From Terriglobia bacterium (GTDB lineage: Bacteria > Acidobacteriota > Terriglobia > UBA7540), in NCBI GenBank assembly GCA_020073545.1, contig JAIQEZ010000025.1, positions 1-45,778 of the forward strand: 45,778 bases of DNA, given 5' to 3'. The translations under genes and the position numbers were made by a program. The notes under the pieces were generated by a model that worked only from the letters and a program-made list of their open reading frames with translations, made no database searches and was not told where the DNA came from. Shown one piece after another: positions 1 through 45,778 of the stretch (position 1 is the stretch's first letter; the number at the start of each line of letters is the position of its first letter).

Positions 1-62
1 TCCCGACTTTGTCGGGACTCGCACACGGCGCTCGCTGCCTACTGCCTTCTGCTTACTGCCTC
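1..62 (-). repeat. dispersed intergenic repeat, copy 1
   Basis: Read on the minus strand, this stretch matches 6471-6532 on the plus strand with about 8 mismatches in 57 columns. It has short AGGCAG direct repeats, a central GCAGCGAGCG and a terminal hairpin, TCCCGAC-TTT-GTCGGGA, at 1-17. The second copy begins at the 3' end of a gene, so this one may mark the end of a gene left of the window. Function is unknown; it may be a REP-like element. Confidence 0.6.
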
Positions 63-202
63 CGTCCGGGGTCCAAGGGCGGGCACCCGATTCTTAGAAC
101 GGAACCCCAATTGTAAAGAATCAGCCAGGGAGGGAGACGAGCAAGGTGCGGCCTGGGTTGGCCCACAGGTGGTTGTTTAGTGACGTTTCGCGCAATACCT
201 TT

Positions 203-231
203 TTGACTTCTACTCCGCTCAGGGCTACCAT
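203..231 (+). promoter_or_regulatory. candidate sigma-70 promoter of the kinase gene
   Basis: TTGACT at 203-208 and TACCAT at 226-231 are separated by 17 bases. Transcription would start near 238, giving a leader of about 20 bases that contains the AAGGAG Shine-Dalgarno at 240-245. The -10 box is only a partial match. Nothing else is recognised between the edge repeat and this site. Confidence 0.35.
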
Positions 232-257
232 GGCTTTCGAAGGAGTGCCGGCTCTAG

Positions 258-1475
258 ATGATCGGAAAGACGCTGGCGCATTATGAGATTGGAGACCGTC
301 TGGGCGAAGGCGGCTCGGGCGTAGTCTATCGCGGGCGCGACCTGCGCCTGGAACGGGTGGTGGCGATCAAGGTTCTGGCTGACCAGCTTCGCGACGACGA
401 GCTGGCCTGGGCGCGCCTGCTGCGCGAAGCGCGCCTGGCCTCCCACCTGAACCATCCGCATATCGGCGCCATCTACGACCTGGGTGAAGAAGACGAGCGT
501 GCTTACATCGTGATGGAATACATCGAGGGCCTGCCGCTCTCAGACCTGATCCCCGAGGGCGGCCTGCCGCTCGAGCAGGTGCGGCGCTACGGCGCGCAGA
601 TCGCGGATGCGTTGGCTTACGCGCACGAGCGAGGGGTCATTCACGGAGATCTGAAGGGTTCTAACATCCTCGTTACTTCCGAAGGCCATATCAAGCTGCT
701 GGACTTTGGCCTGGGCCGGCGCATTCCGCGCAGGGGCATGCCGGAGGTCACGAGTTCGCGCCTGCCGCTGGCGGAGGCCGGCGCGACGGCGGGCACGTTG
801 CCTTACCTCGCCCCGGAAGTCTTGCGCGGCAACGCCACCAGCCTGCAGAGTGACGCGTGGGCGCTGGGCGTGCTGCTCTACCAAATGGCGACCGGAGAGT
901 TGCCCTTCCAGGGCGCGACCGCCTTCGAGCTATGCGTGGAGATCATGGTCGGCACGCCGCCCAGGCTGGCGCAGGTGGCGGAACCGCTGCAGTCCATCCT
1001 GCGGCGGTGCCTGGAGAAAGACCCCGCGGCGCGTTGCGCCCAAGTGCGCGAGGTGATGACCGCGCTGGCGAGTGGTGTGCCCGTGGCTGAGGCCCTCGCG
1101 CCGCCCCCGACCGCTTCCGTGGCGGTGACGCCCACGACGGCCAGCGCGCAGCCGGCCAAGGCCGCCACGCCCCGCAGCCGTCGCAAATGGTTCGCAGCGG
1201 GCGGAGCGGCCGCGCTCGTGGTGCTGCTCGCCGCCGTCTTGGCGTGGCACGGTGTTTTCTCGCACAACTTCCCTGCGAGGAGCCCAGAGTCCGAGGTTCA
1301 CAAAGCCTTCGGCACAGGCAACCCCGAGGTCAAGGTTTGGGTCAACACCCGCTCCAGGACCTACCATTGCCCCGGCACGACTTGGTATGGAAACACGCAG
1401 GAAGGCGAGTACATGACGCAGAAGGAAGCCCAGGACAAAGGCTACCGCCCCGCCGCCGACCGTGCGTGCCTGTGA
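258..1475 (+). CDS. membrane-anchored serine/threonine protein kinase
   Basis: This 405-residue protein is a Hanks-type kinase. The glycine loop GEGGSGVVY lies near residues 16-24, the ATP lysine in VAIKVL is K38, the catalytic loop HGDLKGSN has D131, DFG has D149 and an APE motif follows. The catalytic loop is HGD rather than HRD, so it is a non-RD kinase that may not need activation-loop phosphorylation. A proline/alanine linker leads to one transmembrane helix at about 310-333. An outer tail of about 65 residues carries a W/Y-rich motif (TYHCPGTTWYG, then EYMTQKEA and GYRPA) that resembles small sunset/Ada-like domains. The start ATG at 258 has AAGGAG 12 bases upstream, a long spacing. The likely role is phosphorylation of cytoplasmic Ser/Thr targets in response to an envelope signal; substrates are unknown. 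Confidence 0.93.
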   Translation: MIGKTLAHYEIGDRLGEGGSGVVYRGRDLRLERVVAIKVLADQLRDDELAWARLLREARLASHLNHPHIGAIYDLGEEDERAYIVMEYIEGLPLSDLIPEGGLPLEQVRRYGAQIADALAYAHERGVIHGDLKGSNILVTSEGHIKLLDFGLGRRIPRRGMPEVTSSRLPLAEAGATAGTLPYLAPEVLRGNATSLQSDAWALGVLLYQMATGELPFQGATAFELCVEIMVGTPPRLAQVAEPLQSILRRCLEKDPAARCAQVREVMTALASGVPVAEALAPPPTASVAVTPTTASAQPAKAATPRSRRKWFAAGGAAALVVLLAAVLAWHGVFSHNFPARSPESEVHKAFGTGNPEVKVWVNTRSRTYHCPGTTWYGNTQEGEYMTQKEAQDKGYRPAADRACL

Positions 1476-1531
1476 TAAGGATAATTGCCCTTCCGTTCAG
1501 CGGCGTTTCGGCCCAACGAGTGGGACCGGCG

Positions 1532-2020
1532 CTAGTTCCCCACCGCGATGTCAGTCGAGGAGGCCTGATTCGTGGCGTTTCCATGAATCACGCCGCTTTG
1601 GTCGGCGAAGTAGTGCATGTCGCCCGTCCGGCCGGGAGCAGAAGGATCGCCGTTCACGTCGTATCCATACCACTGGTTGCTGGCAGGATCAAAGTGCGTG
1701 GGGGCGTACAAGAAGCTGTAACCACTCTTATAGCCACTCGCCAAGACTTCGTCCAGCAGGCCGGCTGCGGTGGAAGTCGGTCCCTGACCGGCAGCGGTAG
1801 GTCCCAACGCCGAGAGAGTCGTCGAGAACCCAGGGCCAAACGTCGAGGAGTAACTCACCTCCGCGGTGGTAATCTGGCGGATACTCTGAATGGCCGAGGC
1901 CTGATTCGCGGCGATGCGACTGCGTATAAAGTTGGGGATAGCGATGGCAGCGATGATCAAGATAATAGCGACGACAATCAGCAGCTCAATAAGCGAGAAA
2001 CCCCGGTGGTCACGACGCAT
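1532..2020 (-). CDS. type IV pilin-like protein (prepilin, class III N-methylation signal)
   Basis: The 162-residue product starts with a short basic leader, MRRDHRG, then FSLIELLIVVAI. This is the prepilin peptidase site G/F with the invariant Glu at +5 and the long hydrophobic alpha-1 helix, followed by IPNFIRSRIAANQASAI. The rest fits a pilin or pseudopilin globular head. The start chosen is ATG at 2020, which has a GGGAGGA Shine-Dalgarno 9 bases upstream; an upstream in-frame start at 2050 would spoil the short leader. It would be inserted in the inner membrane and assembled into type IV pili or a type II secretion pseudopilus. No assembly genes are in the window, so which of the two is unknown. 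It is convergent with the kinase gene. Confidence 0.92.
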   Translation of the reverse strand: MRRDHRGFSLIELLIVVAIILIIAAIAIPNFIRSRIAANQASAIQSIRQITTAEVSYSSTFGPGFSTTLSALGPTAAGQGPTSTAAGLLDEVLASGYKSGYSFLYAPTHFDPASNQWYGYDVNGDPSAPGRTGDMHYFADQSGVIHGNATNQASSTDIAVGN

Positions 2021-2176
2021 GGCCTGTTGTCCTCCCCCCAACGAGCGCACCCTGGAACAGCTCAGGCATCTGAGGCATTGAATCCATGCTAATGGACGAG
2101 ATGCACGTCAGATACCAACCCGCAATCTCTGCCTCGCCCCTGGGCGTCTGAAAATAGAGAGGTTGTTCACCTCTGC

Positions 2177-2192
2177 TGCTCACATCTTGCCA
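2177..2192 (-). promoter_or_regulatory. possible sigma-54 promoter of the pilin gene
   Basis: On the minus strand, TGGCAAGATGTGAGCA has GG and GC dinucleotides exactly 10 bases apart, the -24/-12 spacing used by sigma-54. The inner TTGC is replaced by GAGC, so the match is partial. Pilin genes of several bacteria use sigma-54. The start would give a leader of about 145 bases. A palindrome, GACAA-AAA-TTGTC, lies just upstream at about 2221-2233. Between 2234 and 2398 nothing further is recognised. Confidence 0.25.
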
Positions 2193-2398
2193 CAGCCGGA
2201 CACAGAGTGGAACAGTATTTGACAAAAATTGTCGCAAGGACGGGCTTCTTGAGGTGTCAATCCTCCCAGAAAAACCGTGTCGTTCCGACCTAGCCCAGCG
2301 TGGTAGCCGCGAGGTAGCCTGTCGGGAGGTGGGTGCCATTCAAACCTCGACCCCCCGCGTGGCGCGCGCCCCGGCCCGTGGCTGGCGGAGACGAGGCG

Positions 2399-3574
2399 CT
2401 ACTGGGGAATTCCCACCTCTGCCCCGCGACGCTCCGCAGAGAGGTAAGCACTGTAAAGCACCGCAACCGTGTCGCGGGCGAGCGCGCCGCCGGAGAGGGG
2501 GGGGCGGTTGGCCGCGATGCTCTCCATGAAATCCTGGAACTCGTGCGGGTAACCATGCTGCCAGTCTTCATCCGGCGCCGGATGGCTCCATCCCTGTTTG
2601 GTGCCGATCTTTTCCGTCACATAAACGTCCTTCAGGATATCTTCGCGCGGGTTGTAAGTTTCGAGCGCACCCAGCGGATTCAGATTGCAGCGCGTGCGAT
2701 GATTGTTCGCGAAAACTTCTAGCCAGTTGTGCACACCCCCCAGGACAAGCTCCGAGGAAAAGACGTCGGCAACCGTGCCGTCGACAAACGTGATGTGCAC
2801 CTGGCAGTAATCTTCGATGTCGTGGTACGTGGTGCGCAGGAATCCCGAGTCGCGGAAGGTCCCGAGCCGCGTGATCTCATGCGTGCGCGCGGAAACGGCC
2901 GCCGGGCGTATGGCCTTGCGGTCACGTGCTTCGCCTTCCACACGCTTCAGGTGGAGCGCCGCGGTCAGTGGGTGGCAGCCTTTGCCCACCAGCGACCCGC
3001 CGCCGGAAAACTTCCAGATGCCGTAGTAGGGTGAGTGCGAGCCGCTGTGCGACTCATCCCCAATGATCCAGAGGATCTGCCCACCGCTCTTCGCCAGGAT
3101 CTCCCGCTCCTTGGCAATCGCCGGCGCATACACCCAGTTCTCGGCATAGCAGAGCTGCTTTCCTGCGGCGTCTGCCGCGCCCAGGATGCGGGCGCAGCTC
3201 GCCAGCGCTTCGCGCAGCATCACTTCCTTGCTGAAGGTGTTCCCGCGGAAATCCTCCGTCCCCGGCCCGTAATAGCCCGTGAACGGCTTCTCGATGAGCA
3301 CGTGCTTGCCGCGTTGGAAGGCTCGAACCGCCAGGGGCTCGTGGGTCGAGCCTGGCGTGCAGAGGTCCATGACATCCACCGCGTCGCACAACTCGTCAAA
3401 GGAGGTGAAGGCCTTCACGCCTCGCTCCCGCGCGAAGGCTTGGCGCGACTCTGCGGATTTCGCCGTCACGCCTACGACTTCCACCGGGACGCCGAAGACG
3501 CGCCGATACCCTTCCCAATGAAATCGCGCCGCAAAGCGTGCCCCCACGATTCCAACTTTGATTGCTTCTGCCAT
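2399..3574 (-). CDS. Gfo/Idh/MocA family NAD(P)-dependent oxidoreductase
   Basis: This 391-residue protein has an N-terminal Rossmann fold starting KVGIVGARFAARFH and the family EKPFTG motif, whose lysine contacts substrate. The C-terminal alpha/beta domain includes GGSLVGKGCHPLTAALH and HNWLEVFANN. The length is normal for the family, whose members oxidise or reduce sugars, inositols and other polyols with a bound nicotinamide cofactor. The start ATG at 3574 has AAGAGG 6 bases upstream, preferred over an upstream in-frame ATG at 3625. It is divergent from the isomerase-like gene at 3721, a pairing typical of polyol or sugar catabolism. No signal peptide is seen, so it is cytoplasmic. The substrate cannot be told from sequence. 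Confidence 0.9.
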   Translation of the reverse strand: MAEAIKVGIVGARFAARFHWEGYRRVFGVPVEVVGVTAKSAESRQAFARERGVKAFTSFDELCDAVDVMDLCTPGSTHEPLAVRAFQRGKHVLIEKPFTGYYGPGTEDFRGNTFSKEVMLREALASCARILGAADAAGKQLCYAENWVYAPAIAKEREILAKSGGQILWIIGDESHSGSHSPYYGIWKFSGGGSLVGKGCHPLTAALHLKRVEGEARDRKAIRPAAVSARTHEITRLGTFRDSGFLRTTYHDIEDYCQVHITFVDGTVADVFSSELVLGGVHNWLEVFANNHRTRCNLNPLGALETYNPREDILKDVYVTEKIGTKQGWSHPAPDEDWQHGYPHEFQDFMESIAANRPPLSGGALARDTVAVLYSAYLSAERRGAEVGIPQ

Positions 3575-3677
3575 CAGAGACCTCTTGGTGGGTCCTTGCC
3601 ATTCAGGACGTGTGCCCGAGTTCACCTTGACGCCGCCGGAAAGAGGGAGGATTCTATCACCGCGCTTCCGTCACGGA

Positions 3678-3691
3678 GCGAATCTATTCGC
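3678..3691. promoter_or_regulatory. 14-bp palindrome in a divergent promoter region
   Basis: GCGAAT-CT-ATTCGC is a perfect inverted repeat between the divergent oxidoreductase and isomerase-like genes. It lies 30 bases before the ATG at 3721, where a transcription factor could act. The regulator is unknown. Confidence 0.3.
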
Positions 3692-3720
3692 ACGAAGAGG
3701 ACTTTGCGGAGAGGGACCCC

Positions 3721-4674
3721 ATGGAGAAGAACTCTCGCCGGCAGTTTCTCAAGAAATCGGCCGTCCTGGCCGCAGGCGCGACCACGCTGGCGTGGCGGGG
3801 GAATCTCGGGTCCGCCACCGAGCCGCGTTTGACGTTCCCCACCCAGCCCCGCGCGCGCCTTGCCGTGGCCTCCTGGCCGTTCCGCATGTTCATCGAAGCT
3901 CCCACCAACAAGTGGGCCCGCGATCCCAAGTTGCCCGGAATGGACTTGACGGATTTTCCTGCCATGGTGGTGAAGCGCTTTGGCGTTCACAACATCGAGC
4001 CGCTGGACCAGCACTTCTCTTCGATTGACGCGGCTTACCTCAGAAAGCTCCGCGCGGCCGTGGAAAAGGCAGGTTGCCACGTGGTGGACATTCCTTGTGA
4101 TGTGCACGCCAGCTTCTACGACACCGACCCCGCTAAGCGCCGGGTGGCGGTTGAGAACGGCAAGAAGTGGGTGAATATCGCTCTGGAGCTTGGCGCGCCC
4201 AGCATTCGCGCTCACATCGATGGTCCCCCCAAGCTCACCCCCAACGTTGAGCGCACGGCGGAAAGTCTGAAGCAACTCGCCGAGTACGGCGCCGCGAAGA
4301 ATGTCATCGTCGCGCTCGAGAACGACGATAACCGCACCGAGGACCCCTTCTTCATCGTCGAGGTTCTCGAAAAGGTGAATAACCCTTACCTGTACGCGTT
4401 GCCGGATTTCTGCAATTCCATCATGACCCACGACCAGGAATTCAACGATCGCGCCATGGAAGTGATGTTCAAGCACGCTTACAGCATTGCCCACGTGAAG
4501 GATTCGGAAGGCGACGACGCAGGAAAGTTCCACACCGTGGATGTGGCGAAATGTTTCGAGATCGCCAAGGCGCAAGGCTACCGCGGGTACTTCTCGATGG
4601 AATGGGAGGGCAACGGCGAGCCCTACGCCGGCACGCAGCGCCTCATCGACGAGAGCCTGAAGTACCTCAGCTGA
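3721..4674 (+). CDS. Tat-exported sugar phosphate isomerase/epimerase-like TIM-barrel protein
   Basis: This 317-residue protein starts with a twin-arginine signal (SRRQFLKKSAVLAAGATTLAW). It continues as an AP-endonuclease-2/xylose-isomerase-like TIM barrel, with VASWPFRMF, IRAHIDG, VALENDDN, YALPDFCNS, IAHVKDSEGDD and GYFSMEWEG. The acidic and histidine residues in these strands fit a divalent-metal site. Proteins of this fold interconvert ketoses or 3-keto sugars, often beside Gfo/Idh/MocA oxidoreductases as here. The Tat signal suggests a folded, metal-loaded periplasmic enzyme. The start at 3721 has GGAGAGGG just upstream. The exact reaction is unknown. Confidence 0.87.
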   Translation: MEKNSRRQFLKKSAVLAAGATTLAWRGNLGSATEPRLTFPTQPRARLAVASWPFRMFIEAPTNKWARDPKLPGMDLTDFPAMVVKRFGVHNIEPLDQHFSSIDAAYLRKLRAAVEKAGCHVVDIPCDVHASFYDTDPAKRRVAVENGKKWVNIALELGAPSIRAHIDGPPKLTPNVERTAESLKQLAEYGAAKNVIVALENDDNRTEDPFFIVEVLEKVNNPYLYALPDFCNSIMTHDQEFNDRAMEVMFKHAYSIAHVKDSEGDDAGKFHTVDVAKCFEIAKAQGYRGYFSMEWEGNGEPYAGTQRLIDESLKYLS

Positions 4675-5050
4675 CTCGCCTCAGCCCGGATCATTCATGA
4701 GAGGCGGGCCGGCAACTCCTAATCCACAGCCTTCTCCAAAGGGAAAGTGTGGTCCCGCTCTGCGGGATCGGGTGAGGGGTCACGTCGCTCATCCCGGCCA
4801 CGGCAGGCCGACGGCAACCGTGGGCTTTTTCATATCGACGGCTCCTCGCCTTGATGTCATTCCCGCCCCGACGCAAGCGGGGCAGGCTCCGTTCCCCTCT
4901 TGTTTTCGACTCCCACCCGCAACGCCCTACCGAATTCTGGAAGTGTCAAGAACGGGGGTCTAGGAGTATGATATTTAGTGTGAGGTAACGTCCCGAGGAA
5001 TGCTTCTGGGGTGCAAACCGCGGCGGGCAACTCGGGTGAAAGAAGGAAAC
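4675..5050. other. intergenic stretch with small palindromes
   Basis: No gene is supported in these 376 bases. Short inverted repeats such as CCCGCTCTGCGGG (about 4755-4767) and a CCCCG...CGGGG-type repeat (about 4867-4885) are typical of the intergenic clutter in this window. A TATGAT box at 4967-4972 may be the -10 of the downstream NYN gene, but no convincing -35 is seen. Confidence 0.4.
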
Positions 5051-6478
5051 GTGGTTGAAGAAAGACTGAAGTTAGCGGTTTTCATCGACTTTGACAACAT
5101 TCAGATCGGCGTCAAGGAGACGCTGGGGAAAGACTTTGACGTCTCGATCGTTCTTGAGGCGCTGAAAGAGCGCGGTGAGGTGGTCAGCAAGATTGCCTAC
5201 GGCGACTGGCCGCGCGCCGGCGAATACAGCCGCCTGATGACCCAACACGCCGTCCAGATGGTGCAGCGCAGCGTGACACCGCGTGGCGACAAGAACGGCG
5301 CGGACATTAATTTGGCGCTCGACGCGCTGGAAATGGCATTCACGCGGGACCACATTAACACCTTCGTGATTGTCGGTGGCGACAGCGACTTCATCGCTCT
5401 GGTCGAGAAGCTGAAGCAGTACGGCAAACGCGTGTTCGTGGTCGGCGGGCGCCAGTTTACGAGCGGCATTCTGCAGCGGAACTGCCACGAGTTCATTTCC
5501 TATGAGAACCTGCTCAAGACCGGCGGCGACGGCTCCCGCACCGCGCGCTCGCAGCGTGCGGCAGCAAAAAGCGCAGAAAGCCGCCCGCTTTCCAAGGCGA
5601 TGCCGAATATCCGCCGCGTGCTGGAGATTCTAGCCGAACGCGAAGTTGCCCCTCAACTCGGCCTGTTGAAAAGCACGCTGCTGCAACTCGATCCCACGTT
5701 CAGCGAGCGCGACTTCGGCGCCGGCTCCTTTCTGGAATTCATTCAGAAACTTCGCAAGGCGGGACTGGTGGAGATGCGCCGCACGGAGCGCGGCTACCTG
5801 GTCGAAGCCCTGGACATGGAGGGAGCCCGTGAAGTCTCTCCTGAGCCCGTGGAGGCTGCGGCGGAATCCGAGCCGGCGGCAGAAGCTCCGGCCAGGAAGA
5901 CTCAGGCGGCTTCGAGCGCCCCGCCCGCGATCACGACCGCGAGCCTGGAAGAGTCCCTGGCCCTGCTGCGGCAAGCGCTGCCCAGCCATTTTGAAAAGAC
6001 GCCGAGCCGCCCGCTCTACCTGCGCCAGATTCGACAGGTTTTGCGCGCCGCCGGCGGCTCCATCGACGACCGGTCAGGTTTTCGCGGCCTGCTCGATCTT
6101 CTCCACCAGGCGCAACGCGAAGGCTGGCTGCGCCTGCATCGCGATCGCAAGGGTGTGTGGCGCGCCTTCCCACCCGCCGCTCCCCTGCTGGCACCTACCG
6201 CTCCGACCCAGGCGGCCGAGGCGTCACCAGGCCGCGAGCTGGAACTCCTGCCCGTCGAGACCGACGTGAACTGGGAGGCCGCAGAGCAAGCAGGGGAAAC
6301 AGGGGAACGAGAAGAGACGCCGGTGGCCGCCACGGGCGGGGAAGCTGCTGCCGCTGAGACCGCTCCGCAGCGCAAGCCGCGCAGGGTGCGCACTGCCAAA
6401 GCGGGGACGAAGAGCGGAACGCGAAGGACCTCCACACGCCGCAAAACGAAAGAACCGGCGGAAGACAATAAGCAGTAA
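5051..6478 (+). CDS. NYN domain (LabA-like PIN fold) protein with two OST-HTH/LOTUS domains
   Basis: The 475-residue product opens with RLKLAVFIDFDN, the first acidic motif of the NYN ribonuclease fold. GADINLALDALEMA and VIVGGDSDF follow, so the acidic residues expected for metal-dependent RNA cleavage are present. Two winged-helix OST-HTH/LOTUS-like segments follow at about 190-255 (ending VEMRRTERGYLVEAL) and 305-375 (ending LHRDRKGVWRAFPP). An acidic/alanine linker and a strongly basic tail (KPRRVRTAKAGTKSG) complete it. This is a plausible RNA-binding nuclease; bacterial LOTUS domains bind RNA, including G-rich RNA. The start chosen is GTG at 5051, preceded by AGAAGG, because homology begins there; an in-frame ATG at 5000 is the alternative. 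It has no operon partner. Confidence 0.88.
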   Translation: MVEERLKLAVFIDFDNIQIGVKETLGKDFDVSIVLEALKERGEVVSKIAYGDWPRAGEYSRLMTQHAVQMVQRSVTPRGDKNGADINLALDALEMAFTRDHINTFVIVGGDSDFIALVEKLKQYGKRVFVVGGRQFTSGILQRNCHEFISYENLLKTGGDGSRTARSQRAAAKSAESRPLSKAMPNIRRVLEILAEREVAPQLGLLKSTLLQLDPTFSERDFGAGSFLEFIQKLRKAGLVEMRRTERGYLVEALDMEGAREVSPEPVEAAAESEPAAEAPARKTQAASSAPPAITTASLEESLALLRQALPSHFEKTPSRPLYLRQIRQVLRAAGGSIDDRSGFRGLLDLLHQAQREGWLRLHRDRKGVWRAFPPAAPLLAPTAPTQAAEASPGRELELLPVETDVNWEAAEQAGETGEREETPVAATGGEAAAAETAPQRKPRRVRTAKAGTKSGTRRTSTRRKTKEPAEDNKQ

Positions 6479-6532
6479 GCACTAGGCAGGAGGCAGCGAG
6501 CGTCCTTTGCGAGTGCCGACGAAGTCGGGATA
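6471..6532 (+). repeat. dispersed intergenic repeat, copy 2
   Basis: This copy overlaps the stop codon of the NYN gene and matches 1-62 in inverted orientation: AGTAAGCA, AGGCAG units, GCAGCGAGCG, TGCGAGT and a weak CCGAC...GTCGG hairpin. It is followed by GTGATC/GGTGATCGGGTCA-like short repeats to about 6590. Up to the fucosidase stop at 6641 nothing else is recognised. Confidence 0.6.
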
Positions 6533-6640
6533 GGCAGCGACAAGAATCGGGTGATCCGGTGATCGGGTCATTGGGTCGTTCAAAAGCACCGACTTCGGAT
6601 CTCGGACTCTGTTGCTTGCCCGCGACACCTGGCATCCGTT

Positions 6641-7984
<1,344 letters not shown>

Positions 7985-8157
7985 GTCGATTGCTCCTTGG
8001 CGGGTTGCTGAGGATTGCCCTTTACGTGTCATTCTGAGCCCATTCGATGTCATCCTGATCCCGCCTTGCGGGAGAAGGATCTTTGTCATTTCGCCTAGCC
8101 TAAGCTGCGCGAAGCACCCTAGCATTGCTTAGCAGGTTGCTGAAAAGCGCTCCCATG

Positions 8158-8190
8158 CTGTCATTCTGAGCGAAGCGAAGAATCTCGCCC
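8158..8190 (+). repeat. GTCATTCTGAGCGAAGCGAAGAATC-type intergenic repeat
   Basis: The start TGTCATTCTGAG and the internal GCGAAGCGAAGAATC unit form a short phrase that recurs between genes in several soil bacterial genomes. A related GTCATTCTGAG fragment lies at about 8027. Function is unknown. The remainder of 7985-8272 holds only similar fragments, including a CCCGCCTTGCGGG hairpin near 8062. Confidence 0.4.
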
Positions 8191-8272
8191 TGTGCACTTC
8201 CAAGAAATTACGAGGTTCTTCGTCGCCAGCAGCCCTTCAGGATGAGAGCCTCATGGGTCCGCTAGCAATCTG

Positions 8273-8485
8273 TCAAATCACCCGCACGCCTGCACCGTGG
8301 ATTTTACTGCTTTTAAGGCTTTGTAAAGCGCGATTCGCCTCGGCGAAAGGAAGGGTTTCGGCTTCCGAGTGCGCGGGGATCTCCACGGCGAGACGGAGCA
8401 GGGTCCGCGCATCCTCCCGCGTGCTGTATGCCACGCTGTGGACAATGCGCGCGTGCGAGAGGAGTTGATTATCGGTTGTGTCCTA
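8273..8485 (-). pseudogene. remnant of a zinc-type alcohol dehydrogenase (C-terminal end)
   Basis: The frame that ends at the TGA at 8273-8275 reads LLSHARIVHSVAYSTREDA, then LLRLAVEIPAHSEAETLPF and AEANRALQSLKSSKIHGAGV. This resembles the last ~65 residues of medium-chain zinc alcohol dehydrogenases, including the conserved EANxAL...KxxxxxGAxV ending. No start codon or upstream domain remains: an in-frame TAG stands at about 8483, followed by a palindromic element at 8510-8638. It is best read as the 3' relic of a deleted gene. Confidence 0.6.
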
Positions 8486-8509
8486 ATATGGTGGAGTGAA
8501 TTCCAGAAA

Positions 8510-8638
8510 GGGGGTCGGACCTTCAGGTCCGACAATAGCCAAGACTTCACAGGGGGCCTTTAGGCCCTGAAGCCTCCGGGGCTTGAAGCCCCCGACGGCG
8601 TGCGGCCCGATCCTGTCGGAGCTAAGGCTCCGACCCCC
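8510..8638. repeat. REPIN-like palindromic element with four hairpins
   Basis: The element is bounded by 10-bp terminal inverted repeats, GGGGGTCGGA (8510-8519) and TCCGACCCCC (8629-8638). Inside are four perfect hairpins: GTCGGACCT-TC-AGGTCCGAC (8514-8533), GGGCCT-TT-AGGCCC (8554-8567), GGGGCTT-G-AAGCCCC (8578-8592) and GTCGGAGC-TAAG-GCTCCGAC (8615-8634). No coding frame is supported. Paired REP sequences of this kind are normally mobilised by a RAYT transposase in trans; none is in the window. Confidence 0.65.
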
Positions 8639-8732
8639 CGCACAACTCCCTGAGGCGCAGCTTTTCAAACGAGGACACTACCTGATTATCCATCGCTTGC
8701 TTCGCTGCGAACCTTCGAGGAATAATGGGCCG

Positions 8733-11700
8733 ATGAGCTCAGCGCTCAAGCTGAACCCCGAACAACTGAAAGCCGTCGAGCATGGTGAAGGCCCGCTGCT
8801 GATCATTGCCGGGCCGGGCAGCGGCAAGACGCGAGTGATCACGCAACGGATCGTGCATCTGCTGGCGGGGTCGGGAGGGGGCGGAGAAGATGCGCCGGCG
8901 CTCATCGATTTCGTGGGCATGGAACTGCGCAGTGGGGAATTTTCTGGCGAGAGGATTCGGTCCGACACCATCCTGGCGCTGACGTTTACCGACAAGGCTG
9001 CGGCGGAAATGCAGCGCCGCGTGCGTGAGTCCCTGCCGGAGCTTGACTCCCCTCCGCACATTTCGACGTTCCACGCGTTTTGCTATGAGGCGCTGCGGAA
9101 GCGGCACTTCGAGCGCACGCTGCTCGACAAAGTGGATGTGTGGATTTTCCTGCGACGGCGGATGGAAAAACTCGAACTCGATTTCTACCAAAAACTCGCC
9201 GAGCCGGGCGCCTTCCTCCATTCGCTTAATGATTTCTTTTCCCGATGCCAGGATGAGTTGATCGAGCCCGTGGATTTTGAGCGTTACGCCGAGGCGCTGG
9301 AAAAGGAGTTCCTCCTCCTGGCGCCTTCCCTGGATGCCGCTGAACGCACGCTGCGGCAGCAGGAGATTCAGAAAAAGCAGGAACTCGCGCGGGTCTTCCG
9401 CAACAGCCGGAAGCTGATCGAGGAAGCCGGCTGCTCGAGCCTGGGCAGCTTGATTCCGGAGACAGTTCGTCTTTTCGATCATGAGCCTGAAGTGCTGGAG
9501 TACTATCGCCAGCGCTTTCGCTACGTGCTGGTGGATGAATTCCAGGATACCAACTACGCGCAGGTCGAGCTGCTGAAGCGGCTGGTCAAGGCTCCTTACA
9601 ACATCACCGCCGTCGGCGACGACGATCAAGCCATCTACCGGTTTCGAGGCGCCTCGCACGGCGCTTTCAAGATGTTTGACGAAGCCTTCCCCGGCCACGA
9701 GACGGTTTTTCTCGACACTAATTACCGTTCGACAAAACGCATCCTGCGCGCGGCGGACGTCGTGATCGCCAGAAACGATCGCTACGAGGCGAAGCCGAAA
9801 CTCCGCACGAGCCAGGACGCAGGCTGCCCCGTCTACCTCCTGCAATCTCCCGAGTACCTGAGCGAGGCCGTATGGATTGGGGAGGAGGTCACGCGCCTCA
9901 CGAAGCACGGCACGGCGCCGGGCGATATCGCCGTACTCTACCGCGCGCACGCCTATCGCGATCCGCTGGTGGAGCAATTTCGCCGCCGGAAGATTCCGTT
10001 CGCCATCCGTGGCCTCTCCATCCTTTCCACGATCATCCTGCGCGATCTGCTGGCGTATCTGAACATCATCCACTCGCCGCACGACAACATCAGCCTGACG
10101 CGGGTGCTGCTCGCGCCACGGTGGAGTTTCCCGGAGGAACTGGCGCTGGAAGTCCGCCAGCAAGCCTCGCGCGACCGCTGCTCGCTCTACGAGGTCTTGG
10201 AGTCATGGGAGGCGTCTGCGGCCGCGGACCCCCTGGAGCAGACCGGCTGGCCGGAACTGAAGCGCCTGCTCCGAGAGCTGCACAAGTACGCCGAGCACGC
10301 ACCGGTGACGGCGCTGCTCCATCGGCTGATCGGCCGGCTGGAGCTGGCCTTCCTGCCCCAGGATCCCGACGGCGCGTACGTTGAGGCTTTCCAGAAATTC
10401 CTGGAGGAATGGGAAGGCAAAAGCGACTCATGGAAGCTGCTGGAATTCAGGGAATACTTCCAATACTTCCTCGAGGCCGGCGGCTCGATTGAAGCGCCCG
10501 AACCTGCGAACGCCGCGGACGCTGTGCAGATGATGACCGTGCACGCCGCCAAGGGCCTGGAATTTCCCGTGGTGTTTATCCTCAGTGTCGCGCCGCGGCG
10601 CTTTCCGCACAGCGAGCAGAAAGCGGTCATCGAATTCCCCGAGGCATTGCGCAAAGGCCCGCAGCCGCCCGCCAACATTCATGAACAGGAGGAGCGGCGG
10701 CTGTTTTACGTGGCGCTGACGCGCGCCAAGGAGCGGCTGTATATTTCGAGCGTTACGAAGCCGGGAAAGAAAACATCGGCTTTCATCGACGATCTGCTGC
10801 CGAACCCCGCCGTGGCGGCTCGCGACCTCGAGCGCATTCAGGTTCCCGAGGTGCCGGCGGAAGCGACAGGTGCGCCACCTGCGCAGCCTGCGCCGCGCGA
10901 GCCTCCCGCCGCAAGCAGGTTACAGGGTAGCTTGTTCGGCGATGAGCCGAGCGCGCCCGGAGTCTATCCGCCCATTGCCGCGTGGGCGAGCCGCACGCCG
11001 GCCATCGTGGCGGGGGAGAAACTTCGGCTCAGCGCCTCGGCCATCGGAACGTACGAAGACTGTCCACAGAAATTCAAGTTCAGCCACTACCTGAAGATTC
11101 CGGCGGGACCGCAGCCGGCGCTGACTTTCGGCAACATCATGCACCAGTGCGTGCGCCGGTACTTTGAGCTGCGCAGGCAGGGCCCGGTGAAATTCGAACC
11201 ACTCCAGGCCCACTTCGAGCAAATCTGGAAAAGTGCGGGCTTTCAGGATCAATACCAGGAGCAGGCATACAAAAAGGCTGGGCTCGAGCAACTGCGCACT
11301 TTCGTGAAGAACCACGAAACCAGCACGACGCTTCCACTCGGCATGGAGGTGCACTTCGCGCTCGACTTGGGCGACGTGGTGCTGGAAGGGCGGGTCGACC
11401 AGATCAATCCACTTCCCGATCACGCCGTGGAGCTGGTGGATTACAAGACGGGCCGGCCGCCCTCGCAGAAGGACGCTGACAAAAGCCTTCAGCTCTCCGT
11501 GTACGCACTGGCAGCACGCGACCAGATGCAACTGAATCCGGCGCGGCTCACGTTCTACAGCTTGACCCATAACGAGCCCGTCTGCAGCGTGCGGACGCCC
11601 AAGGATCTGGATGCGGTGATCAGAGAGATCCGCGAAGTGGCCGCGCAAATCCGGCAACAACTGTTTCCACCCAGACCCGGCTTTGTGTGCAAGTACTGCA

Positions 11701-11741
11701 ACTACGTGATGATCTGCCCGGCGCACGAAGAGACCTTCTAG
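8733..11741 (+). CDS. UvrD/Rep-family DNA helicase fused to a PD-(D/E)XK Fe-S nuclease
   Basis: This 1002-residue protein is a superfamily 1A helicase. Walker A GPGSGKTR lies near residues 27-34, motif Ia is [12 protein letters not shown], motif II is VDEFQDTN, motif III is [13 protein letters not shown], motif V is [13 protein letters not shown] and motif VI is [14 protein letters not shown]. After a Pro-rich linker comes a RecB/AddB-type nuclease: [35 protein letters not shown] (Asp903, Lys905) and QLSVYAL. Cys777, 986, 989 and 995 have the Cas4/AddB arrangement that binds a 4Fe-4S cluster. It probably unwinds and resects DNA ends for recombination repair. The start at 8733 has GAGG 12 bases upstream. 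rmuC follows 46 bases later in the same direction. Confidence 0.93.
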
Positions 11742-11787
11742 CGGAATTTCAGGTATTATCTGTTCTCGGAAAGCCGAGGTGATCCCC

Positions 11788-13293
11788 ATGAACTCCATCC
11801 TGCTTCTCGTGCTGGGCGTCGCTTTGGGTGCCGTGATCGGCTGGCTGCTGGCGGCGGTCCGCACCAGGTCGGAACTGGTCAAATCCCAGGTTGATGCCGA
11901 AGGCCGCGTGAGGGCGGCGGAAAGCACGCTGCAGGAGGTGCGCGGGCAGTTCGGCTCGCTGCAAGCGGCACTCGACACTCGCGAGAAAGAGCTGGGCGCA
12001 CTGCGACAGAAACTCCGGGAAGAAAGCGAGCAAAAGGTCAAGGCGCAAACGGGACTGGAACAGGTCAGGAGCGCGCTTGCGGATTCGAATGAGTTGCGGG
12101 AGCGCCTCAAGGCTGAAGGCGAATCGCGCGTTGCGGCGGAAACCAAACTGCGCGAGACGCAGGTGAGTCTGGAAGAACAGAAAACACTCCTGGAGGACGC
12201 CAAGAAGAACCTGGCTGATACCTTTCAGGCTCTTTCCGCCGAAGCGCTGAAGAGCAACAACCAGGCTTTTATCGCCCTGGCGCGCAGTACGTTTGAAACC
12301 TTGCAGGCGCAAGCCAAGGGTGATCTGGAGACGCGGCAGAAAGCCATCGATGGGCTGGTGCAGCCGCTGAAGGATGCCCTCACGCGCTATGAGCGGCAAG
12401 TTCAGGACATGGAGCAGACGCGGCAGAAAGCGTACGGCACGCTCGAAGAGCAGCTCCGTTCGCTGCAGCAAACCAATCAGGAGCTTCGCAAGGAGACCGA
12501 CAATCTGGTGCACGCGCTGCGCATGCCGCTTACGACGCGCGGCCGCTGGGGCGAGCTCACTTTGCGACGTGTGGCGGAGTTGGCGGGCATGTCGGAGCAC
12601 TGCGATTTCACCGAGCAGGAGACGCTGACTTCGGAATCGGGCCGGCAGCGCCCGGACATGGTCGTGCACTTGCCGGGGGGGCGGCGCATCGCGGTGGACG
12701 CCAAGGTTCCACTGCAGGCGTTCATGGACGCGGTGAACGCCACCGAGGAGAAGGATCGCGTCGACGCGCTGGCGCGGCACAGCCGACTGGTGCGCGACCA
12801 CATGAACCAGCTTGCCGCGCGCAGCTACTGGGAACAACTCGACCCGGCGCCGGAGCTGGTGGTCCTGTTTCTGCCCGGTGAATCTTTCTTCAGCGCCGCG
12901 CTGGAGCAGGACCGCACGCTGATCGAAGACGGCATGGAAAAGAAGGTGGTGCTGGCGACGCCCACCACCCTTATTGCTCTGCTGCGCGCGGTCGCTTACG
13001 GCTGGCGGCAGGAGAAGATCGCGGAGAACGCACAGGCGATCAGCGATCTCGGGAAGGAACTCTACGACCGCATCCGCACCTTCCTCGGCCACTTCACGAC
13101 AATGGGCGGATCGCTCGAGCGGGCAGTGGACTCCTACAACAAGGCCGTGGGTTCAATGGAGAGCCGCGTGTTGCCGTCGGCGCGGAAGTTCAAGGAACTG
13201 GGCGCGGCCACGGGCGAGGAAATTCCGGAACTTGAACCGGTAGATGAAGCACCGCGTGCGCTGACGACAACGGAACGAGAATTGAAGGAGTGA
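11788..13293 (+). CDS. rmuC: DNA recombination protein RmuC
   Basis: The 501-residue product has an N-terminal transmembrane helix ([21 protein letters not shown]), about 200 residues of coiled coil, and the conserved RmuC domain. Motifs in that domain are [52 protein letters not shown] and [23 protein letters not shown]. RmuC is a predicted nuclease that limits recombination at inverted repeats. The start ATG at 11788 has GAGGTGA close upstream; an in-frame GTG at 11779 is less likely. It follows the helicase-nuclease gene closely and may be co-transcribed with it as a DNA repair pair. Confidence 0.95.
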
Positions 13294-13493
13294 ATTCGTT
13301 GGCGCGCTGACCGTGCAGTCTTAGAAAAACCCTGTCGCACGCCAAGGCGCCAAGCTGTAAGCCATAACGGGAGAGGCAGGTCGATTGCGACTCCCGCCGC
13401 GCGTGCAACGAAACGCGTGAAGGGATCAGGGCACTCGATGGAATGCGGGGAAATGCAATCTTGCGGTGCGGGCGAAAGATCAGAAGGCGTCCG

Positions 13494-13526
13494 AAAAAAC
13501 CTCGGGGGTGCATCGCTGCACCCCCG
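13494..13526 (-). terminator. rho-independent terminator of the micro-transcript
   Basis: A perfect 10-bp stem, CGGGGGTGCA...TGCACCCCCG, with a 4-base loop occupies 13503-13526. On the minus strand it is followed by a T6 run (13499-13494). This is the clearest intrinsic terminator in the window and lies 30 bases beyond the stop of the 11-codon frame. Confidence 0.8.
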
Positions 13527-13555
13527 AATGTCCCTTTCCAATTTCCGAAAGAGGC

Positions 13556-13591
13556 TTACCTCTTTTTCTTGGCTTTCTTCTTCGCTGCCAT
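13556..13591 (-). CDS. candidate lysine-rich micropeptide (11 residues)
   Basis: The frame reads MAAKKKAKKKR and stops at TAA (13558-13556). It starts 6 bases after a strong GAGGAG Shine-Dalgarno, and a hairpin, CGCCAGC-AAC-GCTGGCG, lies just upstream. A consensus promoter (13657-13685) and an intrinsic terminator (13494-13526) bound the unit, which would be transcribed as about 155 bases. Such a basic peptide could bind nucleic acid or a ribosome, but no family is recognised. Alternatively the transcript acts as a small RNA and the frame is incidental. In the rest of 13294-13948 nothing else is recognised. Confidence 0.5.
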   Translation of the reverse strand: MAAKKKAKKKR

Positions 13592-13656
13592 TCTATTCTC
13601 CTCACTTCCTGAATTCTCGCGCCAGCGTTGCTGGCGGAGCGCGTATACAATCATCA

Positions 13657-13685
13657 TGTATAGATTCACCGAATTATCTTGTCAA
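13657..13685 (-). promoter_or_regulatory. consensus sigma-70 promoter of the micro-transcript
   Basis: On the minus strand TTGACA (13685-13680) and TATACA (13662-13657) are separated by exactly 17 bases, the best sigma-70 match seen in the window. Transcription would begin near 13650 and run toward the terminator at 13494. Confidence 0.75.
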
Positions 13686-13948
13686 GAGGAAAGTGATTGG
13701 TGACGGCGAAAAAGTGAGGCATGCGAAAATTGTAGCGATGACCGCACGCGAGGTCGCAGAGGACGTTCGGGCGGCGTGGAGAGCGGAGAAAGGTGTCGCA
13801 AGGCACGACGCGCGCGGGTTCGGGACTTCTTTGGGCGGTCACAGGACTAGGACGGCGGCCTGCAAGGCGCAATCGAAGCGCAGGGCCTGACGCGAATCCT
13901 TCCGATCGCATCCAACACAGAGGGGACGAGGGCGCCCCAAGGATGATG

Positions 13949-14965
13949 ATGCACACCCCACACAAATCACCAGGACCTCGACCGTTCACTATGCGACACA
14001 TCACCTGCTCACTCTGCATTCTGTTGTCGGCCGCACCTTTCGCCCGCGCGCAGGAGAAGCAACAACTTCCTGCCCCCGGCGAGACGCTGAAAGTTACCAC
14101 GGCAGTCGTGAACGTTTACGCGGTGGTGAAGCAGAAGAACGGGAGGTTGGTTCCTAACCTCAACAAAGACGACTTCCTCCTCGAAGAGGACAAGCAGCCG
14201 CAGGTCATCCGTTATTTTGCCCGCGAGACCGACACTCCGCTGACGATGGGCATCCTGGTGGACACCAGTCCCAGCCAGGGGCGCGTGCTGGAGGTGGAGA
14301 AAGAAGAGGCTAAGGCGTTTCTTCGGCAAGTCCTGCGCCCCAAGGATCTCGCCTCTGTGCTTCACTTCGATGTGCAGGTGGAACTCCTGCAGGATTTCAC
14401 GGCGGACCTCCGCCTGCTCGATAAGGCAATCGATGAGAATGTGATCAATGGCGGAGGGGTCGGCCCCACGCCGGGACCTTTTCCCACCAGCGACACGGGC
14501 GGGGCGACGCACCTTTACGACGGGATTTATCTGTCGTCGCGTGAACTGCTCAAGAACGAAATCGGCCGCAAAGTTCTTATCCTGCTGACGGATGGCGAAG
14601 ACCAGGGCAGCAAGATGAAACTCGAGCAGGCGCTCGAGGCGGCGCAGCAATCCGACATCATCATTTATTCCGTCGCCATCATCGACCGTTCGTTCTATTT
14701 CGGGCACACCATGGGATTCAGCGGCGACTCGGCGCTGAGGAAGCTCTCAGAGGATACCGGCGGCCGGGTAATTGAAGTCAATCGTGTCAAAGACACCGGC
14801 GCCGCGTTCGAGCAAATCGCCAACGAACTCCGCACGCAGTACCTGCTCGGCTATACGCCCACCAACACCAAGCTGGACGGAGCCTATCGGAGAATTCAGG
14901 TCAAGGTCCGACAGGGCGATTACAAAGTCCAGACACGCCGTGGTTATTATGCACCGGAAGGATAG
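13949..14965 (+). CDS. secreted VWA-domain protein (acidobacterial VWFA-related family)
   Basis: The 338-residue protein has a Sec signal ending ILLSAAPFARAQ. A domain opens VNVYAVVKQKNGRLVPNLNKDDFLLEEDKQPQ (quoted in part: KDDFLLEEDKQ), and a von Willebrand A fold follows with the MIDAS motif DTSPS and the strand LLTDGEDQGS. It ends EQIANELRTQYLLGY and VQTRRGYYAPEG, as is typical of VWFA-related proteins expanded in Acidobacteriota. The fold binds Mg2+ and mediates protein contacts; the partner is unknown. Three adjacent ATGs (13943, 13946, 13949) and one at 13991 are possible starts; AAGG at 13939-13942 favours 13949. It is convergent with a related VWA gene 72 bases away. Confidence 0.9.
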   Translation: MHTPHKSPGPRPFTMRHITCSLCILLSAAPFARAQEKQQLPAPGETLKVTTAVVNVYAVVKQKNGRLVPNLNKDDFLLEEDKQPQVIRYFARETDTPLTMGILVDTSPSQGRVLEVEKEEAKAFLRQVLRPKDLASVLHFDVQVELLQDFTADLRLLDKAIDENVINGGGVGPTPGPFPTSDTGGATHLYDGIYLSSRELLKNEIGRKVLILLTDGEDQGSKMKLEQALEAAQQSDIIIYSVAIIDRSFYFGHTMGFSGDSALRKLSEDTGGRVIEVNRVKDTGAAFEQIANELRTQYLLGYTPTNTKLDGAYRRIQVKVRQGDYKVQTRRGYYAPEG

Positions 14966-15037
14966 TGAATTAGGTGATACTATGCTGGTGGCGAGGAGCA
15001 AGTAGATTCCCGGAGGCTCCGGGAGCCGGCGACGCCA

Positions 15038-15988
15038 CTACTGCGAGGGTGCGAAGTAACCCGCCTTGGCGCGGACGCGCAGGGTCTTTTCCCGAGGCCG
15101 AATTGAGATGTTGCGGAAGGTTCCGTCGTGCGCGGCGTTGGTGGAGACGTAAGCCAGGCTGTACTGGCTGCGCAGCTCGCGTGCGATCTCCTGGAAATTC
15201 ATCGCCAGGTCGCTCGCTTCGAAGGGAAAGAAAGCGCGCCCGCCGGTTTCTTCCGCCAACCGCCGCAGCACCTTATCGCCGCGAGCCTCCGTGCCGCTGC
15301 GGTTCGTGCTGATCGTGAAGATCGTCACCTCCGCACGCTGCGCCATCGCCAACGCTTCCTCGCGCGTGTGTTCGCTCTGATTGTCCTGGCCGTCGCTGAT
15401 GACGATCATCACGCGGCGCAGGTAAGGCTCGGGTGGCGGGAAGAAGAGCATCTTCTCTTTGCAGGAGAAGAAAATCGCATCGTAGAGACTGGTGACGCCG
15501 CCCGCTTGCAGGTCGCGAATGGCATTGGCGAGTTTCTCCGTGTTGTCGGTGTAGTCCTGAATCAGTTGCGGCTGCACATCGAACCCCACCACGAACGCCA
15601 TGTCCTTGCCCCTGCGGATCGTCGTGTTGAGGAAATCGACGGCGGCTTCCTGCTCAAAGCGCAGGCGCTCGCGGATGCTGTTGCTGGTGTCGATCAGGAT
15701 GGCGATGCGGAGGGGCAAGTCTGATTCGCGGCTGAAATAGCGGACCGTTTGCGGCTTGGCGTCTTCGAAGACATTGAAGTCGTCCTTGGTCATATGGATG
15801 ACCAGGCGATTCTTCTTGTCGGTCACGGTCATCAGCACGTTGACCAGCTCGACGCGAACTCGGATGGTCTGAGAACTGGAGGGGGGTTGCTGCGCGGCCG
15901 GAGGCGCGCTGGGCTTGACCTCTTGCGCCACCAGCCACCCCGGTAGGGCGCAAAGCAAAAACACAATCGTGAGAACCCACTTGGTCAT
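15038..15988 (-). CDS. secreted VWA-domain protein, second copy
   Basis: This 316-residue protein has a Sec signal (MTKWVLTIVFLLCALPGWLVAQ). The same architecture as the preceding VWA gene follows: VELVNVLMTVTDKKNRLVIH, KDDFNVFEDAKPQTVRYFS, MIDAS DTSNS, VISDGQDNQS and LRRLAEETGGRAFFPFE, with the ending EIARELRSQYSLAY and RAKAGYFAPSQ. The start at 15988 has GGAG 7 bases upstream; an upstream frame extension lacks support. It is a divergent paralogue of the gene at 13949, transcribed toward it. The role is presumably at the cell surface or in the periplasm, with an unknown ligand. Confidence 0.9.
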   Translation of the reverse strand: MTKWVLTIVFLLCALPGWLVAQEVKPSAPPAAQQPPSSSQTIRVRVELVNVLMTVTDKKNRLVIHMTKDDFNVFEDAKPQTVRYFSRESDLPLRIAILIDTSNSIRERLRFEQEAAVDFLNTTIRRGKDMAFVVGFDVQPQLIQDYTDNTEKLANAIRDLQAGGVTSLYDAIFFSCKEKMLFFPPPEPYLRRVMIVISDGQDNQSEHTREEALAMAQRAEVTIFTISTNRSGTEARGDKVLRRLAEETGGRAFFPFEASDLAMNFQEIARELRSQYSLAYVSTNAAHDGTFRNISIRPREKTLRVRAKAGYFAPSQ

Positions 15989-16136
15989 TGGATGACTCCG
16001 CCTCGAGCCAAGAATTATAGGAGGCGCTCGGAGGACCGTCAATGAATACCGCTGAGCTCGGGCACACGGACGCGCGCCGAAAGTTGAACTCCTCCCTGCC
16101 TCGTGTCTTACCCCTCCGGCGCCACCGCAGGCCCGC

Positions 16137-17426
16137 TCAGTTGGAAGCTGCGTCGCGAGCAGCCGGTTGCCTCTCCGCACGCCTCTTGCCGGCGAGACGA
16201 TTCTCGAGCCGGCGCGGCCAACCCAGGCGCACCGTCACCTCGCCGCCTTCGAACCTGTAATCGGCGCAGGTGGCGCCTTCCAACCCCATGCGCACTAGGG
16301 CCTCGATGTCGAGCCCGACCTCCGCCCCGTCGAGTTCCTGGGGGCTCGCGAAAATCGCAGGAGCGCGTGGTAGGAAGCGCGGACAACAATCTTCGAACGG
16401 CTCGCAAGAAATCTTGTAGGTCCCAATCTGCCGCGCCAGCCGAAGGATTTCTGCTTTGTCGTCGCCGGCGAGCGGCCGATAGACGGGTAGGTCAAGCCCA
16501 TGATCGATGGCCGCGAGGTTGTGCAGCGTCTGTGAGGCAACCTGCGAGACGCTGTCGCCCGTGACGAGGCCCCGGGCGTGCTCGGCGCGCGCAATCTCCC
16601 GCGCGATGCGCGCCATCATGCGGCGATAGAGCAACACGCGGTAGCTCTCGTGCGCGCCCGTCACGATCTGTCGCTGTACGGCGTCGAAAGGAATCAAATA
16701 CAGGCGCGACGTGAACTGATAGGGCGTGAGCGTGCGGACCAGCTCCTCCGCCACGCCGCGCGAAGAATTGCACGACGGGGAGGGGTTGCCGAAGAAATGC
16801 GCGAAGGTGACGTGGCACCCCCGGCGCATCATCTTATACGCGGCCACGGCGGAATCGAACCCGCCGGAAAGCAGCGCCACCAGGCGCCCGCTGGTGACAG
16901 CGGGCAGGCCACCGGCGCCCTCCACGCGGTCGGCGTAGAGGAACGCCCTCCCCGGAACGATCTCAACCTGACAGGTCACCTCGGGCTCGTCGAGCTTGAC
17001 GCGCACGCTTGCGTCGCGGGCACGCAGATGTTCCAGCACGGCGCGGCCCAGCTCGCGCTCCAGCTCCATGGAATTCATACCGTAGGCCGAGTCCGCGATC
17101 TTGGCGCGCACGGCGAAATTGCGAGGGTTTTTCTCCGCCATCATCTCGCACGCCGCCGGGCCGAGCGCGGCGAGCGGGCTGGGTACTTCGCGGGCCGGGG
17201 CAATGTAGGCGAGACCGAAAACCCGACGCAGGCGCGCGACGATCCGGGAAAGGGCGGCTTCGTCGCCGGGTGTGAGGACGAGACGCTCGGCGATGCTCTC
17301 AAGCGACTCCACTGGCAGGTCGGCCACACTCTGCCGGATGGCGGCGCGCAGTCGGCTGAGAAAGTAATTCTTGTTTCCGCCTTTCAGCCAGATCTCGTGG
17401 TAGTGAAGGATGAGGACTCGCTTCAT
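16137..17426 (-). CDS. thiI: tRNA 4-thiouridine synthase ThiI (without rhodanese domain)
   Basis: The 429-residue product has an N-terminal ferredoxin-like region starting RVLILHYHEIWLKGGNKNYF, a THUMP domain to about 165, and a PP-loop ATPase domain with SGGFDSAVAAY at residues 187-197. GLVTGDSVSQVASQTLHNL and KISCEPFEDCCPRF follow. It adenylates U8 of tRNA for sulfur transfer and can also supply sulfur for thiamine. The C-terminal rhodanese domain of enterobacterial ThiI is absent, as in many bacteria, so sulfur must come from a separate desulfurase. The start at 17426 lacks a strong Shine-Dalgarno. Confidence 0.93.
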   Translation of the reverse strand: MKRVLILHYHEIWLKGGNKNYFLSRLRAAIRQSVADLPVESLESIAERLVLTPGDEAALSRIVARLRRVFGLAYIAPAREVPSPLAALGPAACEMMAEKNPRNFAVRAKIADSAYGMNSMELERELGRAVLEHLRARDASVRVKLDEPEVTCQVEIVPGRAFLYADRVEGAGGLPAVTSGRLVALLSGGFDSAVAAYKMMRRGCHVTFAHFFGNPSPSCNSSRGVAEELVRTLTPYQFTSRLYLIPFDAVQRQIVTGAHESYRVLLYRRMMARIAREIARAEHARGLVTGDSVSQVASQTLHNLAAIDHGLDLPVYRPLAGDDKAEILRLARQIGTYKISCEPFEDCCPRFLPRAPAIFASPQELDGAEVGLDIEALVRMGLEGATCADYRFEGGEVTVRLGWPRRLENRLAGKRRAERQPAARDAASN

Positions 17427-17694
17427 GCGACGGCGTCTCGATCCGAGGCCGCGAAGATTGACAAAGCCTGCGGGTGCTCCGAGCAGAACGTAGGATATCG
17501 GTTTTCGCCGGAGGCCGCAAGCAAAGGCACAAGAAGCGGGGCCGAAGAAAACTGGAGGCTGACCGCGCGGCGGTTGCCAGAAAGGCCCCCGGTAGGGCGT
17601 GGACGCTCGCTACTTGACACGTCTTCCCTGGGCCAGTACGATGCCTGGCGACCAAGGTTTCTCTCCGGGACTGACATTCGCGATGAGGTGCACT

Positions 17695-18123
17695 ATGGCT
17701 GCAATCAGCTTACGTCGTGTCGCGTTGGGTACGCTGGCGGGAGGCGTAGTTTGGGGAATCTGGAGCACGGCCGTCAACATGGTGATCCTGGCCCCGAAAT
17801 ACGCGGAAGCGCAAAAGGCGGGATTGTTCTTAGCCCAGCCGCGCTATCCACTCTTCGTGCTTTACTGGTTCGTCATGCTCTTCCTGCTGACCTACATTCT
17901 CACCTGGGTGTACGTGTCGGTGCGCAGCACACTCGGACCGGGGCCCATCACCGCACTGCGGGTGGGATTACTCGTGGGCTTCGTGAGTGGTTTCCCCATC
18001 AGCCTGTCGCTGGCAACGTGGGCGCCATTCAGCCGCGCCATCCCGCTCTGGTGGATGCTCGACCTCTGGGTGGGCTCGATGCTGGCCACGCTGGTCTCGG
18101 CCTGGCTATATAAAGAGGCGTAG
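17695..18123 (+). CDS. small four-helix membrane protein of unknown function
   Basis: The 142-residue hydrophobic protein has four predicted transmembrane helices, at about residues 8-30, 50-72, 84-106 and 115-137. Conserved-looking segments are GGVVWGIWSTAVNMVIL and PLWWMLDLWVGSMLATL. No enzymatic motif is visible. The start ATG at 17695 follows GAGGTG by 4 bases; an upstream ATG at 17599 would add a polar extension that resembles non-coding sequence. It is divergent from thiI and convergent with RNase R. Confidence 0.8.
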   Translation: MAAISLRRVALGTLAGGVVWGIWSTAVNMVILAPKYAEAQKAGLFLAQPRYPLFVLYWFVMLFLLTYILTWVYVSVRSTLGPGPITALRVGLLVGFVSGFPISLSLATWAPFSRAIPLWWMLDLWVGSMLATLVSAWLYKEA

Positions 18124-18152
18124 ACGCAACTGCGGTCTGGGGCCGGCGCGCT

Positions 18153-20729
18153 CTAGTCCGCCACGGAAAACTCCAGCTTATTGCCGGATTGATCAATGCG
18201 GTCCAGCCGCACGCGCACACGTTCGCCGAGGTGGAGAGCGCGCTGGGTGCGCTGGCCGATGATGGCGCGTTGGCGTTCGCGGTAGACGTAGTAGTCGTCG
18301 CCGAGGGTGGCGAGAGAAACGAAACCTTCCACAAACAGGTCGGTCAGCTCCACGAAGAATCCGTACTTGGTCAGGCTGATGATGAGGGCGTCGAACTCAT
18401 TGCCGACGTGCTGCGCCATGAAGGAGACCTTCTTCCATTCGATGAGCTCGCGCTCGGCATCGGCAGCACGACGTTCGGCTTCCGACGTCGCCACGCTGAG
18501 GGCGTGGAGTTCCTGCGGAACCACGAAGGCGCGGCCCGGGAGGATGTGGCCGGTGACGGGCGCTCCACGGCCGATCGAAGCCGTGGCGGCGCGCCTATCC
18601 ATTGCCGCGCGACCGCGTGGAGGTTGCAGTGGTGCATCCAGGCGCGCCCCCGGCGCTGTGCGGGCTCGTTGGTCTGCAGCAACCCCGGCAACGTGGGCGC
18701 TGCCACCCTCCTTTTCGAGTGCGGCCTTCAGAATCCGATGCACGATGAGGTCGGGATAGCGGCGGATCGGCGAAGTGAAGTGGGTGTAGGTTTGCGCCGC
18801 GAGCGCGAAGTGGCCGACGTTCTCCTCCAAGTAGCGCGCTTGTTTCAAAGACCGCAGCATCAAATAGGAAAGGATGCGCTCTTCGGGTTTCCCCTCCAGG
18901 CGCTGGGTCAGCCGCTGGTAGTGACGCGGGCTGATCTCCAATTCCTTGGCGTCCAACCGCTCGAGGAAGCGCGGATAGCGGTCGCGCTCGTCGCGCTTGC
19001 TCGTGCGCAGGCGCTGCGCCGCAGGCAGTTCTACGCCCAGTGAGTAGCCGAACGTCGCGGCGATCTCTTCAAACTCCAAAACCTTTTTGGGGTCCGGCTT
19101 CTCGTGAATGCGATAGAGGGAAGGAATCCCCCGGCGCTCGAGATAACCGGCCACGGCTTCGTTGGCGGCCAGCATGAATTCTTCAATGAGGCGGTGTGCG
19201 ATGTTGCGTTCCGAGCGCGTGACGCCCACCATGCGGCCGAACTCGTCGAACTCAATGAGCGGCTCGGGCAGATCGAAGTCAATGGAGCCGCGCTGCTCGC
19301 GCCGCCGGTTGAGAATCAGCGCGAGTTCCTCCATGAGTTTGAAATGCTGGATGAGCGCCGCATAGCGCTGGCGGGCGGTGGGCTCGTCCAACAGGATGTC
19401 GCGCACGGCCGTGTAGGTCATGCGCTCGGCGCTGCGGATGATGCCCGGCAGGAGTTCGTATTCGACGACGCGCCCCTCGGGATCGATTTCCATCAGCGCC
19501 GACATCACCAATCGGTCGACGTGCGGGTTCAGACTGCAAATGCCGTTCGAAAGGTCGAGCGGCAGCATCGGCACGGCGCGGTCGGGGAAATACACGGAAG
19601 TGCCGCGCAGGCGCGCCTCGCGGTCGACCGCCGAGCCGGGGCGTACGTAGTGCGCCGCGTCCGCGATGTGAACGTGCAGAAGATAATTCCCCCACGGGAG
19701 GCGCTCCACGTAAACGGCATCATCAAAATCCTTGGCGGTCTCACCGTCGATGGTGACGATAGGCAGGCCGCGAAAATCGCGGCGACCTGCGCGGTCGTGC
19801 TCCGGGATGTATTGCGGCGTGGCGCTTGCCTCCGCCAACACCTCCGCCGGAAAGCGATGCGGCAAGTGGAATTTGCGGATGACAATTTCTACGTCCACGC
19901 CGAATTCGTCGCGACGCCCGAGAATTTCTATGACCCGGCCTCGCGGCAACTCGGCGGGGCGCGGAAAGCTGGTGAGCTCGACGTCCACGATCAGGCCTTC
20001 CAGGTCACGTGCCGTGCGGCGGGCTTTCGTTTCCGGCCCCGTGATTTTGCCTTCCGACTCGCCCCCAAACTGCCGGTCGCGGCTGCGCAGCTTCACTCCT
20101 GCCGGACCCTCGCCGTCAAGCACCTCACCGCCCGGCCACTCCTGCCCGCGCGGTATGACGATCTCGAACGGGATGCGGTGATCAAAGGGGAGAACGTAGT
20201 TGTAACGCGCGCCGCAATGGAACTGGCCCACCACCGTCTTCTGCGCGCGCTCGCTGACGCGCAGGATGCGGCCTTTCACACGCCCGTCCGGCTTGGCGCG
20301 AAGAACCTGGACTTCCACGCGGTCGCCGTGCATGGCTGAGCCCACGCCGTCAGAGGAGATGTAGATGTCGAGGTCGGTGCCGGCCAGCGGCGCGTCGGGC
20401 ACTACAAAGCCATAGCCATCGCGATGGCCGATCAGGCGGCCGCTCACGACATTCGTTCCGCGCGCCCGCGCAGGCGATGCGCCGCCGGGGGGAGCAGGCA
20501 CAGGATTCTCCGTAGCGGCGTGGCGGTCCTTGTGGGCCAGTGCGAAGTGACTCTTCTTCAGGTAAACGATGCGGCCACGGCGGGAGAGATCCTTTAATGC
20601 GCTCTTGAGCTCCCGCGCCTGGCTCGACCGCAAGCCGAGCTCGACGACCAACTCGCGAAGCCGAAACGTTTTGCGGGGATCTCGCCCGAAGATTTTGAGA
20701 ATCTCTTGCTGTGATGGGAATTCGCGCAT
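18153..20729 (-). CDS. rnr: ribonuclease R
   Basis: This 858-residue exoribonuclease has an N-terminal winged helix (QQEILKIFGRDPRKTFRLREL), cold-shock domains (GRLIGHRDGYGFVVPD, DIYISSDGVGSAMHGDRV), the RNB catalytic domain and a C-terminal S1 domain starting VGNEFDALIISLTKYGFFVE. RNB motifs are IVTIDGETAKDFDDAV with the metal-binding aspartates, and TYTHFTSPIRRYPDLIVHR. It degrades structured RNA 3' to 5'. Residues of about 671-741 (18507-18719) form a Pro/Arg/Ala-rich insert between the HRILKA helix and the SEAERRAADAERE helix, where relatives have a short linker. The usual basic tail after S1 is missing. The start at 20729 lacks a strong Shine-Dalgarno. Confidence 0.95.
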   Translation of the reverse strand: MREFPSQQEILKIFGRDPRKTFRLRELVVELGLRSSQARELKSALKDLSRRGRIVYLKKSHFALAHKDRHAATENPVPAPPGGASPARARGTNVVSGRLIGHRDGYGFVVPDAPLAGTDLDIYISSDGVGSAMHGDRVEVQVLRAKPDGRVKGRILRVSERAQKTVVGQFHCGARYNYVLPFDHRIPFEIVIPRGQEWPGGEVLDGEGPAGVKLRSRDRQFGGESEGKITGPETKARRTARDLEGLIVDVELTSFPRPAELPRGRVIEILGRRDEFGVDVEIVIRKFHLPHRFPAEVLAEASATPQYIPEHDRAGRRDFRGLPIVTIDGETAKDFDDAVYVERLPWGNYLLHVHIADAAHYVRPGSAVDREARLRGTSVYFPDRAVPMLPLDLSNGICSLNPHVDRLVMSALMEIDPEGRVVEYELLPGIIRSAERMTYTAVRDILLDEPTARQRYAALIQHFKLMEELALILNRRREQRGSIDFDLPEPLIEFDEFGRMVGVTRSERNIAHRLIEEFMLAANEAVAGYLERRGIPSLYRIHEKPDPKKVLEFEEIAATFGYSLGVELPAAQRLRTSKRDERDRYPRFLERLDAKELEISPRHYQRLTQRLEGKPEERILSYLMLRSLKQARYLEENVGHFALAAQTYTHFTSPIRRYPDLIVHRILKAALEKEGGSAHVAGVAADQRARTAPGARLDAPLQPPRGRAAMDRRAATASIGRGAPVTGHILPGRAFVVPQELHALSVATSEAERRAADAERELIEWKKVSFMAQHVGNEFDALIISLTKYGFFVELTDLFVEGFVSLATLGDDYYVYRERQRAIIGQRTQRALHLGERVRVRLDRIDQSGNKLEFSVAD

Positions 20730-20776
20730 GGATGTTCTCAGGTAATTCTATCATTCGTTGGGAAGAGACGCTATCC

Positions 20777-20803
20777 GCTTTACTTTATGCTATAATGTAA
20801 AGC
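20777..20803 (+). promoter_or_regulatory. palindromic operator/promoter of the vapBC operon
   Basis: A 27-bp imperfect palindrome has arms GCTTTAC (20777-20783) and GTAAAGC (20797-20803), with inner TTAT/ATAA pairs. It contains the perfect -10 box TATAAT at 20791-20796. The antitoxin ATG is 8 bases beyond the -10, so the mRNA would be leaderless or nearly so. VapB-type antitoxins bind such palindromes to repress their own operon. Confidence 0.65.
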
Positions 20804-20804
20804 T

Positions 20805-21026
20805 ATGGCGGAAGCAACTCTTTCCACAAAGAATCAGATTGTGATCCCGCGAGAGGCTCGCGAGGCCTTGCGGTTGAGAGCCGGTGACAGGATACTGGTG
20901 GTCGTCCGCGGAGAAAGGGTTATCGTCCTGCAGAAACCCAAATCCCCTCATGCCGCGATTCGCGGCTTGGCGCGCGGTGTCTATTCCCGCGGCCATCTTC
21001 GAAAGGAACGCCAGAGTTGGGACTAG
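20805..21026 (+). CDS. vapB: AbrB/MazE-fold antitoxin (VapB type)
   Basis: The 73-residue protein is a SpoVT-AbrB swapped-hairpin DNA-binding domain: STKNQIVIPREAREALRLRAGDRILVV (partly quoted), then VIVLQKPK. Its C-terminal tail, RGLARGVYSRGHLRKERQSW, would bind and neutralise the toxin. The 3' end overlaps the toxin gene by 10 bases. The palindrome over its own promoter suggests autoregulation by the VapB or VapBC complex. Confidence 0.88.
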   Translation: MAEATLSTKNQIVIPREAREALRLRAGDRILVVVRGERVIVLQKPKSPHAAIRGLARGVYSRGHLRKERQSWD

Positions 21027-21469
21027 ACCCCCTCCGCACCTTTCTCCGGCGTCACCGCCGGATCGCTTTGGACGCGAGTGTTTTCATTTACCAGTTAGAG
21101 GCCAACGCCCGATATCTTCCCTTCACCGATCACATCTTTTCGTGGCTCGAACGGCCCGATTCGAAGGGAATCACCGCAACCATTACCATGACGGATTTGC
21201 TGGTTCAACCCTATCGCGACCCCGACGAGCAACGGGTGGATGAGTTCTTCGGCTTGTTGTCTACCTATCCCCACCTGGATTGGATTGCCCCGAACCTGGA
21301 GATCGCAGATCTTGCCGCGCGGCTTCGCGCCCTGCACCGTTTGCGAACTCCAGATGCTTTGCAGGCCGCGACCGCCGTACACGCCCAGGCGACCGGCTTG
21401 ATAACCAATGATCCGGTTTTCGAGAGGGTGGAAGCCTTTGAGACGCTGGTCTTGGACCAACTTCTCTAA
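21017..21469 (+). CDS. vapC: PIN-domain ribonuclease toxin (VapC type)
   Basis: The 150-residue PIN domain has acidic residues at D19 (IALDASVFIYQ), D60 (TITMTDLL), D113 (LRTPDALQAATA) and D132 (LITNDPVF). The second acidic position is Asp where VapC proteins usually have Glu. PIN toxins cleave tRNA or rRNA when the antitoxin is lost. The start is TTG at 21017, supported by AAGGA 9 bases upstream and a 10-base overlap with vapB; this is a common toxin arrangement that lowers toxin translation. Confidence 0.87.
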   Translation: MGLDPLRTFLRRHRRIALDASVFIYQLEANARYLPFTDHIFSWLERPDSKGITATITMTDLLVQPYRDPDEQRVDEFFGLLSTYPHLDWIAPNLEIADLAARLRALHRLRTPDALQAATAVHAQATGLITNDPVFERVEAFETLVLDQLL

Positions 21470-21960
21470 AGACGGTTGTTCTTGACCCTCTGCCTGTGCC
21501 GGTGTTTTCTGGTCTCTTCCCCTGTCCGGGTAAGGGGATACAGGGACAAGGGGACTCCAACGTCTGCCATGACGCCCGCGCCGGGTTCCGGGATTTCAGA
21601 TGGATAGACGTATGCTGTCCCAGCCACTCGCGATATCCCCGGCGCCGCAGGAATTGCACGAACACGCTCACATCCCAAGGCGTCACCGCCCGCCGCGCCC
21701 CCCGCAGGCTTCCTTTCTTCTTATCCCCATGCACAGCGTTTTTTCGTTGCGCTGTGCCTCCGGCGACTGTGTCTAGCTGACTCAGGTCAATGGATTAGAA
21801 TGGGATAATGCTCCCCACATTCGCATTCGGGTGTCAAGCTCCCCACGAAACCTGCCGATAATAAGACTGAACTAGGGTTGGTTTGTAGTCAGTCGTGCGT
21901 TAGACGACCGTCGCCATGGAAGCTATCGAATGTCAGTCCGGCGGGACTCAAGGAGTGATT
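21470..21960. other. intergenic stretch, no gene recognised
   Basis: This 491-bp gap holds repeat-like sequence, including a CCCCTGTC...GACAAGGGG inverted repeat at about 21518-21555. A minus-strand frame (QFLRRRGYREWLGQHTS near 21620-21680) looks faintly like a protein but matches no family I recognise. The leader of the response regulator cluster is within 21780-21960; no convincing -35/-10 pair was found. Confidence 0.35.
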
Positions 21961-22443
21961 ATGGACGAGGGATTCGGCAAGCCTGTAGAAATCCTCCTGG
22001 TAGAAGACAACCCGGGGGATGTGCGGCTGACGATCGAAGCTCTGCGCGACGCCAAAGTCAGCAACCATTTGACCGTGGCGCCGGATGGGCTGGAAGCGCT
22101 AGCCATGCTGCGCGGCACGCCCCCCCACAACAAAGCGAGACATTCTGATCTGATTCTGCTGGACCTCAACCTCCCCAAGAAACATGGCCGCGAAGTGTTG
22201 GCAGACCTCAAGAGCGATCCTAGACTCAAACGCATCCCGGTGGTCATCCTTACGACCTCCAAAGCCGAAGAGGATATCCTCAAGACCTATGACCTTCACG
22301 CCAACTGCTATGTGACCAAGCCGGTGGGACTCGATCAATTTATGTATGTGGTCAGGTCGATAGAAGATTTTTGGCTCTCCGTGGTGACGCTCCCTGGAGG
22401 GAAAGCCGATGGTCATCAGTTCGATTCGAACGCTGCTTATTGA
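21961..22443 (+). CDS. single-domain response regulator (Rcp1-like receiver)
   Basis: The 160-residue protein is a receiver domain: [18 protein letters not shown], phospho-acceptor D68 in LILLDLNLPKKHG, VVILTTS and the K of CYVTKPVGLDQF. The SIEDFWLSVVTLP tail is typical of regulators that pair with phytochrome-like or PAS histidine kinases. No output domain is present, so it probably relays phosphate or binds a partner. The start ATG at 21961 follows AAGGAG by 5 bases. Its 3' end overlaps the next gene by 35 bases, indicating an operon. Confidence 0.92.
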   Translation: MDEGFGKPVEILLVEDNPGDVRLTIEALRDAKVSNHLTVAPDGLEALAMLRGTPPHNKARHSDLILLDLNLPKKHGREVLADLKSDPRLKRIPVVILTTSKAEEDILKTYDLHANCYVTKPVGLDQFMYVVRSIEDFWLSVVTLPGGKADGHQFDSNAAY

Positions 22444-23292
22444 GGATAACCCTGCCGACGCCCGAGTGATCCGCGAGGCTCTGGCCGAAGTTCCGGAAGC
22501 GGCTTTCGAAGTTGAGTGGGCTGAGGGGCTGGCCAAGGGCCTGGAAAAGCTGGAGGGGGAGGGCGTGGACCTGGTGTTGCTGGGTCTTCACCTGCCGGAG
22601 AGCCGGGGCTTAGCCACCTTTGCGACCACGCAAGCCTGCGCACCTGACGTCCCCATCATTGTATGGACGGGATTGGATGATCGCGAACTGGCCCTGAAGG
22701 CCGTCCGGGACGGAGCCCAGGACTATTTGGTGAAAGGGCAAGTCGAGGGCCCATCCCTGGTGCGTTCGATGCAGAACGCGGTGATGAGGCATCGCCTGCA
22801 GCGGGAGACGGATGGCCACACCTCGAAAGACGAACTTACCGGTCTTTATAACCGCCAAGGCTTTCTCGCGCTGGGCGAACAACTCCTGCGGTTTGCCGAT
22901 CTGGGCAAGCGTACATTGACCTTGGTTCATGCTGACGTCGACGGGCTGGAAAAGATCAACCAGGCTTTTGGGCGCGAGGAAGGCGATGCCGCGTTGCGAG
23001 ACATTGCCGAGGCGCTTCGCGCCACCTTTCGGGAATCCGACCTTATAGCTCGGGTGGGGGGGATGAATTCGCCTGGATGTGCTTGCGCTTTTGTGACCGC
23101 CACATGGGGGAAGCCAAGGCATTGTTCGAGCAGGCCCTGCGGACCCGCCACAGCACGGGAGAGCGGCCCTACGCCTTGGCGGTGAGCTGGGGAGTGTCCG
23201 CCTACGATCCGGCAGCCCCCTGCTCGATGGCCACGTTGATAAAGCGCGCCGAGGCACAAGCGCAGCCTGATTACCTTGGCCCCGCGCCGTGA
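22409..23292 (+). pseudogene. receiver-GGDEF diguanylate cyclase, frameshifted in the GGDEF motif
   Basis: Residues 1-125 are a receiver-like domain (RTLLIEDNPADARVIREAL) whose phospho-acceptor position is Gly59 (LVLLGLHLPES). A GGDEF domain follows: DELTGLYNRQGFL, LVHADVDGLEKIN and FRESDLIARVGG. At the G7 run 23056-23062 the frame breaks. As written, the protein continues MNSPGCA and stops at 23185; one extra G restores DEFAWMC and a normal ending (PYALAVSWGVSAYD, LIKRAEAQAQPDYLG) to the stop at 23290-23292. An RxxD inhibitory site is present. It may be a real lesion, a slippage-controlled gene or a sequencing error. The start at 22409 has GGAGGG upstream. Confidence 0.8.
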
Positions 23293-23315
23293 GGAGAAAC
23301 CCGGTTTGTTTCTCC
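23293..23315 (+). terminator. hairpin directly after the GGDEF gene
   Basis: GGAGAAAC-CCGGTTT-GTTTCTCC is a perfect 8-bp stem starting right after the TGA. A second stem, GGCCGGCGC...GCGCCGGCC, is at 23335-23368. Neither is followed by a T run, so termination is uncertain. They may instead stabilise or process the mRNA. Confidence 0.3.
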
Positions 23316-23533
23316 CTGCCCGCCTTGCCCGGGCGGCCGGCGCCGCGCTATCTCCTCCAGCGCCGGCCGGCAGTTCGGCCCCAAGGTGGTTGAGGTCTTT
23401 CTTTTGCTTCCCGTCTCGGCATGGGAGGAGGTTCGCTAGCGAGCTGGCAACCTGCGCCTCATCAGCACCGGCGGCCAGATAGGCAAGGTGGAATTCCCGT
23501 TGGCAGCATAGAGCCTAATTCCTAGTCCGGAAA

Positions 23534-25733
23534 ATGGCACGTCAGGACGAAACAAGAATGAGCAACTGGACGAAATTCTTCCAACGGTTCTCTCTGGAAC
23601 AAAAGACTGTAACCGGCTTCGGGCTGGCCCTGGCGACCCTCATGGCGGTGGGGGCGCTCCAGTACCGAGTCACTCGGGCGCTGATTGAGACCGACCGCTG
23701 GGTGGCGTATACCAACGCCGTCCGCGCCGAACTTGAACAGGCCTATTCGGCGATACAGCAAGCTGAGGCTGGCACGCGAGGGTTTGTGGCCACGGGCAAC
23801 GAGAGTTTTCTCCAGCAACACCAGGTGGGGATTTCGCGTGCCGGCGAGTATCTCCGCACGCTCCCGGGCCTGATCGCAGAAAGCCCCCTCCAACGCCATA
23901 ACGTGGACAGACTGTTGTCCCTGACCGACCGGAAAATTGCTCAGATGCAGGGCCTCGTCTCGCTGCGCCGCGAGCGGGGATTTGTGGCCGCCAGCCGAGA
24001 GCTGAACAAGGGTGAGGGGCTCAGCTTAATGAACGAAATACGTGAGGTCGTTGACTCCATGCAGTTGCACGAGGAGAAGTTACTGCACGTCCGCGAGGCC
24101 GCGAGCCGGGCCGTTGCCAGGAATGCGGAGACGATGATTGTCCTGGGAGCGCTGCTGGCACTCGCCTTCGGCATCGTCGCAGGTTGGATAACGCATCGGG
24201 ACATTGCGCAGCGTGAACGGGCGCAGGTATCGCGCGCCCGCTTAGCCGCCATCGTGGAGTCTTCGGACGATGCGATTATGGGAAGAACGCTGGATGGAAT
24301 CATCCAGAGTTGGAACGCTGGGGCCGAGCGACTCTACGGATACTCCGCCGAGGAAGCAAAAGGCAGGCCAGTCTCCATCCTGCTGCCACCCGATCGTCTT
24401 GACGAGGAACCGAGCATCCTAAAAAGGATTGACAAAGGGGAGAGTGTCGATCACTTCGAAAGTGTGCGCGCCCGGAAGGACGGCCGGCTCGTCCCCGTAG
24501 CGCTGACGGTCTCGCCCCTCCGAGATGTCACCGGCAAGGTTGTAGGTATGTCGAGCATCGCCCGCGACATCACCGCGCAGAAGCAAGCTTCTCAGTATGC
24601 TCGCAGCCTGCTTGAGGCCTCGCTCGACCCGCTGGTCACCATCAGTCCGGACGGCAAGATCACCGACGTCAACGAGGCCACGTTCAAAGTCACCGGCGTT
24701 GCCCGCGAGAAACTGGTCGGCACCGACTTCTCCAACTACTTCACCGAACCGGAGAAGGCGCGGGAAGGTTACAAGCAGGTCTTTGCCAAGGGGATGGTCA
24801 CGGACTATCCGCTCACGGTTCGGCACGTGGACGGCCGTCTGACCGACGTGCTCTACAACGCCTCGGTCTACAGAGACCCACGCGGGAACGTTCTGGGCGT
24901 GTTCGCTGCTGCCCGCGACATCACCGCGCGGAAGCGGGCGGAAATCGAAATCCGCAAGCTTAACGACGAACTGGAGCAGCGCGTGGCGAAGCGCACGGCC
25001 GCGCTCGAGGCAAGCAACAAGGAACTGGAAGCCTTTACTTACTCCGTGTCTCACGACCTGCGCGCACCGCTGCGCCACGTGGACGGCTTCTCCAAGTTGC
25101 TCTCCGAGGAATGCGAGGCGCAATTGTCGCCCGAGGCGCAAGAATACGTCTCGGCCATCCGCGAGTCCGTCCAGCAGATGGGCGTGCTGATCGACGACTT
25201 GCTCAACCTGGCGCGCACGGGCCGCAAAGAATTGAGGGTTGAGGTGACAGGACTGAATTCGCTGGTGCAAGAGGTCATCGCGGATCTGAGACGCGCCAAC
25301 CCCACGCGCGACATCCAATGGAAAGTCCAGACTCTGCCCTTCGTGGAATGCGATCCCGCGCTGATGAAACAAGTTTTCGCAAACTTGCTCTCCAATGCCG
25401 TCAAGTTCACCCGCCCGCGCCGCCCGGCGGTCATCGAGATTGGAGTCACCAGCCAGGATAGCCGTTCGACCGTCTTTGTGCGTGACAATGGTGTGGGCTT
25501 CAGCATGAAGTACGCCGACAAACTCTTTGGAGTGTTCCAGCGGCTGCACCGGACAGAGGACTTTGAAGGGACCGGCGTCGGCCTGGCCACGGTACAGCGC
25601 ATCATCCACAAGCATGGGGGACGCATCTGGGGGGGAGGCGGAGCTCGACAAGGGCGCGACCTTTCATTTCAGCTTGGGAACGTTTGAGGGCAAGCAACTG
25701 GACAGCCAGCCGAGTGGAGGAGGAAAGCAATGA
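23534..25733 (+). pseudogene. CHASE3-PAS-PAS sensor histidine kinase, frameshifted near the 3' end
   Basis: The kinase has TM1 (about 27-45), a CHASE3 sensor (YSAIQQAEAGTRGFVATG), TM2 (about 197-220), PAS domains at about 235-345 and 355-470, HisKA with His507 (YSVSHDLRAPLRH), N-box NLLSNAVKF, G1 DNGVGF and G2 GTGVGLA. At the G7 run 25629-25635 the written frame becomes GGGGARQGRDLSF and stops at 25687. With one G fewer it reads GEAELDKGATFHFSLG and ends at TGA 25731-25733, which overlaps the next gene's ATG as ATGA. That coupling argues that the longer frame is ancestral. All catalytic boxes lie before the shift, so activity may survive. The start could be 23534 or 23558. Confidence 0.85.
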
Positions 25734-26188
25734 TTCAGCAACACGTGCAAATTCTTCTTGTGGAAGACAACCCCAAGGACGTGACGTTGACGCTCCACGC
25801 CCTGCGGCAGGAGAAACTGGCCAATGACATTCAGGTAGCGCGTGACGGCGAAGAAGCCCTGGATTTTCTTTTCTGCCGTGGTCAGTTTGCCGAGCGCAGC
25901 TTCGAGCATCCGCCCCGCCTGGTGCTCTTGGACTTGAAAATCCCCAAGGTGGATGGCTTGGAGGTGCTGCGGGCGGTGAAGAGTGACCCCCGGACAAAGC
26001 CTATTCCCGTGGTGGTTCTCACGTCGTCGCGCGAAGAAAGGGACACGGTGGACAGCTACAAGCTCGGCGTCAATGGCTATATCCAAAAACCGGTGGAATT
26101 CGACTCCTTCCGCCAAGCTGTGAAGCAACTGGGGTTCTACTGGCTGGTAGTCAACGAGCCGCCACCGCCGCGCGCCTTCAAGTCCTGA
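25730..26188 (+). CDS. single-domain response regulator (Rcp1-like receiver)
   Basis: The 152-residue receiver has [18 protein letters not shown], phospho-acceptor D68 in [23 protein letters not shown] and the conserved Lys in [11 protein letters not shown]. It is related to the regulator at 21961 and has no output domain. Its ATG overlaps the restored stop of the kinase gene, so it is the probable phosphorylation partner of that kinase. The next gene begins 12 bases later. Confidence 0.92.
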
Positions 26189-26200
26189 GAGGGTATCGGT

Positions 26201-27751
26201 ATGGTAGATGCAACGCCGCTCGATCCTGAAGGGCCGTCTCGGCCCTTGCTGCGGGTGCTCATCGTGGAAGATAACCCGCGCGACGCAAAACTCACTGCAC
26301 GCGCGCTCGAAGGCGGAGGGGGCAGGGCGCGAATCGATGTCACGGGCTCGCTGGAATTATTTCGGGATCGCCTGGAAAAAGCCGAGTACGACGCGATCCT
26401 CGCCGATTATAACCTCCGCGCCTGGACCGCCTTGGACGTTCTGGAAGTCCTAAAGCGATCGGGAAAGGATGTTCCGCTTATTGTCGTGACAGGTGTTCTG
26501 GGCGACGAAGCTGCGGTGGAATGCATCAAGCGGGGCGCGGCGGACTTTGTTCTGAAGGACCGGCTGGCACGTCTGCCGGTAGCAATCCAACAAGCCGTGG
26601 AAGAGAAACGCCTCCGTGCCGAAAACAAGCGGGCTTTCGAAGCCATCTCTCGACTGGCCGCCATTGTGGAGTCGTCCGATGACGCGATCATTGGCGAGAG
26701 CTTGGAAGGCGATATCACGACCTGGAACCATGGCGCGGAGAAGCTCTATGGCTATTCTGCCGCCGAAGTTCTGGGTCAACCGATTTCCGTCCTAACCCCA
26801 CCCGACCGGTCCGAGGAGGTGGCGCAGATCCCTGCAAGTCTCGGGCCCGGCGCGCCCTTTGAGCAATTCGAGACGGTACGAGTTCGGAAAGATGGGAGCC
26901 TTGTTGATGTCTCGTTGAGTAGGTTCCCGCTCACCGACTCCCGTGGAGAGGTGACCGGGGTCGCCTCAATTGCACGCGACATTACCGCGCGCAAGCGGGC
27001 CGAGGAGGCACTCGAAAAACGAACCCGAGAGCTGACATATTCCCAGGAGGCCTTGGAACAAAAAACTCGGGAATTGACACGCTCCAACACCGACCTGCAA
27101 CAGTTCGCCTATGCTGCTTCGCATGATCTTCAGGAACCCCTGCGCACGATGGCCAGCTTCGCGCAACTCCTCCAGAAACGTTATCAGGGCAAGCTCGACA
27201 CCAATGCCGACGACTTCATACACTACATCGTCGATGCCGCCGCGCGCATGCAGGGGCTCATCAATGACCTGCTTGCCTATTCGCGGGTAGGGAGCCATGG
27301 CAAGGAGTTTGTGCCGACCGACTGTACGACGGTCTTCGACCAGGCGGTCAGCAATCTGCAGGCGGCCGTGGCGGAAAGCGGCGCCTTGGTGACTCATGAC
27401 CCCTTGCCTACCGTCCCATGCGACGGCGCACAACTCGTCCAGTTGTTCCAAAACCTGATCGGCAACAGCATCAAGTTCCGCGACACTCAAACCCCGCGCG
27501 TTCACGTGGCTGCGGAGCGGAAGGCATCGGAATGGGTCTTTTCGGTGAAGGACAACGGCATGGGGATCGACCCCCAATATGCCGGCCGGATCTTCGAGGT
27601 CTTTCAGCGTTTGCACACCCGCACCGAATACCCCGGCAGCGGGATCGGCTTGGCCATCAGCAAGAAGATCGTGGAACGGCACGGAGGACGGATCTGGGTC
27701 GAGTCCCAACTCGACCAGGGGGCGACGTTCTTCTTCACTCTGCCGGCATGA
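26201..27751 (+). CDS. receiver-PAS histidine kinase (hybrid, cytoplasmic)
   Basis: The 516-residue protein has an N-terminal receiver (VLIVEDNPRDAKLTARAL, D69 in AILADYNLRAWTALD), a PAS domain at about 150-265 (LAAIVESSDDAIIGESLEG, GVASIARDITARKRAE), a short coiled coil, HisKA with His308 (AYAASHDLQEPLR), N-box QNLIGNSIKFRD, G1 DNGMGID and G2 GSGIGLA. No transmembrane helix is present. It would take phosphate on the receiver and use it to tune its own kinase output. It is the last gene of the co-directional signalling cluster. Confidence 0.92.
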   Translation: MVDATPLDPEGPSRPLLRVLIVEDNPRDAKLTARALEGGGGRARIDVTGSLELFRDRLEKAEYDAILADYNLRAWTALDVLEVLKRSGKDVPLIVVTGVLGDEAAVECIKRGAADFVLKDRLARLPVAIQQAVEEKRLRAENKRAFEAISRLAAIVESSDDAIIGESLEGDITTWNHGAEKLYGYSAAEVLGQPISVLTPPDRSEEVAQIPASLGPGAPFEQFETVRVRKDGSLVDVSLSRFPLTDSRGEVTGVASIARDITARKRAEEALEKRTRELTYSQEALEQKTRELTRSNTDLQQFAYAASHDLQEPLRTMASFAQLLQKRYQGKLDTNADDFIHYIVDAAARMQGLINDLLAYSRVGSHGKEFVPTDCTTVFDQAVSNLQAAVAESGALVTHDPLPTVPCDGAQLVQLFQNLIGNSIKFRDTQTPRVHVAAERKASEWVFSVKDNGMGIDPQYAGRIFEVFQRLHTRTEYPGSGIGLAISKKIVERHGGRIWVESQLDQGATFFFTLPA

Positions 27752-28295
27752 CGCGCCCGCCACTTCTCGTCAGGGTTGATCTCGCCTAGTACCTTTTCCT
27801 TCAACTCATTGCGTCGGGCGGACTGCCTTACGAAGGATGGTGCCGAAGAGAGGACTCCGTCCATGGGTGCTCCTCTTTTTTCCGAATTTTATGGTAAAAC
27901 GCAAGCCTTTGAAACACAAGAGGAAACAACCCTTGTTTTTCGGCATGTTGAATTTTTCCAATGGCAATGGAAGAATTTAACTTCCGATGACCCTAAGAAA
28001 TGGTAGGAAATGGTAGGAAGGAAGTGGCTCCGATGGGCCTCAGAAAGTGGCAACACACCGATGTTTGTCCGCCCGGTTGCCGAAGCTGCTCTCATGGCTT
28101 GCTCGAAACGTAGGGCCGACCTGTTGCTCGTTTCTTGACGTGCGCTGGATGTTCGCCGCCTCATGGCGGGGCAGCCATCGGGCGACTCAACAAGCCTCAC
28201 CTCCATTCGAGTGAATAGCCGCAACCTCCAAAAAGTTTTTCTCCCGCATGCGTGCTCACTTAGACTTGCCTCAAAACCTGATGATGGAGGCAACT
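27752..28295. other. AT-richer intergenic stretch at the start of an accessory region
   Basis: Base composition drops in GC at about 27870-28020, where poly-T runs and the direct repeat AAATGGTAGG-AAATGGTAGG (about 28000-28019) occur. A 47-codon frame from 27863 has no Shine-Dalgarno and is not supported. No other gene is recognised. This may be a junction of transferred DNA. Confidence 0.35.
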
Positions 28296-29453
28296 GTGTT
28301 CGCACCAAAATCTACGCTGACTCGCGAAGAACTCTACGAAAAGGTCTGGTCAACACCGATGCAGAAGCTCGCGGTCGAGTTCGGCTTCTCGGACGTTGGA
28401 TTCGCAAAACTGTGCCGACGCCATCAGATTCCCGTCCCCGCTCGCGGGTACCGGGCACGCCTTCAGGCCGGGCAGAGCGTTGGGCGAACTCCTTTGCCGT
28501 CCGCGACACAGGCCAGTTTAGGCACGGTCGAAATCTATGCCCACGAAAGGCAGCTGCCGGAACAGCGCACCGAAACGGAAGCGCAGGAAATCCCCACGAT
28601 TGTGCTCGCCGAGGACCGCCCCCTTAGCCACCCCATCACATTGCGAATCGAAAAGTGCTTCTCCCGGTCAAGAAAAGGCGACAGGGGAATGCTTCTCGCG
28701 AGACCCGGGATGGCGGTGCCGATTCAAGTGTCTGCCGAGCGGCTTCCGAGGGCATTGCCAATCTGCGACGCACTGCTGGCAGCACTTGAGCAGGCAAAAT
28801 ATCAACTCACGTGGCCAAGACCATACAACGTGCCTTTGAAAGTGACGGTGCTTGAAGAACCCCTGGCGTTTCTCATTTCCGAGGCTGTCGAACGTAAAGA
28901 ACACAAACCCACGAGCAGTGAGATTTCGCGTCAGAAACGCGAACCGTGGTGGCATCCTCCAAGATGGGATTATCAGCCCACCGGCCGTCTTAAGCTGACC
29001 ATTGAGTGGAGTGAGCATCTTGGTGTACGCCGTTCGTGGTCCGGCGGGAAGAAAAGGCGAGTCGAGGATTTTCTCGGCCACTTCCTGGTGTCGCTCGCGG
29101 CCGTCGCGAAGGCGCTCAAGCGACAGCGTGAACAGCGGGCAGAGTGGGAACGAAAGTGGGCAGAGGAACGGAAGAGGGAGGCAGAGCGGGCGGCCCGGAG
29201 AGCTGAGTACGAAAGGAGGGCAAAAGCCGTTGAGAGCCTCGCCCGATTCTGGGACCAGAGCAAGTCATTTCGGGCCTTTGCGGAAAAGCTCTCCCCAGAA
29301 GCAGAGCGGGCGGGCGTCCCTGAAGAGCAGCGACAGGACATCCGCGCCATGGCAGAATGGGTCATGCGCCATGCAGGATTCATTGACCCATTCACCGATT
29401 TGACAAGGATGATTCGCCAGTTCAAGGACCCGCCATGGAGCTACGGGAGTTGA
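28296..29453 (+). CDS. conserved hypothetical protein with N-terminal HTH-like domain and coiled coil
   Basis: The 385-residue protein begins LTREELYEKVWSTPMQKLAV, then FSDVGFAKLCRRHQIPVPARGY. This N-terminus is recurrent in uncharacterised proteins of accessory regions and looks like a small helix-turn-helix. A central mixed region follows (PITLRIEKCF, WWHPPRWDYQPTGRLKLTI), then an Arg/Glu/Ala coiled coil (about 275-330) and a C-terminal helical part with AEWVMRHAGFIDPFTD. No catalytic motif is seen. The start chosen is GTG at 28296, 5 bases after GGAGG; in-frame ATGs at 28248 and 28281 are alternatives. It may form an operon with the gene 61 bases downstream. Confidence 0.75.
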   Translation: MFAPKSTLTREELYEKVWSTPMQKLAVEFGFSDVGFAKLCRRHQIPVPARGYRARLQAGQSVGRTPLPSATQASLGTVEIYAHERQLPEQRTETEAQEIPTIVLAEDRPLSHPITLRIEKCFSRSRKGDRGMLLARPGMAVPIQVSAERLPRALPICDALLAALEQAKYQLTWPRPYNVPLKVTVLEEPLAFLISEAVERKEHKPTSSEISRQKREPWWHPPRWDYQPTGRLKLTIEWSEHLGVRRSWSGGKKRRVEDFLGHFLVSLAAVAKALKRQREQRAEWERKWAEERKREAERAARRAEYERRAKAVESLARFWDQSKSFRAFAEKLSPEAERAGVPEEQRQDIRAMAEWVMRHAGFIDPFTDLTRMIRQFKDPPWSYGS

Positions 29454-29514
29454 GGACGAGGGATTAGTGAAAAGGACATTTCGTTGCGGGCTCCCGCACG
29501 GGGAGCGAACGAAT

Positions 29515-30447
29515 ATGCAGCAACCCATCAAGCCAAACGTGTTCTATCACGCTGATTGGGGCAGCACAGCGAAGAAGCGGTGGTGCGCCAGGGTGGCCCT
29601 CGGCGCGGATGGCCGCTACACGGCCTTCGCCCCCGAGCTGGTGGGCAATCCCGGCTCGCTCATTGGGCAGCTTCGCAACGAAGCCGGGGAGACCGGGTGC
29701 GCCTTCGCTGGGTTCGATTTTCCAATTGGCATTCTGGCTTTCTATGCCCAGCGTGCAGGCATAGCGAGCTTCCGCGCCCTCCTCCCGAAGCTGGGGTGCG
29801 GCGAGTGGAAGGATTTCTACTCCGTATGCGATGAGCCCGGCCAGATATCGATACACCGCCCCTTCTACCCGAACGGCAGGTACAAAGGAAGGCGCAAGCA
29901 AGAACTGTTTCGCGGCCACGGCGTCTCGTCGGTCGAGCCCCTGCTCCGGCGATGCGAGCGGGGCGGCAACGGCCAAAGGCAGGCGTGCTGCCTCTTCTGG
30001 ACGCTGGGCGGCAACCAGGTCGGCAAGGCCGCAATCGCAGGTTGGCGTGATGTGCTCGCTCCTGCCCTGCCGAACGTTTCGCTGTGGCCGTTTGACAGCC
30101 CCCTGCCCTCGCTGCTTGTGCCAGGTAGCGTCGTTGGTGCCGAGACGTGGCCAGCCGAGTGCTACGGCTGGTTCTCCAAGGGGCCGCTCGGCAGCAAGCG
30201 GGACCGGGGCAACAGGGGAAAGCTCGGCGCATCGCTGCTTCGCTGGGCTGGTGCCCAGAGCGTCGCTATTAAGGATGGCCTCAAGAAGGAAATCCAGGGC
30301 GGCTTCCCGCACGGGGACGATGCCTTCGATGCTGTGGTCGGCCTCTTTGGGATGCTCAAGGTGTGCCTTGGCCAGCGTGAGCCCGGCGAGCCGGACGACC
30401 GAGCAATCCGGGAGATTGAAGGGTGGATTCTTGGCCGGGAGTCCTAG
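29515..30447 (+). CDS. DUF429-like protein, predicted RNase H-fold nuclease
   Basis: The 310-residue protein begins with a strand of RNase H type, NVFYHADWGSTAKKRW. Scattered acidic motifs follow: CAFAGFDFPIG, GAETWPAECYGWF and HGDDAFDAVVGLFGML. This set (Asp in the first strand, a central FDFPIG, Glu, and a C-terminal DD.FDA) matches my recollection of DUF429 proteins, which are predicted nucleases of unknown target. The start ATG at 29515 has GGGGAG 8 bases upstream. It lies 61 bases after the coiled-coil protein gene, so the two may work together. A search against DUF429 would decide the assignment. Confidence 0.6.
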   Translation: MQQPIKPNVFYHADWGSTAKKRWCARVALGADGRYTAFAPELVGNPGSLIGQLRNEAGETGCAFAGFDFPIGILAFYAQRAGIASFRALLPKLGCGEWKDFYSVCDEPGQISIHRPFYPNGRYKGRRKQELFRGHGVSSVEPLLRRCERGGNGQRQACCLFWTLGGNQVGKAAIAGWRDVLAPALPNVSLWPFDSPLPSLLVPGSVVGAETWPAECYGWFSKGPLGSKRDRGNRGKLGASLLRWAGAQSVAIKDGLKKEIQGGFPHGDDAFDAVVGLFGMLKVCLGQREPGEPDDRAIREIEGWILGRES

Positions 30448-30568
30448 CGATGCCACTGCCGTTCACGCCGCCGCAGGTCTCCCAGAGGCTGCCTTCAACG
30501 CCCCAGTTTGACTTGTGAGGTATATTGTCCGTGACCCGCACATTGGCAGCCGAAATAGGAGTGGGCCT

Positions 30569-30832
30569 ATGCCATTTGTTTTGATTATTCGCGAACGCGG
30601 ATGCTCTTGGGCTGGCCGGGACCCGATTGCCACTATCCATTCCAGCCGGGAAGAAGCCCTAGCCGAACTCGTCGACTACGTCTGGGAGAATTGGGACGCG
30701 AAGATGGACGAAGCTCCTCCCGAGGATGATGATGAGCTCATCGACCAGTACTTTGATAACGTGCTCGAAGAATACGTCATCGCCGAGGCCTCCTACGCTG
30801 CGCCTACTGGAAAGACCGTTTCAGAACATTAA
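30569..30832 (+). CDS. small acidic hypothetical protein
   Basis: The 87-residue protein begins MPFVLIIRERGCSWAGRDP and contains a highly acidic helix (DAKMDEAPPEDDDELIDQYF). The net charge is strongly negative. The start ATG at 30569 has TAGGAG 7 bases upstream, preferred over a frame start at 30515. No family is recognised. Small acidic proteins in accessory regions can mimic DNA or act as inhibitors, but nothing here shows that directly. Confidence 0.6.
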   Translation: MPFVLIIRERGCSWAGRDPIATIHSSREEALAELVDYVWENWDAKMDEAPPEDDDELIDQYFDNVLEEYVIAEASYAAPTGKTVSEH

Positions 30833-30899
30833 AAAAAAACCTCTCGATGGTCCCCTCGCGGGAGTTTTCGGTAAAGCCTTCACACGGAGACTAGGTGTC

Positions 30900-31220
30900 A
30901 TGAAAGGGCTTACGATAACCAGAGAGGAACTCGAAGAGATTAAGCGACTCCAGCTTAAGCATCATTGGAAGTGGCCAGCCGCCTTTAGCGCGAACCCCCG
31001 CGGCGACATTTGGCCATATGTAACGCGAGGTTATACAGACGAGGGTCTAAGGGAACAAGTACGCCACGTTTCCAAGATAATCGACGCTATAGCAGACGAA
31101 TACCTCAACGCAAGACCCACTGGTGGTCGCTTCTTCATCGACGACACCGGAGCTTTTTACACTCCGCAAGGAGAATCGGAGGTTCAATTCCTAGCTTTTC
31201 GATTTGTAAATCCAAAATGA
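30900..31220 (+). CDS. small hypothetical protein
   Basis: The 106-residue protein begins MKGLTITREELEEIKRLQLK and ends RFFIDDTGAFYTPQGESE, FLAFRFVNPK. It looks soluble and well folded, with a helical start and a beta-rich end. The start ATG at 30900 has TAGGTG and GGAG upstream; a longer frame from 30726 overlaps the previous gene and is rejected. No family is recognised. The stop overlaps an ATG at 31217 as ATGA. Confidence 0.55.
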   Translation: MKGLTITREELEEIKRLQLKHHWKWPAAFSANPRGDIWPYVTRGYTDEGLREQVRHVSKIIDAIADEYLNARPTGGRFFIDDTGAFYTPQGESEVQFLAFRFVNPK

Positions 31221-31447
31221 GTCACTACCGAATTTTCTTATCCTGGCGGGAAAGCTCAAGCAGCGGTGTGGATTCAGATAACGAGGAGTTGGGAAGCCCG
31301 CTCAGGAAAAGTGCGGGCCTAAAAGCTATCGAAGGGGCAAAAAAGGTCCTGCTACATCAGATGCCCCCTTCCCGGTGGCGGGAATGCGGTGACCCCTACT
31401 GCTTCTGGAACTCCCAGGGCTTCCTATGCTCGACGATTTTCTTGTAA
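31217..31447 (+). CDS. doubtful small frame after the hypothetical protein
   Basis: A 76-codon frame starts with an ATGA overlap (MSHYRIFLSWRESSSSGVDS). Its last 50 bases run antisense to the better supported gene at 31396-31632. The first part could be the relic of a coupled gene cut off when the neighbouring minus-strand block arrived. There is no family match, and it may not be coding. Confidence 0.2.
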   Translation: MSHYRIFLSWRESSSSGVDSDNEELGSPLRKSAGLKAIEGAKKVLLHQMPPSRWRECGDPYCFWNSQGFLCSTIFL

Positions 31448-31632
31448 CTTACCGCGAGTTCGTCGCCTGCGTGGAGGGCTGTGCCTAGCAGCGGCTCGTT
31501 GTCAAGCCTTCCGAGCAAAAGACCCGCTTCGTCGTCGCAGGAATCCACCCGTACCCACATCCACTCGCTCTCCCCTGTCAACTCATCTTGGAACTTAGCC
31601 TTGACGTAATCACCGGGTTGGAACTTTGGCAT
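31396..31632 (-). CDS. small conserved hypothetical protein (DUF2314-like)
   Basis: The 78-residue protein begins MPKFQPGDYVKAKFQDE, then SEWMWVRVDSCDDEAGLLLG, RLDNEPLLG and ELAVSYKKIVEHR. This pattern resembles short proteins related to DUF2314, in which a beta-barrel carries GDYVKAxF and the EWMWVxV strand. The start ATG at 31632 has TAGGA 9 bases upstream, overlapping the vsr stop. It lies 11 bases after vsr, so the two are probably co-transcribed. Function is unknown. Confidence 0.6.
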   Translation of the reverse strand: MPKFQPGDYVKAKFQDELTGESEWMWVRVDSCDDEAGLLLGRLDNEPLLGTALHAGDELAVSYKKIVEHRKPWEFQKQ

Positions 31633-31643
31633 GTTGCGATTTC

Positions 31644-32087
31644 CTACCGATTCCTATGGATGTCGAGCCGCGCTTTCAGCTTCCGCGCCAGGATTCGCTG
31701 CGTCAGTGTCAGCCGCCTTCCCTTGAGTTCGTGTTCCCAGAAGCTCCAAACCGCAAAGCCCATTTTCCGCAAAGCCCTTCGGTCAGTTCGGTCACGTTTA
31801 CGGTTGCGGGCCAATTTCGGAAGCCAGTATTTCATATTTGATTTTGGCTTATGGCCATGTTCAGGGCAACCGTGGAAGAAACACCCGTCCGCGAAGATCG
31901 CAAGATGCAGGCTAGGGACAACCACGTCGGGCTGTCCTGGAAGGGTGCGCACGTTTGTTTCTATCCGCCACTTTCCGCCCAAGGCTTGCCGGACTAATGT
32001 GCAAAGCCTCGCCTCTGGAGTTGTGCCTGAACTCCTGATGCGCGACATGATTTCGCTCCGCTCCTTGCGAGTGAAAATGTCAGCCAT
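31644..32087 (-). CDS. vsr: very short patch repair endonuclease Vsr
   Basis: The 147-residue protein shows the Vsr core: RKERSEIMSRIRSSGTTPEARL, LPGQPDVVVP with catalytic D54, and FADGCFFHGCPEHG with H72 and the Cys/His ligands of a structural zinc. KYWLPKLARNRKRD and WSFWEHELKG follow. Vsr nicks DNA 5' of a T in T:G mismatches left by deamination of 5-methylcytosine and normally accompanies a cytosine methyltransferase. No methyltransferase is in the window, so it looks orphaned or part of a partial restriction-modification island. The ATG at 32087 has a weak AATAGG upstream. Confidence 0.9.
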   Translation of the reverse strand: MADIFTRKERSEIMSRIRSSGTTPEARLCTLVRQALGGKWRIETNVRTLPGQPDVVVPSLHLAIFADGCFFHGCPEHGHKPKSNMKYWLPKLARNRKRDRTDRRALRKMGFAVWSFWEHELKGRRLTLTQRILARKLKARLDIHRNR

Positions 32088-32117
32088 TTCGCCTATTCAA
32101 GTCTTGCAGTTCTGCTT

Positions 32118-32330
32118 CTATCGCCTGCTGGTATACGCCAGCGGGCGGCAGATTTGCCGGGGCAGTAAAAGGGAGAGCCACTTGGTCAATTGTGGTCGTA
32201 AGCTGCCCTTCGTTGAAGAGGCTTCGGCGCTGGCCGTGCGGAACCTCACCCCCACGCCGACGCCGATGATAAGGACCAGGGCTAAGACGGCGCTTTGGTT
32301 CTTGGAAAATCGCCCCCATACCGGAAGCAC
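32118..32330 (-). CDS. doubtful small membrane peptide upstream of vsr
   Basis: The frame from a GTG at 32330 encodes one clear hydrophobic segment, SAVLALVLIIGVGVGV, followed by RFRTASAEA. It overlaps another minus-strand frame that ends at 32080, 8 bases inside vsr (ending EAELQDLNRRNG). A frameshift between the two would give one anchored protein coupled to vsr. Evidence for either is weak. Confidence 0.2.
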   Translation of the reverse strand: MLPVWGRFSKNQSAVLALVLIIGVGVGVRFRTASAEASSTKGSLRPQLTKWLSLLLPRQICRPLAYTSRR

Positions 32331-33178
32331 AGGAACAACCCGGCATAAATTGCACCGCTAACTGCTAATCTCGCGGCGAACTGCTTCCCCCAAAAAGATG
32401 CTACGCTCGTCGCAGACTGCTTCCTAGCCGATGCCATTGGCTTGTCCCCTTCCTCGGTTCAGGTCGACTCGGAATTCCGTCGCGCCTGGAGCATACATGC
32501 TGCCGTTTCGCATGTATGTAATCATACTACTCGGCAGTGCCGTTGGAGCCGGCTCTTGAGAAAAGCCATCGGGGCGGACATCTCTGGATATTCCTGGCGG
32601 AACCGCTCCCAGCGCGGGGCTGCCGGATCTACGTTTGTGGCCTTGCCCTATGCAAGGGCATAGGTTCTAGACCTACGCCATCTGGTGGGTGCGGCAGCCA
32701 TTATGCGGGTACCGGGCAAGTAGCAGCAAGAAGGTACCGGCTGGGATTGTGCTTGGCAATGCATGGAAGGAGGGCACAGCATGGGTCGCGCCCTTCAAGC
32801 ACCTAGCGGTTGTAATGGTCACGTGCGATGCCGTCGTAAAGCCCGGACCGCATGCAGCACTTCTGGAAACCTGCGGCCCAAGCCGCATGGACAAAGGTCA
32901 TTTCTGCCGAGCTTCTCGGACAGCTCTTTGCCCCCATACACGACGCGGAAACCCGCGCTTGACGTTAGTCTCGGATGGGAACCCCTTGCGGCGTTTGCTG
33001 CTGGGCTCGTAGAAAAAAGTTGTTGTTCACGGCAGTTTCTCCTTCCAGATGGAATTGCCAGTCACAGCGTAATCCGAGGGCTGTCCCCATCGCTGAAATC
33101 CTGCGGTTTTGGCCGATATTTGGCCGAAAGGCTCACTTTTTTTCGCTAAGCCTGCAGCCGGTTTGGATATTATGGGAG
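32331..33178. other. long stretch without a supported gene
   Basis: No frame in this stretch of about 850 bp looks like a real protein on either strand. It contains a 9-bp inverted repeat, CATACATGC...GCATGTATG (32492-32500/32510-32518), a GGTACCGG direct repeat (about 32709 and 32733), and tandem TTTGGCCGA units near 33111-33128. It may hold a decayed gene or a non-coding RNA. Confidence 0.35.
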
Positions 33179-33499
33179 ATGGATACCTCTCCTGCCAGCC
33201 CCAAGCCCCACATGTTTGCAGTCGATTTCGAGCGCCACCCAAGCGACTTAGGGGCCACCGCCATCGTTTTGGCGGACGCCCCTGAGGCCGCGCTGGAAAA
33301 AGTCTTCAAGCTGTTCCCGGAATACCGGCGCGTGAGCCGCCGAGGGCACGTCTTCGAGGCGGACTTCGTCGAGGTTGACTGGGAAACGGGCCGAGCCCTC
33401 GTGATTCAGCGGAAAAAGCGGCCTCCCAAGCTGCAAGACCCGGGCGACGCCCGCCAGGAGCCAGAGGCCGGCGAATTGGAGGGTGGGCAGCCTCTATGA
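33179..33499 (+). CDS. small hypothetical protein, first gene of a decayed cassette
   Basis: The 106-residue protein includes HMFAVDFERHPSDLGATAIV, ALEKVFKLFPEYRRV and a basic/acidic tail. No family is recognised. The ATG at 33179 has no spaced Shine-Dalgarno, but a TATTAT box lies 6 bases before it, so the message could be leaderless. The stop overlaps the next start as ATGA (33496-33499), showing tight coupling with the phosphatase gene. Confidence 0.55.
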   Translation: MDTSPASPKPHMFAVDFERHPSDLGATAIVLADAPEAALEKVFKLFPEYRRVSRRGHVFEADFVEVDWETGRALVIQRKKRPPKLQDPGDARQEPEAGELEGGQPL

Positions 33500-33908
33500 G
33501 CGTCACGCAGGTTTGGGAAAGGCTGTCTATAGGCGGCATTGGCGACGCCGAGGCTCTCTCGCTGAGTCAAACCCGCTCGGAGTCACCACGGTGGTCACCC
33601 TGTGCCGGGAGGAGGTGCAGAAGGGAGCGCCCGGCATCAACTACCTCTATTTGCCGGTGCGGGGTGCCCGGCCCATCCCGGTCGGAAGGTTCGATGAAAT
33701 CATTGACGCCCTGTGGGAGAACATTCACTGGGGGAAGGTGCTGATTCACAGCCTTGCCGGGGCGAGCCGCTCGCCAATCATAGCCGCTGCATGGATGCAT
33801 GTCGTCGGCTGCAAGGACATCGACGCCGCCCTGGCGGAAATCGGGAAGCTGCGCACGGTTGAACCCAATCCCATCTTGCTTGAAAGCGTGAAGGAGGAGC
33901 TGTCACGA
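33496..33908 (+). pseudogene. dual-specificity phosphatase-like protein, frameshifted and missing its catalytic Cys
   Basis: From ATG 33496 the frame reads MSVTQVWERLSIGGIGDAEA, a typical start of a dual-specificity phosphatase. The family sequence then continues in another frame from about 33575: NPLGVTTVVTLCREE, INYLYLPVRGARPIP and VLIHSLAGASRSPIIAAAW. The signature HCxxGxxRS therefore reads HSLAGASRS, with Ser where the nucleophilic Cys belongs. The ancestral stop would be TGA at 33906-33908, now CGA, so the frame runs on. The gene is broken and probably inactive; a pseudophosphatase that still binds substrate is possible if the shift is an artefact. Confidence 0.75.
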
Positions 33909-34183
33909 AAAAGGCCGCAATCTATGCGAGGGTCAGCACGCCTGACCAACATGTCGAGACCCAGCTTTACCAATTGCGCGAGCTGGCCGCACGTCGCGGG
34001 TTCGAGGTTGTCCACGAGTATACGGATGTCGGCGTCTCCGGCTCCAGAGCCAAGCGCGGAGGGCTGGACGCCCTGCTGGCGGATGCCCACCGCCGCTCCG
34101 GAATCGCATGGCCCCGTGGGCGCAGCTCTGACCATCGTCAGCCCCCCGTTGCCCTCGGCGGGCGGGAGACCAACACTACCTAA
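33905..34183 (+). pseudogene. serine recombinase fragment (resolvase N-terminal domain)
   Basis: The frame beginning at ACG 33905 reads KKAAIYARVSTPDQHVETQ, then LYQLRELAARRGFEVVHEY, TDVGVSGSRAKRGGLDALLA. This is the resolvase/invertase N-terminal domain with the nucleophile Ser of ARVS. GGAGGAG stands 5 bases before the ACG, exactly where an ATG start is expected. Homology stops at about 34100, before the rest of the catalytic core and the DNA-binding domain; the remainder to 34183 is unrelated. It is a truncated, start-less relic of a mobile-element recombinase. Confidence 0.75.
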
Positions 34184-34392
34184 TCCTCACAGGTTGAGTT
34201 ACGCAGGCTTGCCGAAAAGACACCTTGCATCTCGTTTCTTCCTTGCAGAACTACCCCAGGAACCTCCGACACACAAGGAAGTGGAGGACTTGCAGTGCAC
34301 GTAACCAATAAAGCGCAAAAACAAAGGAGCGCACCTCGGCGCGCCTCTAATCTCCCACCAATTCACGTGACTAGCTGGCTCCAGCATCCTCC

Positions 34393-35850
34393 CTACTTCA
34401 GAATTGCATTCCCCAGGACCCCTCGATTCTCACCGTTTGCGTCGCGCACGCAAACACTGATTCGGAAGGTTTGCGCCGGAAGCGCAACTGCCTTGTCTAG
34501 CCGTACCACTTCACGAGGATCCACGGCCTGCAACGTCTCGTGACCGAGTTCCTCTCCCATCACGCTATAGAAGGTCGCCTCCAGAGCCCCTGGCGTGAAC
34601 ACGCCGAAAATGCCCTTCAGGTTGACGCGACCGCCGTCTACCTGGGCGGCAAGCGGCTCACTGATGACACCACCCCAGACCGCCTCGCGAATGGGATTCG
34701 TGACCCGAGTCGGCGACCAGTAGATCGGGAAGGAGTATTCTTCTCCAGGATCAAGCGCGGCATAGGGGCTCATCGCTTCTGCCTCGAAGAAGTACGGAGT
34801 CTTCTTGGGATCATCGGCAAGAGTCTGGTCCCATGGCCCGCGAGAGATTACGCCGGGACCATCGTTCCACGATTCCACGGAAGCGCCGTCGGGGTACTCC
34901 ACATCAGGGAAATACTTGAAGTTCTCGACGTATGCAATGTTCTTCTGCCCGTTTACCACCGCATACCAGCCCGCACTTGAATCGGCAGCGACCTTTCCCA
35001 CGCGATAGAGATAGTGAATCCGCAGCATGCGGCCGTCTTCGATCACTTGATAACTTGGGTGCCTCGCGTCTCCGTAAGGCAGGTAGTACCCGTTGGGATA
35101 CCGGCTACGCGAATTGAGAGGCACATACATATAGAGTTCCGGGTTGGGCTTAAGGGGATTACCCACGTCTGTCGCGTCGTTTTGCACCAGGTGCCAAATT
35201 CCCCAACGGATGCGCCTTCGGCTGATATTCCGCATCACCTGATCAACTTTGATTCGCGTAGTGCCGGCATAGACATGATAAATCCGTATAAACTGCACTC
35301 CGCTTCGGGGATCTTCAGGGCTAGTCACCCTTACGGCTACCTCTGAGGGGTTCTCCGTCACAACATCCGCCTTGAACGTGCTGCCATCAAGGACGTAGTA
35401 GGGGATACTAGGCCACTCGTCGTCATTCGCCCATCCCTCCGGGCCGGGCCATACCTTGTCACCTCCGTAGTTGGCCCACCCCGATTTGAGATTATTCTGT
35501 TCAGGCGGCAGAACCTTACCGGCCAAGTCCTTGTTCACGAAGAAGTACTCGTGTTCGCCGAGTTGCATCTGAATGGCACGACCACCAAGCTGCGGTGCAA
35601 CCAACAAGCTGACAATTCCATTCGTCAACCGGTACACGTTCCAGCCGTCATATTGCGTCTGTTCGATCTTCGCAGCATACGACATCGCGGGAGCTGCCAT
35701 AACAAACCTCGTTTGATTGGAGTGTGCTAAATTCTGCAACAGAATTCGGTTCTCCCCCACCGAGAGGTAGTGACTGGGCGAAGGTATAGGCAGGATTGCT
35801 GTCAGCCCGCCAAAGACGGTTAGGAGCAGAGGTTTTCTCAATCGCCTCAT
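34393..35850 (-). CDS. DUF4380-domain protein, exported, mutarotase-like fold predicted
   Basis: The 485-residue protein has a signal-like start (MRRLRKPLLLTVFGGLTAIL). Aldose-epimerase-type beta-sandwich motifs follow: NGIVSLLVAPQLGGRAIQMQ, WANYGGDKVWPGPEGW and RWGIWHLVQNDATD. C-terminal strands include VISRGPWDQ and EAVWGGVISEP. DUF4380 proteins are often found in sugar catabolic loci, but their activity is not established. The start ATG at 35850 has GAGGTGA 5 bases upstream; a GTG at 35859 is the alternative. It is the last gene of the minus-strand glycan locus. Confidence 0.8.
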   Translation of the reverse strand: MRRLRKPLLLTVFGGLTAILPIPSPSHYLSVGENRILLQNLAHSNQTRFVMAAPAMSYAAKIEQTQYDGWNVYRLTNGIVSLLVAPQLGGRAIQMQLGEHEYFFVNKDLAGKVLPPEQNNLKSGWANYGGDKVWPGPEGWANDDEWPSIPYYVLDGSTFKADVVTENPSEVAVRVTSPEDPRSGVQFIRIYHVYAGTTRIKVDQVMRNISRRRIRWGIWHLVQNDATDVGNPLKPNPELYMYVPLNSRSRYPNGYYLPYGDARHPSYQVIEDGRMLRIHYLYRVGKVAADSSAGWYAVVNGQKNIAYVENFKYFPDVEYPDGASVESWNDGPGVISRGPWDQTLADDPKKTPYFFEAEAMSPYAALDPGEEYSFPIYWSPTRVTNPIREAVWGGVISEPLAAQVDGGRVNLKGIFGVFTPGALEATFYSVMGEELGHETLQAVDPREVVRLDKAVALPAQTFRISVCVRDANGENRGVLGNAILK

Positions 35851-36150
35851 AATCTTCACCTCGCTGATATCAATTCCGTTTAAAATAAGACCTGCGGTAT
35901 TGCGGCCTACTTACAATTCGAAGATACAAACGGTTGGGCACATCGACTAGCGTGCAGTCCCAGTCCGATTGTGGTGATGATCGGACCGGTCAGCAGGTAT
36001 CGAGAGCAGGAAATACCCCATGGAGACGACTGATGGGCGTAAATCCTTCGCCGCTAATCCAAAACGCGCCGCGATATTTCAAACGCCAGCGTACGAACCA
36101 AGTGAAGCCCGACACTTTGCGCGCCCAGTCGTCGCGCCGGCGAAAAGCGC
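35851..36150. other. intergenic stretch with a 7-bp inverted repeat
   Basis: No gene is seen between GH116 and the DUF4380 gene. An inverted repeat, GTCCGAT...ATCGGAC (35963-35969/35980-35986), is a candidate regulatory or terminator hairpin. No T run follows. Confidence 0.3.
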
Positions 36151-38886
36151 TCAAGCCTTCAGACTTACGACGAGCGGACGATTGGGAACGAGACTCAGTT
36201 CCCTTCGGAAAGTTATGAGCCGCTGCTTTCCTTGCTGGCGGAGCTCGGCCTCCACCGTTTCACCACCGAGCTTTGCCGAGACCTTCTTCAGTGCTCCCGT
36301 GCCATCGCCGCCCAGCACCACACTATTCAATGTCAGCGAACCTTCCTCCGCCGCAACTTCAGTGTCAAAGCTACTCGTCGTGCGCGACTGCGCAAAGCTT
36401 CCCCAGCCCGAAGGGACGGTCCAGAAGGAGCGGAAGTTCAAGTCGCCGACGCGCGGAATCAGTGTCAACTTTCCTTCCACGCCGGAATAATGGACCCCAC
36501 TCAAGGCGACCACCAGCGCCCAACTTGCCATGGGGCGGGCATAGTGGTGGCCGCATTCCGGCTCATTCCAGGGATTACGGCGCTCCCCATCGTGACGACG
36601 ACGGACTGTTTCTACGACCGTCAGCCCTTCCTTAACCATGCCTTCGTAGATCATGTGCGCCGCAAGCTGATATTCCAGGCCGCTCCAGATCTCAGCGAAA
36701 TAGGGGAAAGGAATCTCCGGTCGCTTCCCCAGAGGGTAGGTGGCTACCAGCACCCCACCGTCGTCGTTTAATGCATAGGTCCGTTGCACGCAGTCATGGT
36801 CGCTCAGAGTGGGTTTGTAATTATTGCGATAAAGAGATCGCATCGTAGCGCGCACGTGGTCCTCGTCCAGCAAATAACCGAGGCCCACGATGTGCGCCAT
36901 GTACTGTCCCAACAACTGGTCGCACAAGCAGGCCTCGCCCATTTGGTAATCAGCTGACTCGGGGTTGGCCCCGCCCATGCCCACGCGCAATCCCGGGGCA
37001 ATCTGTTCGGCGGGCCGGCCGACCACCTTCTGAACATAGAACTGACCGTTAAACAGGTTGGCGTCAATCCACTTCGAACCGTTCTCAAACAGGAGCCGGT
37101 ATTCTCTCGTGGAGACTTCGTTCCCCAGGGCACGCGCCATCTCCTCTCCCGCTCGCAATGCACCCAGGTACCACACGCCACATAGAGGGTTGGGGCCGTA
37201 AAACTCCACATCGTAAGTGTTGTGCTGGACGCCCTCCATCACGCCGTTACGGTCGCCGTCCCACCCATATTGAACCCACGCGAATTCCAGGGCGCGCTTG
37301 GCGCTCGGCCAGAGGCGCCGCAGCCATTCCGTGTCGCCGGAAAGCTGCCAATCACGATAAAGCTTCATCAGGCAACCCATCTGTCCGTCCGCCGCGGCTG
37401 CCTGCCAGATCTTCTTTCCGTCAGGTAGGTAGGAGCGAAATCCCATAAGCCCGTTTTCGGCGGTGTTGCGCAAGAATTCCGACTCGCGGATGGAACGCGC
37501 CAGCGAGGGGAAGACGTATGCCATCGCCTGCTCGTAATTCCAGACGTGTGTGCAGGTGCCGTGGCAGCATCCCCTCTGATCATCGCAACCCTCAAAGCCA
37601 TGGAACTCGCCGTCCGCAGTGCGGAAAGCCGTGTTGGTGCGCAAAGTAGAAAGGTTGCTCATGGCCGCATCCAACGCGGCCGGCGGCAGCGTGGAAGACT
37701 CCACAGCAGCGGCAAACTTGCGGGTTCGAACCTCGAGCTCAGGAAGTTCACGCGCGAGGAACTGAGCCACCTCCCAGGCGTCCTTGAAGCGCCGGCAATA
37801 AGCATTTCCGACGACCAGTTTCTTGTCCTCGTCGCTTGCCGCCTCCCAACCGCAGCGCTCCGGCGTGCGGTTCGGAAAGTGCCAGCTCAGGAAGAAGGTG
37901 ATGGAGGCTTCGCCGCCAGCGGGGATGGATTGCGTCGCAGCAACCGACCCCGCGGGGCTGCGCGCCGGAGAGTCGCTTTCCAGGGCGCCGTCACCAGCAA
38001 AATCATCCCAGAACGTCAGTGGGCCATCCCACCACTTTGCCTGCCTCCATCCACGCAGAAAGCTAATGCTTCCACCGGACCTGCCCAGCACGCCTAACAC
38101 GATCGACCCCTTGAGCGGATCTGTAGCCGGCAGGAAAGGATTATCCATGTACAGGCCTGCGACACCCTCGTCTTGGCGAAAGATCGCCTGTCTTCCCTCT
38201 TTCCCCACGGGATTCTGCAGGCTCCACGCCAACCCTGCCTTGACTGGAACCGACTTGGAATTCTTGAGCGTGTAGCGCAGGACGGCGACGGGCAATCCCG
38301 ACGCTTCGACATCCAAGGGGACAAAAGGATTAAAGGCTTCGAGTTTTACGCCCAGAGGCAGTTTTGCGTCCTGGAAATCAATGCGCGCGAAAGGATAAGC
38401 GCCGGTGAATCTAGCGTCATCCAGGCGAGGCAGGCCAGGGACGTTGTTCGCCCCCAGACCCGAACTTCCTTCGTAAGGAGGTTCGATCCGCGATTCCAAC
38501 ACCCGAGCCACCGGCTTCTCGTCTTCGGCCTGGGCCCAAATGGCGGCAAAAGCGTAATCGGGAGAGTTTCCCTTGTCCGGCCGGTTGAAAATCTCCCAGT
38601 CACGCAGTTGTCCACGGCCGCCAAGCGAAATCGTGCCGGTACCAATCCCCCCGAGGGGGAAGGCGATTGTCTTCAGATGAGGACCCGTGAACACTCGTGG
38701 GTAATTGATTGCGGAGGCGGACGCCCGGGGAGCATTCAGTCCGGACACCCCCTGCGCACGCGAAGGCTTCGCCGCTTTAGCTACGGCGGGAAAGCCCTCG
38801 GAAGTCGTCGCCAGGGCTCCGCTCACCGCGACCTTTTTCAGAAACTCCCGACGCTGGTACTTTGTCCCATTTCGCTTCCTGGCCAT
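36151..38886 (-). CDS. Tat-exported glycoside hydrolase family 116 enzyme
   Basis: The 911-residue protein starts with a twin-arginine signal (RREFLKKVAVSGALATT). The GH116 N-terminal beta domain follows (IAFPLGGIGTGTISLGGRGQLRDWEIF, quoted in part), and then an (alpha/alpha)6 catalytic domain. Catalytic-domain motifs are CCHGTCTHVWNYEQAMAY, GVMEGVQHNTYDVEFYGPNP with the likely nucleophile Glu551, EACLCDQLLGQYMA and GRNPWNEPECGHHYARPM-like RRNPWNEPECGHHYARPM. GH116 enzymes cleave beta-glucosides, xylosides or N-acetylglucosaminides, and glucosylceramide in animals. The start at 38886 has GGAGGTG 5 bases upstream. It lies downstream of the fucose permease, suggesting action on the glycan that carries fucose. 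Substrate specificity cannot be read from sequence. Confidence 0.92.
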   Translation of the reverse strand: MARKRNGTKYQRREFLKKVAVSGALATTSEGFPAVAKAAKPSRAQGVSGLNAPRASASAINYPRVFTGPHLKTIAFPLGGIGTGTISLGGRGQLRDWEIFNRPDKGNSPDYAFAAIWAQAEDEKPVARVLESRIEPPYEGSSGLGANNVPGLPRLDDARFTGAYPFARIDFQDAKLPLGVKLEAFNPFVPLDVEASGLPVAVLRYTLKNSKSVPVKAGLAWSLQNPVGKEGRQAIFRQDEGVAGLYMDNPFLPATDPLKGSIVLGVLGRSGGSISFLRGWRQAKWWDGPLTFWDDFAGDGALESDSPARSPAGSVAATQSIPAGGEASITFFLSWHFPNRTPERCGWEAASDEDKKLVVGNAYCRRFKDAWEVAQFLARELPELEVRTRKFAAAVESSTLPPAALDAAMSNLSTLRTNTAFRTADGEFHGFEGCDDQRGCCHGTCTHVWNYEQAMAYVFPSLARSIRESEFLRNTAENGLMGFRSYLPDGKKIWQAAAADGQMGCLMKLYRDWQLSGDTEWLRRLWPSAKRALEFAWVQYGWDGDRNGVMEGVQHNTYDVEFYGPNPLCGVWYLGALRAGEEMARALGNEVSTREYRLLFENGSKWIDANLFNGQFYVQKVVGRPAEQIAPGLRVGMGGANPESADYQMGEACLCDQLLGQYMAHIVGLGYLLDEDHVRATMRSLYRNNYKPTLSDHDCVQRTYALNDDGGVLVATYPLGKRPEIPFPYFAEIWSGLEYQLAAHMIYEGMVKEGLTVVETVRRRHDGERRNPWNEPECGHHYARPMASWALVVALSGVHYSGVEGKLTLIPRVGDLNFRSFWTVPSGWGSFAQSRTTSSFDTEVAAEEGSLTLNSVVLGGDGTGALKKVSAKLGGETVEAELRQQGKQRLITFRRELSLVPNRPLVVSLKA

Positions 38887-39060
38887 GGACACACCTCCAT
38901 TCAAAAACAGGCAACGTCGCCAGATTCAGGTCTTACGTCGCGCGGGCAGAGGCCGCGCATTCTCATTCCGTTGCTCACTGGCCTTAGAGGTCCGGGCATG
39001 GTACTCCAAGCTGACCACGAAAGTCACCGCCTGAACATCGCTGACCGTAAACCTGCATGC

Positions 39061-40386
39061 CTATCTTGCAGGATGCGCAATTCGCACCTTCGATCCGATG
39101 AAGGCATAGTGTGTTATAAATGCGTAGCAGACGAGGAGGATCGCCATGGCCGTCGCCATGCTCCTGGTCGCCTGGAACACCAGTCCTTCCAAGGGCGGAA
39201 AAGCGGCACCTCCGATGATCGCCATCACCATCAGCGATCCCCCGAGCTTTGTGTTGGGGCCCAGCTCCTTGATCCCCAGCGCAAAAATCGTCGGGAACAT
39301 CAAGGACATGAAGAAGCTCGTCAGAAAGATCGCCCACACGCCTACCCAGCCGGGATGTAGCACCGCGATACCCAACAGGGAGATATTGATGAGGCCATAA
39401 ATACCCATCAGCCTGCTCGGTGAGAAAAACTTCATCAAGTAAGTCGCCGTGAACCTCCCCACGCCGAAGGCGACCAACGTCCCGGTCAGCAAGTAGCCAG
39501 CTACCTTTTCCGGCTCATGTGTGTAATCCTGTATATACTGGATGTAGTAGCTCCAGGTTCCCACTTGAGCGCCCACGTAAAGAAACTGCGCCACAACACC
39601 CAGATTGAAGTGGCGATGCTTGAACAGGCCCAGAAATCGCCCTTTCACGCGTTCGGGGCCCTCGTCCGCCTCTTCCGCGATCTTCGGAAACTTGGTTCTC
39701 AGGATGAGCATCGCCCAGATGAACATCACGCTTCCGATGACCAGATACGGCTTGACGACCCGCATCGTTTCATACTGCAGGTAGGCGTCGTAGGTTCCCT
39801 CGGCTTTCATCGCCACAATCTGGTTTGGCCTCAGTTCGATCCCCGAGAGGATGAAAATCGTCCCGACCAACACACTGATCACTGCTCCGACTGGGTTGAA
39901 GGCCTGGGAAAAATTCAGACGCCGCTCCGAAGTCCGCGGGTCGCCCAGAACGGCAATAAACGGGTTCGCCCCGGTTTCCAGGAATGACGCCCCGCTGGCG
40001 ATAACAAACAGCGCGCCCAGGAAGAACGCGTACTGCCGGTGAATGGCCGCCGGCCAGAAAAGGAAGGTTCCCGCGCTGTACAGCAACAGCCCGATGACGA
40101 GCCCGGTTTTGTAACTGTACTTCCGCATGATCAGCGCCGCCGGCATCGCCAGCAGAAAATATCCCATGTAGAATGCCGACTGGATCAGCCCCGCCTTGAA
40201 GCGGGTGATCTCGAACGACTTCATAAACTGTTTGATGAGGATGTCGTTCATGTTGCTGGGAATGCCCCAGAACAGAAACAACGCGGTCACCAGAATGAAC
40301 GGCAGAGTATTGCCCGGTGAAAACAGCCGGGGTTCATCTGCCAGACCCTGCTCTGCCTTGTCTAGCACTTTTGTGGAGATATTCAT
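39061..40386 (-). CDS. fucP: L-fucose permease-type MFS transporter
   Basis: The 441-residue protein has about 12 transmembrane helices. Fucose permease landmarks are FILVTALFLFWGIPSNMNDI, GLIQSAFYMGYFLLAMPAAL, MRKYSYKTGLVIGLLLYSAG, ASGASFLETGANPFI and RRLNFSQAFNPVGA. It would import L-fucose (or a related sugar) with protons across the inner membrane. fucI encodes the next metabolic step. A partial second copy of the gene lies at 42030-42420. GAGG stands about 14 bases before the ATG at 40386. Confidence 0.92.
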   Translation of the reverse strand: MNISTKVLDKAEQGLADEPRLFSPGNTLPFILVTALFLFWGIPSNMNDILIKQFMKSFEITRFKAGLIQSAFYMGYFLLAMPAALIMRKYSYKTGLVIGLLLYSAGTFLFWPAAIHRQYAFFLGALFVIASGASFLETGANPFIAVLGDPRTSERRLNFSQAFNPVGAVISVLVGTIFILSGIELRPNQIVAMKAEGTYDAYLQYETMRVVKPYLVIGSVMFIWAMLILRTKFPKIAEEADEGPERVKGRFLGLFKHRHFNLGVVAQFLYVGAQVGTWSYYIQYIQDYTHEPEKVAGYLLTGTLVAFGVGRFTATYLMKFFSPSRLMGIYGLINISLLGIAVLHPGWVGVWAIFLTSFFMSLMFPTIFALGIKELGPNTKLGGSLMVMAIIGGAAFPPLEGLVFQATRSMATAMAILLVCYAFITHYAFIGSKVRIAHPAR

Positions 40387-40679
40387 AAACGAATCAGCCT
40401 CGTCAGCCGGTTACCCGGGAGAGTTCGGGTCAGTGCCATGTGGTCGGAGAGTTTTCAAGTATCCGAGCAGCTACTGCATTCACTACCTCGCGCACAGCAA
40501 ATCTCTTTGCGAACCTCCTCTCGGGATGATCCTGGGCACCAGGCGACGCAAGTTTTCAATCTGAGCCGAGAAGCCAACGATGTCATGCAATCGGAGTTAT
40601 TCTGCAACTCCGCCGCTGCCTCCACGGCCGAAGTCGAAAAGCCGCGGACTTCTGGATCCAGCCCGCGCTGCCTTCCCGT

Positions 40680-41882
40680 CTACTGCACTTCCAGGTAGTC
40701 CTTATCCGGAAGTTTTGGAAAAGGCGCATGGGGCTCGGTCTGATACCAGAACGCCACGGAGGAGATGTCGTCCTGCAGGGGTAGGTAACGCCAGCCGGAG
40801 CGCCAGCCGAGGGCTTGGATAGTTACCCGGATATCTTTCTCAAATCGGATCGGGTCCATGATGTGCCAGCGGTACAGCCCGAAGCGCTGCTGCGAATCAT
40901 AATGCCCATCCGGGGGGATCACTTGAGCCAGCCCCGAGTAAGGGGTAGTGAACTCCTGATAATGGTAGCCACTAGGTGGAGGGGCCCCAGGCAGAAGGTT
41001 ATTAGGAAAAGTAACAGGGGGACCCACATCAAAATCGTATGAACCGCAGAAATAGTCCTCCGTACCGGTGCCATTAATTGTCGGGAACTTGCTATCGCCA
41101 TCAAGGAAGAATTTGATCTCGCCCTCACCCCACCAACCCGTGTTGTGAACGCCCCAGGCGAGGTAGGTGCCGACATAATGCCCCCAGCCTTTGACGCCGT
41201 CCAGGATGACGTGATCGGTCTTCAGGGGCAGCGGATTCGACCGCTTGAACTGTGCATGGAAGTAGGCTGCGTCTTCGGGGACCTCGGTGAGAGCGTAGTC
41301 AATCTGGTAATAGATCGTCATGGCTTCTTCATCGAGATTCTCCAGAGTCATCTTGCAGGACTTCCGGAAGGGCATTTCCCAATAAGAATTGAGCCCACTG
41401 CCAGGATTCACACACACAGCTAGCGACGAAACGTGAGCGTACCGTCCCCAACCACAGGCGAAGAAATCCCCGACGGGTACCTCGACCGAGGGCTGGCTCT
41501 CGCCGTCCCAGTAGAAGCGCAGGATCGAGAACCGGAAATTGCCCGTGGGAGTCATCCAGATATGCTGAATCGCCCCTGGACCTTGAATCTCCGCCAGCGT
41601 GAAGACCTTCTTTGGTTCGATCTTCACGGAGGGAGAGATCTTCCAGCCCTGTCCCAAATCGCGCGCCGCTTTAGCACCGGTCCCCTCCGTTGCCATGCCG
41701 CCTTTGCCCTTTTCACCCGTGAGGTTCTCGGGACTGATCGACCGCGACTTGGCGTGAGACAGGCGCGACAAGTTCCCCATACTGAGGTTGAGGCCGTTGT
41801 ACGAGGACGTTTGTGCCGCAAGATTTTGAGCCACAAGCACACAGATGACGAGCATGCCTAGCAACCAGCGAGATGTACTCAT
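40680..41882 (-). CDS. DUF2961 / glycoside hydrolase family 172 protein, secreted
   Basis: The 400-residue protein has a Sec signal (WLLGMLVICVLVAQNLAAQ). DUF2961/GH172 motifs follow: GPGAIQHIWMTPTGNFRFSI, LRFYWDGESQPSVEVPVGDF, FFLDGDSKFPTINGTGTEDY and FCGSYDFDVG, then QQRFGLYRWHIMDPI. Characterised GH172 members act on fructofuranosides and D-arabinofuranosides. The role of this one in a fucose locus is not known. The start ATG at 41882 has a perfect AAGGAGGA upstream; an in-frame start at 41909 is less likely. Confidence 0.9.
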   Translation of the reverse strand: MSTSRWLLGMLVICVLVAQNLAAQTSSYNGLNLSMGNLSRLSHAKSRSISPENLTGEKGKGGMATEGTGAKAARDLGQGWKISPSVKIEPKKVFTLAEIQGPGAIQHIWMTPTGNFRFSILRFYWDGESQPSVEVPVGDFFACGWGRYAHVSSLAVCVNPGSGLNSYWEMPFRKSCKMTLENLDEEAMTIYYQIDYALTEVPEDAAYFHAQFKRSNPLPLKTDHVILDGVKGWGHYVGTYLAWGVHNTGWWGEGEIKFFLDGDSKFPTINGTGTEDYFCGSYDFDVGPPVTFPNNLLPGAPPPSGYHYQEFTTPYSGLAQVIPPDGHYDSQQRFGLYRWHIMDPIRFEKDIRVTIQALGWRSGWRYLPLQDDISSVAFWYQTEPHAPFPKLPDKDYLEVQ

Positions 41883-42029
41883 TGATAGTCCTCCTTTGTG
41901 TTCAAACATGCGCCGTTTGTGCCTACCTGTTTCGCACTTTACGGCCTTACGTTGTTCCTTCGCGAAGAACCGCAGACTTTGAGGACAAAGCTCCGGCGTT
42001 GCCGCTAGCTTAGCTCATTTGCAGCGATC

Positions 42030-42420
42030 GCAACGTCAGCGTCGGCATCAGCCAGGAAGGCAGTCCCCGCGCTTTACAACAACCCGATGACCTCCCGGTC
42101 TTGTAACTATGCTTGCGCATGACCAGCGCGGCGGGCCTGGCGAGAAGGAAATACCCCATATAGAACGCAGACTGGATCAGACCGGCTCTGAACCGGTTGA
42201 TCTCGAACAAGTTCATGAGCTGTTTGATGAGGGTGTCCTTCATGTTGCTGGGAATGCCCCAGAATAGGGACCTCGGCGTCACCAGAACAAACGGCAGAGT
42301 GTTGCCCGGTGACAAGAGTCTGGGTTCATCCTCAAAAGCTGTGCTCTTTCTTGACAATGAATCCCTCGGAGATGTTCGTAAGTAAATCAGCCTGTCTGGG
42401 CTGTTGTCCGGAGAGAACCT
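42030..42420 (-). pseudogene. truncated duplicate of the fucose permease gene
   Basis: The minus strand encodes SPGNTLPFVLVTPRSLFWGI, PSNMKDTLIKQLMNLFEINR, FRAGLIQSAFYMGYFLLARP and ALVMRKHSYKTG, about four fifths identical by eye to the N-terminus of fucP. DNA similarity begins upstream of the start, in the leader (CAGGCTGATT), but the start codon is ACG (42379-42377) and an in-frame TGA follows within 20 codons. Similarity fades after about 42030, near the third helix. Only the 5' third of a permease is left. It lies between fucI and the GH172 gene. Confidence 0.8.
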
Positions 42421-42600
42421 AACGCAGTTGCTCCCAAATGTGGCTAGGTAAAGATCAGGATGACGGCGGCTCGGGTTGTCGCGCGGGCGGCTCCGCCCTG
42501 CCATCATCGTCCGAACTTGGGATCTCAGCTTCCTCTCCCCGCAATCGGGGATTGCCGTTCTGCGGCTCGGCATCTTCCCGAAGCGATTTACGTTCCGGTG
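42421..42600. other. spacer after fucI with two hairpins
   Basis: TCCCCG-CAAT-CGGGGA (42536-42551) and GGGCGG-CT-CCGCCC (about 42485-42498) are perfect stems just past the fucI stop. Neither is followed by a T run on the minus strand. They may act in mRNA processing or weak termination. Confidence 0.3.
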
Positions 42601-44421
42601 TTACTTCTTACCGTAAGGCGGTCCAAATGCAGCGCAGGCCCGGTAATCGGCGCTCTCCAGGTCTTGGGTGCCGAAGGCGCTCCAGGCGCTGGGCCGGAAG
42701 ATGCGCTCTGGCGCGACGTTATGCATCGAGACTGGAATTCGCAGAATCGCAGCCAGGGAAATCAGCAAGTGGCCGACGTGGCCGTAGCTGATCGCACCAT
42801 GATTCGCCCCCCAGTTGTTCATCACCGAATAGACATCCTTGAAGGCGCCTTGGCCGGTAAGGAAAGGAGCGAACCACGTGGTGGGCCAACTGGGGTCTGT
42901 GCGGAGGTTGAGCAGGTCGTGGATTTTCTCGGGCAACTCCACCGTGTAGCCCTCGGCGATCTGGAGGACCGGTCCAAGGCCTGCAACCAGGTTAAGGCGC
43001 GACATGGTCACGGGCATCTCCCCCTTGGTCGCAAAGCAGGAAGAGAACCCACCGCCCCGGAAGTAGCCCAGGCTCGCAGGGCACCACGTCGTGGCACCCA
43101 GACAGCGGCCAACTTCTTCCACCGTAATCTCCCAGAAGGGTTTCATGGCGGGCTCGCCGTTTCTCTTTTGCTCGCCGGTGGCGTCCAGGGTTGCGGCGCC
43201 GGAGTTAATCAGGTGGATGATACCTCCGCTGGCCTTACCTGTTAGGCTTTTGCCGCTGACGCGCTTCACGGCCTCCGGACTCCAGAAGGTCCGAACATCG
43301 GCAAAGATCTGCGCCGTGTCGGTCAGCAGGTGGCTGAACAGCATCGTGGCGCCGTTCAGGCAATCATTCTCGGTGGCGAAAACAAACGGCTCGCGGATGC
43401 CGTTCCAGTCAAAGGAGGAATTCAGCATCGCCTCGATGAAGTCGCCGTTGGGGAAGTGGTCGGTCCACTGCCGCTGTCCCTGGAATCCGCCCACCAGCGC
43501 GTTGCGTCCCAAAGCCTCTTCGCCATAGCCCAGCTCCACCAGCCGTGGATTCCCGATCATCAGGTCGCGCGCGATCAAGGTCATCTTCACCACGGTATGC
43601 CAGTCAGCATCCTTCTTGGACCGGGGCGCCTGCAACTTCGGGGGGTTGTAATCCTTTCCCTCCGGGCAGTTCGCTTTGACCCAGTCAAACGCTCGCTTGT
43701 ACTCTTCCTTGTCATAGATTTCTTCGTCGATTCGGCGGACAAACTCCGACATGTCGACGTACTCATTGCGCATGCCCAGGTAGTCCTGGAAGAAGACCGG
43801 ATCCACCATCGATCCCGCGATGCCCATGGAAACGCCGCCCAGCGAGAGGTAAGACTTGCCTTTCATCTCCGCCGCGGCGAGTCCTGCCTTGGCGAACCGT
43901 AGGAGTTTTTCCTGAACGTCATGAGGGATAGTCTTGTCACCAGTGTCCTGCACATCCTTTCCGTAGATGCTGAAGGCGGGAAGCCCCTTTTGATTGTGTC
44001 CCGCCAAAACCGCGGCCAAGTAAACCGCGCCCGGCCGTTCCGTGCCGTTGAAACCCCAAACCGCTTTGGGAGTCAGCGGATCCATATCCATGGTCTCGGA
44101 GCCGTAGCACCAGCAAGGCGAGACCGTTAGGGAAACGCCCACACCTTCGCGCGCAAACTTGTCAGCGGCCTCTGCGGCCTCAGCCACACCGCCGATGCAA
44201 GTGTCTGCGATCACGCATTCCACGGGGAGTCCGTTGGGGTGCCGTAGGTTCTCGGCAAAAAGCTTCGCGGCGGACTTCGCCATGCCCATGGTTTGGTTTT
44301 CCAGAGATTCCCGGATGCCCTTGCGCCGCCCGTCGATGGCCGGCCTGATCCCGATCTTCGGCAACCTGCCTCGCAACCTATTGCACGGTTCGTTCATCTT
44401 CATACCACTGATCTTTGCCAT
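42601..44421 (-). CDS. fucI: L-fucose isomerase
   Basis: The 606-residue protein matches the L-fucose/L-arabinose isomerase fold: [125 protein letters not shown] and [16 protein letters not shown]. Glu/Asp and His residues in the last three supply the Mn2+ site. It converts L-fucose to L-fuculose. The length is normal (about 590-610). The start at 44421 has GGGGGG 8-9 bases upstream. It is the first structural gene after the divergently placed palindrome at 44470. Kinase and aldolase genes for fuculose are not in the window. Confidence 0.96.
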
Positions 44422-44469
44422 GACTTGCCCCCCTTGTTGGGACGATTGCTGCCACCACAGACCTCAGGC

Positions 44470-44481
44470 TTTCGATCGAAA
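44470..44481. promoter_or_regulatory. perfect 12-bp palindrome upstream of fucI
   Basis: TTTCGATCGAAA lies 49 bases before the fucI start. A TATACG box (about 44486-44491 on the minus strand) with TTCAGG 17 bases further upstream could be its promoter, so the palindrome would sit near the transcription start. It is a plausible operator for the LacI-type regulator encoded next door. The rest of 44422-44653 shows nothing else. Confidence 0.4.
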
Positions 44482-44653
44482 CGTATATCCTCCAGTCTCC
44501 TCAACCTGAACGCGACCAGCCTTCTCCGCCGTCCTCGGGGAGCACCGCGTCTTCCGCCATATGCGGCAGACCTCTTTCAGTCCATCCGTTCGCTCCCAAG
44601 ATTGCCACCCCGTCAGTCCCTGAACATTGCAGGGGCCAAGGGGGGACTCACGC

Positions 44654-45673
44654 TTAGCCGGAGTAAGGTGCGGCTGTCGAGTCACGCCCTCGCAGCTCGG
44701 CCTTGAGCACCACGACCTTCTCTTCGTCGCTGTTAACCCGTTCCTTAAAGGATTTGATGTTGCGTATTAACATTTGCACCGCCTGCTTGCCCATCTCTAG
44801 GGTGGGCTGTGCGACGGTGGTTAGCCGGGGGCTGAAATTTGCTGCCCAATCAAAATCGTCGAACCCCAGGACACTGACGCGGCCCGGACAAGCAACCCCG
44901 AGTTCGCCCAGGGCCCGCATCAGACCGAGGGTCATCTGGTTATTGCAGCAGAAAATGGCTGTGGGAGGGACGGCAAGCTGTAACAGCCTCAGCCCACAAC
45001 TATGCCCGCTCTCCAACTGGAAATCACCCCGCTGCAAATACTCATCGCGGAGAGGGAGACCTGCCTGCTGCAAGGCCTTCCGAAAACCTTCCAAGCGGTC
45101 CAGCCCATTCGAGAGGTTGAGCCGGCCCGTAATAATGGCGATGCGTTCGTGGCCCAAACCAATCAGATGGCGGGTGGCGTCATAAGCCGCCCCGAGGTTG
45201 TCCGTCACCACGGCGGATCCAGAGAAGCCGGGGGGAACCCGGTCAAAGAAAACGAGAGGAAAGCGCCGACGAGTGAGGTAATCCTGGGCGGCATTTGCCT
45301 CGGTGGGAGCGAGTAATACCCCATCCACGCGGCGGGAGAAGAGCATTTTGAGATTGGTCTGCTCCAGGGAGGGATCTTCATTAGAGTCACAAAAAATTAA
45401 GGAATAACCTTGAACCCGCGCCTCACTTTCAACACCACGAATGACATCGGTGAAAAACGGGTTGGTGACGTCGGGAATAACGATTCCAATAGTTTGAGTC
45501 TGGCGAGTTTTGAGGCTGCGTGCCACCTGGTCAGGGTGATAATCCAAGGCCTCCATAGCGCTGACGACACGCTTCACGAGCTTGGGGCGAACCGAGGCTT
45601 TCTTATTGAGGACCTTCGAGGTTGTGGCCACCGAGACCCCGGCGAGCCGTGCTACGTCGCGAATCGTTTGCAC
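44654..45673 (-). CDS. LacI-family transcriptional regulator
   Basis: The 339-residue protein begins VQTIRDVARLAGVSVATTSK, a LacI helix-turn-helix, then VLNKKASVRPKLVKRV and the hinge DYHPDQVARSLKT. The periplasmic-binding-like sensor domain follows: TIGIVIPDVTNPFFTDVIRG, DGVLLAPTEAN, VVTDNLGAAYDATRHLIGLG and VSVLGFDDFDWAANFSPRLT. The start is GTG at 45673, which has AGGAGG 7 bases upstream; ATGs at 45691 and 45736 precede the Shine-Dalgarno or lack one. It lies directly upstream of fucI and probably controls the glycan locus in response to a sugar ligand, likely L-fucose or a derivative (inference). Confidence 0.92.
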   Translation of the reverse strand: MQTIRDVARLAGVSVATTSKVLNKKASVRPKLVKRVVSAMEALDYHPDQVARSLKTRQTQTIGIVIPDVTNPFFTDVIRGVESEARVQGYSLIFCDSNEDPSLEQTNLKMLFSRRVDGVLLAPTEANAAQDYLTRRRFPLVFFDRVPPGFSGSAVVTDNLGAAYDATRHLIGLGHERIAIITGRLNLSNGLDRLEGFRKALQQAGLPLRDEYLQRGDFQLESGHSCGLRLLQLAVPPTAIFCCNNQMTLGLMRALGELGVACPGRVSVLGFDDFDWAANFSPRLTTVAQPTLEMGKQAVQMLIRNIKSFKERVNSDEEKVVVLKAELRGRDSTAAPYSG

Positions 45674-45742
45674 TGCGGAACCTCCTTCCATGAAACGCTG
45701 GCGCCTCAGAATCAAAGGTGCTTGCAAACGAATCACTCAATA

Positions 45743-45763
45743 GCATAATGCTGGAGATTATGC
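45743..45763. promoter_or_regulatory. inverted repeat upstream of the LacI gene (candidate operator)
   Basis: GCATAAT (45743-45749) and ATTATGC (45757-45763) are perfect 7-bp arms around a 7-base spacer. They lie 70 bases before the GTG start. A TATGCT box (-10 like) overlaps the downstream arm on the minus strand. A second LacI-like half site, TTGCAAACG, is at 45722-45730. Autoregulation is plausible. Confidence 0.45.
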
Positions 45764-45778
45764 AACGAAAATAAACCG

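Follow-up and report, generated by a model that had tools for sequence, protein, structure and literature searches.

Organization of the Micro-Gene and Its Surroundings

The window, i.e., the whole stretch of 45,778 nucleotides analyzed here, carries on its minus strand, at positions 13685-13494, an 11-codon micro-gene, the parts of which can all be read directly from the sequence. The -35 hexamer TTGACA (13680-13685, in the context CTTGACAAG) is separated by a 17-nt spacer from the -10 hexamer TATACA (13657-13662, in the context TATACATG). A near-invariant ACGCGCT stands 5' of the leader hairpin CGCCAGC-AAC-GCTGGCG (13620-13636), a helix recognized by folding and covariation, and its stem is lengthened by CUC/GAG pairs in the predicted fold. 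The ribosome binding site GAGGAG (13598-13603) lies 6 nt from the ATG at 13591, and the open reading frame (13556-13591) reads MAAKKKAKKKR, i.e., 11 codons followed by TAA (13558-13556). The stop codon is itself enclosed in a hairpin, AAAGAGG-UAAG-CCUCUUU (13548-13565), and the unit is closed by an intrinsic terminator (13494-13526) found by sequence, fold, terminator scan and covariation, which consists of a 10-bp GC-rich stem (arms 13526-13517 and 13512-13503), a GCGA loop that is of the GNRA type in most relatives, then AGG and a run of six T (13499-13494). In the terminator scan it is the strongest of 13, and the predicted fold of the 161-nt micro-gene RNA has an energy of -55.8 kcal/mol (z = -3.7 vs. 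shuffles). The promoter, leader hairpin, GAGGAG, frame, TAA and stem with T6 had been listed in a first-pass annotation of this DNA, and each of them occurs on the minus strand where that annotation placed it; the stop-codon hairpin was not on its list. The promoter scan left the TATACA promoter unlisted, its rule demanding a T at position 6, and promoter-like sites are expected by chance at 1.3 per 6 kb; the promoter is nevertheless accepted because TTGACAAG and TATACATG hardly vary across the aligned loci of the family. More generally, it is conservation that gives the micro-gene its significance, a single scan alone being insufficient.

According to Pfam, the micro-gene faces two convergent neighbors on the plus strand, namely an RmuC gene (PF02646, 11779-13293), which is syntenic in relatives, and beyond it the gene of a UvrD-type helicase with a PD-(D/E)XK nuclease domain (8583-11741). 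On the other side, the gene of a VWA-domain protein (PF00092, 13793-14965, plus strand) is divergent and recurs in relatives. No sense-strand gene lies downstream of the micro-gene in the window or in the syntenic relatives. The VWA-domain protein gene at 13793-14965 (+) and another at 15038-16180 (-) are convergent, similar in size and side by side, and VWA-like pairs recur in relatives. An ARAGORN tRNA with a two-base anticodon at 16840-16932 (-), within a large open frame (16137-17426), is probably spurious.

Conservation in the Source Family

With the 201-nt element as the query, matches were obtained in 35 of the 37 genomes of the source family (E <= 7.3e-5), these being Acidobacteria subdivision 13/Terriglobia MAGs; one further family genome has the terminator end alone, at a contig end. 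Across the 35 aligned loci, hardly any variation is seen in the promoter boxes, ACGCGCTCCG, the leader stem, GAGGAGAAT-AGA-ATG and the terminator stem, in contrast to the DNA 5' of the promoter and to most of the 3' flank. The encoded peptides extend from MPKKKKKKR (9 aa) up to MAAKKKAKPKAKAKATPKAKAKKKR (25 aa), the length of the frame varying by whole codons alone and always in frame, and the residues after the start codon are 60% K, 27% A, 7.5% R and 4% P. Related genomes thus keep the unit from promoter to terminator as well as its K-rich codons, and the proposal of a complete micro-gene with a Lys-rich frame, made from the window alone, is supported by the persistence of this unit across the family.

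Several MAG contigs (loci L057, L064, L077, L058, L076, and L081) end within or near the element, and in one genome (G019) this is where both C62 and C82 terminate; either the assembly broke at the hairpins or, as may also be the case, there are multiple near-identical copies. An exact-pattern scan of named genomes also gave many matches in unrelated genomes, probably by chance.

Selection on the Frame and on the RNA

The number of differences per codon pair at codon positions 1, 2 and 3 is 0.078, 0.000 and 0.246 for the first five codons after ATG, and 0.055, 0.068 and 0.329 for the last four codons. Such a near-constant second position together with a variable third position is the signature of a translated frame. 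Regarding the RNA, 97% of the helix cells are paired, and the helix covariation score is 0.152, compared with 0.090 for shuffled and <=0.046 for slid partners, although this score was computed on related sequences and is therefore not a probability. The energy of the stop-codon hairpin averages -5.27 kcal/mol over the 35 relatives, four of which lack it, and shuffling of the 3' flanks brings this mean to -1.86 +/- 0.25 kcal/mol. Judging from these comparisons, the RNA of the micro-gene is also under selection, besides the frame. Over long distances, the most conserved part is the peptide and not the RNA.

Distribution Beyond the Family

Neighbor clustering places the micro-gene at one fixed place, kept throughout this class of soil bacteria, with the UvrD-type and RmuC genes on one side and the VWA gene on the other. 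The UvrD-type neighbor is found again at 36 loci, which belong to several families of the class, and the loci that it marks in other families encode MATKKKAKKKKKH, MKKSATKKAPKKKAAKKKKR and similar peptides. These loci are probably orthologous, though their leader and terminator sequences differ, because the same neighbor marks them too. In these other families, the sequences of leader and terminator have changed while the promoter, 5' hairpin, ribosome site, K-rich frame and terminator are kept.

A covariance model trained on the family element, which includes the K codons as well as the terminator and leaves the -35 box outside as an independent feature, gave matches in 84 of 299 class genomes (E <= 0.01) and in 20 genomes of a phylum sample of 199, 13 of these 20 being outside the class; all such counts of spread are lower bounds, and biased in kind, because the model comes from one family and includes these codons and the terminator, features towards which distant matches are skewed. 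On inspection, nearly all matches proved to be free-standing K-rich frames of 11-26 aa with a ribosome site before and a terminator after them. A terminator is present within about 100 nt at 67 of the 68 loci that are more distant or paralogous. At 55 of them, TTGAC and a -10-like hexamer stand at promoter spacing, which the model for the most part does not cover, and at 42 the leader fold reaches z < -1.5; T and H also occur in the peptides of more distant relatives. At two loci in some other Acidobacteriota (L279 and L280), the end of another lysine-rich frame is found just upstream of the matched gene, which suggests tandem copies.

Free-standing relatives, e.g., MATKKKAKKKKKH and MATKKAAKKAPKKAAKKTAKKKK, occur in other Acidobacteriota and in Bdellovibrionota, with rare cases in Myxococcota. 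A set of 28 mixed genomes of other phyla gave one match, in a Bdellovibrionales MAG, where a genuine-looking micro-gene encodes MATKKKAAKKKVAKKKTAKKKKK; matches were then obtained in 13 of 40 genomes comprising this MAG and its relatives and in 4 of 77 genomes of the phylum of Corallococcus, a K-rich frame being present at 14 of the 16 loci newly listed from these two groups. The plasmids searched gave no match.

A Second Copy in the Source Genome

The window's genome contains a second locus, G000:C121:18714-18862 (-), hereafter L088, which encodes MAAKKAKKKKR. Here and in the related loci, leader, -10 region (TACTACATA; TACTAGATA at L088 itself) and terminator are all unlike those of the first locus, and the frame alone is common to both. 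It is located near LemA-like and ThrS-like genes, named from their sequences and not by a family scan. The second locus and its relatives have the tract UUUCCUCCUUUCCCCAGGCCCGC 3' of the stop codon. The post-stop tract UUUCCUCCUUUCCCC is strongly conserved in L078, L079, L084, L085, L088-L091, L093, and L246, resembles the 3' end of 16S rRNA (anti-Shine-Dalgarno) and is complementary to the micro-gene's own ribosome site; sequestration of the ribosome site by the pyrimidine tract of the second locus is strongly predicted in only 5 of 17 transcripts. Two matches to the Acido-Lenti-1 RNA (RF01687), at L088:1948-1994 (-) and 2139-2186 (+), lie on opposite strands about 145 nt apart. This intergenic RNA is a neighbor of the second micro-gene only and matches neither micro-gene.

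Relation to Known Systems

When the longest members were compared with Pfam, NCBIfam and PHROGs, scans that have low power for queries of 20-26 aa, no family was retrieved, and no chain of the PDB sequences was matched at E <= 1 by the peptide, a very short query. Rfam covariance models gave no match in the window above the gathering score, the best match being chrB-a (15.3 bits vs. 43.9 needed). The earlier impression that no known family is involved holds across these five collections, and no description was found in the open-access literature on the peptide sequences and on lysine-rich micropeptides in these phyla.

In composition, the micropeptide has its closest counterparts in the H1-like proteins, i.e., chlamydial Hc2 and Pseudomonas AlgP, and in the lysine-rich tails of HU, with which it has in common a K/A/P-rich low complexity; the spacing of A, P and T also resembles that of H1 tails. 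The length of Hc2 is reported to vary by small K-rich units (PMC2848022). The micropeptide likewise proved to vary unit-wise in length and to be rich in lysine, alanine and proline, but whereas Hc2 has 165-237 aa, the micropeptide is the product of a stand-alone gene, with 9-29 aa and no other domain. The HU proteins of the window's genome, of its relatives and of the Bdellovibrionales MAG are without a lysine-rich tail of their own. Another comparison is with bTHX, bL37 and bS22, which are tiny, basic, lineage-restricted and easily missed by gene callers. The micropeptide shares these traits, but they have a fixed length and ribosome position, whereas it keeps its composition only. Both bL37 and bS22 were named in ribosome structures of other phyla (PMC5876184; PMC6133939; PMC10618245). 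H1-like proteins and tiny ribosomal proteins are already known, while a single-gene unit whose whole product is a lysine-rich tail appears to be new.

Possible Function of the Micropeptide

The best explanation, to which a probability of about 0.5 can be assigned, is a stand-alone micro-gene encoding a polycationic micropeptide that would bind nucleic acid by charge. A sigma-70-type promoter would drive a transcript of about 155 nt, presumably with strong transcription, the mRNA being probably stabilized by the 5' stem-loop, and the strong ribosome site would allow efficient translation of the 11-codon frame, with the terminator immediately after it. The product would be an abundant polycation, comparable to the lysine-rich tail of histone H1 or of some HU proteins but existing on its own, and its putative targets would be nucleoid DNA and/or structured RNA. 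That binding should occur by charge is expected because it is the composition (K with A, P or T and a basic C-end), and not the sequence, that is conserved, and nucleic acid as the partner is supported by the H1-tail-like spacing of A, P and T and by the HU proteins read here, with no lysine-rich tail of their own. We infer that the peptide would bind nucleic acid or the ribosome. Against the best explanation it must be said that composition alone cannot tell DNA, rRNA, polyphosphate and membrane partners apart, and that, within the family, the leader (ACGCGCT...) and the stop-codon hairpin are conserved beyond the need of a simple mRNA.

Somewhat more tentatively, it can be hypothesized that the micro-gene represents an overlooked gene class in several phyla, the sole product of which, a lysine-rich polycation of 9-30 residues, would be the equivalent of an encoded polyamine or of an H1 tail acting in trans; it would come from strong transcription units of its own and would tune the electrostatics of the nucleoid or ribosome. 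Single-gene transcription units of 9-13 codons are hardly annotated anywhere, and the combination of a class-wide fixed place with a composition found in several phyla makes this a directly testable case for the minimum functional size of a gene. An abundant encoded polycation, if this is what the peptide is, would be a missing component of nucleoid or ribosome biology in Acidobacteriota and Bdellovibrionota. Proteome and transposon studies of these phyla have left out a probable gene.

Rather unlikely, yet to be weighed seriously, is a lineage-specific extra ribosomal micro-protein, which would fill an rRNA cavity in the manner of bTHX, bL37 and bS22. Its size, its charge and what may be a high expression fit, but a length of 9 to about 29 aa with composition alone being kept is at odds with the fixed contacts of ribosomal proteins, as is the presence of two differently built copies within one genome; the lack of a PDB sequence match also speaks against it, a weak test with so short a query. 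An rRNA-type promoter was considered as a clue to ribosome function and found uninformative, since the regions before 16S in three genomes have ordinary TTGAC boxes or none and no special likeness to the micro-gene promoter.

An equally small chance is given to a dual-function or RNA-level regulator, i.e., a small RNA of ~155 nt in which the frame would be secondary or would time the ribosome near the stop-codon hairpin. The near-invariance of the ACGCGCTCCG leader motif in the family, the stop-codon hairpin and the highly conserved stem and loop of the terminator are all consistent with it, but the RNA sequence is replaced across families and at the second locus while the K-rich frame stays, and the codon-position pattern and the Rfam result do not favor it either. 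The first-pass annotation had left the choice between a peptide and an RNA with a secondary frame; the former is favored by codon-level conservation and by a frame that outlasts the sequences of leader and terminator, and a function of the RNA only is disfavored. A peptide product is most likely because the peptide, and not the RNA, is best conserved over long distances.

For a polycationic peptide as the preferred product, a role as counter-ion of polyphosphate or another non-nucleic polyanion is improbable. One study reports that the histone H1-like AlgP affects the spacing of polyphosphate granules in Pseudomonas (PMC9239181), but no polyphosphate genes are among the recurrent neighbors named. 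A lysine attenuator leader peptide that controls a downstream gene, as trp and his leaders do, can be ruled out almost entirely: a terminator after a short frame rich in one residue, here with several lysine codons in a row, is indeed the layout of amino-acid attenuators, but no same-strand gene lies downstream, the next genes being convergent in the window and in syntenic relatives, and leader and terminator form separate helices in fold and consensus, with no anti-terminator or other alternative fold seen. Finally, a chance assembly of signals, of which single consensus matches do arise randomly at the rate of promoter-like sites given above, is refuted by the conservation of the unit in 35 of the 37 family genomes and by its class-level synteny.
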